Positions 1 through 64,000 of a DNA stretch of 64,000 bases are shown in pieces. The translations under genes and the position numbers were made by a program. Position 1 is the stretch's first letter. The number at the start of each line of letters is the position of its first letter. Under the pieces are notes generated by a model. That model was not told the DNA's origin, did not search any database, and worked only from the letters and a program-made list of their open reading frames with translations. The DNA comes from Galbibacter pacificus. Lineage in GTDB: Bacteria; Bacteroidota; Bacteroidia; Flavobacteriales; Flavobacteriaceae. Where the stretch lies: positions 434,001 to 498,000 of the forward strand of contig NZ_JAQSVC010000001.1 in NCBI RefSeq assembly GCF_029603165.1. The letters run 5' to 3'.

Positions 1-2367
1 AAAGTCTGGAGCAGCTCTATTTATCTTTTAAGGGATAATAAATGGGAATTGCTAGACGAAAAGTTGCCTTCCCCAATAGGCTATGGCGCTTCTATTGCTA
101 TTGATGAAGGTGTTTTATGTATAGGAGGTAACAATCAAAAAGGTGGCTCTTCTAAGGTTTTTTTAGTGAAACTAAATCAAAATGATGAAATATCCATCAT
201 AAATTTTCCCCCCTTACCACGGCCTTTGTCCAATCTTACGGCAGTTAGGGTCGAAAACAGCATATATGTTGCCGGTGGAGACAATAAAGGGCAGAGTTAT
301 GGCGGTTTTTATCAACTAAATTTAAATGCCCATAAAAAATGGAAGGTTTTAAAAAGCATGCCCGGACCTGCAAGGAGTTTTCATAGTATGGCCGTTCAGG
401 AAACTTCTTTTTCAAAAAAAATATTTGTGTTTGGCGGCAGATCATTGCAAAAGGGAGCTGGTACAGAACTACTCAACACATATACATCTTACAATTTAAA
501 AACACAAAAATGGGACAGCATTTTACCTATAACGGTACATGGTGAAAGTAAAACAATAATGGCGGCTTCGGCTCAGCCCATAGGTTCCATGGGGATTCTT
601 CTTTTTGGGGGGGATGACGGGAAGCTGTTTTCTGAGTTAGAAGCTTTGGAAACAAAAATTAGCAATACCGATAATGATGTTATAAAACAAGGGCTAATAA
701 AGAAAAAGAGCGGTATTCTAGATACACACCCGGGCTTTAGCCCAGAAATATTATCATTCAATACCATTACAAAAAGTTGGATGGTTTACGATTCCATTGC
801 AAGCTTTCCAGTAACTTCTTTGTCTTTTAAAAGTGGTAGGGATTTTTATTTTGTTTCTGGTGAAATCCGCCCTGGAATCAGAACTCCCAAAATAATGCGG
901 TTGTCAATGGGAAGACATCCGAAATCTTTTGGAGCACTTAATTATGGCATACTTATAGCTTACCTTCTCATTTCCCTGTTTATTGGATTATATTTCTCCC
1001 GAAAACAAAAATCTACCAATGATTATTTTAAGGGAGGTGGCCGGGTACCTTGGTGGGCCTCTGGTTTAAGTGTGTTTGGGACTTTATTGAGTGCATTGAC
1101 ATTTATGGCAATACCTGCAAAATCATTTTTAACGGATTGGTCTTATTTTTTTCTTAATATGGCAGCTATTCTTATTGTTCCGGTTATTGCAATATATTTT
1201 ATCCCCTATTTTAACAAGTTAAAAATTAATACGGCTTATGAGTTTCTGGAAGTCAGGTTTAATTATACAGCCCGGGTCTTGGGCAGTATTTCATTTATAC
1301 TTTTTCAATTGGGGCGCATAGGTATAATTTTGCTTCTTCCTTCTTTGGCTATTTCTATAGTAACGGGTATTCCAGTAGAAGCCAGTATTTTAATTATGGG
1401 GTTTTTATGTATGGCGTATACCACGTTTGGAGGGATTGAAGCTGTTATATGGACAGACGTCCTACAGGTTATTGTTTTAATGGGAGGAAGTATTTTGGTT
1501 ATTTTCTGGATACTTTTCCATTCAGAAACCTCTTTGTTAGATGCAATCGATATGGCCTCTGCCGATCATAAATTCAATATTATAGACTGGGACTTTAACT
1601 TTACATCTTCTACCATATGGGTAGTGCTTCTCGGTGGGTTGGCATCTTCTTTGATCACGCAAGGAACAGACCAAACAATTGTGCAGCGTTATCTTACCAG
1701 CAGCAGTGTAAAAAATGCAAGAAAAACACTATATACCAATGCAGTACTTACCCTGCCTGCAACGGTTATATTTTTTGGAATCGGCACTTTGCTGTTTATT
1801 TTTTATAGTAAAATGCCTGAAAAGCTTTCTCCAGATATACAAATTAACGATTCTATATTTCCATGGTACATAGTCAATGAGCTTCCCATAGGGGTGTCGG
1901 GACTTTTAATAGCCGGAGTGTTTTCTGCGGCCATGTCGAGCATTAGCAGTAGTTTGAATTCGGTTTCCACTGCTTTTTGCAATGATTTTTACCAAAAATA
2001 TTACCCTAAGACCCCAGATTTAAAATTGTTGCTTATTGCTAGGGTCGCAACTTTGGTTATGGGAGCTATTGGGGTTGCTTTTGCATTGTGGATGGCCAAT
2101 TCTAATATAAAATCATTATGGGATCAATTTTACCGTGTGCTGGGCCTAATAACCGGTGGTCTGGGCGGTATGTTTTTGCTTGGTATTATAACCAAAAGGG
2201 CAAATGCAGCCGGTACTTTATGGGGAGTATTGCTAAGTGCGGTGGCGGTATGGTACATAAGCAGTTATACAAAAATTAATTTTTTACTCTATTCATTCAT
2301 AGGCTTGGCATTGAGCTACCTTCTGGGATATGCCTTGAGCTTGATATTAAAACCAAAGACCAATTAA
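1..2367 (+). CDS. NanM-like Kelch domain fused to sodium:solute symporter (5' partial)
   Basis: The frame is open to the first base, so the true start and probably a signal peptide lie upstream; a TTG at 49 is only an internal candidate. The N-terminal part (to about base 900) is a Kelch-type propeller with repeated GG motifs (VAGGDNKG, VFGGRS, LLFGGDDG), like the cyclically permuted N-acetylneuraminate mutarotase/NanM family. From about base 935 it becomes a sodium:solute symporter (SSS) with roughly a dozen membrane segments, opening with a helix followed by SRKQKSTNDYFKGGGR, a typical SSS start. Known Bacteroidota fusions of this kind import sialic acid after converting its anomer on the periplasmic side. 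Two sialidases follow 17 bases downstream, which supports Neu5Ac or a derivative as substrate. The exact substrate is inferred. Confidence 0.85.
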   Translation, partial: KVWSSSIYLLRDNKWELLDEKLPSPIGYGASIAIDEGVLCIGGNNQKGGSSKVFLVKLNQNDEISIINFPPLPRPLSNLTAVRVENSIYVAGGDNKGQSYGGFYQLNLNAHKKWKVLKSMPGPARSFHSMAVQETSFSKKIFVFGGRSLQKGAGTELLNTYTSYNLKTQKWDSILPITVHGESKTIMAASAQPIGSMGILLFGGDDGKLFSELEALETKISNTDNDVIKQGLIKKKSGILDTHPGFSPEILSFNTITKSWMVYDSIASFPVTSLSFKSGRDFYFVSGEIRPGIRTPKIMRLSMGRHPKSFGALNYGILIAYLLISLFIGLYFSRKQKSTNDYFKGGGRVPWWASGLSVFGTLLSALTFMAIPAKSFLTDWSYFFLNMAAILIVPVIAIYFIPYFNKLKINTAYEFLEVRFNYTARVLGSISFILFQLGRIGIILLLPSLAISIVTGIPVEASILIMGFLCMAYTTFGGIEAVIWTDVLQVIVLMGGSILVIFWILFHSETSLLDAIDMASADHKFNIIDWDFNFTSSTIWVVLLGGLASSLITQGTDQTIVQRYLTSSSVKNARKTLYTNAVLTLPATVIFFGIGTLLFIFYSKMPEKLSPDIQINDSIFPWYIVNELPIGVSGLLIAGVFSAAMSSISSSLNSVSTAFCNDFYQKYYPKTPDLKLLLIARVATLVMGAIGVAFALWMANSNIKSLWDQFYRVLGLITGGLGGMFLLGIITKRANAAGTLWGVLLSAVAVWYISSYTKINFLLYSFIGLALSYLLGYALSLILKPKTN

Positions 2368-2384
2368 ATAAAAAAATCATAAAA

Positions 2385-4055
2385 ATGTGTCAAGATAATA
2401 TAATACTCAAACGATTTCTTTGTGCAACCATCTTTATTGCTATGATTGTTTCCTGCACAGAAAAGCCAGAAAATATTATTGTAGAACAACAACAAAAAAT
2501 TTATCCGGTATTGAAGAATAAGGAGGTCAATCAATTATTGTTGATAGATGTTATACTGAAGGATACTTTGAAGCCGGCTGTTCTAAAAGGAATGAGCATC
2601 AATTTAAAAGGTACTGATGTAAACGATTTAAGTTCGGCAAGTATTTTTCATATAAAAGAAAAGCATAAAATAGGGGAGGACCCTATGCTGTTTTCAACCT
2701 TAAAAAAGCTTTCAGAAGAAATTACCTTCAAAGGAAATTTCAAACTAAACAAAGAACACAATTACTTTTTACTATCGTGTACACTGAAAGAAAACGTCGA
2801 TATTACCCATAAAGTAATGGCCTATTGTGAGTCTGTTGCCACCATGGATGGATTTGTTGCCGCTAGACCACTTAAAGCCCCAAAAAAATTAAGAATGGGG
2901 GTGGCAGTTAGGAAACATGGGGATGATAATGTACACACCTATCGAATTCCGGGGATGGTTACCACTAATGATGGAATATTGCTAGCCTCTTATGATGTAA
3001 GAAGAGACATGTCAAGAGACTTGCAGGGAGACATAGATATAGGAATTAGCAGAAGCTTGGATGGTGGCAATACATGGGAACCAATGATAATTGCCATGGA
3101 CAAAGGTGAGTATGGAGGCCTGCCAGAAAAGTTTAATGGTATTAGTGACGCCTCTTTACTTGTGGACAAAAAGACGAATACAGTTTACTTGGCCGGACTA
3201 TGGATGCACGGCGTTATAAATAAAGAAGGAAAATGGATTGAAGGCCTTACCGATGAAAATGATGAATGGAACCATCAATGGAAGAACAAAGGATCCCAGC
3301 CTGGATTCGGTATTAAAGAAACTTCTCAATTCCTTATTTCCAAAAGTAACGATAACGGTAAAACATGGGGTCAGCCCATTAACATAACCAAAATGTGTAA
3401 GAAAAAAGGATGGTGGCTCTTTGCTCCTGCACCTGGAAGAGGCATTACAATGCATGACGGAACCTTGGTATTTCCAACACAGGGAAGGGATGAGCAAGGA
3501 GTATCTTTCTCTAACATTACCTATAGTACAGATAATGGCAAAACATGGAAAACCAGTAATCCAGCACATAATAATACTACCGAATGTGCAGTTGTCGAGC
3601 TTTCTCCAGGTGTATTAATGCTAAATATGCGGGATAATAGAAACAGAAAGGATAAAAGCAAAACCAATGGACGTGCCGTCTATATTACAAACGATATGGG
3701 TAAAACATGGAAAGAGCATTCTTCTTCGCATAAAGCGCTCCCAGAACCGGTATGTATGGCTTCATTGTATCAATTTAATATAAACAAGGACAATTGCAAC
3801 AATTCCGTGTTATTGTTTTCTAACCCCAATACCAAAGAAGGCAGGAACAATATCACATTAAAGGCCAGTGTGGATAATGGTAAAACATGGCCAGAAGAAA
3901 AGCAGGTTCTCCTCGATGAAGGTTATGGTAGAGGATATTCTTGCATTACCCATGTAGGCAAAGATCATGTGGGGGTACTTTATGAAAGTAGCCAGGCAGA
4001 TATGACCTTTCAAAAAATACCGCTTAAAGATCTTATGATAAATGATACAAACTAA
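2385..4055 (+). CDS. Exo-alpha-sialidase lipoprotein with N-terminal beta-sandwich domain (GH33)
   Basis: A secreted sialidase that would remove terminal sialic acid from glycans at the cell surface or in the periplasm. The signal peptide ends in a lipobox at Cys24. Residues about 40-160 form an extra N-terminal domain of the type found in Bacteroidota sialidases, and the six-bladed propeller follows. The first arginine of the catalytic triad is in the YRIP motif (Arg187). At least five Asp-boxes are visible: LDGGNTW, NDNGKTW, TDNGKTW, NDMGKTW and VDNGKTW. A late GYSC motif probably carries the nucleophile tyrosine. The 556-residue length fits a two-domain enzyme. It lies 17 bases after the transporter gene and 11 before a second sialidase, so all are probably cotranscribed. 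Confidence 0.92.
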   Translation: MCQDNIILKRFLCATIFIAMIVSCTEKPENIIVEQQQKIYPVLKNKEVNQLLLIDVILKDTLKPAVLKGMSINLKGTDVNDLSSASIFHIKEKHKIGEDPMLFSTLKKLSEEITFKGNFKLNKEHNYFLLSCTLKENVDITHKVMAYCESVATMDGFVAARPLKAPKKLRMGVAVRKHGDDNVHTYRIPGMVTTNDGILLASYDVRRDMSRDLQGDIDIGISRSLDGGNTWEPMIIAMDKGEYGGLPEKFNGISDASLLVDKKTNTVYLAGLWMHGVINKEGKWIEGLTDENDEWNHQWKNKGSQPGFGIKETSQFLISKSNDNGKTWGQPINITKMCKKKGWWLFAPAPGRGITMHDGTLVFPTQGRDEQGVSFSNITYSTDNGKTWKTSNPAHNNTTECAVVELSPGVLMLNMRDNRNRKDKSKTNGRAVYITNDMGKTWKEHSSSHKALPEPVCMASLYQFNINKDNCNNSVLLFSNPNTKEGRNNITLKASVDNGKTWPEEKQVLLDEGYGRGYSCITHVGKDHVGVLYESSQADMTFQKIPLKDLMINDTN

Positions 4056-4066
4056 AAGTTTTAAAA

Positions 4067-5290
4067 ATGGAACAAATTCTTAAACTAAAATCACGAATGT
4101 TTATGATGAAGTGCTCAATATTTATATGCATGGCACTATTATTCTCAAATTGCGTAGAGGATCCAGGCGGAAGTTTAATTGTAGACGAAGACAATAATTC
4201 TTCTGATGGTACCAAGTATCCTGGAAGCGATGGGATAAACTTTATTTATGAAAAAGGACAGGAAGGGTACTCGTGTTATAGAATACCTGCGCTTTTAAAC
4301 ATAGATGATGAAGTGCTGTTGTCTTTTGCTGAGGCAAGAAAAAACAACTGCTCTGATACCGGAGATATTGATCTGGTTGTAAAAAGGTCTACCGATGGAG
4401 GTGCAACTTGGTCTGAAAATATTATGGTATGGAACGATGGTGGCAATACATGTGGGAATCCCGCTCCAGTTTATGACGCAGAAACGGGTGAAATAGTATT
4501 GTTGGCTTCTTGGAATAATGGAAACGATGATATTGGTCCCATTAACAGCGGGACTTCCATCGATACCAGAAGGGTATATGTAATTAGATCAGGCGATCAG
4601 GGGTTGACCTGGAGCGAACCGGAAGAGATTACTGTCGATGTAAAATTAAATAACTGGCGTTGGTATGCCACTGGACCCGGTTCTGGTATCCAAGTAACCA
4701 AAGGAACTTATAAAGGGCGTCTGCTTGTTGGCTGCGATTATATAGACGCTCAACGAAAAGGATATTCTCATGTTATCTATTCAGATGACCATGGGGGATC
4801 ATGGAAAATTGGAGGCATATCTCCAGAACCCCAAACCAATGAATGCGAAATTGCCGAGTTATCCAATGGGTCACTGATGCTAAATATGCGGAATAGCAAC
4901 AGTGGGGATAAACGAAGAAAAGTGGCCATAAGTCAAGATGGCGGGGAAAACTGGGATTATCTTGGGCTCGACAATACTTTAATTACGCCTATTGTACAGG
5001 CAAGCCTACACAGGTATAGTTTTGAGGGAGACCTTATTGACGAAAATATTTTGTTGTTCTCCAATCCTGCTGATTTTAACGATCGGAAAAACATGACAGT
5101 CCGGTTAAGTAACGACGATGGCCAGACCTGGTCAAAGTCTTTAATGCTCCACAATGGTTTCGCAGCCTATTCGGATTTGGCAAATTACAAAGATTACAGA
5201 GCCGCGATCCTTTATGAAACTGGCGAGACCGAAGACGATCGATATGACGGAATATCTTTTGAAACCTTTTCGCTTGACAAATTAAAATAA
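4067..5290 (+). CDS. Second exo-alpha-sialidase lipoprotein (GH33, single domain)
   Basis: A shorter sialidase of 407 residues made of the catalytic propeller only, exported as a lipoprotein (lipobox Cys29). The YRIP motif gives the first triad arginine (Arg72). Asp-boxes TDGGATW, GDQGLTW, DDHGGSW, QDGGENW and NDDGQTW are evenly spread. The motif LMLNMR supplies a probable second arginine and AYSDL near the end the probable nucleophile tyrosine. It follows sialidase 1 by 11 bases. Because the two enzymes differ in domain make-up, they may divide linkage types or substrate sizes between them; that division is inference. Confidence 0.92.
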   Translation: MEQILKLKSRMFMMKCSIFICMALLFSNCVEDPGGSLIVDEDNNSSDGTKYPGSDGINFIYEKGQEGYSCYRIPALLNIDDEVLLSFAEARKNNCSDTGDIDLVVKRSTDGGATWSENIMVWNDGGNTCGNPAPVYDAETGEIVLLASWNNGNDDIGPINSGTSIDTRRVYVIRSGDQGLTWSEPEEITVDVKLNNWRWYATGPGSGIQVTKGTYKGRLLVGCDYIDAQRKGYSHVIYSDDHGGSWKIGGISPEPQTNECEIAELSNGSLMLNMRNSNSGDKRRKVAISQDGGENWDYLGLDNTLITPIVQASLHRYSFEGDLIDENILLFSNPADFNDRKNMTVRLSNDDGQTWSKSLMLHNGFAAYSDLANYKDYRAAILYETGETEDDRYDGISFETFSLDKLK

Positions 5291-5321
5291 CCAATCAAAC
5301 AAACAACTAAAACCTTAAATT

Positions 5322-6842
5322 ATGAAAAATGTACATTTACCCTCGTTGCTTTACTTTCTGTTACTGACATTATTCTTTTCCTGTAGCGATGACGATAGCT
5401 TGGCGGAAAAAAATATGGATGCTGCCTTTAAAGCTGATATTCAAAACATTAATGCTGGGGAAACGGTTCAATTTACAGATATGTCCATTGGAAATATTTC
5501 TAAATGGAACTGGACATTTAAAGGGGGAACACCTCCTACATCTTCTCTCCAAAACCCAGAAGTAACATTTAATGCTTCGGGAACGTATGCCGTGTCCCTT
5601 CATATTAGTGGTAGCGGGCAATCATCATCTATAAGTAACGAAGAATTTATTGTTGTTAACGCACCTGAAATCCAGGTAGACTTTAAAGCAAATAAGACCA
5701 GTGCCAGAGAAGGCGAAAATATAACATTTACAGACATGTCCAGTGGAAATCCCAATAGCTGGAAATGGGAGTTTATCCCTTCAAACGGGGCTTCATTTAG
5801 TTCGGAAGAGCAAAACCCAACGGTGGCCTTTGAAGATCCCGGTACATATACCGTAAAACTTACAGCCTCAAATGGAGATAAGTCTAGTCAAGGCGTAAAA
5901 AATGATTATTTAACTATAATCGACGCAACTTCTGTTGAAGCAAGCTTTACAGCTGATAAAACAAACACATATACAGGGGCTAGTGTTGCTTATACGGACA
6001 CTTCAGTAGGAACGGCAACCTCATGGAACTGGACTTTTGAAGGTGGGACTCCAGCAACATCCAATGAACAAAATCCAACGGTAGTTTACAACACTTCCGG
6101 AAGGTATAAGGTTACTTTGACGGCCTCGAATAGTGAAAAATCGTCGCTGGTAGAAAAAGAAAATTATATAATGGTTATTCCTGGGGAAAGTTTGGCAGCC
6201 TTTTATCCCTTGAACGGAAATGCTAACGATATAGGCCCGAATGCAGTAACTACCAATGTGGCAGGCTCCATAGATTATACAGGTGCAAACAGAAATGGTA
6301 TGGAGAATACTACAGCTACATTTACAGGAAGCAGCGCTATTATTGCATCAAATAATGCAGCCATGAATTTTGCGACTTCAGATTATAGCGTTGGGTTATG
6401 GGTTAAAACCGATAACACTACAAAAATGATGTTATGGCAGGAAAGTGGTGCCAATGGTCCAGGTGATAATCAAACATGGTTGCGTTTGGGAGATAATACC
6501 AGTGATAGGCTGTTGCGTTTTGCAACTGAGGATTCTGGTGGAGGCGCTATTTTAAATGTAGGTACTGCGGAAGTCCCAACGGGCGTAGCTGATAATAATT
6601 GGCACTTCTTGGTTTGTGTAAGGCAAGGAGGCTTGACCAAGGTGTATGTGGACGGTACTTTATCTAAAGAAATGTCGAAAACAGTAACAAAAGAAGTATC
6701 AAATGGACAAGACTTTAAAATCGGAGCCCAAGAAACTTCGCCGGGAGAATTAGGGAACTATTATCAAGGAGCTATAGACGATATTGTTATATACAACAAG
6801 GCCTTAACTGAAACAGAAATTGCCACTTTATATGGATTATAA
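5322..6842 (+). CDS. Surface glycan-binding lipoprotein with three PKD domains and a LamG-like domain
   Basis: A 506-residue non-enzymatic lipoprotein (lipobox ending in LFFSC) placed directly after the sialidases. Three PKD repeats are visible at about residues 30-115, 118-205 and 208-290, each with a 'W.W.F..G....S..QNP.V.F...G.Y.V.L..S' pattern. A concanavalin-A/LamG-fold domain fills about residues 295-506 and ends in the characteristic IDDIVIYNKALTETEI. Proteins of this build in PULs usually act as outer-surface glycan-binding proteins. It has no T9SS sorting domain, so lipid anchoring is expected. The ligand, presumably a sialylated glycan, is inferred from the neighbours. Confidence 0.85.
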   Translation: MKNVHLPSLLYFLLLTLFFSCSDDDSLAEKNMDAAFKADIQNINAGETVQFTDMSIGNISKWNWTFKGGTPPTSSLQNPEVTFNASGTYAVSLHISGSGQSSSISNEEFIVVNAPEIQVDFKANKTSAREGENITFTDMSSGNPNSWKWEFIPSNGASFSSEEQNPTVAFEDPGTYTVKLTASNGDKSSQGVKNDYLTIIDATSVEASFTADKTNTYTGASVAYTDTSVGTATSWNWTFEGGTPATSNEQNPTVVYNTSGRYKVTLTASNSEKSSLVEKENYIMVIPGESLAAFYPLNGNANDIGPNAVTTNVAGSIDYTGANRNGMENTTATFTGSSAIIASNNAAMNFATSDYSVGLWVKTDNTTKMMLWQESGANGPGDNQTWLRLGDNTSDRLLRFATEDSGGGAILNVGTAEVPTGVADNNWHFLVCVRQGGLTKVYVDGTLSKEMSKTVTKEVSNGQDFKIGAQETSPGELGNYYQGAIDDIVIYNKALTETEIATLYGL

Positions 6843-6929
6843 ATTTTATAGGATGTGGATATTAAATGGCGCTAAAGGGATATACATATTAAAAAATAAT
6901 TAATTTGGTTCCACATTATTAATTATTGA

Positions 6930-10115
<3,186 letters not shown>

Positions 10116-10287
10116 TAAGCAGTTTTTTGTTTTTGATAGTTTACAATTGAATATTACATAACCTTGGCAATAATAATTTTTTAATGTCGATAAGAATGCA
10201 TAAACATATTGAGTTAATTAATGATTTCAATACTATTTTATAATGCAAAATTAAAAGCTAATTTTATTTTTTATATTTTTAGATAAT

Positions 10288-10295
10288 TATCTTTG
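10288..10295 (+). promoter_or_regulatory. Candidate -7 promoter element upstream of the DeoR-type regulator
   Basis: TATCTTTG matches the Bacteroidota -7 consensus TAnnTTTG and lies 53 bases before the regulator start codon. No clean -33 TTTG is present at the usual distance; only T-rich sequence is seen there. The rest of the 233-base gap after the beta-galactosidase is AT-rich with no other signal recognised. Confidence 0.4.
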
Positions 10296-10348
10296 TAATT
10301 TCTTACATAGATTTTTACCTCCCATATATTTTAAATAAAATTTATTGC

Positions 10349-11110
10349 ATGAGTACTATCGACAGACACAAAAGTATACTTGAAAAAATTAACCAAGAAG
10401 GTCAGATCAAAGTTCAATATATATGCGATAAAATGGATGTTTCTCCTGTTACGGCAAGAAAAGATTTGAAGTTTTTGGAAGAAAAAGGGTTGCTATACAG
10501 GGTTCATGGTGGCGCTACATTGCATAACCCTTATGCTACCGATAAGCATGTTAGCGAAAAGGAAAAGATTCACTTGGACGAAAAGATGAGCATTGGCCTG
10601 GCAGCATCAAAGCTCATTACGGCCAATGACTCTATTTTAATAGGCTCCGGTACAACGGTATTGGCATTGGCAAAAAAAATAGAACCAAAAGAAAATTTAA
10701 CGGTCATAACATCTGCCTTAAACGTAGCCCTGGAATTAAATAAGCACCTTGAAATCGAGGTTATTCAATTGGGGGGCGTGCTTAGAAAAAGGTCTTCGTC
10801 TGTTACAGGACTATATGCAGAAAACAATCTGGCCGATTTTTCTTGTAGCAAATTTTTTTTAGGAGTTGACGGGATTGACCTCGATTTTGGATTGACCACC
10901 GCAAATGTCATGGAAGCACACTTAAACAGGCAAATGATTCATGTGTCCCAAAAAACCATTGTGTTGACCGATTCCACAAAATTTGGAAAACGTGGGTTTG
11001 GAAAGATTTGCGGCTTTGATCATATTGATGAAATAATTACCGATGAAGGCATCTCTGATTTCACAAAAAATGCCTTGGAAGATTACGGAATCAAGGTAAC
11101 CATTGTTTAA
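10349..11110 (+). CDS. DeoR/GlpR-family transcriptional repressor
   Basis: A 253-residue regulator with an N-terminal winged helix-turn-helix (about residues 5-58, ending in YRVHGGA, the DeoR signature) and a C-terminal sugar-phosphate-sensing domain of the ribose-5-phosphate isomerase-like fold (motifs GSGTTVLALA, GVDGID, LTDSTKFGK). E. coli GlpR has almost the same length and senses glycerol-3-phosphate; AgaR and other DeoR members sense amino-sugar or hexose phosphates. Both fit here, since it stands between a sialoglycan operon and a glycerol locus. The glpD-glpK-glpF genes 8 kb away make a GlpR role attractive, but this is inference. Confidence 0.85.
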   Translation: MSTIDRHKSILEKINQEGQIKVQYICDKMDVSPVTARKDLKFLEEKGLLYRVHGGATLHNPYATDKHVSEKEKIHLDEKMSIGLAASKLITANDSILIGSGTTVLALAKKIEPKENLTVITSALNVALELNKHLEIEVIQLGGVLRKRSSSVTGLYAENNLADFSCSKFFLGVDGIDLDFGLTTANVMEAHLNRQMIHVSQKTIVLTDSTKFGKRGFGKICGFDHIDEIITDEGISDFTKNALEDYGIKVTIV

Positions 11111-11368
11111 AAACAGTATGATTGTTTTCGATATTTACCATGCTTTTTTGCAAGAGCAATATCATCAACCTAATTTGTTATAGTGTGTCCTTATTATTAA
11201 AATAGTTTATAAAAAGGCTAAAAAACGTTGCTTGAAAATAGTTACAAAACACTTCCCATTAATCAAAATCCCTTCAATTAATAAAATAAAAATTAAATTA
11301 TTGACGCAGGTTCTATAAAGTTTCTTTATATTACGTATTATTTCTTTTTTTACATTATTTTATTTACT

Positions 11369-12049
11369 ATGAAAACAAAAAGATACGGTTGTATTGTACT
11401 TATTACTTTAAGTTTTTGTGTGTTAAATGCGCAAAATAAAACCATAGATACTACGTATAGGCCTAAAACATACAATGTTCAGGTTCGTCAATTTAAAAGC
11501 TATCCAGATAATCCAAACGATATTGTATTTTTAGGGAACAGCATAACGGCAAGGGCACATTGGAATGAATTGCTAGGGCTTCCCGATGCACGTAACAGGG
11601 GGATATCTGGAGATACGACTTTTGGAGTTCTGGAAAGGTTGGATGAAATAACCGAGGGCAAGCCCGAAAAGATATTTATGCTTATTGGTATTAATGATAT
11701 TTCGCGCAATTTTCCAGACAGTGTGATTTTAGGGAATTATGAAAAGATAATACAGCACATTCAAAGCAAATCCCCCCATACCAAATTGTTTGTGGAAACA
11801 ATCCTTCCGGTGAATAGTAATTTTAAAGCTTATGAAAGGCATTACCATAAGGACAATCATATTCTTGAGGTAAATAAAGGGATAAAAGAATTGGCTGATA
11901 AATATAGTGTGACCTTGATTGATTTATATCCGTTGTTTTTGGATAATGAAGCTAGGTTGGACGCTAAATATACGGATGAAGGACTTCATCTCAATGAAAT
12001 TGGTTATTTGCACTGGAAAAAGATCCTCCAACCGTATTTGGCTAACTAA
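11369..12049 (+). CDS. Secreted SGNH/GDSL-family esterase
   Basis: A 226-residue hydrolase with a signal peptide ending near LNAQN. All SGNH blocks are visible: block I GNSIT (Ser58), block II GISGDT, block III GINDI and block V DEGLHLN. The closest general type is the PAF-acetylhydrolase-like/sialate O-acetylesterase-like group. Two roles fit the neighbourhood. It could remove O-acetyl groups from sialic acid, next to the sialidase operon. It could also deacylate lysophospholipids, next to the glycerophosphodiester genes. The sequence alone does not decide. It is preceded by a 258-base gap and is convergent with the phosphatase gene 28 bases downstream. Confidence 0.85.
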   Translation: MKTKRYGCIVLITLSFCVLNAQNKTIDTTYRPKTYNVQVRQFKSYPDNPNDIVFLGNSITARAHWNELLGLPDARNRGISGDTTFGVLERLDEITEGKPEKIFMLIGINDISRNFPDSVILGNYEKIIQHIQSKSPHTKLFVETILPVNSNFKAYERHYHKDNHILEVNKGIKELADKYSVTLIDLYPLFLDNEARLDAKYTDEGLHLNEIGYLHWKKILQPYLAN

Positions 12050-12077
12050 GCTAACATAATCTAACTAATTCTTTTGT

Positions 12078-13016
12078 TTAATGAGAAGCGTTTATTTTTA
12101 CGTTCCATGCCCTGGAAACGTAATGTGTCTTTGCATTAACGGTGTCTTTACATGGGACTTCAATTGCGTGATGTTGTGTCCAAAAAGTTTTTAGGGTTTT
12201 ACCGTTTAATTCCCGCACATTGGTTTCCGAATAGATTTTTTGGTCGTTTGGGTTTACAATAATTTTAATTCCGGTGGAGCGCTCCATCATCTCCAGATCT
12301 CCCCTGCTGTTCCCACCAACTATCATGGGGCTTGCTTTTATAAAGGTTTCAATGGTTTTTGCCTTGCCTTCTTCCTGCGGGATAGGGGATACAAGTTGAT
12401 CGGTAAGAATGCCATTTGAAATAACAGACTTAACCCCTATAATCCTATTTTTAGGAATTCCAAGTTCTTCATTTACAAATCTTTGATAGAGCACTTCGGG
12501 TGAGGCAGTGATAACCCATACCTCAAAACCAAATTCTTTAAGGTTTAAAAGGAATTGCTTCATTTCTGGATAGAATTTCTGCCCGTACTTTTCTTTATAG
12601 GCATTCATGCCCATTGTTTCTACTTCGCTCACGGGAAGCCCTGCTAAAAAATTTATCCTTCGCTTTACATAATCGGTTCCTTGGTTATCGCCGTGCAATA
12701 AAGAATCTACTATGGCCATTTTGGAAACCGAAAGGGAATCTTTTTTGCCTTTATAATGTTCCATGGCATAAGCAAATAGGGCTTCATCGGCTAAATAATA
12801 TGGCGCTTGACCAAAAAGGGTCCCGTCGCAGTCAAAAACGGCCACTTTTCTTCCTGTTTGGGACATGGTTGAATCGAGGTAGTTTTTTATGCTTGTATTG
12901 ATCTCCTCATCCCATTGGGGTATTTTTTGATAAACCTGAGCATTTATCGATAAAAAACAGCAGAAAAATAGTAAAAAAATAAAGCTTGTCTGTATGGGGG
13001 TTTTTCGACTTTTCAT
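12078..13016 (-). CDS. Periplasmic HAD-superfamily phosphatase
   Basis: A 312-residue protein with a signal peptide (hydrophobic stretch ending in SINAQ), so the catalytic domain is exported, unusual for HAD enzymes. Motif I is FDCDGT (nucleophile Asp62, Asp64), motif II VITAS, and motif IV GGNSRGDLEMM. The cap region between motifs I and II is long and helical, as in phosphoserine/phosphocholine-phosphatase-like members. It is the last gene of the SusC-SusD-GDPD transcription unit, 12 bases after the GDPD gene. In that setting the likely substrate is a small phosphate ester released by GDPD, such as glycerol-3-phosphate or a head-group phosphate; this is inference. Confidence 0.85.
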   Translation of the reverse strand: MKSRKTPIQTSFIFLLFFCCFLSINAQVYQKIPQWDEEINTSIKNYLDSTMSQTGRKVAVFDCDGTLFGQAPYYLADEALFAYAMEHYKGKKDSLSVSKMAIVDSLLHGDNQGTDYVKRRINFLAGLPVSEVETMGMNAYKEKYGQKFYPEMKQFLLNLKEFGFEVWVITASPEVLYQRFVNEELGIPKNRIIGVKSVISNGILTDQLVSPIPQEEGKAKTIETFIKASPMIVGGNSRGDLEMMERSTGIKIIVNPNDQKIYSETNVRELNGKTLKTFWTQHHAIEVPCKDTVNAKTHYVSRAWNVKINASH

Positions 13017-13028
13017 CTTATAAATGGT

Positions 13029-13814
13029 TTATTGGGTAATTTCCATAAGCTTTTCGGGCGCATCGGTAGTTATAAAATCTGCTTCTAGTTTCAGCATATC
13101 CTTCATGTCTTCAGCATTGTTAACGGTCCATACGTTCACGGTCATTTTTTCGTCATGGGCTTCTTTTACCCATTCAGGATGTTCCCTAAATACATTTATG
13201 TTGTAATCAATGCCTGTGTAACCATCCAATTTTGCCTTGTTGGGCGCAATATCTCCTTTAAGGTATGCAACTGGTGCATTGGCATCCAATTGATGGACCA
13301 ATTTTCCGGCATCATAATCAAAACAGATATATTCAACCATCTCGGATCCGTTTAATTCATGGACCATGTCGACCGCCATTTTTGTTAGTGTAAGAGTGCG
13401 TTGCTTCCCCGAAGGCGCAGTTTTAATTTCTAATATGAGTTTTGTTTTGTGTTGCTTGAGCCCTTCTTCTAAATATGCTTTTAACGTTGGTGTTTTTTCC
13501 CCGTTGGAAAGCGATTTGGAAAGTAGTTCCTTGTATGTTGATGTTTCAATGTCCAGTCCCTGAAAATCCTTGTCGTGATTAACAACCATTATGCTGTCTT
13601 TTGTTAGGTGGACATCAAATTCAGAGCCGTAACACCCCAAGTTTATGGCATGCTTTAACGATGCTATTGAATTTTCGGGCACCTGTTGTTTTTTCCATGC
13701 CCCACGATGTGCAATAGTGGGGTTTGTTGCATTTTCGCTACAACTTATTAAAAGTAAAGCTGTTCCGGAAATTGCATAAATGAAATGTTTTTTTATAAGT
13801 TTAGTAAGGTTCAT
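13029..13814 (-). CDS. Glycerophosphodiester phosphodiesterase lipoprotein (GDPD)
   Basis: A 261-residue exported enzyme (lipobox LISC, Cys25) hydrolysing glycerophosphodiesters to glycerol-3-phosphate and an alcohol. The family catalytic set is complete: HRG (His36), PENS (Glu47), EFDVH (Glu65, Asp67) and NHD (His80). The C-terminal part has the TIM-barrel pattern ending in VNVWTVN and ITTDAPE, standard for bacterial GDPDs. It lies 180 bases after SusD and 12 bases before the HAD phosphatase on the same strand. A GDPD linked to a SusC/SusD pair points to uptake of glycerol-phosphate-containing compounds rather than an ordinary polysaccharide. Confidence 0.93.
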   Translation of the reverse strand: MNLTKLIKKHFIYAISGTALLLISCSENATNPTIAHRGAWKKQQVPENSIASLKHAINLGCYGSEFDVHLTKDSIMVVNHDKDFQGLDIETSTYKELLSKSLSNGEKTPTLKAYLEEGLKQHKTKLILEIKTAPSGKQRTLTLTKMAVDMVHELNGSEMVEYICFDYDAGKLVHQLDANAPVAYLKGDIAPNKAKLDGYTGIDYNINVFREHPEWVKEAHDEKMTVNVWTVNNAEDMKDMLKLEADFITTDAPEKLMEITQ

Positions 13815-13994
13815 TTTCCTGTTGAATATGTATGTTGAATAAATATGTTTAAAAGATTGAAATTTATGTTACCGCCCCAAGCCTGGTGAAATGTTTTTCT
13901 GGTTGATGGAAAACCAATCGTTTTGACATCCCGAGCTACAGAGCGGTTTTATATTGATGTATTTTTATTTATAAGACGGATTTAAATAATTTGA

Positions 13995-15425
13995 TTATTC
14001 GTCCCACCAAACCTTGGTGTTAATATCATCGGGTCCGCCCAGCATCTCAACGGCTTCTTGATAATTTGCCTGATTGTTTATCTGAACATCCGATGGGTAA
14101 TAAAAACGGGAGGGCATCATGGCGTTGTTCTGCATGGCATCGGTGGTAGGCAAAACCGGTAGCCCTGTACGTCTGTATTCAAACCATTGTTGATAGTCGG
14201 TAAAATAGAGGGCATAATATTTCTGAAGCATGATTTGTTCCAAACTTCCATTGTATGCCACATCTGGATTGTCGAAAATAGAATCTTCAACTTCGGCCCC
14301 GATTTGTTCGATGGCTGCTTTAACGCCGTTTTCATAATGAGTTTCTGCATTATCGATAAATCCCCTTTGGGCTACTTCGGCTTTAATAAACTCGACCTCT
14401 GCATACGTTAGCAAAAATATCTGCATGGGGTTTTCTACTTGTTCTATATTAAAGGTAGATGCATCATAATCAAATTGCGACTCTGGCCCTGAATATGCAC
14501 TGGGGATACCTTTGTAACCAATCTCCTCATTGTTTTCGTCATGAGCCAAGGTGGCTATAAAAGGTCTTCTGGGATCTTCAAATTGATTCAAGTTATCAAG
14601 AAAAAATGAAGCAACTTTTACGTTCAACCGAAAATCCTGTGGTCTTCCCCACGGAGAAACATTTGGTGTTACGCCAGTTACCTGAAGTATAGCCGACTCG
14701 TCTGTACTTTCAAATACAGGATATTTACTGGGGTTGTTAATCATGGCGGTTAATTTTTGGAAGGCATTGGTTTCCGTTTTGTTGGAAATTCTAAGCAACA
14801 ATCTCATGTGGAGCGAATTGGTAAATTTTTTCCATTTCATAACATCATTAAAAAATAGAATGTCTTCCGCATAGATCATATCTTCATCTGTTTCATACAT
14901 TGCATTGGCTTTTTCCAGGTCGTCCAGAATGGTTTGATATATAGATTCTTGCGAGTCAAATGCCGGGTACAATATACCTCCTTCTCCTTGGCTGGCTTCT
15001 GTCATGGGAACAGGGCCGAAAAGATCGGTTAAATTGGCATATACCCATGCGTTTAAAGTTAAAGCAATGGCCTCGTAGTTGGCATCTTCCGCAGAAATTG
15101 CCGCTTCTTTCATTTCGTCGATATTGTTTAGCCATCTGTAGTACCAATACCAAGATGAATTTCCTATGTTTTGGCTTACATCGTAGCGATGAAGCCCACC
15201 GGAAACACTTGGAAAAGGCAACGAGACTTGCATCAGGTCAAAAGTAATGCTGGCACTTCTATCTGCATTATGTGTTGCAAGACCGTAAATAATAGGGTTT
15301 ATTAGGGTTCCCGGGCTTATTTCTGAAATGAGGTTCGGGTCTGTGTTTACTTCTTCAAAATCACTCGTGCAACCTGCCATTATATAAGCGGCAAGACAAA
15401 ATATGATATATTTTATATTTTTCAT
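13995..15425 (-). CDS. SusD/RagB-family outer-membrane lipoprotein (SusD-like_2 type)
   Basis: A 476-residue substrate-binding lipoprotein with lipobox MAGC and the early motif NTDPN typical of the SusD-like_2 subfamily. The TPR-rich core is recognisable from helix motifs such as ANYEAIALTLNAWVYANLTD and the C-terminal QKYYALYFTDYQQWFEYRRTG. It starts 10 bases after the SusC stop, the usual tight SusC-SusD arrangement. It should cap the partner receptor and bind the ligand at the cell surface. No carbohydrate-active enzyme is encoded in its operon; the following genes are a GDPD and a phosphatase. Confidence 0.92.
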   Translation of the reverse strand: MKNIKYIIFCLAAYIMAGCTSDFEEVNTDPNLISEISPGTLINPIIYGLATHNADRSASITFDLMQVSLPFPSVSGGLHRYDVSQNIGNSSWYWYYRWLNNIDEMKEAAISAEDANYEAIALTLNAWVYANLTDLFGPVPMTEASQGEGGILYPAFDSQESIYQTILDDLEKANAMYETDEDMIYAEDILFFNDVMKWKKFTNSLHMRLLLRISNKTETNAFQKLTAMINNPSKYPVFESTDESAILQVTGVTPNVSPWGRPQDFRLNVKVASFFLDNLNQFEDPRRPFIATLAHDENNEEIGYKGIPSAYSGPESQFDYDASTFNIEQVENPMQIFLLTYAEVEFIKAEVAQRGFIDNAETHYENGVKAAIEQIGAEVEDSIFDNPDVAYNGSLEQIMLQKYYALYFTDYQQWFEYRRTGLPVLPTTDAMQNNAMMPSRFYYPSDVQINNQANYQEAVEMLGGPDDINTKVWWDE

Positions 15426-15435
15426 TGTAGTTGTT

Positions 15436-18400
15436 TTATAGGTTAACTTTTAAACTAAAACCATAAGTGGCCGGTGAAGGCATTTGTCCCATTTCAATCC
15501 CCGGTAAAATAGTGTTGCCGTTTAGTGCGGCCGTTTCGGGGTCGTAAATAGGAAAATCGGATATTACGGCAAGGTTTCTTCCAAAAACACCTATGTTCAA
15601 CGATCTTATTCCTGTATTGTCTAGCCATTTGCTGGGAAAATCGTAAGAAAGGTTTATTTCCCGTAATTTAATATAAGAGGCATCAAAAGAATTAGATTCG
15701 ACATTGGCCCTTCTGTAGTATCTTGTGTACCAATCTGGTGTCACTACTTCCGTTGTGTTTTCAGAATAGGTGCCATCGCCATTATCTACAACACCGTCGC
15801 CCACAATAAAACCTGTATCCCTTCCGTAGAAAGTTGAGGCTAGCTTTCCTTGCTCTGTAAGCTTGTGGTGTGTTTGCGAGTAGATAATGCCTCCATATTG
15901 CCCCGCCATCATGATGTTTACATTAACATTTCCTATTTTGAAATTATTGCTTAAGCCCGCTTCCCAATCAGGGCTGGCATCTCCTATGTATTGAATTTCA
16001 TCGGGATATGCAGGCAGGCCTCCATCATCATAAACAATACGCCCATCGGGAGACCGCACGAACCCGTAGCCATATATGGCAGTGGTTGTCCCGCCTTCTT
16101 TGGCTATAAGTGTTGCCTGGCCTCCAGATCCTATTTCCTGTTGTCCTTCAATGCCGTCGGCTAATTCCATAACACGGTTCCAGTTTCTGGACCAAATTAA
16201 GGTTGAGCTCCATTTAAACTTATCAGATTTCATGATTTTTCCCGTTAGGGTAAGTTCTACCCCGCGGTTTCTAACCTCCCCCGAGTTTAGCACTCCGGAG
16301 CTGTACCCGGTTGTTATGTCAAGGGGAACGGAAAGGATCTGGTTTTTTGTAACTGTTTGGTATATGGTAGCGTCTAAATTAATCCTATTATTAAAAAGCC
16401 TGGATTCGAAACCAGTTTCGTAGCTGGTGGTAATTTCTGGTTTAAAATTGCCATTGTACAAGGTGGTCGGTACGGTAGCGGCGCTCGGAAACTCGTTTTG
16501 ACTATAATACTTACTGGTTTTATAAGGGTCTGTGTCATTTCCTACCTGGGCGAAAGAAAAGCGGTATTTTAGAAAATCAATGGCATCGGGTAAGTTAAAA
16601 ATATCAGAAACTATAAAACTTGCGTTTGCAGAAGGATAAAAGAAAGAATTGTTTTGAACGGGCAGTGTACTGGACCAGTCATTTCTTCCGGTAAGGTCCA
16701 AGTAGATTTTATTGTTGAACGATAAAGACAATAGGCCGTACAAGCTATTTACTTTTTTATTGCTGTCGTAAGTTTGAATTACTGGATTGTTTACGCCGTT
16801 GGAAAGCTTGTATACGCCCGGCACTACCAGTCCTTCTACAGAGGCGTCGGTCCGTCTGTATTTGTAATCCCGTTGGTTTCCGCCAAGAGAAGCAGATAAT
16901 GAAAATTTCTTGGATAGTTCTTTATTGTAGGTCAATAGGAAATCGTTGTTTATTTCCTGCTTCCATATATCCTGGTTTTCAAAATAACCCTTTGCATAAC
17001 GGTTTATACTATATGGCCTGTGTTGCTCTCTATCTTGGCGGTATGTGTTCAAGGAAGAACGCACCATAAGTTCCAGATCGGGTGTTATTTGGAAGTTGGC
17101 ATATATATTTCCTACAATCTGGTTGCTTTCAAGGGAGTTGGTGGCTTCGTATGCAATAAGGTACGGATTGTCGATATACGAGCTGAAAGGCTGTATTTGC
17201 TGAATGTTTTCCTGACCATCCTGCCAAATAGGGCGGTACCAATCCAAGTCGACATTCGGATTTTGGAAAATCATAAAATAGGCTATTGAACCATTGTTGT
17301 AGCCCGTGCTTGGAAGATTGTCGCTGTTCCGGTTGTTATAGTTAATTACCGTACCTATTTTCACGCTTTTAGAAACTTGGTAGTTCCCGTTAACAGAGGC
17401 GGTAATCCTTTCAAAACCGGTATTTGGCATAATCCATTCGTTTTTTGAATGCCCAATTGATGCCCGCATGGAACCGTTTTCGCCCCCGCCTTGAATAGAT
17501 ACATTGTTGTTGATGGTCGTGCCCATTCTCCAAAAATCCTTCCTGTTGTCTTTGTATGGTTTCCAAGGCGTTCTTTGGGCCCCCTGTCCTTCTATTGTTG
17601 GGTCGTATTGATAAAAATCCTGACCATTGAATTCTGGTCCCCATGCACTACTGGTGCTTCCAGTGTTGTTTCCATCTTGCGAACTTCCGTAGGAGTAATA
17701 CGGATTTCCGTCGTCATCAAAACTCTTTCCCGTTCCCTGTCCATATTTGTATTGCCAGTCCGGCCATCTTTGAATAACATCCAGGCTTAGGTTGGAGTTG
17801 TATGTAATGCCCAAGCCTTGTTTTTTTGTCCCCGATTTTGTGGTAATAATTAAAGCGCCATTTGCGGCCCTGCTTCCGTATAAAGCCGTTGCCCCCGGCC
17901 CTTTAAGGACGGTAACGCTTTCTATATCTTCAAGGTTTAAGTCGGAAATACCATTACCGTAATCTATGGGCGAATCATCTCCGGTATATGCAGAGGATGA
18001 TCCCGAGGTTGTCATTTCACTACTTACGGGAACTCCGTCAACTACAATTAATGCATTGTTGCCATTAGGGTTAAGGGAATTATTGCCCCTTAATGTTATT
18101 TGTTGCGAATTAATAGGCCCGGATCCCGACGATACAATGTTGAGCCCGGCCACTTTCCCTTTTAATCCGGAAGACCAGTTGTTTGGCACCGTTTGCGAGA
18201 GGTTGTCGGATGAGACAGTGGCCTGTGAAAACCCAAGCTTTTTTTCTTCCCTTTTAATTCCCAGTGCAGTAACCACAACTTCGTTAAGTGTGTTTGTTTC
18301 GGCAGTCAGTGCAACCTGTACGGGGCTATTTGCTGTTGCAGCGACTTCCTGGGTTTTAAAACCTATAAAAGAAACCTCTAAAGTGGTTTGCCGTGCTGAA

Positions 18401-18594
18401 ATTGACAGGCTGAAGTTTCCGTCAAAATCGGATGTAGTTCCATTGTTTGTGTTCTTTTCAATAATGGTAGCCCCGGGTAGTGGCATCCCTTCTTGATCGG
18501 TAACCTTTCCTGTTATTTGGTTGTTTTGCCCCCATGCTATTAAAGGTAACATGCACAATATGCATAACAGGGATCTAAGTTGTTTGTTTTTCAT
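15436..18594 (-). CDS. SusC/RagA-family TonB-dependent outer-membrane receptor
   Basis: A 1052-residue importer with signal peptide (ends near IAWGQ), a CarboxypepD_reg-like domain (GKVTDQEGMPLPGATI, about residues 27-105), a TonB-box-like NEVVVTALG region, a plug domain with the SVTVLKGPGATALYGSRAANG motif, and a 22-strand barrel ending in the aromatic/hydrophobic SLKVNL terminus. It begins the - strand unit SusC-SusD-GDPD-HAD and is divergent from glpD across a 187-base gap. There is no STN extension, so signalling through an anti-sigma factor is not expected. Confidence 0.94.
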   Translation of the reverse strand: MKNKQLRSLLCILCMLPLIAWGQNNQITGKVTDQEGMPLPGATIIEKNTNNGTTSDFDGNFSLSISARQTTLEVSFIGFKTQEVAATANSPVQVALTAETNTLNEVVVTALGIKREEKKLGFSQATVSSDNLSQTVPNNWSSGLKGKVAGLNIVSSGSGPINSQQITLRGNNSLNPNGNNALIVVDGVPVSSEMTTSGSSSAYTGDDSPIDYGNGISDLNLEDIESVTVLKGPGATALYGSRAANGALIITTKSGTKKQGLGITYNSNLSLDVIQRWPDWQYKYGQGTGKSFDDDGNPYYSYGSSQDGNNTGSTSSAWGPEFNGQDFYQYDPTIEGQGAQRTPWKPYKDNRKDFWRMGTTINNNVSIQGGGENGSMRASIGHSKNEWIMPNTGFERITASVNGNYQVSKSVKIGTVINYNNRNSDNLPSTGYNNGSIAYFMIFQNPNVDLDWYRPIWQDGQENIQQIQPFSSYIDNPYLIAYEATNSLESNQIVGNIYANFQITPDLELMVRSSLNTYRQDREQHRPYSINRYAKGYFENQDIWKQEINNDFLLTYNKELSKKFSLSASLGGNQRDYKYRRTDASVEGLVVPGVYKLSNGVNNPVIQTYDSNKKVNSLYGLLSLSFNNKIYLDLTGRNDWSSTLPVQNNSFFYPSANASFIVSDIFNLPDAIDFLKYRFSFAQVGNDTDPYKTSKYYSQNEFPSAATVPTTLYNGNFKPEITTSYETGFESRLFNNRINLDATIYQTVTKNQILSVPLDITTGYSSGVLNSGEVRNRGVELTLTGKIMKSDKFKWSSTLIWSRNWNRVMELADGIEGQQEIGSGGQATLIAKEGGTTTAIYGYGFVRSPDGRIVYDDGGLPAYPDEIQYIGDASPDWEAGLSNNFKIGNVNVNIMMAGQYGGIIYSQTHHKLTEQGKLASTFYGRDTGFIVGDGVVDNGDGTYSENTTEVVTPDWYTRYYRRANVESNSFDASYIKLREINLSYDFPSKWLDNTGIRSLNIGVFGRNLAVISDFPIYDPETAALNGNTILPGIEMGQMPSPATYGFSLKVNL

Positions 18595-18635
18595 TACATT
18601 ATCTTTTAAGTTTTTTTAAGTGAGTTAATTCGTTA

Positions 18636-18647
18636 TATTTCGAAATA
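18636..18647. promoter_or_regulatory. Palindromic operator candidate between susC and glpD
   Basis: TATTTCGAAATA is a perfect 12-base palindrome in the 187-base gap between the divergent SusC and glpD genes, 42 bases from the SusC start and 135 from the glpD start. It is the only clear symmetric site in the gap. The placement would let one regulator, possibly the DeoR/GlpR-type protein at 10349-11110, control both arms. Nothing in the sequence proves binding. Confidence 0.35.
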
Positions 18648-18781
18648 ACAAATATTATACAGTCAGATTACGAATGTAATAAAAAATAACTAATAACAAT
18701 GCTTTTATTTCAATATTTGCTATCTTTTTATTTTTTTTTATTCTTTTTAATGCTACATTTGTTTCTAAATTATGATATGTA

Positions 18782-20422
18782 ATGAAAAACGAAACAAAAG
18801 AAAATATATACAACCGAAATAATTTACTAGAAAAAATAAGGGATAAAAATTGTGTTTGGGATGTTCTTGTTATTGGTGGAGGCGCTACGGGGTTGGGCGT
18901 TGCATTAGACGCTGCTTCAAGGGGGTATAAAACCCTGCTTTTGGAACAATCTGATTTTGCAAAAGGAACTTCAAGCAGAAGCACAAAATTAGTTCACGGA
19001 GGGGTACGTTATTTGGCCCAAGGGAACATAAAATTAGTATTGGAAGCTCTTTATGAAAGAGGGCTTATGATGAAGAACGCCCCTCACTTGGTAAATCCCC
19101 TTCCTTTTATTATTCCAAGTTACCGCTGGTGGGAAAAGTTTTTCTATGGTTTCGGACTTAAAATTTACGATTGGATGGCCGGCAAACTTAGGGTTGGTTC
19201 AACCCGTTTGTTAAATAAGGACACCGTGACAAAAGAAATGGGAAACCTTAAGCACAATAAATTGAATGGTGGAGTTGCTTATTATGATGGGCAATTTGAC
19301 GATGCCAGGCTGGCAATTAACCTAGCGCAAACAAGTATAGAGAATGGTGGCGTTTTGTTAAACTACGTAAAAGTTTCCAAATTGTTGAAAGATCATGAGG
19401 GGAAAATCACAGGTGTAGAGGCTACTGATTGTGAAAGCGGAGAACTCTTTAAGGTGAATGCAAGAATAGTAATAAATGCAACGGGCGTATTTGTTGATGA
19501 CATTTTAAAGCTGGACGACCCCAATGCAAATGCTCTTGTAAAAGTTAGCCAGGGAATTCATTTGGTGGTAGAACGCAGCTTTCTTAAAGGAGATAGTGCC
19601 CTTATGATTCCCGCTACTTCAGATGGCAGGGTTCTTTTTGCTGTTCCTTGGCACGACCATTTGTTGGTAGGCACGACCGATACCCCTTTGGACCGTCATC
19701 AATTGGAACCAAAGGCATTAACGCAGGAAGTAGAGTTTATCTTGGACACACTCAAAGAATATTTAGATAAGGCGCCAACAAGAGAAGATGTTTTGAGTGT
19801 TTTTGCCGGGTTGCGCCCCTTGGTTTTGCCGGAGGATAAAGAAAAAGGGACCAAAGAAATTTCAAGGGATCATAAGTTGAAAAAGTCAAAATCGGGCTTG
19901 ATTACAATTACCGGAGGAAAATGGACCACCTATAGAAGGATGGCAGAAGATACTGTAGATATGGCCATTAAAACGGCCACTATGGAGTACAGGCCTTGTG
20001 TGACCAAAAATTTGAAAATTCACGGGTTTCAAAAAGAAAAAAATACAGATACTATGCAGTTATATGGAAGCGATGCTGGACGGATACTTGAATTGGAAAA
20101 CAAAATGCCCGAATTAAAAAAGAAATTGTATCCAGATTTTCCATATACCATGGCAAATGTAGTTTGGGCCGTAAGGTACGAAATGGCCCGTACTATCGAT
20201 GATGTTCTGGCCAGAAGGTTGCGTATTCTTTTTTTAGATGCCAAAGCTGCTGTAGAAATGGCGCCCATGGTAGCCTCGATAATGGCCAAAGAGCTTGTAA
20301 AGGATAAAGAGTGGGAAAAAGCACAAACACTACAGTTTTTGAAATTATCCAAAAATTATATGCTGAATCCATCCATAAATAATTCGGCTGAAAAAATCGA
20401 TCAACCAGTTTCAAATTATTAA
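18782..20422 (+). CDS. glpD: FAD-dependent glycerol-3-phosphate dehydrogenase
   Basis: A 546-residue GlpD-type flavoenzyme that oxidises glycerol-3-phosphate to dihydroxyacetone phosphate and passes electrons to quinone at the inner membrane. The FAD-binding dinucleotide fold is near the start (VIGGGATGLGVALDAASRG, about residues 29-47), followed by the family motif TSSRSTKLVHGG. GRVLFAVPW and LVGTTDTP in the middle and the C-terminal helical GlpD cap (ARTIDDVLARRLR) are also present. It heads the + strand run glpD-glpK-glpF-PLD with gaps of 25, 14 and 22 bases. The start lies just after an AT-rich stretch; the frame has no better upstream start. Confidence 0.95.
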   Translation: MKNETKENIYNRNNLLEKIRDKNCVWDVLVIGGGATGLGVALDAASRGYKTLLLEQSDFAKGTSSRSTKLVHGGVRYLAQGNIKLVLEALYERGLMMKNAPHLVNPLPFIIPSYRWWEKFFYGFGLKIYDWMAGKLRVGSTRLLNKDTVTKEMGNLKHNKLNGGVAYYDGQFDDARLAINLAQTSIENGGVLLNYVKVSKLLKDHEGKITGVEATDCESGELFKVNARIVINATGVFVDDILKLDDPNANALVKVSQGIHLVVERSFLKGDSALMIPATSDGRVLFAVPWHDHLLVGTTDTPLDRHQLEPKALTQEVEFILDTLKEYLDKAPTREDVLSVFAGLRPLVLPEDKEKGTKEISRDHKLKKSKSGLITITGGKWTTYRRMAEDTVDMAIKTATMEYRPCVTKNLKIHGFQKEKNTDTMQLYGSDAGRILELENKMPELKKKLYPDFPYTMANVVWAVRYEMARTIDDVLARRLRILFLDAKAAVEMAPMVASIMAKELVKDKEWEKAQTLQFLKLSKNYMLNPSINNSAEKIDQPVSNY

Positions 20423-20447
20423 ACCAAAAAAACAAAACTTATAAATT

Positions 20448-21938
20448 ATGGCTAAATATATATTAGCATTCGATCAAGGTACCACCAGTTCCCGTGCATT
20501 AGTTTTTGATGAAAACGGTAAAGTGGTCAATATAGCACAGAAAGAATTTACACAGATTTTTCCTAAGCCGGGCTGGGTAGAGCACGATCCTAACGAAATC
20601 CTCTCCTCTCAAATAGGAGTCGCCGCAGAAGCTGTATCCATGGGAAAATTAAAATCGGATGACATTGCCGCTATTGGCATTACCAACCAAAGAGAAACAA
20701 CCATTGTATGGGACAAAGAAACTGGAGAGCCTATCTATAATGCTATTGTTTGGCAAGACCGTAGAACTTCGGCCTATTGCGATGAATTGATAGATAAAGG
20801 CCTTGAACCCATGATTAGGGAAAAAACAGGTCTGGTTATCGATGCCTATTTTGTGGCCACGAAGGTAAAATGGATACTCGATAATGTTCCCGATGCAAGG
20901 ACAAAGGCTTCTCAAGGGAAATTGGCCTTGGGCACAGTAGATTCTTGGTTGGTATGGAACTTGACCAACAGGGACAAGCATATAACCGATGTTACCAATG
21001 CTTCCAGAACACTGCTTTTTAATATAAATACATTGGAATGGGACCAAGAACTATTGGAATTGTTTGATATCCCGGCAACAATGCTGCCAGATGTATGCGA
21101 TTCCAGTGGAGAACTGGCCAAGACCTCGGGGGCAATATTTGCTAAGAAAATACCAATTACAGGGATAGCCGGAGACCAACACGCAGCTTTATTTGGCCAG
21201 ATGTGTACAGAGCCGGGAATGGTAAAAAACACTTATGGAACGGGTTGTTTTATGCTGATGAATATTGGCAATAAACCCATTATTTCTAAAAACAAGCTGA
21301 TAACAACAATAGCTTGGAAACTTGGAGGTCAAATTAATTATGCCCTGGAAGGGAGTATCTTCATTGCCGGCGCAGTCGTGCAATGGTTAAGGGATGGTCT
21401 CGGGATTGTTAATTCGGCTTCAGATATTGAAGAATTGGCAACAAAAGTCGAAAATACCGATGGGGTATATTTTGTTCCGGCTTTTACGGGCTTGGGTGCC
21501 CCTCATTGGAATCAACATACCCGGGGAACCATAGTGGGAATTACCAGAGGAACAACTTCTAGCCATATTGCACGGGCATCCTTGGAGAGTATTGCATTTC
21601 AAACATACGATGTGCTCAAAGCCATGGAAGCCGATGCCAATGTTGAAATTAAAGATTTACGTGTAGACGGTGGGGCTACTGAAAATAACTTTTTAATGCA
21701 ATTTCAATCCAACATATTAAATGCAAGGATTGAAAAGCCTGAAACTTCAGAAGTAACTGCCTTGGGAGTTGCTTATTTGGCTGGCCTTGGAGCCGGAATA
21801 TGGAAAAATACTGAAGAAATCCGTAATAAATGGAAAACCGAAACCGTATACGAGCCAGATACTAAAATTTCTACCCAAAAGGAGCTTGATAATTGGAAAA
21901 AAGCAGTAGAAACTGCCAACACCTGGTCTGATAATTAA
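20448..21938 (+). CDS. glpK: Glycerol kinase
   Basis: A 496-residue FGGY-family kinase converting glycerol and ATP to glycerol-3-phosphate. Length and motifs match GlpK along the whole protein: [13 protein letters not shown] at the N-terminus (phosphate binding), [32 protein letters not shown], and the C-terminal domain motif [20 protein letters not shown]. It lies between glpD and glpF. It traps the glycerol entering by GlpF and feeds GlpD. Confidence 0.97.
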
Positions 21939-21952
21939 ATTTAAAAAAATAG

Positions 21953-22687
21953 ATGATGTCACAATTTACAGCAGAATTTTTAGGAACCATGTTTTTAATC
22001 CTAATCGGAAATGGAGTTGTAGCCAATGTTTTGCTTAAAGATACAAAAGGAAACAATGGGGGCTGGATAGTAATAACAACAGCATGGGCCCTTGGTGTAT
22101 TTACAGGGGTTGTTATTGCGGCGCCATATAGTGGGGCCCATTTAAATCCGGCTGTATCCATTGGGCTGGCCATTATTGGCAAGTTTTCATGGAATTTGGT
22201 ACCCATGTTTGTTATGGCCCAATTGGGAGGGGCAATGCTTGGTAGCTTTTTAGTGTGGGCAATGTATAACGACCATTATCGTAGAACAGATGATGCTGGA
22301 CTTAAAATGGCCACCTTTTGTACATCCCCGGCAATAAGGAATGATTTTAAAAACATGTTAAGTGAAATTATCGGGACCTTTACTTTGATCTTTGTCATTT
22401 TTCATTTTACAGAACCAGTTATGAACAACGATTTGCAAACCCCCATTGGTATGGGGTCTTTGGGTGCTATACCCGTATCTTTTTTGGTATGGGCAATTGG
22501 TCTTGCGCTTGGCGGTACAACGGGCTATGCAATAAACCCGGCCAGGGATCTTGGCCCCAGGATATTATATGCGTTATTGCCCATAAAGGGAAAGACAAAT
22601 ATTTGGGGATATTCATGGATTCCCGTGCTAGGCCCCATAATAGGTGCTGCCATAGCCGCCATACTTTATATTACTTTAACTGTTTAA
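21953..22687 (+). CDS. glpF: Glycerol facilitator, MIP/aquaglyceroporin family
   Basis: A 244-residue inner-membrane channel with six membrane spans and the two half-helix NPA boxes. The first is in GAHLNPAVS and the second in NPARDLGPR; the Asp after the second NPA marks glycerol-conducting members rather than water-only channels. It sits 14 bases after glpK. No GlpT-type glycerol-3-phosphate antiporter is present in the window, so free glycerol rather than glycerol-3-phosphate is the expected import form. That is consistent with an exported phosphatase in the divergent operon. Confidence 0.95.
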   Translation: MMSQFTAEFLGTMFLILIGNGVVANVLLKDTKGNNGGWIVITTAWALGVFTGVVIAAPYSGAHLNPAVSIGLAIIGKFSWNLVPMFVMAQLGGAMLGSFLVWAMYNDHYRRTDDAGLKMATFCTSPAIRNDFKNMLSEIIGTFTLIFVIFHFTEPVMNNDLQTPIGMGSLGAIPVSFLVWAIGLALGGTTGYAINPARDLGPRILYALLPIKGKTNIWGYSWIPVLGPIIGAAIAAILYITLTV

Positions 22688-22709
22688 CCAACAAATACCC
22701 TCTTGTACC

Positions 22710-23909
22710 ATGAGATTTCATAGCCCCGTAACCAAAGCTTATAAAAAGCACTGCACGCTTTTAATTATTATACTGTATGCTGTATGTATATCTTGTATTG
22801 ATAAAAAAACAGAGCGTTCAAAATCAATAGATCATGTTGTGTCGTCGCATGTTACTTTGTTTAGCGATCTTAAACTTATAGAAGGGCAAAAACCATCGAC
22901 CATGATCATGGATTCATTGATAAACCTGGTCGATAGGACTTATGAAAAAGATACCATTTACATGGGGATATACCTGTTTGAGCATCAAGGGTTGATAAAT
23001 GCCCTAATTAGGGCCGGGAAACGAAAAGTACAGTTAAATATATTGGTGGATTCCAGTAAAAGAAGCAATAATGGAAATACTGTAACCACACTTTCTGCCA
23101 TGAAAGAGCACAGTGAAGTGGTAACCATAAAAAACAACAATGGGGCATCGGCAATTAATCATAACAAGTTTGTACTGTTCTCCGGAACTACTTTTTTAGG
23201 TGAAAGACAAAAAAATATAGTGTTTCAAACATCTCATAATTTTATTGAAAAAGGAACGCATAAAATACAAGATGCAAACATTATCTCCAACCGGAACCTA
23301 TATGATGCGTATGTAGAGTATTGGTCTATGATGAAATCTCATAAAGACAGCACGATGAATAATTATGAGTTTATGGAATTTTATGATGAGCCCTCGCATA
23401 TCCGGGCGCAATTTTATCCCAAAAGGCACAATGGTAAAGTTATGGAGCCCGACGGAATGGTAACCTTGCTAAAACAAATAAAAAATCCAGATAAAGCTTC
23501 AGTCCAAATAGGAATGTCCGACTGGTCTGACTCCCGAACAGAAATAGCCGATGAGCTCATACGGTTATGCGGGCAAGGGACAAAAGTAACGGTAATTACA
23601 AAAAATGGAAAAGGGCTCAAATTAATGGGTAAATTAGAAGAAATAAAGCAACAAGGCGGACGAATAAAAATATATAACCTTGTAAATAAGGACAAGCCCA
23701 GGATAAACATTCATATGAAAACAATGCTCATCAAGGAAATGGTTCAAGGAAAACCAATGACCAAAGTGGTTACGGGAACACAAAACTTCACCAATAATGC
23801 CATTTGGAACAACAACGAGACCACATTGATATTTAACGATACAATTACCTATAAGCATTACAGTTCATTTTTTAAAAAATTGATGGAACTGCCGGGGGTA
23901 GACGGTTGA
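22710..23909 (+). CDS. Phospholipase D-like lipoprotein (two HxK motifs)
   Basis: A 399-residue exported protein with a lipobox-like VCISC (Cys29). Two phospholipase-D superfamily half-sites are visible: HNKFVLFS near residue 150 and HMKTMLIK near residue 335, the latter followed by GTQNFTNNA, the usual downstream Gly/Asn element. The canonical HxKxxxxD aspartate is Ser or Lys here, so activity may differ from classical PLDs. It follows glpF by 22 bases and ends the glp run. In context it could release glycerol or a head group from phosphatidylglycerol or cardiolipin. Nuclease or other phosphodiesterase activity is also possible in this superfamily. Confidence 0.75.
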   Translation: MRFHSPVTKAYKKHCTLLIIILYAVCISCIDKKTERSKSIDHVVSSHVTLFSDLKLIEGQKPSTMIMDSLINLVDRTYEKDTIYMGIYLFEHQGLINALIRAGKRKVQLNILVDSSKRSNNGNTVTTLSAMKEHSEVVTIKNNNGASAINHNKFVLFSGTTFLGERQKNIVFQTSHNFIEKGTHKIQDANIISNRNLYDAYVEYWSMMKSHKDSTMNNYEFMEFYDEPSHIRAQFYPKRHNGKVMEPDGMVTLLKQIKNPDKASVQIGMSDWSDSRTEIADELIRLCGQGTKVTVITKNGKGLKLMGKLEEIKQQGGRIKIYNLVNKDKPRINIHMKTMLIKEMVQGKPMTKVVTGTQNFTNNAIWNNNETTLIFNDTITYKHYSSFFKKLMELPGVDG

Positions 23910-24251
23910 ATATTGTGATCTGGGTTTATGTTGGGCAGGATGCACATGGGGTCGGTCAATATGGAAAGGCGGGTAATTGTTCACAGAAATTTAAAATAAG
24001 GTTCATATTTTCTTTGTTTTTTATTGTAAGTTTGAGAACAAAGCCATTCGGCAGATGCATGATAAATTTATTTTGCGGCTGCATATGGGTTGGTGTTGCA
24101 TCAAGACCTCATTTTTTAATACTGATATAAAAGCTATATTTCCATAGTTTAAAAAATGATGAGAGGCCCGTATGCACATGCACGGGTTGAACTTTTTTAT
24201 GGATATAAGAAATTTGTTGACCGCTATTTTTTTAATGAATAAACTGTACTG
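23910..24251. other. Intergenic region upstream of the ECF sigma gene
   Basis: These 342 bases hold no convincing gene. TAAGTTTG at 24027-24034 fits the -7 consensus TAnnTTTG but lies about 220 bases before the sigma-factor start and has no well-spaced -33 box. A small stem, CCCGT at 24167-24171 with ACGGG at 24182-24186, encloses ATGCACATGC. Nothing else is recognised. Confidence 0.4.
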
Positions 24252-24824
24252 TTGGACCATAATTTACTATTAATAAGCATTCAAAAAAAAGACACAAGAG
24301 CCTTCAAGGTTTTGTTCAATTCTTTGTATGAAGATTTGGTGAATTATGCCTTTAGGTATACCTACAACATTAGTGTAAGCGAAGACATTGTGCAGGAGGT
24401 TTTTATCTACCTTTGGGAAGAGTCGCATTTAATCTCCATAAAAAAATCTTTAAAATCTTATTTATTTATCACCGTACGCAATCGTTGTATTAACCATTTA
24501 AAAACTATTAAAATTACAGATACCGACCATTTAATAGATCTTAATTTAATTACCACGCTCAATAGCGATATCTTCGAAACATACAACGATGAGGAAAAAG
24601 TACGTCTGTACGAAAAAGTTCACGAAATTATTGCGGTTCTCCCCGACAAAATGAAGCAGATTGTAATAATGAAATACATAAATGATTATAAGTACAAGGA
24701 AATTGCAGACGAACTGGATGTTTCCATAAATACGGTAAAAACCCAGCTTAAGCGCGCAAAAGACAGAATTTTGCATGCCTGTACGTTGTTTGCAATAATT
24801 TTTCACATTTTTTGTCACCCATAA
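24252..24824 (+). CDS. ECF RNA polymerase sigma factor (Bacteroidota FecI-like)
   Basis: A 190-residue sigma-70 family factor with region 2 (SEDIVQEVFIYLWE) and region 4 (YKYKEIADELDVSINTVKTQ), and no other domains. The first usable start is a TTG at 24252, because an in-frame stop lies just upstream and no ATG precedes region 2; a CTG three bases earlier is the alternative. It is followed after 49 bases by a FecR anti-sigma gene and then an STN-bearing SusC. This is the known Bacteroidota trans-envelope circuit in which the receptor, on ligand binding, relieves FecR and frees the sigma factor to transcribe the PUL. Confidence 0.92.
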   Translation: MDHNLLLISIQKKDTRAFKVLFNSLYEDLVNYAFRYTYNISVSEDIVQEVFIYLWEESHLISIKKSLKSYLFITVRNRCINHLKTIKITDTDHLIDLNLITTLNSDIFETYNDEEKVRLYEKVHEIIAVLPDKMKQIVIMKYINDYKYKEIADELDVSINTVKTQLKRAKDRILHACTLFAIIFHIFCHP

Positions 24825-24873
24825 TAACTTTTTTAGTGTCGTATAAATACGGAGACATTATAAATTGTTATAA

Positions 24874-26007
24874 ATGGAGTTTAAGCTCTTGATAAAAAAA
24901 CTTAACGGAGAACTAACCAATGAAGAAAAAAACAGCTTCGACAGTTGGTATGAAGAATCTGAAAAACACCGGGAATATTTTGCAAAGGTAAAAGAGAATT
25001 ACAACAAAGAACCTTTTAGTGTAAATACAGATAAGGCCTATTCAAAGTTAAAGGGCAAATATAATTTGAAGAAGAAAAAAGGTCTGCCCTATAAAAAAGT
25101 TGCCATTGCAGCAATTACAGTCGGTGTTGCTTTTATATCCTATTTATTGTATAAGCCAGATCTTAAAAAAGAGAAGCAGTCGGAAGTGGTAAGCACAACC
25201 CTTGAGATTCCTTATGGCTCGAGTAAGGCAATTTTAAGCAAAGACGACGGAACAAAAGTAGTTCTCAGCAAAGGCGTAAAATACGAAGACGACCAAATTA
25301 TAAGCAACGGAAAGGAAATTGCATATAAACATGCCGATAATAAAAGCGGGGAGGTCAATTACAACACCTTGAAAGTTCCCAGGGGCGGAATTTTTAAAAT
25401 AAAACTTTCAGACGGCACCTTGGTCTGGCTCAATTCAGAATCAGAAATCCGCTATCCGGTTTCATTTAACAAAAATCAATCCCGAAAAGTAGAATTACAC
25501 TACGGAGAAGCCTATTTTGATGTATCTTCCAGTGAAAAAAACCACGGTACTTCTTTTGAAGTTTTGTCGCATAAGCAATCCATAGAAGTTGTGGGTACCC
25601 AATTTAACGTAAAGGCATATAAGGAAGATCCGGTAATAGCAACTACTTTGGTGGAAGGTAAGGTAACAATTGAGTCGCCTGTTTCCAGACAAAAATTAGT
25701 TCCTGGAAATCAATCCATATTCAACAAAAACAATACTAAAGTTTCTGTAAATACCGTGAACGTCCACGATTATATTTCATGGAAAGAAGGCTGGTTCAGC
25801 TTTACCGATAAGCCCTTGAAAGAAATCATGAAGGTACTGTCGCGTTGGTACGATGTGGATGTAATTATCGAGAACACAAAGGCCGGCGAAATAAAGTTTA
25901 ACGGCGTATTTAATAAGAAACAGGATTTAAAACAAATACTTTCAATAATTGAAAAAACTAACGAGATAAATTTTGAAATAACCAATAAAACCGTTGTTAT
26001 GAAATAA
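24874..26007 (+). CDS. FecR-family anti-sigma factor
   Basis: A 377-residue single-span inner-membrane protein. The cytoplasmic N-terminal part (about residues 1-70) would hold the sigma factor. A hydrophobic span lies at about residues 75-92 (VAIAAITVGVAFISYLLY). The periplasmic FecR domain includes GEAYFDVS and VEVVGTQFNVKAY-like motifs, and a C-terminal DUF4974-type STN-like domain ends the protein. It pairs with the sigma factor upstream and the STN-containing SusC downstream. Confidence 0.93.
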   Translation: MEFKLLIKKLNGELTNEEKNSFDSWYEESEKHREYFAKVKENYNKEPFSVNTDKAYSKLKGKYNLKKKKGLPYKKVAIAAITVGVAFISYLLYKPDLKKEKQSEVVSTTLEIPYGSSKAILSKDDGTKVVLSKGVKYEDDQIISNGKEIAYKHADNKSGEVNYNTLKVPRGGIFKIKLSDGTLVWLNSESEIRYPVSFNKNQSRKVELHYGEAYFDVSSSEKNHGTSFEVLSHKQSIEVVGTQFNVKAYKEDPVIATTLVEGKVTIESPVSRQKLVPGNQSIFNKNNTKVSVNTVNVHDYISWKEGWFSFTDKPLKEIMKVLSRWYDVDVIIENTKAGEIKFNGVFNKKQDLKQILSIIEKTNEINFEITNKTVVMK

Positions 26008-26011
26008 AAAA

Positions 26012-26054
26012 GAGGATGGCATTTAGACCTGCAAAAATTTAAACTACCATCCTC
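26012..26054 (+). repeat. Inverted repeat in the FecR-SusC gap
   Basis: GAGGATGG at 26012-26019 pairs exactly with CCATCCTC at 26047-26054 across a 27-base loop, 4 bases after the anti-sigma stop codon and 45 before the SusC start. No T-run follows on the + strand, so it is unlikely to be a simple terminator there. An RNA processing or attenuation role, separating low-level regulator from high-level receptor expression, is possible. Confidence 0.45.
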
Positions 26055-26099
26055 GACTAATTTAATTAATTAAATATTAACTAACTAAATCTGATTTTT

Positions 26100-29000
26100 A
26101 TGTATTCTAAAATTAATGAATTCCTCATAAAATATGGGGGACGCATTGTATTGGGCATTATGAAAACATTTATTTTCTTTTGTTGCTTTATCACATTCGC
26201 ATTCAACCCCAAAGAGGGCTATTCACAAAATGCAAAAATCGTAATTAATTCTGATTCTGAGCTTTCTATTGAAGAAATTTTTGGATTGATTAAACGGCAA
26301 ACGGACTATACCTTTATTTACCGGTCCGATTTATTTGAAGATTTCCCAAAAGTTCAGCTTGAAAAAGGAATTATCAAAGCAGGAGACTTACTGGAGAAGA
26401 GCCTTGCCGGTGAAGGTTTCACCTATTCCTTTACCAAGGAAGGAACCATTCTTTTAGAAAAAAAGTCGGTAAAAACACTTAAAACCTTACAGCAAAGCGT
26501 GAGCGGAACCGTTTATGATAATGAAGGTTATCCGTTACCGGGTGCAACCGTTTCGGTAAAAAATAACGAAGGGATAGGCACCCAAACCGATTTTAACGGG
26601 GTTTACAGCCTAGAGATAAACGACCTTGAAAATACCGTTCTCGTTTTTAGATATTTGGGCTTTAGAACGTTGGAAGTGCCTTTGGATGGTAAAAGCACCT
26701 TGGACGTAACCCTGGAAGAAGATGCGCAAAGCCTGGACGAAATCGTGGTGGTTGGGTATGGCAAGCAAAAAAAGGTGTCCATGACAAGTGCGGTATCATC
26801 GATTTCCAGTGACGAACTGGTAGAGCGCCCTACAAAAAATCTTAGTGCTGGCCTACAGGGTCTGGCGCCGGGATTAACGGTTATAGATAGAGGCGGTTCG
26901 CCGGGCAGCTCAGACGTAAATATGTACATCCGTGGGGTTACAACCTTGGGCAACAACAATCCCTTGGTAATCATCGACGGTATTGAAATGAACATAAATG
27001 ACGTAGACCCGAATAATGTGGAATCCATATCGGTACTAAAAGATGCTGCATCTACAGCCATTTATGGTTCTAGGGGGGCCAATGGCGTTATCTTGATAAC
27101 CACCAAGCGGGGTAAAAAAGGAAAATTTGCCGTAAACTATAACCAAACGCTGGATATGCAAAACCTTACGGTGGAGCCAGAGCATATGGAAACAGAGGCT
27201 TATTTGAGGCTACAAAACACGGCATATCAAAACCGTGGAAGCGACCCTTTGTATTCTGAAGAAGAAATACAAAAATACGTAGATGGAAGCGACCGCTTGA
27301 GGTACCCGCTCCCGAACGAATTTTTTGATGCCGTAATACAAGACGATGCACCTATGCAAAGGCATGCCTTGTCTATTGCTGGAGGAACCGAAATACTGCG
27401 TACCAATGTCATGTTGAATTACTTCGATCAAGACGGGATTTATCCAAATCAAAATCTCAAACGATATAGGGTCCGTGTAAACAACGATATCAATCTTTCC
27501 GAAAAACTTTTGGTCAGCGCAGATGTAAGCTTGGCCAAGAAAGACCGCCATACATTTAGGGATCAAGATAATGTTTACCATAGAATGTTGCACAGTTCTC
27601 AATTTACGGTTCCGCGATTCCCCGATGGAACATATGGATTGAGCAAACAAAGACACAACCCATTGGCTTGGACAGATACCAATATTGTTGGCGCCACAGA
27701 TGCCACTACCTATAATGGCCTTGTTAATTTAAAGGCTACTTGGGATATTGTGCCCGGTTTGTCGTTCAGTTCTCAATATGCCGTTGATCTTAGCGATTAT
27801 TCATCGGTTACAAACATACCTACGTATGAAATTAGGGATTATTTCAATCCGGATGTTGTGCTTAAAAACAACGAGGTAAATCAACTAACGGAATACAGGA
27901 GCCAATCCCTTCAAAAAACATGGAACAATACGCTTACATACAATCTCGTCCTTGGAAAACACGATATGAGCGCACTGGCGGGATATTCAGAAATAAGTTA
28001 TGATTATAAGGAACTCGAAAGCAATGGGCGGAACTTTTATAACGACGACCTTCGCGACCTAAGTCTTAGCGACCCGCTAAACCGTGAAATTAATAGTTTG
28101 TATACAGATTGGGGGTTGCGCTCGCTGTTCGGAAGGTTGAATTATTCTTTTGATGAAAAATATATTTTAGAATTCAATATGCGCTACGATGGATCTTCCA
28201 GGTTCCCCGAAAACAACAGGTATACTTTTTTCCCTTCAGTGGCCGGGGCTTGGCGAATTTCAAAGGAGCCATTCTGGAATTCGGTTAAAAGCGTAATAAA
28301 CGAATTTAAAATCAGGGCTTCGTGGGGAGAAACCGGGAATCAAAACGTAGGTCTTTATACGTATTACGATAACCTTAACTTGGCAAATTATTATGTCTTT
28401 AACGGTGTTCCCGTTACGGGCGTCCGCCAAACAGATTTTGCAAGCCAAGACCTTACTTGGGAGACCACCACCCAAACCGATATTGGTTTCGACATGAGTT
28501 TCTTTCAAAATAAAATCAATATTGCTCTGGACTGGTTTAAAAAGGAAACCGAAGGTATTTTACTGGAACTGCCCATTCCCGGGATTGTTGGTTTAAATCC
28601 ATCGGCAACCAATGCAGGTTCTGTTGAAAACAAAGGTTGGGAGCTTCAGGTGAACTACCAGAATGCCGTTGGAGATTTTCGGTACAGTATAACCGGGAAC
28701 ATTTCAGATGTAAAAAATAAAATTACAGACTTGGCAGGAACAGGACCTTATTATGCTAACGAGCAGGATATGTTTATCCGCAAGGAAGGAGAATCTATAG
28801 ATGCCCTGTTTGGGTATGTTACAGATGGCCTTTTAACTCAGGAAGATATCGATAACGATTACCCCACATATGCATCGGATGCAACGGCGGGAGATATTAA
28901 ATATTTGGACATAAGCGGGCCGGATGGCGTCCCCGATGGAATGATAACTGCCGATGACAGAAAGGTTATTGGATCTTCCATCCCTCGTTTAACATATAGT

Positions 29001-29456
29001 TCGGTTATAAACCTGGGTTGGAAAAATTTTGATTTCAACCTTCAATTACAAGGAGTTGGAAATAAAGATATAATGCTTTATGGGGCTTTGGTGGAAGCAG
29101 GTTCCTGGGAAGGTTTTACAATCGACATTGCAGAGGACTACTGGACACCGGACAATCTTGATGCAAGATTCCCGAGGCCTCAAAAACAAAACAATAAAAA
29201 CAGTCGCCCTTCAGATTGGTGGATGGTAAATGGGGCATATTTAAGGGTAAAAAACCTTCAGTTTGGGTATAGCCTTCCTACGGATGTAATTAAAAAGTTT
29301 GGTGTGAGCAGGTTGCGCCTTTTTGTAGGGGGAACCAACCTTTGGACGATTTCCGACCTGAACGAATGGGGGCTTGATGCCGAAGCAGCCACCGGAAGGG
29401 GTGTTTTTTACCCAGCTACTAAAACATATACACTAGGATTAAACGTAGGATTTTAA
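26100..29456 (+). CDS. SusC-family TonB-dependent receptor with STN signalling domain
   Basis: A 1118-residue outer-membrane importer. After the signal peptide (ends near GYSQN) it has an STN domain (about residues 45-120), which contacts the FecR protein in such systems. A CarboxypepD_reg-like domain (GTVYDNEGYPLPGATV, about 137-210), plug (SISVLKDAASTAIYGSRGANG) and barrel follow. The ECF sigma and FecR genes directly upstream match this architecture. It is similar along almost its full length to the SusC at 60804-63929, which lacks the STN domain. SusD follows after 11 bases. Confidence 0.95.
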   Translation: MYSKINEFLIKYGGRIVLGIMKTFIFFCCFITFAFNPKEGYSQNAKIVINSDSELSIEEIFGLIKRQTDYTFIYRSDLFEDFPKVQLEKGIIKAGDLLEKSLAGEGFTYSFTKEGTILLEKKSVKTLKTLQQSVSGTVYDNEGYPLPGATVSVKNNEGIGTQTDFNGVYSLEINDLENTVLVFRYLGFRTLEVPLDGKSTLDVTLEEDAQSLDEIVVVGYGKQKKVSMTSAVSSISSDELVERPTKNLSAGLQGLAPGLTVIDRGGSPGSSDVNMYIRGVTTLGNNNPLVIIDGIEMNINDVDPNNVESISVLKDAASTAIYGSRGANGVILITTKRGKKGKFAVNYNQTLDMQNLTVEPEHMETEAYLRLQNTAYQNRGSDPLYSEEEIQKYVDGSDRLRYPLPNEFFDAVIQDDAPMQRHALSIAGGTEILRTNVMLNYFDQDGIYPNQNLKRYRVRVNNDINLSEKLLVSADVSLAKKDRHTFRDQDNVYHRMLHSSQFTVPRFPDGTYGLSKQRHNPLAWTDTNIVGATDATTYNGLVNLKATWDIVPGLSFSSQYAVDLSDYSSVTNIPTYEIRDYFNPDVVLKNNEVNQLTEYRSQSLQKTWNNTLTYNLVLGKHDMSALAGYSEISYDYKELESNGRNFYNDDLRDLSLSDPLNREINSLYTDWGLRSLFGRLNYSFDEKYILEFNMRYDGSSRFPENNRYTFFPSVAGAWRISKEPFWNSVKSVINEFKIRASWGETGNQNVGLYTYYDNLNLANYYVFNGVPVTGVRQTDFASQDLTWETTTQTDIGFDMSFFQNKINIALDWFKKETEGILLELPIPGIVGLNPSATNAGSVENKGWELQVNYQNAVGDFRYSITGNISDVKNKITDLAGTGPYYANEQDMFIRKEGESIDALFGYVTDGLLTQEDIDNDYPTYASDATAGDIKYLDISGPDGVPDGMITADDRKVIGSSIPRLTYSSVINLGWKNFDFNLQLQGVGNKDIMLYGALVEAGSWEGFTIDIAEDYWTPDNLDARFPRPQKQNNKNSRPSDWWMVNGAYLRVKNLQFGYSLPTDVIKKFGVSRLRLFVGGTNLWTISDLNEWGLDAEAATGRGVFYPATKTYTLGLNVGF

Positions 29457-29467
29457 AAATTAGAATC

Positions 29468-31096
29468 ATGAAAATATTCAATATAAAATTACTTATTCCG
29501 TTGGTATCCGTACTTGTACTGGTTTCCTGCGAAAAAGATCTTTTAAATACAGAGCCTTCAAACGAATTGAGCAATGCCAATTTCTGGAAGACCCAAAAAG
29601 ATGCCCTTAATGCCGTAAATGCCATGTATGCTTTTCTACCAGATTATAACGAAGTTGAATGGGACAGGATGACGGATATAGCAACTACCAATAGCCCAGC
29701 CCAGCAAACGGTTACCATTGAACGTGGGGAACACGATGCTAGCTTGAGCAGATTTAAATCTAATTGGGATGGTGGATATCAAGCTATAAGGGCCGCCAAT
29801 TATTTTTTAGAAAACATTGATAAGGTTCGCGAGGAAGACCCTTCGGTAAGTCAAGATATTATCAATAGATACAAAGCAGAAGTACGCTTTGTCAGGGCAT
29901 TTTTCTATGTTCGTCTAACCATGCTTTTTGGCAATGTGCCCTTGATTACCAGAACCCTTAACATTGAAGAATCAAAAGAAATAACAAGAGACCCCCAACA
30001 ACAAATATGGGATTTTGTAGCTACAGAATTTGATGAAATAAAAAATGAACTGCCAAAAGCATACAGTGGAAACGACATTGGCCGAATTACAAAAGGGGCC
30101 GCCTTATCCATGAAGGCAAGGGCAATGTTGTATGCAGGACGCTGGAACGAAGCTTCGGTAGCCGCAAAAGAAGTTATGGATTTGGGAGAGTATGAGCTTT
30201 ATCCTAATTTTAAAGATTTATTTAGTTATGAAGCAGAAAATAGCAACGAAATAATTCTGGATAGGCAAAGGGCAAAAGATGTGGCCGCCCATAATTTTTT
30301 TGCCAGCCATGCACCGGTTAGTTTAAATGGGAGCGTAGGCATTTGTCCCACTCAAACCCTTGCAAATGCATACGAGACCGTAAATGGTTTGCCAATAGGT
30401 GAAGACAATTCTTACAATCCTTTAAACCCGTATGCAAACCGGGATCCTCGAATGGGATATACCATGTTTATTCCTACTTTTTCTGATGATGTACCCGGCG
30501 ATGTACTTTTTAATGGACAGGTATATGACCCGCGCCCGGATTCTGGCACGGGCGATGAAATTGAAGTGGATTTTTACCGTACAAAAACAGGATATAGCAT
30601 AAAAAAATATATTAACGAAGAAGAATTGAACGACAGAAGCAATGGAGGCGTTAACTTTATATTGATACGTTATGCCGACGTATTGTTAATGTATGCGGAG
30701 GCCAAAATAGAAATGGGCTCCATAGACCAAAGTGTTTACGATGCAATAAATGAAATAAGGGGCCGAAACGATGTTAATATGCCCGCAATAGCACAAGGGT
30801 TGTCGCAAGCAGAATTACGTAAGGTAGTCCGTCATGAACGAATGGTAGAATTGGCTTTGGAAGGGCTTCGGTTTTTCGATCTGCGCAGGTGGAAAACTGC
30901 CGAAAACCTTATGAAAGGAGTTATTCCCGGGATGAATTATATCCCGATAGGGGAGCCTACGGAAGCTTCAGCTATCGAAGAATTAACATATGGGGGTACA
31001 ACGCGTGCGTTCAACCCAAACAGGGATTACCTTTTTCCCATCCCTCAAGAAGAACGGATCCTTGTTCCTTCATTGGAGCAAAACCCAAATTATTAA
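29468..31096 (+). CDS. SusD/RagB-family outer-membrane lipoprotein
   Basis: A 542-residue substrate-binding lipoprotein with lipobox LVSC near residue 20 and the SusD N-terminal pattern (LLNTEPSNELSNANFWKTQ). TPR-type helices follow, and the C-terminal RagB/SusD domain contains RHERMVELALEGLRFFDLRRW. It ends with LEQNPNY, the usual SusD terminus. It is the partner of the STN-type SusC upstream. Confidence 0.95.
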   Translation: MKIFNIKLLIPLVSVLVLVSCEKDLLNTEPSNELSNANFWKTQKDALNAVNAMYAFLPDYNEVEWDRMTDIATTNSPAQQTVTIERGEHDASLSRFKSNWDGGYQAIRAANYFLENIDKVREEDPSVSQDIINRYKAEVRFVRAFFYVRLTMLFGNVPLITRTLNIEESKEITRDPQQQIWDFVATEFDEIKNELPKAYSGNDIGRITKGAALSMKARAMLYAGRWNEASVAAKEVMDLGEYELYPNFKDLFSYEAENSNEIILDRQRAKDVAAHNFFASHAPVSLNGSVGICPTQTLANAYETVNGLPIGEDNSYNPLNPYANRDPRMGYTMFIPTFSDDVPGDVLFNGQVYDPRPDSGTGDEIEVDFYRTKTGYSIKKYINEEELNDRSNGGVNFILIRYADVLLMYAEAKIEMGSIDQSVYDAINEIRGRNDVNMPAIAQGLSQAELRKVVRHERMVELALEGLRFFDLRRWKTAENLMKGVIPGMNYIPIGEPTEASAIEELTYGGTTRAFNPNRDYLFPIPQEERILVPSLEQNPNY

Positions 31097-31108
31097 TATT
31101 TTAGCAAT

Positions 31109-31186
31109 TGCCCGTAATCATTCAAAATAAAATATTTAATGTCCGCCCATTTTGAAAAGGCATGCTATTACGGATGATTACGGGCA
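31109..31186 (+). repeat. Long inverted repeat between SusD and sulfatase
   Basis: TGCCCGTAATCAT at 31109-31121 pairs perfectly with ATGATTACGGGCA at 31174-31186, extended inward by one G-T and one C-G pair. Inside, TTCAAAAT at 31121-31128 can instead pair with ATTTTGAA at 31149-31156, giving a competing hairpin. CATTCAAAATA also recurs directly at 31119-31129 and 31185-31195. The element fills the 125-base SusD-sulfatase gap. It could stabilise the SusCD message or attenuate the sulfatase; a small mobile repeat is the alternative. Confidence 0.6.
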
Positions 31187-31221
31187 TTCAAAATACACTT
31201 TAGATTAAAACTTAAGACCTG

Positions 31222-33249
31222 ATGAAATATCTATTTTTTACAGTACTGACATGCCTCTTTATTGGTTGCAAGGAAGAAAAGCAAGTTTCAGAAAATTTTA
31301 GCAAGCCAGACTCCAAACCAAATATTATCTTCATTTTGACCGACGATTTGGGGTATGGCGATATTGGGGTGCTTTTCCAAAATCAAAGAAAAAAAGAAGG
31401 AAAGCCTCATTTTAAAACCCCGTTTATTGATGAAATGGCAAATAGCGGTATAACCCTTGCAAGGCATTATGTGCCGGCTCCCGTATGTGCACCTTCGAGG
31501 GCTTCCTTGTTGTACGGGGTCCACCAAGGACATTCAAACATTAGAAACAACCAATTTGACAAGGCCCTTTCTGACGTTCCAAATATGGCGTCCATGCTCA
31601 AGGAAGCAGGCTATGCAACAGCTTTGGTTGGGAAATGGGGGCTACAGGGGTTAACAGGGAACAGCCCAGATACATGGAAAGCATTCCCGACCAAAAGAGG
31701 GTTTGATTATTTTTTCGGTTATGTAAGGCATGTAGATGGGCACAATCATTATCCTGCGCACAAAGCACATGACCGGCCTAAAGTAGAATTGTACGAAAAT
31801 AATGATGAAATTTCGGGAAAATTGGAAGGATGTTATACAACAGACTTGTTCACGGCCGCGGCCAAACATTGGATTTATAATCAGGCAAAAAGTAAAGACA
31901 AACCTTTTTTCTTGGAACTGGCGTTCGATACGCCCCATGCCGGGCTTCAAATTGCACCATCTCCATACCCTGAAGGTGGCGGGATTAATGGCGGAATTCA
32001 ATGGAAAGGGACTCCGGGAAGATTTATCAATACGGCAGATACTACCATAGACGACTATTACCATCCCGATTATGCCAAGAAAGATTGGCCAGACCCCCAA
32101 AAAAGATTCGCTAGCATGGTGAGGCGCATAGACAATGCCATTGGCGATATCAGGCAACTTTTAAAAGACCTTTCGATAGACAGGGAAACATTGATAGTGT
32201 TTACGTCCGATAACGGGCCTCATAACGAATCGTATGGCTATGGAAAATACGATCCTACCTTTTTTGATAGCTTTGCTAATCTTGATGGCATTAAGCGAGA
32301 TACATGGGAAGGAGGTATCCGTGTGCCCACGTTTGTAAGCTGGCCCGGCCATATCCCGGATGGCATTAAAAACAATCAGCCGAGTGCTTTTTACGATTGG
32401 ATGCCAACATTTGCTGAAATAGCAGGCATTGCACCCCCTGCCAGGACAGATGGAGTATCGTTATGGCCAATATTGAATGGTGAAAAGGAAACTAACGATG
32501 GAATGGTTTATATTGAATATAGTCAAAACGGGAAGACCCCGGAATATTCCGAATTTGAAAAACAGCACCAGGGAGCAAAAAGAGGAGAAATGCAGGTTGT
32601 TTATTTGGAAGGCCATAAAGGCATCCGGCAAAATATACAATCTCAAGATGATGATTTTCAGATATACAATATTCAAGAAGATGCTGAAGAGACCAAAGAT
32701 TTAGCTTCTTCAAGCCCTTATTTTGAAGCACTTCAAACCCGGATGAAGAGCAAAGTGCTACAAAGCCGCCGACCGGATCATGAGGCAAAACGGCCTTATG
32801 ACGGAATAATTGTTCCTTCGGTTAAATTAAAAAACATACAAAAAGGCATACAATATACTTCCTACAAAAAAACAACCTCATGGATTCCGGATGTTAGGGT
32901 AATAAAGAACCAGCAACTGGCAAATGGAGTGCAAAAGGCATTAAATATAACCAACATTGTTAAAGGAGACTCCATGGTCGTTAGCTACAAAGGATATCTA
33001 CATGCCCCAACTTCTGGTGAATATACCTTTAGCCTGCAAGCAGATTCAAATAGTATTTTAAGAATCCACAATGCAAAAGTAATCGATATGGAAGATAGGG
33101 AAGCGCCTTTAGAAGCCAAGATAATGTTGGAGAAGGGATATCATCCCCTTAATTTAATTTATGCACACAATAAAGGAGAACCCAGCTTATCTCTTAAATC
33201 AAAAGGACCAAACGATATTGTTTTTAAAGAAATGGATTTTAGTTATTGA
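31222..33249 (+). CDS. Sulfatase lipoprotein (family S1) with C-terminal PA14-like domain
   Basis: A 675-residue exported sulfatase (lipobox FIGC, Cys16) that would remove sulfate esters from a glycan. Asp41-Asp42 in LTDDLGYGD and the later TSDNGPHNE supply metal ligands. The formylglycine site is CAPSR (Cys89), so maturation is by an FGE or anSME enzyme. The only FGE-fold protein in the window lacks the needed cysteines, so the maturase must be elsewhere. Residues about 570-675 look like a PA14-type carbohydrate-binding domain. It is the only enzyme in the ECF/FecR-controlled locus, which therefore predicts a sulfated ligand but not its backbone. Confidence 0.92.
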   Translation: MKYLFFTVLTCLFIGCKEEKQVSENFSKPDSKPNIIFILTDDLGYGDIGVLFQNQRKKEGKPHFKTPFIDEMANSGITLARHYVPAPVCAPSRASLLYGVHQGHSNIRNNQFDKALSDVPNMASMLKEAGYATALVGKWGLQGLTGNSPDTWKAFPTKRGFDYFFGYVRHVDGHNHYPAHKAHDRPKVELYENNDEISGKLEGCYTTDLFTAAAKHWIYNQAKSKDKPFFLELAFDTPHAGLQIAPSPYPEGGGINGGIQWKGTPGRFINTADTTIDDYYHPDYAKKDWPDPQKRFASMVRRIDNAIGDIRQLLKDLSIDRETLIVFTSDNGPHNESYGYGKYDPTFFDSFANLDGIKRDTWEGGIRVPTFVSWPGHIPDGIKNNQPSAFYDWMPTFAEIAGIAPPARTDGVSLWPILNGEKETNDGMVYIEYSQNGKTPEYSEFEKQHQGAKRGEMQVVYLEGHKGIRQNIQSQDDDFQIYNIQEDAEETKDLASSSPYFEALQTRMKSKVLQSRRPDHEAKRPYDGIIVPSVKLKNIQKGIQYTSYKKTTSWIPDVRVIKNQQLANGVQKALNITNIVKGDSMVVSYKGYLHAPTSGEYTFSLQADSNSILRIHNAKVIDMEDREAPLEAKIMLEKGYHPLNLIYAHNKGEPSLSLKSKGPNDIVFKEMDFSY

Positions 33250-33395
33250 TGGAAGTTTGTAAGATTATAGAGTGGAAAATACAGCTATAAGTTATGAACT
33301 GAGTAATTTGTATAGTAAGGATTGAGTTTTTAAAACTTATATCTTGGCCATATATTTAAAATTGAATTGATAGATTTATAATTACCCCCCAACCA

Positions 33396-34994
33396 TCAAT
33401 ATGTTTTAATCTCCATAATCCGTTTATCAAAATTATCCTTGTGTAGGGATTTACTTTTTATTCTGGTTTTATAGGTATAGATGGTTGTAATGGAAAGTTC
33501 CAAAAAATTGGCAATTTGATTATTGTCCTGTATTCCCAAGCGGTATAATGCAAAAATCCTTAATTCGGGGCTTAAAAGCTCGTTGGTTTTCATATTGTAT
33601 TGATGCTCATTGGGAAAGAGGCTGTTAAATTCTTCAATAAAAGTTGGGAATAATTTCAAAAAGATTTCATCGAATTGGCGAAAAAGATTTTCGCGCTCCT
33701 TTTTTACACTGTACCTGTTTAGTGCCGGGAGGACATCATCAAACTTCTTCGAAATAATTTTTTGGCGGGTAGTTTTTTGTAAGGTATCCAGTTTATTAAT
33801 AAAATCGGATGTTGCCTGAATGAAATAGGTAATATATTCTTGCTTTATAGTATCGGCTTCGCGTAAATGCACGTTTAATTCCTGCAATTGTTTGTAGGAG
33901 GCCGTTAATTCTTTTCTGGATTTGCTTTTGGACTTAAGCTGTTTAAAAATTATAATTAAAAAAACAATGACAATGATTGCCAAAACGGCCAGTAAGGTAA
34001 CCATGATTTCAAGGAAGCGGTTTTGCTTCGAGATGTTGTACATCTGGGCTTCCTCGATAATAGGAAGAATACTGGATATTTGAATTTTTCGGTGCCTGGC
34101 ATTGTAAAAAGTGGCATCGTCCATTGCCAAATGGATATAGGTATTTGCCTTTTTAACATTTCCGGCTTTGTATAGTTCATTGGCAAGATTCCTTAAAGCC
34201 ACGGTTTCCTTGGTAGCACTTTGAATATCAGAGATGGCAGCCAGGGCCAAGTATTCAATGGCTTTCTCCTTAAACCCGCGCTCCGAGAAAATATAGCCAA
34301 GGCTCGAAGTGGCAATCCCATAAAATTCGGGAGAAAGGTCGTAGTTATTGATCCAATATTGAAAGGCAAATTCGGCTCCTTTAAAATCCTGTTGTTTCAT
34401 GCGCCTCAAACTTTCGGCAGCCCAATAATCGTTATCGTTTTCATCCACCAGCTCCAGAGCTTTGGACAAGCATTCGTTGCCCTGTTGTATGTAATGGATA
34501 TTAAACCTGCTATCGTTATTATAATCGGCCAGATCGTAATAAGTTCTTGCTTTTACCGAGTAATACTGGAATTTGTTCTCTTTATTCAAGGTTTTTACGT
34601 CAATACTGTTTAGTGTATCTATAGCCTCTTTGAAAAGTCCGGAAGATAACAGCACAAAACCTTCCTGTACCTTTATTTCGTTTTGAAGTTCGGGGTTTTT
34701 AAGGGCAATAGCCTTTGTTTTTGCTTTTTCGAGGTAATAATATGCAGAGTCGTATTTAAAAGATTTGTATTCTTTAAAGAGCGATAAATAAGTTTGGTAT
34801 AGTTGAACGCTATTGCCATTTACCACATATTTTTGAACATCTTTTTTAAGCGCCTGTATGGCATCGTATTTTTTTTGAATATAAATTTCTTTTCGGGCAA
34901 TTTCACGATCAAGCCGATTCAGGGTATTCTGTGGATCCTGTGAAAAGGATAAAGTATAAATAAGGATAAAAAAAATAGTTGCAGTATAGCGCAT
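33396..34994 (-). CDS. Membrane-bound TPR/HTH regulator (DUF6377 type)
   Basis: A 532-residue protein with signal peptide (ends near SFSQD) and an N-terminal sensor region with TPR-like helices (about residues 20-320). One membrane span follows at about 328-350, then a cytoplasmic coiled coil and a C-terminal helix-turn-helix ([27 protein letters not shown]). This layout matches the DUF6377 regulators that accompany Bacteroidota PULs. It is divergent from the lipoprotein-SusCD operon starting at 35417, with a 422-base shared control region. It probably senses a degradation product in the periplasm and activates that PUL; ligand and operator are unknown. Confidence 0.85.
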
Positions 34995-35416
34995 GCTGTA
35001 GTTGGGTTATATAGGATAAAAATCAATTCAAGAATAATAAAATATAAAGCTTAAATTAATCAAAAAACAGTAAGTTTTTTAATTAAAATGAGTTATTGCC
35101 TCAAATGGTCCTATTATTTATTATATCGATAAATATTGGATGCAATATATGTGTTTTTGAAAAAAATACCTCTAAAAAAATACTGTTTTAGCAATGTGTA
35201 TTGTTTAAAACACCTATAAATTTTTAAATAGTATCTAGATTTTTTAGCGGTATAAAAAATATTAATCATTTAAAAATCAATAAATTAAGTTATTTATTGG
35301 CTCGATATTATCTTGATTTTAACTATATCGTTTTCTTTCCCTTCAATTTGCTCATAATTTTGATTGATTCCAAAATGGAATTGCAACTAACATAAATTAA
35401 TCAAACAACTAAACGT
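34995..35416. other. Divergent control region of the GH97/GH71-99 PUL
   Basis: These 422 very AT-rich bases separate the membrane regulator and the PUL operon and hold no gene. The only strong symmetric element is the interrupted palindrome at 35184-35212, listed separately. No promoter element matching TAnnTTTG with a well-spaced TTTG was found for the + strand operon. Confidence 0.5.
35184..35212. promoter_or_regulatory. Interrupted palindrome, candidate operator or leader hairpin
   Basis: TGTTTTA (35184-35190) and CAAT (35192-35195) pair with ATTG (35200-35203) and TAAAACA (35206-35212), eleven base pairs around a four-base loop. It sits near the middle of the control region between the DUF6377-type regulator and the PUL operon, so it is a natural candidate for the regulator's binding site. 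Confidence 0.4.
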
Positions 35417-35941
35417 ATGAAAAGTCTACGCCTAAAAATCCTGTTATTGGGGTTATCTCTGGTATGTTTCTGGGGATGCAACAAAACCGACGACGGGAGC
35501 TACACAACACCCATTACACTTTATGAAAAAGTAGGCGGTAGTTGGAGCCTAAAAAGCTTGAAAATGGTAGATGAATTTGCAAAGGCAAACGAGATCAAGC
35601 CAGACGAGCAGAATTTGGAAAGCTTTTTTAATTATCAGGATTTTAAATTATTGCTGAATCTAGATCAAACAATGAACCCCACTTCTTATAAAGTAGAAGG
35701 AAATGTGCCACCATTGTTTGAGCCTTCGGGTTATTGGGAATTAAGCTCACCTTTTCAGCCCACTACTGCCAATGCGGTGCGCATTAAACTTTACAGCGAT
35801 GCTTCAAAATCAAAACTTACTCAAGAATTGCGGCTAACCTCCATTCCGGGATCTACAAGTGACATGCAGGTGCAATTGGTAAGAAGCTCCGAAGGTACTG
35901 CTTACCTCTCTTATATTTTTAATCTAACGGCAACTAACTAA
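35417..35941 (+). CDS. Small PUL lipoprotein (DUF5004/lipocalin-like)
   Basis: A 174-residue lipoprotein with lipobox FWGC near residue 21. The start of the mature part, VGGSWSLKSLKMVDE, resembles the DUF5004 lipocalin-like lipoproteins that often open Bacteroidota PULs. No catalytic motif is visible. It begins the operon and is 7 bases from the next gene. A glycan-binding or assembly role is likely; family assignment is from memory of the pattern and only moderately sure. Confidence 0.7.
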   Translation: MKSLRLKILLLGLSLVCFWGCNKTDDGSYTTPITLYEKVGGSWSLKSLKMVDEFAKANEIKPDEQNLESFFNYQDFKLLLNLDQTMNPTSYKVEGNVPPLFEPSGYWELSSPFQPTTANAVRIKLYSDASKSKLTQELRLTSIPGSTSDMQVQLVRSSEGTAYLSYIFNLTATN

Positions 35942-35948
35942 CGATATT

Positions 35949-37022
35949 ATGAAAAAACTACTATACGCACTCTTTTTGCTATGTTTTTTAGCACCCATAA
36001 CGAGCAGGTCGCAAGAGGAAGCCGGGGACGTTTCCAAAATTTGGTCTTACCCCGTAATTTATAATTATGACGAAGAAGTTACTTGGTATTTTGATATGGC
36101 CGGAACGACCTTTACCGAGGATGAAGATTTGTATATATGGATTTGGTCACCTTCTGAACCCGATGCCGGGAACTGGGAAAATTCATCAGATTTTGCAAAA
36201 CTTTCTTATGAAGGAAACTTTATATGGAGCTTTACCTTGACGCCAACAACGTATTTTTCTGTTTCTGCTGAAGATATTGCCGCAAGTGCAGGGTTTTGGC
36301 TCCGCCTGAAAAATAAGGACGGAAGCAAGCAATCGGGCGTTGCTCAGGTTAGCTATACGCCTTTCAATGATTTTGAAACTGCCAATGAGCTAATACGTTC
36401 CTATCCAACCAAGCCGAGTTTGGATGAAGGCTTGAGCATTCTTTTTAATGCCAATTTAGCCGAAGGCTTCGATGGGGTAGAGAGTGTGCATTTTCATAGC
36501 GGACTTAACGATTGGGAAGTATTGCAGGAATATCAGGCATGGCTCCCGGAAATTAGTGCAAAGACCCAATTAAAAGACTTAGGGGGCGGAATCTATAAAA
36601 TGGACCTTATTCCATCAGAATACTACGGAACGGAAGACGGCTATGTAATGACCAACTTGAATTTTTTAATGGTTGCCAAAGATTGGGCGGCGACTATTCC
36701 GGATCAGGTACTTAACGCTGCCGAATATATCCCGCCGCCACCGCCGGAATTTAAGTTTTTCCCCCTTCAGATAAGTCAAAAAGATTTCCTGGGAATGATT
36801 AGGACAAACAACGAACGGGGTGTTACAACTTTAAAATATACCATAACAGCCGGTTCTAAAATAATTGAAGGGGAATTTACCGGAGGAACCAGTGAAATTA
36901 AGGGTTTTGTGGATTTGGTTACAGAATTGCATGGAATGTCCGGGTTGAGTCAAATTCACGTGTTGGTGAGCGATAACAACGATAGGGTAATTACAGATAC
37001 AGCCATACCGCTTAAAAAATAG
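35949..37022 (+). CDS. Secreted SusE/F-like protein of unknown function
   Basis: A 357-residue exported protein with a signal peptide ending in SRSQE. It is rich in beta-strand patterns and tryptophan (IWIWSPSEPDAGNW) and seems to hold two or three Ig/CBM-like domains, including a proline run PPPPPEF near residue 260 that looks like a linker. No known catalytic motif is seen. It lies between the small lipoprotein and SusC, where SusE/SusF-type surface binding proteins often sit. A glycan-binding role is inferred from position only. Confidence 0.65.
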   Translation: MKKLLYALFLLCFLAPITSRSQEEAGDVSKIWSYPVIYNYDEEVTWYFDMAGTTFTEDEDLYIWIWSPSEPDAGNWENSSDFAKLSYEGNFIWSFTLTPTTYFSVSAEDIAASAGFWLRLKNKDGSKQSGVAQVSYTPFNDFETANELIRSYPTKPSLDEGLSILFNANLAEGFDGVESVHFHSGLNDWEVLQEYQAWLPEISAKTQLKDLGGGIYKMDLIPSEYYGTEDGYVMTNLNFLMVAKDWAATIPDQVLNAAEYIPPPPPEFKFFPLQISQKDFLGMIRTNNERGVTTLKYTITAGSKIIEGEFTGGTSEIKGFVDLVTELHGMSGLSQIHVLVSDNNDRVITDTAIPLKK

Positions 37023-37062
37023 TGCTGGTATATAAGCACATTTACAACCAAAAAAATAAAAA

Positions 37063-39996
37063 ATGAATACAAAAAATATAAATTATAAGTTGCCAAAACT
37101 TGCATCTTTTAAGGCTTTGGTACTAATTGGGTTATTGCTGATTTCTATTGTTTCGGCCAGGGCCCAGGATAAAAAAACAATATTGGGAACCATTTTCGAT
37201 AGCGATGGGCAGCCACTAGCAGGAGCCACGGTAATGGAAAAGGGGACTTCCAATGGAACTACTGCCGATTTTGATGGAAATTACTCCATAGAAGTAACTA
37301 ACGGAAGCACTTTGGAGATATCGTTTATTGGGTTTGTTACAAAGCCAATTGTAATTAACAATACAACAGCTTCGCCCCTAAACGTAACTTTGGAAGCCGA
37401 TATGGTGAGCCTTGATGCCGTAGAATTGGTGGCCGTAGGTTATGGGACCATGCGTAAATCGGATTTAACCGGGGCCATATCAACAGTAAATTCCGAAGAG
37501 CTTGTAAAAGGAACATTATCTTCAACAGAACAAGCTTTACAGGGTAAAGTAGCCGGGTTAACGGTTGTTCAAGGTACGGGCGATCCAAGTAGCGGGGCCA
37601 CTATGCGCTTGCGGGGCGGTACTTCTTTAACGGCCAGCAACAATCCTTTAATTGTAATCGACGGGATTCCCGGAGTAGACATCAATCAGGTGCAACCAAA
37701 CGATATAGCTTCAGTAGATGTATTGAAAGATGCTTCTGCCACAGCCATTTACGGTTCCCGCGGGGCCAATGGGGTTATCATCATCACCACAAAAAGCAAG
37801 GCAGCAGGATTTTCTGTATCCTATTCGGGAATTTCAGGAATTAGTTTTGCTTCCAATCATCTGGATATGTTATCGGCCAATCAATGGCGGTCTTATGTAA
37901 GGGGAAATGAAACAGTTGGAGCTATTGATTACGGGGCCGATACCGATTGGCAAAAAGAGCTGGAACGGGCTGCATACCGCAGGTCGCATACCTTGAGTAT
38001 GTCTGCCGGTGGCGAAAATAGCGGAATGAGAAGTTCCATTACTTATTTTGATAATGAAGGGATTGTTAAAACCACGGGCCTGCAACGGTTAAGCGGAAAT
38101 ATTAATGTGCACCAATTTACCTTGGATAAGAAAATCCGTTTCGATGTAGGACTTTTTGCTACCATAGATAAATGGCATCCATTGGATTACCGCATTTTTG
38201 AACGTGCTTTTAATTTGAATCCTACAATTCCTGTATATGATGAAAATGGGAACTTTACCGAAGTGGGAGGGACCCTTTATGAAAACCCAGTAGAGATCCT
38301 GACACATAGAACCACCGATGATAAAAGAAACAGGTTGTTGGGCTATTTTAAAACGGAATTCAATTTTACGCCAGCATTAAAAGGGGTGGTAAATCTTTCG
38401 TTGGAAAACAATGCCCATACCGGAAATACTTACAAACCATCTACAGCTGTTTTAGAAGGGCGTACCGAAGGCGGTTATGCCCAGAAAGTATACGACGAAT
38501 ATACCAATATGCAATTGGAAGCTTACTTGAGCTATACCAAAGAATTTGGAAAGCATATGCTTAATGCCATGGGCGGATATTCTTACCTTGAAAATACTTA
38601 TGAGGGGTTTGGGGCTCAAAGAAGTGGCTTTGAAACCGATCTGTTTGAGTACAATAATTTAGGTGCCGGGCAAGATTATCGTTTAGGAGATGTATATTCC
38701 TACAAAGGAAAGTCTAATTTGGTTTCTTTCTATGCAAGGGCAAATTATTCTTACGACAGTAGGTATATGGTTACGGCCACCGTTAGGGAAGATGGTTCTA
38801 GCCGATTTGGCGATAATAATAAATGGGGATTCTTTCCGTCGGCATCTGTAGCATGGAACATTGCCAACGAAGAATTTATGGACGGAACCAATAATTGGTT
38901 GAATCAATTGAAACTCCGTGGCGGATATGGAGTAACAGGAAACCAAGATGGAATAGGAGAATATAAATCGTTGTCCATATTGGGCGTGGGGCAGGATAGT
39001 TATTACGATCCCGCTACCGATAGCTGGAAGCTGGCATATTCTCCAACACAAAACCCAAATCCGGACCTTAAATGGGAGTCTACCGAGCAATTTAACGTGG
39101 GATTGGATTTTGGCTTGTTTGGCAGGATTACAGGTTCTCTGGAATGGTACAGCAAGACAACCAAAGATTTGCTTTATACATACCAGGTTCCCCAACCTCC
39201 TTATTTGGTGGGCACCATGCTTGCCAATGTGGGCGAATTGTCTAATAAGGGTATAGAACTCACCCTGAACGCCAACATTATAAACAACGATAAATTTAAA
39301 TGGGATGCCAATCTTAATTTGTCCAGCAATGAACAAAAAATAGAAAAGCTATCCAATCAGGTTTATGAGACCGACGTAATTTACAGCGGTTCGTTACACG
39401 GTTTATCAGGAATGTCCAATCAGTTTTCCCAGATTATCAAAGAAGGATATCCCGTAGGAACTTTTTGGGGTTACGAAAGTAGCGGACTTGATGAAAACGG
39501 GGCATTTATCTTAAGCGAAGAAAAAACAGATATCGGCGATATTCAACCTTCCTTAAATGTGGGTATCGGTATGAATTTTACCTATGATAGTTTTGATTTC
39601 AGCTTCTCGGGTTATGGAATGTTCGGCCAAGATGTGCTAAATGCCACCAATATGATGCTGTACGATCCAAACCGACTGCCAGCATATAATGTGCCTGATG
39701 ATTTTTTAGATAGCGGAATTACCTCCGATCCAACATATTCAAGTTATTGGGTTGAAGATGCTTCATTTTTTAGGTTACAAAACGTTACGTTCGGTTATAC
39801 AGTTCCTATGGACAAAGTATTTTCAAAATTACGCTTATACCTAATGGGCGAAAACCTTGCTGTTTTTACTGGGTATAATGGCGTGGATCCCGAGGTAGAC
39901 ATGACCGGCCTTGCAGATCCGGGGCTGGACCGCTTCAACAATTACCCAAGACCAACTACCGTTTCGTTCGGACTTAATATCACATTAAAAAATTAA
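37063..39996 (+). CDS. SusC/RagA-family TonB-dependent receptor
   Basis: A 977-residue outer-membrane importer with signal peptide (ends in SARAQ) and CarboxypepD_reg-like domain (GTIFDSDGQPLAGATV). It has a plug with SVDVLKDASATAIYGSRGANG and a barrel ending in SFGLNITLKN. There is no STN domain, fitting control by the separate membrane regulator rather than an anti-sigma factor. The gap to the gene before is 40 bases and to SusD 30 bases. Confidence 0.95.
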   Translation: MNTKNINYKLPKLASFKALVLIGLLLISIVSARAQDKKTILGTIFDSDGQPLAGATVMEKGTSNGTTADFDGNYSIEVTNGSTLEISFIGFVTKPIVINNTTASPLNVTLEADMVSLDAVELVAVGYGTMRKSDLTGAISTVNSEELVKGTLSSTEQALQGKVAGLTVVQGTGDPSSGATMRLRGGTSLTASNNPLIVIDGIPGVDINQVQPNDIASVDVLKDASATAIYGSRGANGVIIITTKSKAAGFSVSYSGISGISFASNHLDMLSANQWRSYVRGNETVGAIDYGADTDWQKELERAAYRRSHTLSMSAGGENSGMRSSITYFDNEGIVKTTGLQRLSGNINVHQFTLDKKIRFDVGLFATIDKWHPLDYRIFERAFNLNPTIPVYDENGNFTEVGGTLYENPVEILTHRTTDDKRNRLLGYFKTEFNFTPALKGVVNLSLENNAHTGNTYKPSTAVLEGRTEGGYAQKVYDEYTNMQLEAYLSYTKEFGKHMLNAMGGYSYLENTYEGFGAQRSGFETDLFEYNNLGAGQDYRLGDVYSYKGKSNLVSFYARANYSYDSRYMVTATVREDGSSRFGDNNKWGFFPSASVAWNIANEEFMDGTNNWLNQLKLRGGYGVTGNQDGIGEYKSLSILGVGQDSYYDPATDSWKLAYSPTQNPNPDLKWESTEQFNVGLDFGLFGRITGSLEWYSKTTKDLLYTYQVPQPPYLVGTMLANVGELSNKGIELTLNANIINNDKFKWDANLNLSSNEQKIEKLSNQVYETDVIYSGSLHGLSGMSNQFSQIIKEGYPVGTFWGYESSGLDENGAFILSEEKTDIGDIQPSLNVGIGMNFTYDSFDFSFSGYGMFGQDVLNATNMMLYDPNRLPAYNVPDDFLDSGITSDPTYSSYWVEDASFFRLQNVTFGYTVPMDKVFSKLRLYLMGENLAVFTGYNGVDPEVDMTGLADPGLDRFNNYPRPTTVSFGLNITLKN

Positions 39997-40026
39997 AGGA
40001 ACAGTTAGATTATTAAACCTATTAAA

Positions 40027-41529
40027 ATGAAAAAAAATATTATAACCATACTCGTTACAACTTTATTGGTAACTGCTTCCTGTACAAATATGGAAGAAGA
40101 ACTATACGATAAGGTCCAAGACGACGATTTCGGAACGACTCCCAAAGAAGTGGAAGCTTTGGTTGGGGGTGCGTATTCTTCGTTGCGAGGATTTAGCGAT
40201 GAAATTTCAAATTCCTTTCCAACCTGCGAATATGTTTTCTTTTTAAATGAAGTAGCCTCTGATGAGGCCACCATCCCGACAAGGGGCCAAGATTGGTACG
40301 ATGGGGGTCGCTACCAGCAAACACAGCGCCATACATGGGATGCCGAAAACGGAATGATTTTATCGGCTTGGCGGTACTGCTACACAGGCATATCTAAAGT
40401 AAACTCCATTATTTACCAAATAGATCAATCGGGGTTAAGTGAGGACGATAAAAAACCTATTTATGCCGAGTTAAAGGCCATAAGGGCATATTATTATTAC
40501 AGGCTTTTGGACATGTTTGGGAATGTTCCCATTATTACAGACTTTAAGAACCAGGAACTTCCTGCCAATTCCACACGTAAAGAAGTGTACGATTTTGTGG
40601 AAAGCGAATTGTTAAATGCCCTCCCTTACCTGCGTTCTGAAATTGTATATTCAAAATTCACAAAGAATGTAGCCTATACCTTGCTTGCCCGGTTGTATCT
40701 TAATTCTGAAGCTTTTGTGGGAATTGCACGTTGGCAAGATTGTATTGCCATGTGCCAACAAGTTTCTGGATATTCCATCAACCCAGATTTCTTTGCCAAT
40801 TTTGCTACGGAAAATCAAGGTTCCAACGAGCTTATTTTTGCCATTCCATACGATTCTGATGCGGGGACTGTTGGAAATTACCTATCGTCCATGACCTATC
40901 ATTATTTGCACCAGTTTACGGTTTCTGTAACCGGGGATTATCCTTGGTGTGGAAACGGGATTTGTGCACAACCTGGCGCGTATTCTAAGTTTTTGGATAC
41001 CGATAAACGTAAGGCCAGCATGCTTGAAGGCGAACAAATAAACTTGGCCACCGGCTCGGTATTGATTATGGATAGCGGTGAGCCCCTTATCTATACCGAA
41101 GCGATTGAAGATTTTACCAATGCGAAACAAAATGAAGGAGTACGCTTGAGTAAATACGAGGTAAAGGAAGGTGAAAAATGGGAAAGAGACCACGATTGGG
41201 TGGTTATGCGCTATGCCGAGGTTTTGATGATGCAGGCAGAATGTTATGTACGCATGGGGTCACCAGAATTGGCACGGCCGTTTTTAGACCAAATAGCACA
41301 AAGGGCAGGTACTGAAACCCCGGATGTAATAGATCTTGATTATATAAACGACGAATTGTTGAGGGAATTTGCCTTTGAGGGCCGCAGAAGGACAGACAAC
41401 ATACGTTTTGGAACTTTTTTCGAACCGTGGTGGGAGAAGGAAAGCACTCCAAAATATCGTGGGATTTTCCCCATACCGCAATCAGAGCTGGATAAAAACA
41501 AAAACCTAAAACAAAATCCGGAATATTAA
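40027..41529 (+). CDS. SusD/RagB-family outer-membrane lipoprotein
   Basis: A 500-residue binding lipoprotein with lipobox TASC near residue 19. SusD features include LKAIRAYYYYRLLDMFGNVP, RYAEVLMMQAECYVRMG and the C-terminal ELDKNKNLKQNPEY. It pairs with the SusC 30 bases upstream. A hairpin-forming gap separates it from the two enzyme genes of the locus. Confidence 0.95.
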   Translation: MKKNIITILVTTLLVTASCTNMEEELYDKVQDDDFGTTPKEVEALVGGAYSSLRGFSDEISNSFPTCEYVFFLNEVASDEATIPTRGQDWYDGGRYQQTQRHTWDAENGMILSAWRYCYTGISKVNSIIYQIDQSGLSEDDKKPIYAELKAIRAYYYYRLLDMFGNVPIITDFKNQELPANSTRKEVYDFVESELLNALPYLRSEIVYSKFTKNVAYTLLARLYLNSEAFVGIARWQDCIAMCQQVSGYSINPDFFANFATENQGSNELIFAIPYDSDAGTVGNYLSSMTYHYLHQFTVSVTGDYPWCGNGICAQPGAYSKFLDTDKRKASMLEGEQINLATGSVLIMDSGEPLIYTEAIEDFTNAKQNEGVRLSKYEVKEGEKWERDHDWVVMRYAEVLMMQAECYVRMGSPELARPFLDQIAQRAGTETPDVIDLDYINDELLREFAFEGRRRTDNIRFGTFFEPWWEKESTPKYRGIFPIPQSELDKNKNLKQNPEY

Positions 41530-41542
41530 AATACAGTAGAAG

Positions 41543-41610
41543 CAAAGGGGCTTAGATTACATATTTATAAACCCAATAGTTAGCTTTTTTGAACACGGCA
41601 AGCCCCTTTG
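41543..41610 (+). repeat. Inverted repeat between SusD and GH71/99-like gene
   Basis: CAAAGGGGCTT at 41543-41553 is perfectly complementary to AAGCCCCTTTG at 41600-41610 with a 46-base AT-rich loop. It starts 14 bases after the SusD stop codon. No T-run follows directly, so partial termination or message stabilisation is more likely than full termination, since the next gene is 46 bases away on the same strand. Confidence 0.55.
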
Positions 41611-41655
41611 TTATACTGGTTTTGGATACTAGATTATTAATTGAAATGAAGAATA

Positions 41656-42918
41656 ATGTACACATACACAAAACTGTTTTCAGGGCTGTTTTACCTCTTT
41701 TTTTGCTGTTCTTGTGATGGGGATTCAGGAGAACAAACGGTTTCTCCAGAAAAAGAGTTTAAAGTAGAAGAATTAGCCGCTAAACCTGTAGATAAATCCA
41801 ATTCGGCCAAGCTTTTAATGCATTACATGAGCTGGTTTGAAACCAAGGGAAGTAGTGGCAATGGGCAATGGGGCTACCATTGGACCATGAACCATAGCAA
41901 TCCTGATGTTGTAGGAAAAAATGGAAAAAGAGAAATAGCTTCTCATTATTATCCGCTTATCGGGCCTTATCATTCGGGAGATAAAGATGTAATAGAATAC
42001 CATTTGCTTTTGATGAAATATGCAGGCGTAGATGGAATTTTAATTGATTGGTATGGAACGTACAATTTAAACGACTATGCCATCATCCATGAAAATGCAG
42101 AGCAACTTATAGCCATGCTCGATAAAGTTGGACTGGAATATGCTTTTGTTTACGAAGACCGCTTTCTCAATAATATTGTAGAAGCACAATTGGCCTCAAC
42201 ACCTGTAGAGGCCGCCAAAAAAGATATGGTTTATCTAAGAAATAATCATTTTGGCAATACAAATTATATCCAACTAGACCACAAGCCGTTGTTAATGGTC
42301 TTTGGCCCCATTACTTTAAAATCACCCGATCAATGGATTTCTGTTTTTGATGAAAGTCAAACCGAACCCTCTTTTTTAACACTTTGGAACCAAATAAACG
42401 AGGCCGGAGAAGGTGCCGTGGGAGAATATGCATGGGTTTATAAAGGGCAATCTTATTTAGAAGACTTTTACCAAACACGGATTAAGGAACTGGATTTTTC
42501 CATAGGAAGTGCCTATCCCGGATTTGAAGATTTTTATGCCGAGGCCGGAGTATATGCCGGTATCGATTGGGAAATATCCCCTTTAAACGGGCAAACCTTC
42601 AAAGAAACCTTGATGCTCTTTAAAAACTCTTCGTTAGATTGGTTGCAACTTATTACATGGAACGATTTTGGAGAAGGAACTGCCATAGAACCAACAGACG
42701 AACTAGGTTTTAAGTACATTGAAGCACTTCAAGATTTTGCAGAAGTTTCACAAAACAAGGACGTTTTTGACGAAATATATCAATTATATCAGCTAAGAAA
42801 ACTTCATAAAGACAACAGCTCCATTCAATTGCAACTGGATCAAGCTTTCTACCATTTCGTAGCGCTTCAGCCGCAAGAGGCAAAAACAATAATAAATAGC
42901 ATAAAAAACAAACCCTGA
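41656..42918 (+). CDS. GH71/GH99-related glycosidase lipoprotein
   Basis: A 420-residue exported protein (lipobox CCSC near residue 22). Motifs typical of the GH71/GH99 clan are visible: LMHYMSWF near the start, SHYYPLIGPYHSGD, AGVDGILIDWYG and WNDFGEGTAIEP. GH99 enzymes are endo-alpha-mannosidases with a catalytic Glu-x-x-Glu. Here the equivalent stretch reads Asp337-x-x-Glu340, closer to the GH71 pattern, so mannosidase activity should not be assumed. It is followed after 11 bases by a GH97 gene. Together they suggest an alpha-linked glycan as target. Confidence 0.75.
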   Translation: MYTYTKLFSGLFYLFFCCSCDGDSGEQTVSPEKEFKVEELAAKPVDKSNSAKLLMHYMSWFETKGSSGNGQWGYHWTMNHSNPDVVGKNGKREIASHYYPLIGPYHSGDKDVIEYHLLLMKYAGVDGILIDWYGTYNLNDYAIIHENAEQLIAMLDKVGLEYAFVYEDRFLNNIVEAQLASTPVEAAKKDMVYLRNNHFGNTNYIQLDHKPLLMVFGPITLKSPDQWISVFDESQTEPSFLTLWNQINEAGEGAVGEYAWVYKGQSYLEDFYQTRIKELDFSIGSAYPGFEDFYAEAGVYAGIDWEISPLNGQTFKETLMLFKNSSLDWLQLITWNDFGEGTAIEPTDELGFKYIEALQDFAEVSQNKDVFDEIYQLYQLRKLHKDNSSIQLQLDQAFYHFVALQPQEAKTIINSIKNKP

Positions 42919-42929
42919 AAACATATACA

Positions 42930-44954
42930 ATGAATATGCGAATGTTTCAAAGGAATGTACTATTCCTCACATTAATAGGCTTATGCCTTTCCTGTACAAA
43001 ACCAGTAAACGAAATATTGGTTTCCTCGCCCAACGGAAATCATCAATTACTATTTAAATTATCAACCAAAGGAGAACCACTTTATCAAATCAACAGTAAC
43101 GGAAAAAAAGTGATTACGCCTTCAAAACTCGGAGTTGCTTTTGTAAACCAAGATAGTTTAAACAGCGGCTTTGAATTACTGGGAGTTGAAAAAAATAGCG
43201 TCGATACTACTTGGAACCAATCATGGGGCGAGTTTGAATTTATTAGGGATCATCATAACGAATTGATAGTACATTTAAAAGAGACCGATAAAAAACACCG
43301 CTTGTTGAACATTGTTTTTAGGGCATTCAATGACGGAATCGGGTTTCGTTATGAATTTCCGGAACAACCGGAATTAAAAGAAGTACAAATTTTAGATGAG
43401 TTCACGGAATTTAATTTTCCCGAAGACCAAAAAATTTGGTGGATCCCCGTGCATAGTGAAAATAGTTACTATGAAAGTTTCTACCGAAAAACCCCGATGA
43501 GTGAAACAGACACCATTAATACGCCGGCTACCATAGAAACCAACGATAGTCTTTTTGTGGCCATACATGAAGCAAATTTAACCGACTTTGCATCCATGAC
43601 TCTAAAAAATACCGGGGGGAGCCATTTTAAAAGCGAACTGGTACCTTGGTCTAATGGTGTAAAAGTATATGCCAGCACGCCATTTGTAAGTCCATGGAGA
43701 ACACTTATTATAGGTGAAAAACCAGGCGATCTGGTAACATCGACTTTAATGCTTAATTTAAACGAACCTTCAAAAATAGACGATTTATCATGGATCAGGC
43801 CTTCCAAATACATTGGAATATGGTGGGGAATGCACTTGGAAAAATTTACTTGGGGGCAAGGAGAAAAGCACGGTGCCACAACAGAAAATACCAAAAAATA
43901 TATTGACTTTGCTGCCGAGAACGGCTTTGATGGTGTCTTGGTAGAAGGTTGGAACCAAGGTTGGGATGGCGACTGGACAGCCGACGGAAATGCTTTTAGC
44001 TTTGTGAAACCATACCCAGATTTTGACCTTGAGGAAATAGGCAAATATGCTGTACAAAAAAATGTGCGCTTAATTGGGCACCATGAAACGGCAGGGGCTG
44101 CCAAGCACTATGAAGATGAAATGGAAGATGCCTTTAAATTATACCATAAAAACGGGGTCAATACCGTAAAGACCGGATATGTAAATAAATATTTGGATAA
44201 AAAGGAATGGCATGATAGTCAATATGGCGTACGGCATTATAGAAAAGTAGTCGAAACAGCGGCAAAATATCATATCATGATTGATAATCATGAACCTGTA
44301 AAGGGTACCGGTCTGCAAAGAACATATCCTAATTTAATGACGCAGGAAGGTGGGCGCGGACAAGAATACAATGCCTGGTCGCCCGATGGCGGAAATACCC
44401 CCGAACATACAACTATTGTCCCGTTTACACGGATGCTTTCCGGGCCTTTTGATTTTACTCCGGGGAACTTCAATTTTGATTATGAAACCCCAAACGGAGC
44501 AATGGTAAATACAACCGTAGCCAAACAATTGGCTTTGTATGTAGTGATTTTTAGCCCATTGCAAATGGCATCAGACCTTCCTGAAAATTACAGGGACCGA
44601 CCGGCTTTTGAGTTTATTAAAAACGTACCAGTTTCCTGGTCCGATACCAAAGTGTTAAATGCCCAAATTGGTAAATATGTAACTATGGTTAGAAAAGACC
44701 GCAAAAGTGAAGACTGGTATCTGGGTTCCATAACCAACAAAGAGGCCCGTAATATGGATATTTCCTGTAATTTTTTAGATAAGGGCAATACTTACGAAGC
44801 CACTATTTATACTGATGGAGAAGGCGCTAATTATAAAGATAACCCTTATCCGGTAGGAATTACAAAAAGAAAAGTAGCATCAAAAGATACCATAAACATA
44901 CATCTGGCCCCGGGCGGAGGAACGGCCATAGCTTTTAAGGCATTAAAAGAATAA
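42930..44954 (+). CDS. GH97 alpha-glycosidase lipoprotein, inverting type
   Basis: A 674-residue enzyme with lipobox CLSC and the full GH97 layout: N-terminal beta-sandwich (SSPNGNHQLLFKL), TIM barrel and C-terminal sheet domain. Glu386, Glu455 and Glu479 have exactly the spacing (69 and 24) of Glu439, Glu508 and Glu532 in the inverting alpha-glucosidase SusB. Glu473 falls where SusB has Glu526. The position of the retaining-type Asp nucleophile reads KTGYV, with Gly. An inverting, SusB-like activity on alpha-glucosidic or similar bonds is therefore predicted. It ends the PUL and is followed by a strong terminator. Confidence 0.9.
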   Translation: MNMRMFQRNVLFLTLIGLCLSCTKPVNEILVSSPNGNHQLLFKLSTKGEPLYQINSNGKKVITPSKLGVAFVNQDSLNSGFELLGVEKNSVDTTWNQSWGEFEFIRDHHNELIVHLKETDKKHRLLNIVFRAFNDGIGFRYEFPEQPELKEVQILDEFTEFNFPEDQKIWWIPVHSENSYYESFYRKTPMSETDTINTPATIETNDSLFVAIHEANLTDFASMTLKNTGGSHFKSELVPWSNGVKVYASTPFVSPWRTLIIGEKPGDLVTSTLMLNLNEPSKIDDLSWIRPSKYIGIWWGMHLEKFTWGQGEKHGATTENTKKYIDFAAENGFDGVLVEGWNQGWDGDWTADGNAFSFVKPYPDFDLEEIGKYAVQKNVRLIGHHETAGAAKHYEDEMEDAFKLYHKNGVNTVKTGYVNKYLDKKEWHDSQYGVRHYRKVVETAAKYHIMIDNHEPVKGTGLQRTYPNLMTQEGGRGQEYNAWSPDGGNTPEHTTIVPFTRMLSGPFDFTPGNFNFDYETPNGAMVNTTVAKQLALYVVIFSPLQMASDLPENYRDRPAFEFIKNVPVSWSDTKVLNAQIGKYVTMVRKDRKSEDWYLGSITNKEARNMDISCNFLDKGNTYEATIYTDGEGANYKDNPYPVGITKRKVASKDTINIHLAPGGGTAIAFKALKE

Positions 44955-44995
44955 TTTAAATTTTGAGTTAGCGTTTTTTAGTTTACATTATCTTT

Positions 44996-45032
44996 AAAAG
45001 ATCGTTTAATTATCAATAGACGGTCTTTTTTT
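44996..45032 (+). terminator. Rho-independent terminator after the GH97 gene
   Basis: AAAAGATCGT (44996-45005) pairs with ACGGTCTTTT (45020-45029), with one T-G wobble, and is followed by further T residues to 45032. It closes the 35417-44954 operon. Confidence 0.8.
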
Positions 45033-45167
45033 ATTATATAAAAGCAAGTCTTTGTAAGAAAACGACAATCTATTTGTAACATATTTATAAAAGTGATAGA
45101 TTTATAGCTTCATTTTTATCAATAATTAAAATATAGACGACATAATTAACTACCAACCGAATCTAAA

Positions 45168-46127
45168 ATGAAACGAAGAAAGTTTGTAAACAATACAGCC
45201 AAAACAGGCTTGGCGCTTACCTTTTTGGGGGCCATGGCCTGTAAGGAGCAGTCAAAGAAAAAAGAAGCCCCAATAGCCGAAATGGTAGAAGACGTACCAT
45301 TGTTTTTTAAAATTTCACTTGCCCAATGGTCTTTTCACCGCGCATTAAAATCTGGGAAAATGGATAATTTGGATTTTGCAGCCAAAGCCCAAGCCCTAGG
45401 TTGTGAAGGCTTGGAATATGTAAATCAGTTTTTTGCAGACAAGGCCAAAGATACTGCATATCTTTCCCAAATGAACGACAGGGCGACTTCTGCAGGTATG
45501 AAAAATGTTCTTATCATGATTGATGGAGAAGGCCAATTGGCCGATGCCGATGCCAAAAAAAGGATGGAGGCCATAGAAAACCATTACAAATGGGTAGAGG
45601 CTTCCAAATTTTTAGGATGCCATGCCATTCGTGTCAATCTGGGCGGTGGAAAGGAAATGGAAGAAGCTTCTAAGGCAGGAATCGATTCATTGACAAAACT
45701 GTCGGAATTTGCAGCTCAGGAAAATATCAATATACTGGTAGAAAATCACGGAGGGTTCTCATCAAACGGGGCTTGGTTGGCCAATGTAATGAAACAGGTT
45801 GAAATGAAGAATTGCGGGACATTGCCGGATTTTGGAAATTTTTGTGTGGAATATGACGAAAATTGGAGCTGTAAAAAAGAATACAATAGGTATAAAGGTG
45901 TAAAGGAAATGATACCATATGCCAAAGCCGTAAGTGCTAAATCACATGATTTTGATGCTGATGGAAATGAGACCCATACCGATTATTTAAAGATGATGAA
46001 AATGGTGAAAGAGGTGGGTTATACCGGCTTTGTGGGCATTGAATACGAAGGCGAAGGCGTTTCAGAAGAAAAAGGAATCGAACTTACCCGGGATTTGCTC
46101 ATTAAAGTGGGCAAGGAATTAAGCTAA
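45168..46127 (+). CDS. Exported xylose-isomerase-like TIM-barrel protein (sugar isomerase/epimerase family)
   Basis: A 319-residue protein of the AP-endonuclease-2 / sugar phosphate isomerase-epimerase superfamily. The barrel shows the expected metal-site motifs: LVENHGG, GTLPDFGNF, KAVSAKSHDFD and GIEYEGEG. The N-terminus MKRRKFVNN with a hydrophobic stretch and GAMAC resembles a Tat signal followed by a lipobox, so the protein is probably exported folded with its metal ion and lipid-anchored. Its substrate is unknown. It starts a two-gene unit with the GH20 gene 43 bases downstream, 135 bases after the terminator of the preceding PUL. Confidence 0.8.
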   Translation: MKRRKFVNNTAKTGLALTFLGAMACKEQSKKKEAPIAEMVEDVPLFFKISLAQWSFHRALKSGKMDNLDFAAKAQALGCEGLEYVNQFFADKAKDTAYLSQMNDRATSAGMKNVLIMIDGEGQLADADAKKRMEAIENHYKWVEASKFLGCHAIRVNLGGGKEMEEASKAGIDSLTKLSEFAAQENINILVENHGGFSSNGAWLANVMKQVEMKNCGTLPDFGNFCVEYDENWSCKKEYNRYKGVKEMIPYAKAVSAKSHDFDADGNETHTDYLKMMKMVKEVGYTGFVGIEYEGEGVSEEKGIELTRDLLIKVGKELS

Positions 46128-46170
46128 TTATATTATTTAACCAACGCTATAGTTTTCTAGATATACATAT

Positions 46171-47754
46171 ATGAAACCACTAAAACCCTTCTCAACAAAG
46201 CCGTACTTTTTATTAATGTTCATTGCAGTTGTATTTTTAACCTCTTGTGAAAAAAAGGATAAGCCGCACACGCATTTATCCGATCGAAGTTTGATTCCAG
46301 TTCCGGCACAGGTGCATAAAATGGATGGAACTTTTGAAATATCAAAAAACACGATTTTATATACTGATGGAAATAAAGAGCTGGACAAAGTAGCCCAGCA
46401 ATTTATCAATGACTTTAAAGGTCTAGGCAACCTAGAATTGAAAACCGCATCTTTAGCAGAAGGTATTGATAACGGGATTGTTTTTAAACTGTCTCAACAG
46501 ATCGATACTGAAGAGGGATACAAACTAAAGGTAACCAATCATCAGATTCAGCTTGAAGCCAAAAACCCCGAAGGTATTTTTAGGGGGGCACAAACAATTT
46601 TACAGTTGCTTCCCGCCAAACAAACAGAAGGCTGGTTGGTACCGGCCGTTGAAATAGAAGATTTCCCGCAATATGCATACAGGGGAGCCATGCTCGACGT
46701 GGCCAGACATTTTTTTTCGGTAAATGATGTAAAACGGTATATAGATTTAATGGCCGCATATAAATTTAACGTGTTGCATTTGCATTTAACCGATGACCAA
46801 GGTTGGCGAATAGAAATAAAATCGTGGCCAAAACTTACCGAAATTGGCGGAAGCACTGAAGTTGGCGGGGAAAAAGGAGGTTTTTATACCCAGGAAGAAT
46901 ATCAGGACATTGTAAAGTATGCTGCCGAAAAATATATTACCATAATTCCCGAAATAGACATGCCAGGCCATACAAATGCCGCCTTGGCATCATACCCCGA
47001 ACTTAACTGCAATGGCAAGGCTACCGAACTTTATACGGGTACAGAAGTTGGTTTTAGCTCTTTTTGTACCGATAAGGAAATTACCTATAAGTTTATAGAC
47101 GATGTAATTAAGGAACTGGTTGCCCTTACGCCCGGGCCTTATATCCATATTGGTGGTGATGAATCGCATTCTACCGAACTGGAAGATTACATACCATTTG
47201 TAAACCGTGTGCAAGATATAGTTTATAAATACGGTAAAACCCCCATTGGTTGGGACGAGATACGTCACGCTAAATTAAAGAACACTTCTGTAGTACAGTT
47301 TTGGGCCAATAAAGAAAATGCATTGGCAGCTGTGCAACAAGGCGCAAAAGTATTAATGTCGCCTGCTTCCAAGGCATATGTAGATATGAAATACGATTCC
47401 ATAACGCCGCTAGGATTAAGCTGGGCGGGGATTATAAATGTAAAAACAGCATACAATTGGGACCCGGCAACCTTGGTTGATGGCATTGGCAAGCCGGAGA
47501 TTGTTGGGATCGAGGCACCTTTGTGGACCGAAACATTGAGCAAAATAGAAGATGTTGAATATATGGCCTACCCAAGATTATTGGGCTACGCAGAAATAGG
47601 TTGGTCGCAAGATTCGCTTCGGTATTGGGATTCGTATAAAAAAAGACTGTCAATGCAGTACCAATACTTAAAACAAAAGAACATCAACTTTTACGAGTCG
47701 AAATTAATTCCGTGGTATAAAGCAACTGTTGATTCCACAGCACATAAGCACTAA
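46171..47754 (+). CDS. Beta-N-acetylhexosaminidase lipoprotein (GH20)
   Basis: A 527-residue enzyme with lipobox TSC near residue 25 and the GH20 two-domain build. The N-terminal domain (about residues 35-150) ends at the family motif VEIEDFPQYAYRGAMLDVAR. The catalytic barrel carries the HIGGDE motif with Asp330-Glu331, plus DDQGWRIEIKSWP and IPEIDMPGHT. It would release terminal beta-GlcNAc or GalNAc by substrate-assisted catalysis. It could cooperate with the sialidases and beta-galactosidase on host-type glycans, although it is 36 kb away. Confidence 0.94.
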   Translation: MKPLKPFSTKPYFLLMFIAVVFLTSCEKKDKPHTHLSDRSLIPVPAQVHKMDGTFEISKNTILYTDGNKELDKVAQQFINDFKGLGNLELKTASLAEGIDNGIVFKLSQQIDTEEGYKLKVTNHQIQLEAKNPEGIFRGAQTILQLLPAKQTEGWLVPAVEIEDFPQYAYRGAMLDVARHFFSVNDVKRYIDLMAAYKFNVLHLHLTDDQGWRIEIKSWPKLTEIGGSTEVGGEKGGFYTQEEYQDIVKYAAEKYITIIPEIDMPGHTNAALASYPELNCNGKATELYTGTEVGFSSFCTDKEITYKFIDDVIKELVALTPGPYIHIGGDESHSTELEDYIPFVNRVQDIVYKYGKTPIGWDEIRHAKLKNTSVVQFWANKENALAAVQQGAKVLMSPASKAYVDMKYDSITPLGLSWAGIINVKTAYNWDPATLVDGIGKPEIVGIEAPLWTETLSKIEDVEYMAYPRLLGYAEIGWSQDSLRYWDSYKKRLSMQYQYLKQKNINFYESKLIPWYKATVDSTAHKH

Positions 47755-47883
47755 ATATTATCATATAACTTTGGGTGATTTAAAGAGGACATTTATTAAA
47801 TGAAATAAGAGAAAAATTAATACGATTATTGTTTTCAATGTTTTGCACGGGCAAAAAAAGGTACAGAGTAATTTTTGAGAAAC

Positions 47884-47917
47884 TTTGGTTTATTATTAAT
47901 AAAAAATATTATATTTG
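47884..47917 (+). promoter_or_regulatory. Promoter of tRNA-Arg
   Basis: TTTG at 47884-47887 and TATATTTG at 47910-47917 match the Bacteroidota -33 and -7 elements with 22 bases between them. The expected start of transcription is about 30 bases before the tRNA. Confidence 0.75.
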
Positions 47918-47953
47918 CACCCGCATTTGCTAATAGTAAAATGCAAAACAAAC

Positions 47954-48027
47954 GGCCTCGTGGCGCAACTGAATAGCGCATCTGATTACGGCTCAGAAGG
48001 TTCCAGGTTTGAATCCTGGCGAGGTCA
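47954..48027 (+). tRNA. tRNA-Arg (anticodon ACG)
   Basis: The 74 bases fold as a complete cloverleaf. The acceptor stem is GGCCTCG/CGAGGTC with one G-T pair, the D stem GCGC/GCGC, the anticodon stem TCTGA/TCAGA with loop TTACGGC, a five-base variable loop, and the T stem CCAGG/CCTGG with loop TTTGAAT. The discriminator is A and CCA is not encoded. Anticodon ACG reads CGN arginine codons after A-to-I editing. The gene borders an accessory region on its 3' side. Confidence 0.97.
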
Positions 48028-48051
48028 CTAAGGGCAAAGCCCAAACAAGTC

Positions 48052-48087
48052 AAAAACCTTGCAAAATCTATGATTTACAAGGTTTTT
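48052..48087 (+). terminator. Terminator after tRNA-Arg
   Basis: AAAAACCTTG (48052-48061) pairs with CAAGGTTTTT (48078-48087), and the loop contains a second stem AAATC/GATTT (48064-48068, 48072-48076). It begins 25 bases after the tRNA and ends in a T-run, so it should stop tRNA transcription; its symmetry allows action from both sides. Confidence 0.8.
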
Positions 48088-48142
48088 GCTGTTTTATAGC
48101 TATTGTTTAAATTGAATTGATTTGGTTTAAAATGTAAATAAA

Positions 48143-48182
48143 TCGGTCAACAAAAATTTAAGAGGTTAACACTGTTGACCGA
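48143..48182. repeat. Inverted repeat TCGGTCAACA/TGTTGACCGA
   Basis: Perfect 10-base arms at 48143-48152 and 48173-48182 surround 20 bases that include the palindrome GTTAAC. It lies between the tRNA terminator and a leader-like hairpin and may be an operator or the trace of an element end. Confidence 0.4.
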
Positions 48183-48217
48183 ATACATAAAACACTGAAC
48201 CGTAGTTGATTTGACTT

Positions 48218-48245
48218 TCATCTTAATGTTAAACCTTAAAGATGA
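48218..48245 (+). promoter_or_regulatory. Leader hairpin, copy A
   Basis: TCATCTT (48218-48224) pairs with AAGATGA (48239-48245). The hairpin is preceded by TTTGACTTTC and followed by ACAACTATG. A related copy at 51071-51103 keeps the same flanks, and its stem differs by a compensating pair change. Copy A ends five bases before the ATG of a truncated secreted-protein reading frame at 48251. Confidence 0.4.
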
Positions 48246-48250
48246 CAACT

Positions 48251-48304
48251 ATGAAAACATCACACACCTTTTCTATCCTTTTTTTGCCTTTAGCTTTTTA
48301 TTAG
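48251..48304 (+). pseudogene. Truncated 5' end of a secreted-protein gene
   Basis: An ATG at 48251, just after the leader hairpin, opens a 17-residue frame MKTSHTFSILFLPLAFY. The start looks like a signal peptide. The frame runs into the end of the transposase remnant at about 48276-48280, where the original gene seems to have been cut; the last residues come from antisense transposase sequence. The lost protein cannot be identified. Confidence 0.35.
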
Positions 48305-48585
48305 TAATAATAGTGTAGGGTTCTCCTTTGGATAGAGCGGTCTCATCAATGGATAAATACTTGCCCATATTCTCAGGAAAGATTAACCAGTCTTTAGCGT
48401 GGGACTTTTGCTTCCACTCTTTAAACTCACTTAGATAATCTCGATAGTGTCGTTGTAACTTCTTGCCATTAACTCCATAAAACCCACCTATGGTGTGGCA
48501 ATCATTAGTCTTGGTACTGACCAAGTACTTTTAAAAAAGCAGCGAACTCTTGCGCCATGCGTATGCACCCCACCAAGTGCATACG
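48273..48585 (-). pseudogene. Remnant of an ISAon1-like transposase (two overlapping ORF fragments)
   Basis: Two frames on the - strand match the split transposase layout of ISAon1-type elements. The tail of the N-terminal-region ORF is seen at 48558-48505 (MAQEFAAFLKVLGQYQD). The beginning of the DDE ORF is at 48524-48273 and includes HAKDWLIFPENMG and LSIDETALSKGEPYTIITNK, ending at AKKG where the conserved family continues. The +1 overlap is normal for the family rather than a mutation. Both outer ends are missing, so the copy is dead. It lies between a truncated AraC gene and a truncated secreted-protein start. Confidence 0.7.
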
Positions 48586-48908
48586 TTGTAATACATGAAA
48601 TAACCATCCGATTTACCTAAGTCGAAGAACTTCACATACTGGTTGCTATTGATAAAAAAAAGTGTAGGTGCATCCGTATCGTAATCATTAAAATCCACAT
48701 TCAACCGTATCCCTTTAGGAGCATAGACAATTTTAATATATCCATCGAACTCATGACTGTTTAATAATGCTAACGAGTCTGAATCAAAAGGAATAAAATC
48801 CCAAACGTTGGTAATTGGATTGAAATAATTGTGTTGACATAACTCAAATATAATTTTAATATCAAAATATTTACTTAGAATTCTCAAATTCGGTTCGAAT
48901 CTTATCAC
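48586..48908 (-). pseudogene. Truncated AraC-family regulator (N-terminal cupin part only)
   Basis: From a GTG at 48908 the frame encodes about 108 residues resembling the ligand-binding N-terminal domain of Bacteroidota AraC-type regulators. The pattern 'G.RLNVDFNDY....PTLFFINSNQ' and the ending DGYFMYYN are visible. The DNA-binding half is absent: after YYN the frame enters transposase-derived sequence and stops at 48531. It was apparently broken by the insertion now seen as the IS remnant. The call rests on pattern recognition of the cupin region. Confidence 0.5.
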
Positions 48909-49045
48909 CTTAAATTATTTAATAGGTTCGAACCAGCTATCTAAAAACAAATCCATTTCATTTTTTTTATTAGACCCAGTAAATATTTGAAAATTTCGAA
49001 TAAATGATATGAATATGTAGAACTAGTTGGCTTTATAATACAAAA

Positions 49046-49068
49046 AGAGGCACCAAATTGGTACCTCT
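49046..49068 (-). terminator. Terminator of the AbiE operon
   Basis: Read on the - strand, AGAGGTACC-AATTT-GGTGCCTCT forms a nine-position stem with one mismatch followed by TTTTTG. It lies 133 bases after the toxin stop codon. The 292-base gap between it and the AraC fragment otherwise holds nothing recognised. Confidence 0.65.
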
Positions 49069-49200
49069 AATGTGAACCCGCCCGGATATGAAAATCAATT
49101 TTTTGGGTTTTGACAGTCTGAAAGTCTCGTATATCTGTTTATTTTAGGTATAAAAGTGTGACTACTTCCCATCGATTACATTATCTTGTGTTCGTCTTTA

Positions 49201-50184
49201 TTAGTTTTCAAATTTGATATTCCAGTTAATGGCCGCTATTCTTTTTTGAATTAGAATTAAAGTACTTAATAGTGCTGTTTCCTTTGGGAAGGAACCGTAA
49301 ACCAAGTTTTTAAAGTCTGACTCATATACGCTTTTTAAATCGTCCCATACTTTTTCAGGTTTTTCAAATATTAATGAATTGACAGGATGGTTTTTCAACC
49401 ATTCATTGTTATTTTTAAAACTTATAACATCATCCTGAGCGACTTTTAATAGCATAGTATCAAATTCATTTGATTTAAAAAATGTGAGTAGTTCTTTTAC
49501 AGAAAGAAGTTGGTTTAAGTCATAAACGTGTCTAATTTTATTCCTTAAATCTGTAATTGGATCTTCACCATATGAAAATCGAACTAAGCTCATGATTTTT
49601 TCACAAATAGTCCTGCTTGGTTCCAAAACAAGAACATTGAATGGTAGTAGCACTTGTTCTTCAGCCATTTCATTTTGCCCATTATTTATCATCATTTCAC
49701 CTACAAAAGAACAAACACTTTTAGTTGTATAGGGTTCAAAGTAACCAAGCCAAGTAGCTTCCACCACAATGACATCTCTTACCTGACCATAATCTCCTTT
49801 AAATTCTTTATTATATGAGTGTGCTGTTTTACGGTTCATTCCCATTTTATGCGTTAAGCCTGCTATCTTTATTTCTGGTAGGACATCGCTTACTATATTA
49901 CTAATTGTTCTTATTTTGGTTGTAAGTTTATTATTTGACTCTCCCGCTCTTCTCAAAACAATGAGGTCAATATCTTCTGAAAATCTTTCAATTATATTGT
50001 AACATTTAGATAATGCTGTTCCCCCTTTGAAAACGGTATTGCTGCCAATTTTATCATTGAATATTGTAAAGAGAGTGTATGTTACCCAATAATCCTTTTC
50101 TATAAATGTTGCCGGGATTTGCATTTGGTCAGATGTAAACTGTACAGCTTGTCTAAATAGTTTTTTATCCAGGTGAAGTTTCAT
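49201..50184 (-). CDS. AbiEii-family nucleotidyltransferase toxin
   Basis: A 327-residue protein of the AbiEii/MenT-like nucleotidyltransferase family. The active-site motifs are present: KGGTALSKCY (about residues 54-63) and FSEDIDLIV, with further conserved residues in the helical C-terminal half. Members act as toxins in type IV-like toxin-antitoxin systems and give abortive phage infection; related MenT toxins add nucleotides to tRNA acceptor ends. Its ATG overlaps the antitoxin stop by four bases (ATGA), the usual coupling. The pair is visibly more AT-rich than the PUL genes, suggesting horizontal transfer. Confidence 0.9.
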   Translation of the reverse strand: MKLHLDKKLFRQAVQFTSDQMQIPATFIEKDYWVTYTLFTIFNDKIGSNTVFKGGTALSKCYNIIERFSEDIDLIVLRRAGESNNKLTTKIRTISNIVSDVLPEIKIAGLTHKMGMNRKTAHSYNKEFKGDYGQVRDVIVVEATWLGYFEPYTTKSVCSFVGEMMINNGQNEMAEEQVLLPFNVLVLEPSRTICEKIMSLVRFSYGEDPITDLRNKIRHVYDLNQLLSVKELLTFFKSNEFDTMLLKVAQDDVISFKNNNEWLKNHPVNSLIFEKPEKVWDDLKSVYESDFKNLVYGSFPKETALLSTLILIQKRIAAINWNIKFEN

Positions 50185-50924
50185 ATGATATTCCAGTTAG
50201 AAGCTTTGGTTAATGCTCTTTTTGCACCGGGAATCTCATATTTAGTAATCGGGTTTAGAGATTCTTTCAAGCCAATAGTTATAGATTTATTTTGTGTTTC
50301 ATCCAACAATGCACCCAATAAAGCCCTTGTAGATGGTGGGTACTTTAAAGACAGTCGTATTAACTCTTTCTTGTCGTCTAAATTCAATTTTTTGATTATT
50401 TCCAAAAACCTTAAACAAGAAGCAGCTATGGTACTGTCGGGTATTTTTTTTATGTATTTAATGGAATCTAGGATTTGTAAAAGAGGAATGTTCTTTTTGG
50501 TAATTATATTTTTTTGTTTGATAAACGATATTGTATAACGCTCTCTTTTAAATTTAGGACGAATTTCATTTTTTCCTATTTGTATAATGTTACTAACTTG
50601 AGTTGTTAATCCTAATTTATTGTATATGCTATAACCTGTGAGATATCCAACTACCTTGCCATCTTCATTTATTAAATCTTTAACTATTTGTTCTTGATTG
50701 GGTTGAAGGGTGCCGAAAGGGGTTTTCTCAGGCTTGAAGTATTTTCCTTTTGATAGTTTTTCAATTTTACCTGAATTTACCATACGATTTAAAGCTTTGA
50801 TGATTGCTTCTTTCTTACTCATATCAATGTCAAAATACTCGTAGGTGAAAATATACCCGTTTGGTAGTCGGTCTATCTTATTTCTTATATATTCAGTTAC
50901 TTTCAAGTTTTTTAGTTTGTTCAA
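50181..50924 (-). CDS. AbiEi-like antitoxin/transcriptional regulator (DUF6088 type)
   Basis: A 247-residue protein with an N-terminal winged-helix domain (about residues 5-65, with KIEKLSKGKYFKP) and a C-terminal antitoxin domain. It matches the DUF6088 proteins that accompany AbiEii toxins in Bacteroidota. The longest frame starts with TTG at 50924, but a -7 box TATATTTG covers 50929-50922, so a TTG at 50906 giving a nearly leaderless message is more likely. It would neutralise the toxin and repress its own promoter; the inverted repeat at 50939-50964 is the candidate operator. Confidence 0.85.
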   Translation of the reverse strand: MNKLKNLKVTEYIRNKIDRLPNGYIFTYEYFDIDMSKKEAIIKALNRMVNSGKIEKLSKGKYFKPEKTPFGTLQPNQEQIVKDLINEDGKVVGYLTGYSIYNKLGLTTQVSNIIQIGKNEIRPKFKRERYTISFIKQKNIITKKNIPLLQILDSIKYIKKIPDSTIAASCLRFLEIIKKLNLDDKKELIRLSLKYPPSTRALLGALLDETQNKSITIGLKESLNPITKYEIPGAKRALTKASNWNII

Positions 50925-50964
50925 ATATAGAAAAAATATCCAGTTTTTTAACTAATAAACTGGA
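50922..50964 (-). promoter_or_regulatory. AbiE promoter with autoregulatory operator
   Basis: On the - strand TATATTTG (50929-50922) is a -7 element. Immediately upstream, TCCAGTTT (50939-50946) and AAACTGGA (50957-50964) form an eight-base inverted repeat with a 10-base spacer, covering the region where the -33 box would be. AbiEi antitoxins are known to repress their operon by binding inverted repeats at the promoter, so the arrangement fits. Confidence 0.6.
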
Positions 50965-51444
50965 CAAAAAATAATTGATAAAACTTCTTTTTATATTAAT
51001 TTATTCATATGAGTTAATTCGGGAGTTTATCAAAAGGCCCATAATGTATAGGGATGGTTTGTTTTGACTTTCGTCTATGAATGTTTAATCATTGTAGAGA
51101 CGACTACCATGCCAATTACCGATACATTCTGAGATATCGCTTATGGAAGCGTATGGGATTGGTTTTCTGCAATTTTTTTTATACTTTTATAAATATCAAG
51201 ACCTCTATGTATCTTTTTAAGATGCATTTTTATGTTTCTTCCCCCGGTCTAAAAATGAATTTACGCTTAACTTCCCCCTTACCTCTTTTTTTAAGTTAAA
51301 CCAAACTATAGATGTTATGAGGACAAATCTACCGTTTTTAAGGACCCTTTTTAAAATAACGATAACACTTCGGAAGGGATTGTTGCTAAGGCGTATGTCA
51401 AGTTTTACACTGCTCCATAAATAGACTTTTAAAGCTCCTGAGAT
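50965..51444. other. Intergenic region between the AbiE operon and the secreted-protein cassette
   Basis: About 480 AT-rich bases without a convincing gene; the short frames on both strands have no recognisable features. It contains leader hairpin copy B at 51071-51103. No promoter of the TAnnTTTG type with a spaced TTTG was found for the downstream cassette. Confidence 0.5.
51071..51103 (+). promoter_or_regulatory. Leader hairpin, copy B
   Basis: TCGTCT (51071-51076) pairs with AGACGA (51098-51103). The preceding TTTGACTTTC and following CTACCATG resemble copy A at 48218-48245. The A-T pair of copy A's stem is a G-C pair here, a compensating change that supports a structured RNA or operator. 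It lies about 340 bases before the secreted-protein gene at 51445. Confidence 0.4.
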
Positions 51445-52293
51445 TTGAAACTTAACCATTTCCTTATCCTTTCAATAGGGGTATTCATAAATGCCCTTCC
51501 AGCCGGTGCCTATGGGCAAAGGGTATATGCCACGGTACAACAAAACGGTGTTTCTTTACCGTTATTGGCAAATATAGACAATCCACAAGGAGCAGTTGAT
51601 ACCATCTACACCAATTTTTCTACCCTAAATGTGAGTATTGGCGGGGTGGGTCTTGTATATGCCCAGCAGAACCTTCAGTTTACGGGTGCGCTTCGGCCTT
51701 CTCCTTCCTCACCGATTATTATAAAATTTGGAGCTGGAAATACACTTTTGGGACTGGTCAATGCATTAATTGTTCAGCGGACCAATGGAGGGATGAATAC
51801 AACGGTAGGTACGGCATATTCATCATCTACATTGGCTACACTGATAACCTCTAATGCCGGGTCCAATGCAACGGAAGTTTCGATTCCCATACCGGGGCCC
51901 AATACTGCAAGCGACGGAATCCGCTTACGGATAAATACTGCTTTGGGAGTGGGAGTAGCTGCTAACCTCTTTTATGCTTTTTTTATCGTGCCCCCGATAC
52001 CTGTTAATACTGCTATATCCATCTGTGAAGGAGAAACGGGCCTGATTGAGATAGCTAACTTTCAACCGGGTTATACTTATCTATTATATGACTCCCTTAC
52101 CGGAGGGGTCCCGATATTAAGCGGTAACTCCCAGGTGATTTCCTTTAATGTTGCAGACCTGTCCAGTGGAAATTATTACCTCGAAGCTATAGAACCTGGT
52201 ACCGATTTTGCATCAGCCAGGGCTGCCATTCAGATAGTAAAGTATTCTAAGCCCGGAAATCCGGATATTGTGATCCATATAAACGAGAACTAA
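51445..52293 (+). CDS. Secreted protein of unknown function in a T9SS-type cassette
   Basis: A 282-residue protein with a signal peptide (ends near GAYGQ). The start is a TTG directly after an in-frame stop, as no ATG is available before the signal peptide. The first 190 residues are beta-rich and contain many Ser, Thr, Gly and Asn. The rest resembles an Ig-like adhesin repeat (ICEGETGLIEIANFQPGYTY). It has no catalytic motif and no sorting domain of its own. The next gene is 34 bases downstream. It is probably a surface or matrix component. Confidence 0.65.
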   Translation: MKLNHFLILSIGVFINALPAGAYGQRVYATVQQNGVSLPLLANIDNPQGAVDTIYTNFSTLNVSIGGVGLVYAQQNLQFTGALRPSPSSPIIIKFGAGNTLLGLVNALIVQRTNGGMNTTVGTAYSSSTLATLITSNAGSNATEVSIPIPGPNTASDGIRLRINTALGVGVAANLFYAFFIVPPIPVNTAISICEGETGLIEIANFQPGYTYLLYDSLTGGVPILSGNSQVISFNVADLSSGNYYLEAIEPGTDFASARAAIQIVKYSKPGNPDIVIHINEN

Positions 52294-52327
52294 AAACAAT
52301 TGAAATTTAACCTAAAAATCACTACTA

Positions 52328-53218
52328 ATGAAAACGTTCAGCAAATTTTTTTTTACAACCTTTTTGGTAACAATGTTATTGAGCTCCTATCAAAATTATT
52401 CCCAGACTGTACCAGCCCCTCAAGTTCCAATTTCAACCCCAACGGACCTGGATGTAGGGACTATTGATAGCGGGGCGGCAACGGTTACTGTAATGGATGA
52501 GGCAGTTCTATTTTATAATCCAGCCACCAGTGGTCCTTCCATTACACTAACGGCCAGTGTGGATGATGGAGAGGGAAATGTATTTGATTCCTATCAGTGG
52601 TATCTGGTCACTGCAGATGGAACTGAAAATACGGTAACAGGTCAGACTACCGCAAACCTTACCCTCTCTGGCCTTGCTCCGGGATATCATAAATACCGTA
52701 TCTATGGATTATTGGATAATGAAGGGGGGACCGTAACCTGTCAATCTGAAGAATATCAGGATATAATCCTTTTTGTTTTGCCGCCTCTTGAGGTGGAAAC
52801 TACCGTAAATTTAAACGGGAACCCATTGGGATATTGTGCAAATGATATTCCCGATGTGCCCATAAATTTATCGGTTACCAATCTTACGGCTGATTATTCT
52901 GCCAGCACCAACGGTTATGAAAATCCCCTGGGAAATGACTTTGAGGTCACCTATAGTTGGTTCGCAGTTTTAGAAGGCGGTACTGCCAATCCTATCGACC
53001 TTGGTACAACCACTGACAATTATGATATTTCAATTACGGATGCGGGAAGTTATACCTTTTATGTTGAAGTTGAATATGTGGTCAAGACCGATGACGGTTC
53101 AAGGGACTATATAACTTATGCAGGGGATGTGATAGATGGTTCAGGCGACCCATTGGAAATAACCGTCACTCCGATACCCGGAGCTCCGACCATTACCATT
53201 GGGGGTATTACCGATTAA
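52328..53218 (+). CDS. Secreted Ig/PKD-like protein of unknown function
   Basis: A 296-residue exported protein (signal peptide ends near NYSQT) made of two or three Ig/PKD-like units, for example DSYQWYLVTADG and VTYSWFAVLEGG with the paired Y.F pattern before them. It is very acidic and rich in Thr and Gly. There is no enzyme motif and no sorting signal. It sits between a secreted protein and a T9SS-sorted protein with short gaps, so the three are likely made and displayed together. Confidence 0.65.
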   Translation: MKTFSKFFFTTFLVTMLLSSYQNYSQTVPAPQVPISTPTDLDVGTIDSGAATVTVMDEAVLFYNPATSGPSITLTASVDDGEGNVFDSYQWYLVTADGTENTVTGQTTANLTLSGLAPGYHKYRIYGLLDNEGGTVTCQSEEYQDIILFVLPPLEVETTVNLNGNPLGYCANDIPDVPINLSVTNLTADYSASTNGYENPLGNDFEVTYSWFAVLEGGTANPIDLGTTTDNYDISITDAGSYTFYVEVEYVVKTDDGSRDYITYAGDVIDGSGDPLEITVTPIPGAPTITIGGITD

Positions 53219-53257
53219 ATATGTCATGTGTAAAAACAAGGCCTTTTTGTATATATC

Positions 53258-54439
53258 ATGAACTTATCCATGCATATTCGTTTTTCTTTATATCATATCA
53301 GGGTATATCTGGGCATGTTGGCTGTTTTTGCTGGGTTCCTTGAGAGTGGTTATGCCCAATCAGAAAATCAACGGATAGTTGTTGCCCCTGGAAAGTCTGT
53401 AGAATTAAATATTTCATCAAAAGGAGCAACACACTATATATGGTGGCGAAACGATACAATCATTAATGTGAGTGGCAGTAATTATATGGCAAAAAAGGAA
53501 GGGGTATATAGAGCCATGGCATACAATGGGTATGATTGTACGTCGATACTTTCAAATAGTGTCGAGGTTGTGCATGAAAATATCCCTGAAGAGTTTTCCG
53601 TGCAGCATTTTTGTGATATGGCAATGCCCACCATTATGGAAATAGATGTTGGTATGGAAGACTTGATTTGGTATGCGACAGAAGAGAGGGAAATAAGCCT
53701 TCCTGCGACCACACGACTGGAGGATGGAAAAACATATTATGCTTCCAGTATAGGGACACCGGCAAAATATGCCGTTCAGGTATTTATGGATGCCTGTATT
53801 GATATTGCACTCCATAAAAATGTAGACAGGACCCAAGCCCCTGTCGGGTCATTGGTAAACTTTACTGTTTCGGTTTCCAATAATACCCAAATATCAGCAG
53901 CAAATATCCTGGTTAAGGAACCGTTGCCCTCCGGTTATATATACCTTAGCCACCAATCCAGTACCGGTGCTTATCACGTAACCGATGGTATTTGGGAGTT
54001 GCCCGTTCTGTTGCCCTATGCGAAGGAGACCTTGACAATAAAGGTCAGGATTGCCAAAGGAGATAATTATCTCAATAGTGCGGATTTGTTGTATTCTGAA
54101 CCAGAAGATTTCATATTGAGGAATAATGTTGCAACCGCGTCCGTAAATCCATTGTGTATAATAGTATTTGATATTTTCACCCCCAATAATGACGGGATGA
54201 ACGATGCATTTAAAATTGGCTGTATTGAGCATTATCCAGAGAACGTACTCAACATTTATAATAGAAACGGGGTTTTGGTATATCATAAAAAAAGGTATGA
54301 CAACAGTTGGAAAGGATATAGTAACGTACATGGTGTAATTAATAAAAACGAACGTTTGCCCGCAGGGGTCTATTATTATATTTTGAATTTGGGAACTGAT
54401 ATAAAACCGATAATGGGATGGGTCTATATGGGGTATTAA
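53258..54439 (+). CDS. T9SS-sorted surface protein with DUF11 domain and gliding-motility-type C-terminus
   Basis: A 393-residue exported protein. After the signal peptide (ends in GYAQS) come an Ig-like region and a DUF11 domain (about residues 185-280, VGSLVNFTVSVSN). The C-terminal type-B sorting domain has the signature FDIFTPNNDGMNDAF, then IYNRNGVLVY and LPAGVYYYIL, ending at GWVYMGY. This domain directs type IX secretion in Flavobacteria. The type-B class usually couples to PorP/SprF-like partners, which are not encoded nearby. It is the last of the three-gene cassette. Confidence 0.85.
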   Translation: MNLSMHIRFSLYHIRVYLGMLAVFAGFLESGYAQSENQRIVVAPGKSVELNISSKGATHYIWWRNDTIINVSGSNYMAKKEGVYRAMAYNGYDCTSILSNSVEVVHENIPEEFSVQHFCDMAMPTIMEIDVGMEDLIWYATEEREISLPATTRLEDGKTYYASSIGTPAKYAVQVFMDACIDIALHKNVDRTQAPVGSLVNFTVSVSNNTQISAANILVKEPLPSGYIYLSHQSSTGAYHVTDGIWELPVLLPYAKETLTIKVRIAKGDNYLNSADLLYSEPEDFILRNNVATASVNPLCIIVFDIFTPNNDGMNDAFKIGCIEHYPENVLNIYNRNGVLVYHKKRYDNSWKGYSNVHGVINKNERLPAGVYYYILNLGTDIKPIMGWVYMGY

Positions 54440-55139
54440 TTTTGGACAGCGATAAGAATGGATTGTTTATGAAAAAGCTTTTTTCAGTATCGATTAACCT
54501 TTGAACAACATCTAAATATAAAAGAGAAACTCATTACTGAGATGTAGCTCAAAATATAAAGTAACGGTCCCCCTTATGAGTTTATAACGGTTCCAAGGCA
54601 CATACCCCGGCAAGAGAAATATTGTCTAATCCTTTTTGGATATCATTGCTCGAGCTAATATAGTGGTGCTACCTTATGCCCGTAGAAGAAGTGGACATAT
54701 GATATTAGCGGCAAGTATGGTATTTGAGTTGCTATGTTTTTTGTGAAAACGTTTTTTAGGAAAATTAAATATATAGGAGGTAGCTATGACATATATCATA
54801 TGCTATAAAAATCTTTAGTTTCTCAGCCTTACATTTCCTTTTTATCTGGAAATAGAAAAGGAGATGTTGTAAATAAATTGGACTTTATATGCCCGACCAT
54901 CATAAGAATGATGGATGAAAATCATTGTATGCATGTTTTATATTCAAATGTTTAGGCAATGCATTGTAAGCCTCAATTTGCTATATTTGTATGGCCTGAA
55001 AGAGATTGTTATACTGTAATGAACCATGCTATGGGTTTGTGTTCGTGTAATGTGGTACACTGTTCAATTCGAGTTATGAAATTATAATAAAGATGCCTTG
55101 TAAAGGTAATAACGACAAGGGATAAGCAATTAATGAATA
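54440..55139. other. Long intergenic region before the XRE-like regulator
   Basis: These 700 bases have stops in all frames and no recognised gene. TATATTTG at 54982-54989 fits the -7 consensus and could serve the regulator at 55140, leaving a leader of about 145 bases; the matching -33 box is not clear. A small stem CATCAT-AAGA-ATGATG lies near 54900-54915. Nothing else stands out. Confidence 0.45.
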
Positions 55140-55577
55140 ATGGCAAAACAGGATTATAATAGGGATATTTTAACGAGTGCTGAAAGATTCAAAGAAGTCT
55201 TGAAATTTTTAAAAATGAATGCTTCTCAAATGGACGGTATATTGAAATCAAAAGGGATTTTCAATAGTCGGGCCGTTTTAGACGGCACAGAGGATATCAG
55301 TATGCCCATGGCCAGGATTATTATAGAGAAATGGCCCGAGATTAATGAACTATGGTTGTTGACCGGGGAAGGTACCATTACAAAGGGGGAAGTTGAAACT
55401 GGGACCGGCATTTCAGTTGGGGATATTGAAATTGTATTGAAGTGTTTATTGAACCACGAGGAAGTGCTCTTAAAAAATAAGATATTCAATAAGTGGTTGG
55501 AAAACAAAATATTAATACGGGAAAATAGTTTATTGAAGGAAATACAGGCCAAATATAATTTAACCGAAAAGGCCTAA
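55140..55577 (+). CDS. Divergent XRE-like regulator
   Basis: A 145-residue protein whose first 80 residues resemble the HTH domain of small Bacteroidota XRE-type regulators, including the hallmark INELWLLTGEGTI that closes such domains. The recognition helix region is degenerate (FNSRAVLDGTEDISMPMARII), so DNA binding is likely but not certain. The C-terminal 50 residues are a probable coiled coil. It converges with the small minus-strand operon and overlaps its last gene by 18 bases. Confidence 0.65.
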   Translation: MAKQDYNRDILTSAERFKEVLKFLKMNASQMDGILKSKGIFNSRAVLDGTEDISMPMARIIIEKWPEINELWLLTGEGTITKGEVETGTGISVGDIEIVLKCLLNHEEVLLKNKIFNKWLENKILIRENSLLKEIQAKYNLTEKA

Positions 55578-55841
55578 ACTTTTTCGAATTAAAAGATTCT
55601 CCCCTTTATTTTGATAGAATTCGGTTTCAAGCTTTCCGACCAGGTCCAGTTTATATAAAAGCCTTAAAAACTCTTCTTTTACCAACGCAAGCATATCAGC
55701 CTCTTCGCCTTTTTTGTGGGACTCTTTATTTTTATATTCATTTATAAGCTGCTCAAACCTCTTTATGGCAATATCATTTCTTAGCTCACCATTTCGATAT
55801 TCGGATAAGAGTGTTTTTATTTGAATATTTAGTTCTTTCAT
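55560..55841 (-). CDS. Small coiled-coil protein of unknown function
   Basis: A 93-residue charged, helical protein without recognised domain; heptad-like leucines suggest a coiled coil. It follows the membrane protein gene by 28 bases on the same strand and its end overlaps the regulator's last codons by 18 bases. Reality is supported by spacing and normal composition only. Confidence 0.5.
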   Translation of the reverse strand: MKELNIQIKTLLSEYRNGELRNDIAIKRFEQLINEYKNKESHKKGEEADMLALVKEEFLRLLYKLDLVGKLETEFYQNKGENLLIRKSLGLFG

Positions 55842-55869
55842 TTTTAGGTTTTTATGCAGTAGCTTGGCG

Positions 55870-56409
55870 TTATTGTATTAGGGACTTGTTTACCTCGTTT
55901 ATGAAACTGAATGCATTCTCAACAAATTCATCAGCTTCTTTTTTCTCCTGTAACCTTTTAATCCTGTAATTATTGAACAACTTGAAAATCAGAAATGAAA
56001 TAAATAAAGAACAGGTTATATTAGCAATTTCATAGACATAGTCCGGATAGGGAGAATTTGAATCTATGAATACGTAGAATAAGTAATACAAGGCTACCGA
56101 ACAGAACAATATATTGATCATATCCGATAGTCGCTTAACCGATAAATTTTTGTCCGGGATAAAACCTATGACCCAAAAAGTAAACATAGAGAGCCCGAAG
56201 AGGATGTAATGGGTTCCAAAAGTATAAAGGAAACTTCGCGTACTGCTAAAGCCAAACAATCCGTCATCAGCTCCTTTTTCGAAAAAGATATGCCAAAAAG
56301 GAGCGGTGATAGCGGATAGTGAAAACATAATTAATAGAACAAGATAGATATTATCCCTTGTCCCTTGGGTTTTCAATTTCATCTTTATCGATAAGCTGGT
56401 AGTTTTCAA
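55870..56409 (-). CDS. Four-span membrane protein of unknown function
   Basis: A 179-residue protein with four predicted membrane segments (about residues 20-42, 60-84, 95-115 and 125-146) and a charged helical tail with RIKRLQEKKEADEF. The longest frame starts at 56409, but a second ATG at 56382 (MKLKTQ) would reduce the overlap with the preceding lipoprotein gene and is equally likely. No family is recognised. It is the middle gene of a three-gene minus-strand unit. Confidence 0.65.
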   Translation of the reverse strand: MKTTSLSIKMKLKTQGTRDNIYLVLLIMFSLSAITAPFWHIFFEKGADDGLFGFSSTRSFLYTFGTHYILFGLSMFTFWVIGFIPDKNLSVKRLSDMINILFCSVALYYLFYVFIDSNSPYPDYVYEIANITCSLFISFLIFKLFNNYRIKRLQEKKEADEFVENAFSFINEVNKSLIQ

Positions 56410-56533
56410 TTTTAGATGGCTTTTCTTGGTTTGCTTTGTATAAGCTTTCTGTGTCTGTTACCTGATCATTAGTACATGAAAAACTCAATGTAATAATCAT
56501 CATTAGTCCGATAAATAAAGATTTTTTGATCAT
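56351..56533 (-). CDS. Small lipoprotein
   Basis: A 60-residue predicted lipoprotein: a signal peptide with lipobox LSFSC at about residue 20, followed by an acidic 40-residue tail. It overlaps the start of the membrane protein gene, so the two are probably translationally coupled. The 5' flank is AT-rich. The function is unknown. Confidence 0.6.
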   Translation of the reverse strand: MIKKSLFIGLMMIITLSFSCTNDQVTDTESLYKANQEKPSKIENYQLIDKDEIENPRDKG

Positions 56534-57080
56534 TTTTATATAGTTTAAAAGTTAATAAGTTAAAATTAACTTTCTACTATACGCATATGCCTTCACAGGT
56601 TAAAAATTATCAAAAAATTATAAACAAAATCTACATAATGTATTGATATTCATATGTGTTGATCTTATTCAATAAGATACAATATAATTTAAATTTTAAT
56701 GGTTAAGGCCTCCTCTCATGCAAGTTAGGAGAACGTCAAATATAAAAAAAAATCTTCATTTAACAGTTATAGGGGACTAGTTTTTTTGATATATCCAATA
56801 ACCCAAATAAACCCTAACGGATAGGGGTGCCAGGTACATCCTCTCTATAACCATTCCGATTTTTCGCTACCTCAGGGCTCAATCCATAGGAAAGAAATAG
56901 AAATTGCAGGACAAATTCCGGCAACATCCTATAGAAAATGTCATTGAAAATATAGAATTGTAAAAATTGCTGCCATAATCAAAGAGGCATATTTAGGAAT
57001 CGGGGATACGCCCAATTTTCATGAAATGGAAGTGTATTGCGGAAAAGGAGCTATTTTGGCTAGATGAAACTATTGATTTC
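56534..57080. other. Intergenic region between the small lipoprotein and the LacI regulator
   Basis: No intact gene is present in these 547 bases. The part nearest the lipoprotein is AT-rich and probably carries its promoter. The part from 56825 to 57064 contains the decayed coding fragment listed separately. Confidence 0.5.
56825..57064 (+). pseudogene. Decayed coding fragment interrupted by one TGA
   Basis: One frame stays open for 80 codons except for a TGA at 56945. It reads protein-like on both sides: NHSDFSLPQGSIHRKEIEI before and IIKEAYLGIGDTPNFHEMEV after, ending in a TGA at 57062-57064. There is no start codon or leader. It looks like the C-terminal piece of a lost gene at the edge of the LacI locus. 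The family was not recognised. Confidence 0.35.
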
Positions 57081-58115
57081 CTAGTCCATGAGTCTTTTAA
57101 CTGAATTTCTGATTTTAATAGTAGGCTTTAAAAGGATCTTGGAAGTATTTTGCTCTTCATCATATAATTTGGTGTATAATAATTCCACGGCTACTTTACT
57201 GATATCTTCTACTGGTTGGACAACGCATGACAATGGTGTCGCCAAAAAATCCAGATAGGGGTGATCGTCAAAGGTAATTAAGGATATATTTTCAGGAATG
57301 TCCAATTTAGCCTCTTTAATGGCCTTCATACATCCCATGGCAATGGTATTGCTTAAGGCAAATATGGCGGTAGGCCTGTTTTTTTGTTTGAGCAACAGTT
57401 GAGTGGAAAGATATCCGTTTTGAAATGTGAAATTATCACCGATAATATTAAAATCATTGATTCCCGATTCTTTCATGGCCTCTTTAAAACCTTCAATACG
57501 GAGCTTGTTCGTATTGGACTCTTGCACCCCTTGAATGCATACAATATTATGATGTCCATTTTCAATAAAATATTTAGCGGCCATATAGGCCCCCTTATAA
57601 TTGTCTGTTGAAACAAAAGGAATGTCCAGATCGATGAAATAACGGTCGATGCATACTACCGGTATGCCTTGATTGTGTATCTCGTCAATATGTTCCCATT
57701 GGTTTCCACAGGGGACAATAATCAGTCCTTCTATATTTCTGGAGACAAGCTGTCTCAATTCTTTTTTTTCAATTTCAGGATTTTCATCACTTTCCCCGAT
57801 GATGGTAATGTAACCATGTTTCCTGATTTCTGTATTTATCCTACTGGATATCTCAGCAAAAAAGGGATTATTAAGAGAGGGGACAATTAAGGCTATGGTA
57901 TTGCTTTTTCCACTTTTTAAATTAGCGGCGAATTGGTTCGGCACATAATTCAGTTCCCTGGCAACTTTTCTTATTTTTTCCTGAGATTTTTTCCCTATCC
58001 TATATTCCTTGGCCTTGTTATTTAGGACCCTCGATACAGTTGATATTGATAGACCTGTTTTTTCTGCAATGTCCCTAATATTTATTTTATTGCTATTATT
58101 TTCTTTATTCGGCAT
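57081..58115 (-). CDS. LacI-family transcriptional regulator
   Basis: A 344-residue repressor with the LacI helix-turn-helix (NIRDIAEKTGLSISTVSRVL) and hinge, then the periplasmic-binding-protein-like sensor domain (SNTIALIVPSLNNPFFAEI, FDDHPYLDFL). An ATG at 58136 would add seven residues, but those codons overlap the operator-like AAACGTTTGC at 58123-58134. The ATG at 58115 (MPNKENN) is therefore preferred. Four similar sites in the surrounding control regions suggest that it controls itself, the glycosidase-FGE gene and the SusC/SusD pair. The effector is probably a sugar from the target glycan. Confidence 0.92.
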   Translation of the reverse strand: MPNKENNSNKINIRDIAEKTGLSISTVSRVLNNKAKEYRIGKKSQEKIRKVARELNYVPNQFAANLKSGKSNTIALIVPSLNNPFFAEISSRINTEIRKHGYITIIGESDENPEIEKKELRQLVSRNIEGLIIVPCGNQWEHIDEIHNQGIPVVCIDRYFIDLDIPFVSTDNYKGAYMAAKYFIENGHHNIVCIQGVQESNTNKLRIEGFKEAMKESGINDFNIIGDNFTFQNGYLSTQLLLKQKNRPTAIFALSNTIAMGCMKAIKEAKLDIPENISLITFDDHPYLDFLATPLSCVVQPVEDISKVAVELLYTKLYDEEQNTSKILLKPTIKIRNSVKRLMD

Positions 58116-58122
58116 ATATAGG

Positions 58123-58134
58123 ATAAACGTTTGC
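58123..58134. promoter_or_regulatory. LacI operator O1 at its own gene
   Basis: ATAAACGTTTGC keeps the AAACGTTT core and one perfect half-site. It lies directly upstream of the preferred LacI start and covers the alternative start, indicating autorepression. Confidence 0.6.
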
Positions 58135-58312
58135 ATAAAGATACTTATTTTTCTTACATGATTTAATTTTTCATGTTATAAAATTTTTTTTTCGATAGAT
58201 ATGTTTGTATAAATTTAACATATCACTAATAATATAATAAAATATAAGGCCTATAAGTATCTTTATATCATTTTTAAGAGGTATTTTTTAAATTTTTATC
58301 AAAATAATTTGC

Positions 58313-58351
58313 GCAAACGTTTGCATAATTCAAATTTCTTCTTTAGGTTTG
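58313..58351 (+). promoter_or_regulatory. Promoter of the glycosidase-FGE gene with LacI operator O2
   Basis: GCAAACGTTTGC (58313-58324) is a perfect 12-base LacI-type palindrome. Its right half contains the TTTG (58320-58323) that, with TAGGTTTG at 58344-58351 and a 20-base spacing, forms a Bacteroidota promoter. A repressor bound at O2 would block the -33 element. Confidence 0.75.
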
Positions 58352-58386
58352 TTTTGTAGAACTATGACAGACTGGTTTTAATATGC

Positions 58387-58398
58387 ACAAACGTTTGT
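58387..58398. promoter_or_regulatory. LacI operator O3
   Basis: ACAAACGTTTGT is a perfect 12-base palindrome, 74 bases after O2 (centre to centre) and about 30 bases after the expected transcription start. It lies 26 bases before the glycosidase start codon. Two sites around one promoter would allow cooperative or looped repression. Confidence 0.7.
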
Positions 58399-58423
58399 TT
58401 TAAATAAACTAAAATCTATTGAA

Positions 58424-60628
58424 TTGATGAAAAGAATTTTGTACTTAATCATTCCCATGTTACTTCTTTTAAATAGAAGTGCTGCACAAGCGGTCGGTTA
58501 CACAAGTTTATTTGAAGAGGTTTTTGAGGGGCCTGACCAAAATAAAGATTACCAAGCGTGGCACATGTCGATGGATCAATGGCGGGAGACGACCAGAAGG
58601 AGTATCGATTATGATTCTTCCCAATATAACAACCGCGAACTGGAGTGGATTAACAGCTCATTTATATATGTCCAAATGATGGCGCATGACCGTTACTTTT
58701 ATGACCCATTGTCCAGTACCTATACCGTAGATCGTTATTTGGAGGATTTAGAGCAGAGATATGGTGGTATTGATGCTGTCCTGATCTGGCCTACCTATCC
58801 GAATATAGGCATAGATAACAGGAATCAGTTTGATCTTCTTCATGATATGCCCGGCGGAATAGAGGGGGTAAAGAAAATGATAGGTGACTTTCATTCAAAA
58901 GGGGTAAAAGTATTTTTTCCAATCATGATATGGGATAATGGTACCCGGAAAATCGACCTGCCAATGGCCCTGGCATTGGTAAAGGAAATGAAGCGCCTAG
59001 GCGCAGATGGATTAAATGGAGATACAATGTTCGGGGTTACACGGGAATTCATGGCCGCAGCGGACAGCCTAGACTATCCACTGATTTTTCAACCGGAACT
59101 CAGCATTGGGAGACCCCAAAAATTTACACAAAAAAAAGAGACAGACACCTTGGAAGGGGACGGGGTTTCCAAATTAAAGCCTATCGAATGGAACCTGTCG
59201 AGCTGGGGTTATTTTTTTCCTTATGAATCCATTACCCCGGGGGTAAGTGTTTATAAATGGTTAGAACCCTCCCATCAGGTTTTTGTTACCAACCGGTGGG
59301 CAAGGGATAAAACGGATGATTTACAGCATGCTTTTTTTAACGGCATAGGCTATAATGCCTGGGAAAATATCTGGGGTGTATGGAATCAGATCACGGAAAG
59401 GGATGCAGCGGCCATTAAAAGGATATCGACTATTTATAGATCATTTCCGCAGATATGGAAGAGTAAACAATGGCGGCCCTATGTCCCGACCCTTCAATCA
59501 CGGGTATATGCTTCGGAATTTCCCGGAAATGACCGGACCATTTATACATTAATTAACCGTGACAGTATACCAAGAGAAGGGGTTCAGCTCGAACTCCCCA
59601 ATAAAATAGGGGCCGTATATTACGATATTTGGAATGGAAAGGTATTGCAACCAGAAAAGAAAGGCAACAAGGTACTTTTGAACTTTCCGATTGAAGCACA
59701 TGGATATGGTGCCGTATTAGAAATTTTAAAGGAAAGTGTCGATGGTACTATTGATAGGTTTTTAAAAAAAATGCATGACTTTTCAAATCGTTCTTTAAGT
59801 TCATTCCCTGGGAAGTGGGGGCCGCTTCCTCAAAAAATGGTGGAGATACAGGGCACCAGCCCCCTATTGGACAAACCGGAAGGAATGATCTATGTTCCCG
59901 AAAACAAACATTATGAATTCATTTCAAACGGTGTCATGATCGAGGGGAATGACCTGCCTACTGCCGTAGGCATCCAACACCCATGGGAAAAACATCCCGC
60001 ACGTTCCCAGCAGCATTTGATGAGCATCAAGGCTTTTTATATCGATAAGTACCCGGTCACCAATGAACAATACAAATCATTTATGGATGCAACCGGATAT
60101 GAACCTGAAGATAAGCATAATTTCTTGAAGGATTGGGATAATGGTACATATCCGGAAGGTTGGGCGAATAAGCCCGTGACCTGGGTATCGATAGAAGATG
60201 CAAGGGCATACGCCAAATGGGCCGGTAAAAGGTTACCTCATGAATGGGAATGGCAATATGCGGCACAAGGTGGTAATAAGGACATATTATACCCATGGGG
60301 GCGTATTATGGATACTACCAGGATACCATCAATTGATTCGACGAGGACCCCCCGTGCGGTAACTGACGTGGATATTTTCCCCCAAGGCGCAAGTTCACTC
60401 GGGATAATGGACCTGATAGGCAATGTTTGGCAATGGACGGACGAATATAGGGATGAACATACACGGGCTGCCGTGTTGAAAGGGGGTGGGTTTTATCGGT
60501 CGGCTACTTCTGATTGGTATTTTCCGCGAGCTTATGAACTTAATAAATACGGTAAATATTTGCTGATGGCCCCCAGTATAGACCGTTCCGCCACTATTGG
60601 GTTCAGATGTGTCGGAGATACACCATGA
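58424..60628 (+). CDS. Glycosidase-like TIM-barrel protein fused to a cysteine-less FGE/sulfatase-modifying-factor fold domain
   Basis: A 734-residue exported protein (signal peptide ends near SAAQA). Residues about 20-450 look like a glycoside hydrolase barrel plus a beta-sandwich: GIDAVLIWPTYPN, KVFFPIMIWDNG, GADGLNGDTMFG and a Glu in FQPELSIG are candidate strand ends and acids, but no CAZy family was recognised. Residues about 485-734 are an FGE-sulfatase (SUMF1-type) domain with YIDKYPVTNEQYKSF, AYAKWAGKRLPHEWEWQYAA, NVWQWT and GFRCVG. The copper-binding cysteine pair of true FGEs is absent; only the Cys in FRCVG remains. It is therefore unlikely to make formylglycine and may be a binding or accessory module. 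Confidence 0.8.
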   Translation: MMKRILYLIIPMLLLLNRSAAQAVGYTSLFEEVFEGPDQNKDYQAWHMSMDQWRETTRRSIDYDSSQYNNRELEWINSSFIYVQMMAHDRYFYDPLSSTYTVDRYLEDLEQRYGGIDAVLIWPTYPNIGIDNRNQFDLLHDMPGGIEGVKKMIGDFHSKGVKVFFPIMIWDNGTRKIDLPMALALVKEMKRLGADGLNGDTMFGVTREFMAAADSLDYPLIFQPELSIGRPQKFTQKKETDTLEGDGVSKLKPIEWNLSSWGYFFPYESITPGVSVYKWLEPSHQVFVTNRWARDKTDDLQHAFFNGIGYNAWENIWGVWNQITERDAAAIKRISTIYRSFPQIWKSKQWRPYVPTLQSRVYASEFPGNDRTIYTLINRDSIPREGVQLELPNKIGAVYYDIWNGKVLQPEKKGNKVLLNFPIEAHGYGAVLEILKESVDGTIDRFLKKMHDFSNRSLSSFPGKWGPLPQKMVEIQGTSPLLDKPEGMIYVPENKHYEFISNGVMIEGNDLPTAVGIQHPWEKHPARSQQHLMSIKAFYIDKYPVTNEQYKSFMDATGYEPEDKHNFLKDWDNGTYPEGWANKPVTWVSIEDARAYAKWAGKRLPHEWEWQYAAQGGNKDILYPWGRIMDTTRIPSIDSTRTPRAVTDVDIFPQGASSLGIMDLIGNVWQWTDEYRDEHTRAAVLKGGGFYRSATSDWYFPRAYELNKYGKYLLMAPSIDRSATIGFRCVGDTP

Positions 60629-60673
60629 CCATGGAGGCGGCCCTGAACCGGAGCTTTATTTTTTAACAGATAG

Positions 60674-60687
60674 AACAAACGTTTGTT
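60674..60687. promoter_or_regulatory. LacI operator O4 upstream of susC
   Basis: AACAAACGTTTGTT is a perfect 14-base palindrome with the same core as O2 and O3, 117 bases before the SusC start. It puts the transporter genes under the same repressor even if they have their own promoter. Confidence 0.7.
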
Positions 60688-60803
60688 TTGTATAAGGACA
60701 ATTGTAAAAATAATACCAGATCAAATAACTAATTAGCGAAACACGCAATCAAATTCCTTGATGAAAAGATCGGAAGGCGAATTAACCAAAAACCAAGCAA
60801 ATT

Positions 60804-63800
60804 ATGAAAAATACTTTTTACGCAAAGGGGTACTATTTGAAGGTTATACCAAAAATTTGGTTCTTATCATGTATACTAATGATGGGGACTTACCATTCGG
60901 CCAATGCACATAGGCCTATTGATACCGTTCGGATGGACCAAAATAAAGACATATACCAACAGTCCGTAACCGGTATCGTTACGGATGAGCAGGGCGTTCC
61001 GTTACCGGGAGCCAATATTGTGGAAAAAGGTACCAGTAATGGGGTAACAGCTGATTTCGATGGAAATTTCTCGATAGATATTTCTAATGGGAATGCAGTT
61101 TTGATTGTTTCCTATATTGGATTTGAAACACAGGAGGTTGCCGTTGATGGACAAGCAAACCTTGAAATACTTCTAAAGGAGAATGCTGCAAAGCTTGATG
61201 AGGTAGTGGTAATCGGTTATGGAACACAAAAGAAGGTCAGCCTAACCAGTGCGGTTGGTACGGTAGACGGGGAAACTTTGGAAAAAAGAACTGTAAAGAA
61301 CGTGCAGCAATCGCTTCAGGGAAATGTATCCGGATTGACAATCCAGGATCAGGGAGGGGCGCCGGGGACCTCTAGAATGACAATGAGGATAAGGGGAGTA
61401 ACGACTTTGAGCAACAATGATCCCTTGGTTATTGTTGACGGGATTGAGCAGGACCTTACCTATCTAAACCCAAATGATATTGAATCCGTATCCGTACTTA
61501 AGGATGCCTCTTCAACGGCTATCTACGGATCAAGAGCCTCTAATGGGGTCGTGCTTGTAACGACAAAACGGGCAAAGGAAGGCAAATTGAATGTTTCATG
61601 GAATTCCTACTATGCCATACAGAAATCCAATAATCAACCTGAACATATGGGCCTTGAAGATTATATGCGGATGCAGAATGTGGCATGGACCAATTCGTCG
61701 GGGAGCCCGATTTATACAGAAGAATACATTCAGGAATATATCCATGCAACGGACCGTCTTAAATACCCGCTCCCCAATACATGGTTTAAGGAAGTTTTGC
61801 ACCCTGCACCTCAAACGAGTAAGGCCTTATCCATATCGGGAGGAACCGAAAATATCAAATCGCTGGTAAGCCTCCGACATTTGGACCAAGAAGGAATTAT
61901 ACCCAATTCGGACTCGAAAATTTCGGAATTACGCATGAACACCGATTTTAAACTAAGCCCTAAATTGAACTTTTCTGCTGATTTCAATTACAGGCACCAA
62001 AGCGCTACAAACCCATTGGATGTAGACCATGTAATCAATGGAATGTTGCAAAACTCCCAATGGACGGTTCCGGTTTATCCTGACGGGACTTATGGAGTCT
62101 CTGCCGATGGTTCCAGCCCCTTGGTAAGGGCAAATCTTGACGGAACGGCCAAGGATTACCAAGATTATTTCTTGGGAAATTTAAAGGGCATATGGGAAAT
62201 TGTGGGAGGCTTGAAGTTTACCTTACAGTACAGTCTTCGTGCCACGTTTGATAAAAGCAAGGATTTTTCAAACAAATATCAGGTACTGGACTATTATGAC
62301 CCAGGTAAAGTATTGGTCAATAAGCCCATCAATAGTTTAACGGAAGGAAGGTCCGATATGCGGGAGACAACGCTGAACGGGCTTCTTAACTATACCAAAA
62401 CCTTTGGGAACCATGATTTTAATGTGCTATTGGGGTATTCGGAAATTGAGAACAAGGCCTCTAATTTATCTGCCTATCGTCAGGAATTTTACAGCAATGA
62501 TATTCAATCGATTTCGCAAGGGGCCAATGATGGGACAAAAGATAATTCGGGTATTGATGTGGAATGGAGTTTACGTTCTTATTTTGGTAGGCTAAACTAT
62601 TCTTATATGAATAAGTATCTTTTTGAAGCCAATGTCCGGTATGATGGATCTTCACGTTTTGCAAAGGGCAATCAATACAGTACCTTTCCATCCTTTTCTA
62701 CGGGTTGGAGACTATCTGAGGAGAATTTTTGGAGCGGTTTAAAAAATACGTTCAATGAATTTAAACTAAGGGGTTCTTATGGTAAATCCGGAAACCAGGC
62801 GGTCGATCCCTATAGTTTCCTGGCGACATATAATTTACAGAGCTATTCATTTGGAGAGAACCCTGCCGTTGGCTATAGGCAAACAGATTTGGCCAATAGG
62901 GATATTTCTTGGGAAACAACTACACAGACCGATGTGGGACTGGATTTGCAAATGCTGACAAATAGGATTACGCTATCAGTTGACTACTATCACAAAAAGA
63001 CAGAAGATATATTGTTGGAAGTTCCGGTACCGGCAACATTGGGACTGTATGCCTCGGCACAAAATATAGGCAGGGTGGACAATAAGGGATGGGAATTTAC
63101 CCTGGGCCTACGAAACAGTTTTAATGAATTTAATATAAACAGCAATTTTAATTTTTCAATCAATAACAACGAGGTAATTGATTTGGGGGGGACCGGCCCC
63201 TATATATATGGACTGTATGAAGGAAACGCATATCTAGGGGGTGCTAATGAATCCAGAGTGACTACCAGGGTAGGCCTTCCGATCCATTCATGGTGGGGGT
63301 ATAAAACCGATGGATATTTTCAAACCCAGGAAGAAGTCGCCAATTATCCCACTATTATAAGTGATGCCCAACCGGGGGATGTTAAGTTCCTTGACGAGAA
63401 CGGAGATGGAAAGATCACACCGGACGATATGGTTAATTTGGGACAGAGTTTTCCAAAATACAATTTCGGTGCCAATTTTGATTTCTCATATAAGGCATTC
63501 GCTTTAAATATCCAGTTACAGGGAGCAGCGGGCTATAAAGCCCGTGTTGGGGGAGCTTTGGCTGAAATGGGGATATGGGGAGGATTTACCCATAAGGTAA
63601 CCGGGGATTACTGGACCCCCGACAATCCGGATGCGCGATTCCCCAGACCGCTAAAATTTGACCTTAGGAATATAATAATGGCAGATAGGGACCTGCTGGA
63701 CGGAGCATACCTGCGGGTGAAAAACGTACAGTTGTCCTATAAATTGCCTGTAGCCTTCACAAGTGTATTGGGCATAAGGGATGCCAGTTTATACGTCTCG

Positions 63801-63929
63801 ACAACCAACCTGTTGACCTTCGCCGCTTTAAATGATTTTGATGTGGATCCTGAAGAAGTTATAGGTGGACGTGCCGAACGTTATCCACAGACTTCATTGA
63901 CTACCTTGGGTGTGAACATTAATTTTTAG
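60804..63929 (+). CDS. SusC/RagA-family TonB-dependent receptor
   Basis: A 1041-residue importer. The signal peptide ends near SANAH, then come a short linker, CarboxypepD_reg-like domain (GIVTDEQGVPLPGANI), TonB-box region (DEVVVIGYGTQKKVS), plug (SVSVLKDASSTAIYGSRASNG) and barrel ending in TTLGVNINF. It resembles the STN-type SusC at 26100-29456 over nearly the whole plug and barrel but has no STN domain. Control here is by the LacI-type sites instead. A SusD start follows 33 bases downstream. Confidence 0.95.
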   Translation: MKNTFYAKGYYLKVIPKIWFLSCILMMGTYHSANAHRPIDTVRMDQNKDIYQQSVTGIVTDEQGVPLPGANIVEKGTSNGVTADFDGNFSIDISNGNAVLIVSYIGFETQEVAVDGQANLEILLKENAAKLDEVVVIGYGTQKKVSLTSAVGTVDGETLEKRTVKNVQQSLQGNVSGLTIQDQGGAPGTSRMTMRIRGVTTLSNNDPLVIVDGIEQDLTYLNPNDIESVSVLKDASSTAIYGSRASNGVVLVTTKRAKEGKLNVSWNSYYAIQKSNNQPEHMGLEDYMRMQNVAWTNSSGSPIYTEEYIQEYIHATDRLKYPLPNTWFKEVLHPAPQTSKALSISGGTENIKSLVSLRHLDQEGIIPNSDSKISELRMNTDFKLSPKLNFSADFNYRHQSATNPLDVDHVINGMLQNSQWTVPVYPDGTYGVSADGSSPLVRANLDGTAKDYQDYFLGNLKGIWEIVGGLKFTLQYSLRATFDKSKDFSNKYQVLDYYDPGKVLVNKPINSLTEGRSDMRETTLNGLLNYTKTFGNHDFNVLLGYSEIENKASNLSAYRQEFYSNDIQSISQGANDGTKDNSGIDVEWSLRSYFGRLNYSYMNKYLFEANVRYDGSSRFAKGNQYSTFPSFSTGWRLSEENFWSGLKNTFNEFKLRGSYGKSGNQAVDPYSFLATYNLQSYSFGENPAVGYRQTDLANRDISWETTTQTDVGLDLQMLTNRITLSVDYYHKKTEDILLEVPVPATLGLYASAQNIGRVDNKGWEFTLGLRNSFNEFNINSNFNFSINNNEVIDLGGTGPYIYGLYEGNAYLGGANESRVTTRVGLPIHSWWGYKTDGYFQTQEEVANYPTIISDAQPGDVKFLDENGDGKITPDDMVNLGQSFPKYNFGANFDFSYKAFALNIQLQGAAGYKARVGGALAEMGIWGGFTHKVTGDYWTPDNPDARFPRPLKFDLRNIIMADRDLLDGAYLRVKNVQLSYKLPVAFTSVLGIRDASLYVSTTNLLTFAALNDFDVDPEEVIGGRAERYPQTSLTTLGVNINF

Positions 63930-63961
63930 AGAATATTGAAAAAAACATAAACTTTACAAAA

Positions 63962-64000
63962 ATGAAAAACTTAAAATATTTCATACTGATAACCTTTATA
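63962..64000 (+). CDS. SusD-type lipoprotein, first 13 codons (3' partial)
   Basis: ATG at 63962 opens a frame reading MKNLKYFILITFI at the window edge, the start of a signal peptide. Position directly after SusC predicts SusD; the sequence seen is too short to prove it. Confidence 0.6.
   Translation, partial: MKNLKYFILITFI

Follow-up and report, generated by a model that had tools for sequence, protein, structure and literature searches.

The analysed stretch of DNA, referred to here as the window, covers 64,000 nucleotides of the Galbibacter pacificus genome (contig NZ_JAQSVC010000001.1, positions 434,001 to 498,000), and coordinates given without a contig handle are positions within it. 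At 58424-60628 on the forward strand lies a complete open reading frame, listed from a TTG codon, whose product of about 733 amino acids is predicted to be secreted and joins an N-terminal barrel to a C-terminal domain with the fold of the formylglycine-generating enzyme (FGE). The ATG at 58427, immediately after the listed TTG, is the likelier true start on sequence grounds, because it is followed by a predicted signal peptide (residues 2-22; 58427..58489, forward strand), read by eye as MKRILYLIIPMLLLLNRSAAQA.

The gene belongs to an operon with the order LacI-family regulator (divergent), barrel-FGE protein, SusC, SusD, ADP-ribosylglycohydrolase, ribokinase, and sugar permease. The regulator (57081..58136, reverse strand) has an RbsR-type model as its best NCBIfam match, at 265 bits and thus below the cut-off of 382, and the SusC/RagA TonB-dependent receptor (60804..63929, forward strand) matches TIGR04056 with 929 bits. 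The genes for SusD, the ADP-ribosylglycohydrolase, the ribokinase, and a sugar/ureide permease-like protein continue the operon past the window (C11:497962-503297). A pattern search placed LacI-type operator-like palindromes upstream of the barrel-FGE gene (GCAAACGTTTGC, 58313..58324, and ACAAACGTTTGT, 58387..58398) and before susC (ACAAACGTTTGT, 60675..60686). The pattern RCAAACGTTTGY occurs at seven sites in the 4.04 Mb genome, against none for the reversed control pattern, and three of these seven CAAACGTTTG-type sites fall in this locus. The ribokinase scores 337 bits against the TIGR02152 cut-off of 299.65 and is the only one in the genome above that cut-off; the ADP-ribosylglycohydrolase, which carries a lipoprotein-like signal, is likewise the only one in the genome. 

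The ribose locus Rus of Bacteroides thetaiotaomicron, with a SusC/SusD pair, a ribokinase and ribose-permease type genes, shares these components with the Galbibacter operon, whereas the latter has in addition the barrel-FGE protein and a divergently oriented LacI regulator, and no nucleoside hydrolase was seen among its scanned genes. All the elements of a Rus-type locus, namely a SusC/SusD pair, a ribokinase, a ribose-type permease (its substrate assigned from its family) and a dedicated regulator, are present in the operon. Rus itself (BT2803-2809) is presented as a ribose polysaccharide-utilisation locus in PMC12596196. Because the barrel-FGE gene sits in such a ribose-scavenging gene set, release of ribose from larger molecules is its probable function. 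The marine-glycan substrate put forward earlier finds no supporting context at the locus, where the operon points to ribose, and a role as a marine-polysaccharide enzyme was rejected for that reason.

Elsewhere in the region, further polysaccharide-utilisation genes lie downstream at C11:515000-534000, among them genes for an FAD-dependent oxidoreductase and, at 3118-4719 of that segment, a sulfatase. On the reverse strand of the window, two overlapping reading frames at 49201-50924 resemble an AbiE-type pair by eye, with a nucleotidyltransferase-like member at 49201-50184 and an AbiEi-like partner at 50181-50924.

Structure prediction and structure search, which the original prediction had proposed for both halves of the protein, led to a GH13-type barrel for the N-terminal half and to the FGE fold of SUMF2 for the C-terminal half. 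The N-terminal half matches nothing in Pfam or NCBIfam, even at E<=1, and nothing in PHROGs, and a profile built from 39 homologues found nothing among PDB sequences (best E=0.55). AlphaFold2 modelled the full-length protein with a pLDDT of 86.6 and a pTM of 0.87 when given the homologue alignment, and residues 38-452 alone with values of 88.9 and 0.89. In these models the N-terminal half forms a (beta/alpha)8 barrel (residues 38-346; 58535..59461, forward strand), delimited with the aid of Foldseek searches against the PDB and conservation, and, from the secondary structure of the models, a C-terminal beta-domain of glycosidase type (residues 351-435; 59474..59728, forward strand). The 50 best listed PDB matches of the barrel model, classed by their descriptions, are GH13-type structures, with K. 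grimontii Apg counted among them by assumption; their E-values range from 6e-12 to 5e-10 and their TM-scores, relative to the query, from 0.46 to 0.61, at about 12% identity, and neopullulanase, branching enzyme, GlgE, CGTase and trehalose synthase are among the enzymes named.

In the alpha-amylase clan, the nucleophile is an Asp at the end of strand 4 and the acid/base a Glu at the end of strand 5. D200 (nt 59021-59023) closes strand 4 of the modelled barrel and E225 (nt 59096-59098) closes strand 5, and every relative in the alignment, those of the 930-aa and split families described below among them, retains W170-D171, D200-T201 and E225. The arrangement of clan GH-H, in which strand 4 of the barrel bears the Asp and strand 5 the Glu, is therefore present in the model, and D200 and E225 are the candidate nucleophile and acid/base, respectively. 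The protein resembles GH13-type enzymes such as neopullulanase (1j0h), branching enzyme (8zqa) and GlgE (5lgw) in its barrel, its C-terminal beta-domain and these two acidic residues, but it differs from them in its identity of about 12%, in a profile-profile alignment with GH13 proteins from relatives that reached an insignificant probability of 6.6% (hhalign), in the lack of a match to the Pfam alpha-amylase family PF00128, and in the absence of the RxD motif of GH13, which is replaced by NGD or xLD, with N198 where the GH13 arginine precedes the nucleophile. By analogy with these enzymes, the barrel would be expected to act on alpha linkages with retention of configuration. The earlier description of this half as a glycosidase-like region outside the assigned families accords with the modelled glycoside hydrolase fold and the empty Pfam and NCBIfam searches.

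The FGE-fold domain extends over residues 484-733 (59873..60622, forward strand), as delimited by Pfam, the homologue alignment, Foldseek and a PDB sequence match. FGE-sulfatase (PF03781) is the only Pfam domain in the whole protein and covers residues 528-730 with 132 bits against a cut-off of 23.3 (E=3e-38), which bears out the placement of this half in the SUMF1/FGE family. The original prediction also stated that the protein has a single cysteine, in FRCVG, and none at the copper-binding positions, and both points hold in the alignment of 39 homologues: the sole cysteine, C729 in GFRCVG, is invariant, and R692 and D697, within the stretch GGGFYRSATSD, occupy the places of the copper cysteines of true FGEs, at positions that vary and are never Cys. 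Also invariant are G687 and the residues of an SxWYFP motif (S696-x-W698-Y-F-P701, with Y699 and F700), together with the polar residues D673, E674, D677, H679, K711, D720 and R721. Human SUMF2 (1y4j) is the best match of the domain both among PDB sequences (E=2e-27) and in Foldseek (E=1.9e-13). SUMF2 is an inactive paralogue of the formylglycine-generating enzyme and does not have the catalytic pair. Copper-site cysteines are missing from SUMF2 and from the barrel-FGE protein alike, whereas SUMF2 stands alone, without the invariant SxWYFP motif and without fusion to a barrel. With the copper site lost, it is unlikely that the domain produces formylglycine.

Other FGE-like genes were observed in the same genome. 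The strongest FGE match, at C17:147920-148846, has the canonical-looking motif GGSFLCSASYC with its cysteines five apart, and since the C-x4-C copper motif is kept there, a canonical FGE is probably encoded beside the pseudo-FGE. Additionally, an FGE-sulfatase match at C11:247307 adjoins a reading frame resembling an EgtD methyltransferase, which suggests an ergothioneine pathway.

Scanning genome contigs brought up 366 related places, of which the best 80 are nearly full length and come, by record names that may be wrong for some metagenome-assembled genomes (MAGs), from Bacteroidota, Acidobacteriota, Verrucomicrobiota, Pseudomonadota and others. The fusion is a stable family conserved across several phyla, and so it is neither an isolated fusion event nor a gene in decay; a chance reading frame or recent fusion artefact was discarded as well, the same architecture being found at at least 80 loci. 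In 395 Bacteroidota genomes, a profile search revealed two further families. One, of about 930 aa, has an extra N-terminal domain and keeps the order from barrel to FGE. The other, of about 766 aa and found in one genus, is a barrel protein without an FGE domain, and in the three genomes inspected (3/3) the barrel gene is directly preceded by the gene for a separate secreted FGE-fold protein, with SxWY where the cysteines would be. The gene order of these split relatives is ribokinase, RhaT-like transporter, separate FGE-fold protein and barrel protein; because it is opposite to that of the fusion, the split genes are not simply a broken fusion, and the persistence of barrel and FGE part as separate adjacent genes speaks for a joint function of the two.

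These observations bear on the role of the FGE-fold domain. The domain may simply bind carbohydrate or mediate docking, without a share in catalysis, which is a real possibility, somewhat short of an even chance, given the missing copper cysteines and a closest solved fold, that of SUMF2, without the catalytic pair. However, conservation is higher in the domain than in the barrel (column identity averages 64% vs 55%), and no swap for other modules is seen among the aligned sequences of the fusion family. Its high conservation and the constant company of the barrel tip the balance towards an integral role and away from that of a loosely tethered binding module. Of the earlier proposal that the FGE fold was recruited as a module, recruitment without the copper site stands, whereas a loosely attached glycan-binding module fits poorly, because of the difference in conservation, the correlation between barrel and FGE distances (r=0.83) and the persistence of the parts as split neighbours.

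The link to ribose extends to part of the family. Among the best 80 of the 366 related places, a ribokinase-like gene lies near 30, in several phyla, and at 12 it is on the same strand and no more than 1.5 kb away; kinase and permease occur together near 20, again in several phyla. By comparison, the entire G. pacificus genome contains two matches of more than 120 bits to the ribokinase model. For every kinase tested, the best equivalog is TIGR02152 or PRK11142, both ribokinase models, and three exceed the TIGR02152 cut-off. By annotation or Pfam, a Sphingopyxis locus combines a TonB receptor, a ribokinase, the fusion and a GH127 gene, and a Xanthomonadaceae MAG carries another kinase-linked fusion; a Neomarinimicrobiota MAG holds a kinase, an ABC transporter, an ADP-ribosylglycohydrolase and the fusion. 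No ribokinase-like gene was found at 22 of the 42 homologue loci with full flanks, where high-G+C loci were scanned by stop-to-stop reading frames and some genes may be missed, nor at nine loci of the 930-aa family; because of these loci, ribose is perhaps not the product throughout the family.

The barrel could instead be a glycosidase for another sugar, either an alpha-glucoside or a furanoside such as an arabinofuranoside, with the PfkB kinase and the permease serving that sugar. Its fold neighbours are alpha-glucan enzymes, and in Pseudomonadota the neighbours of the fusion include GH127 and transaldolase genes, which would also fit another furanose, the GH127 genes adjoining some homologues being beta-L-arabinofuranosidase-like. 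The specificity of PfkB kinases varies, with some neighbours scoring 260-278 bits, under the ribokinase cut-off; the split family has the RhaT-like transporter; and GH28 and GH36 genes surround a Spirosoma relative of about 31% identity. This alternative is nevertheless considered doubtful in view of the ribokinase models that lead for every kinase tested, three of them above the cut-off, and of the similarity of the operon in G. pacificus itself to the ribose locus Rus.

In public records, two plasmid homologues carry the name 'SUMF1/EgtB/PvdO family nonheme iron enzyme'. The iron ligands of EgtB are partly located in a separate DinB-type domain. An enzymatic role of the FGE-fold domain itself, as a nonheme iron or other oxidase, agrees with this annotation and with the many invariant polar residues listed above, but it is very improbable, as the copper cysteines are missing and the barrel-FGE protein has no DinB-type domain. 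The NCBIfam equivalogs for EgtB, SenA and PvdO score 69, 69 and 22 bits, below their cut-offs of 360, 420 and 500. The name 'nonheme iron enzyme' is misleading for these homologues and unsupported, because the metal-binding cysteines are absent.

The best explanation, to which we assign a probability of roughly 0.55, is a secreted, probably retaining, ribose-releasing glycosidase of an undescribed family with an integral, non-oxidase FGE-fold domain. D200 would act as the nucleophile and E225 as the acid/base on a ribose-containing glycoside or ribosyl conjugate, and the permease would then take up the freed ribose, to which the ribokinase would add a phosphate. More tentatively, the FGE-fold domain may bind substrate or complete the active-site cleft. 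One may speculate that alpha-ribosyl bonds, for instance in ADP-ribosyl compounds, are the target, which would suit the neighbouring ADP-ribosylglycohydrolase. A bolder version, in which the protein founds a glycoside hydrolase family of its own that is devoted to ribosyl linkages, and in which the pseudo-FGE, once an oxidase fold, is indispensable to catalysis and builds the active site jointly with the barrel, is rather unlikely.

No published description of a barrel-FGE fusion was found in the open-licence literature. If the preferred explanation of a ribose-releasing glycosidase is right, it would define an uncharacterised and widespread glycosidase family, whose homologues called 'nonheme iron enzyme' bear the wrong name, and it would provide bacteria with a route to free ribose besides nucleoside hydrolases; it would also be a case of an FGE fold put to new use as a functional component of a glycosidase.
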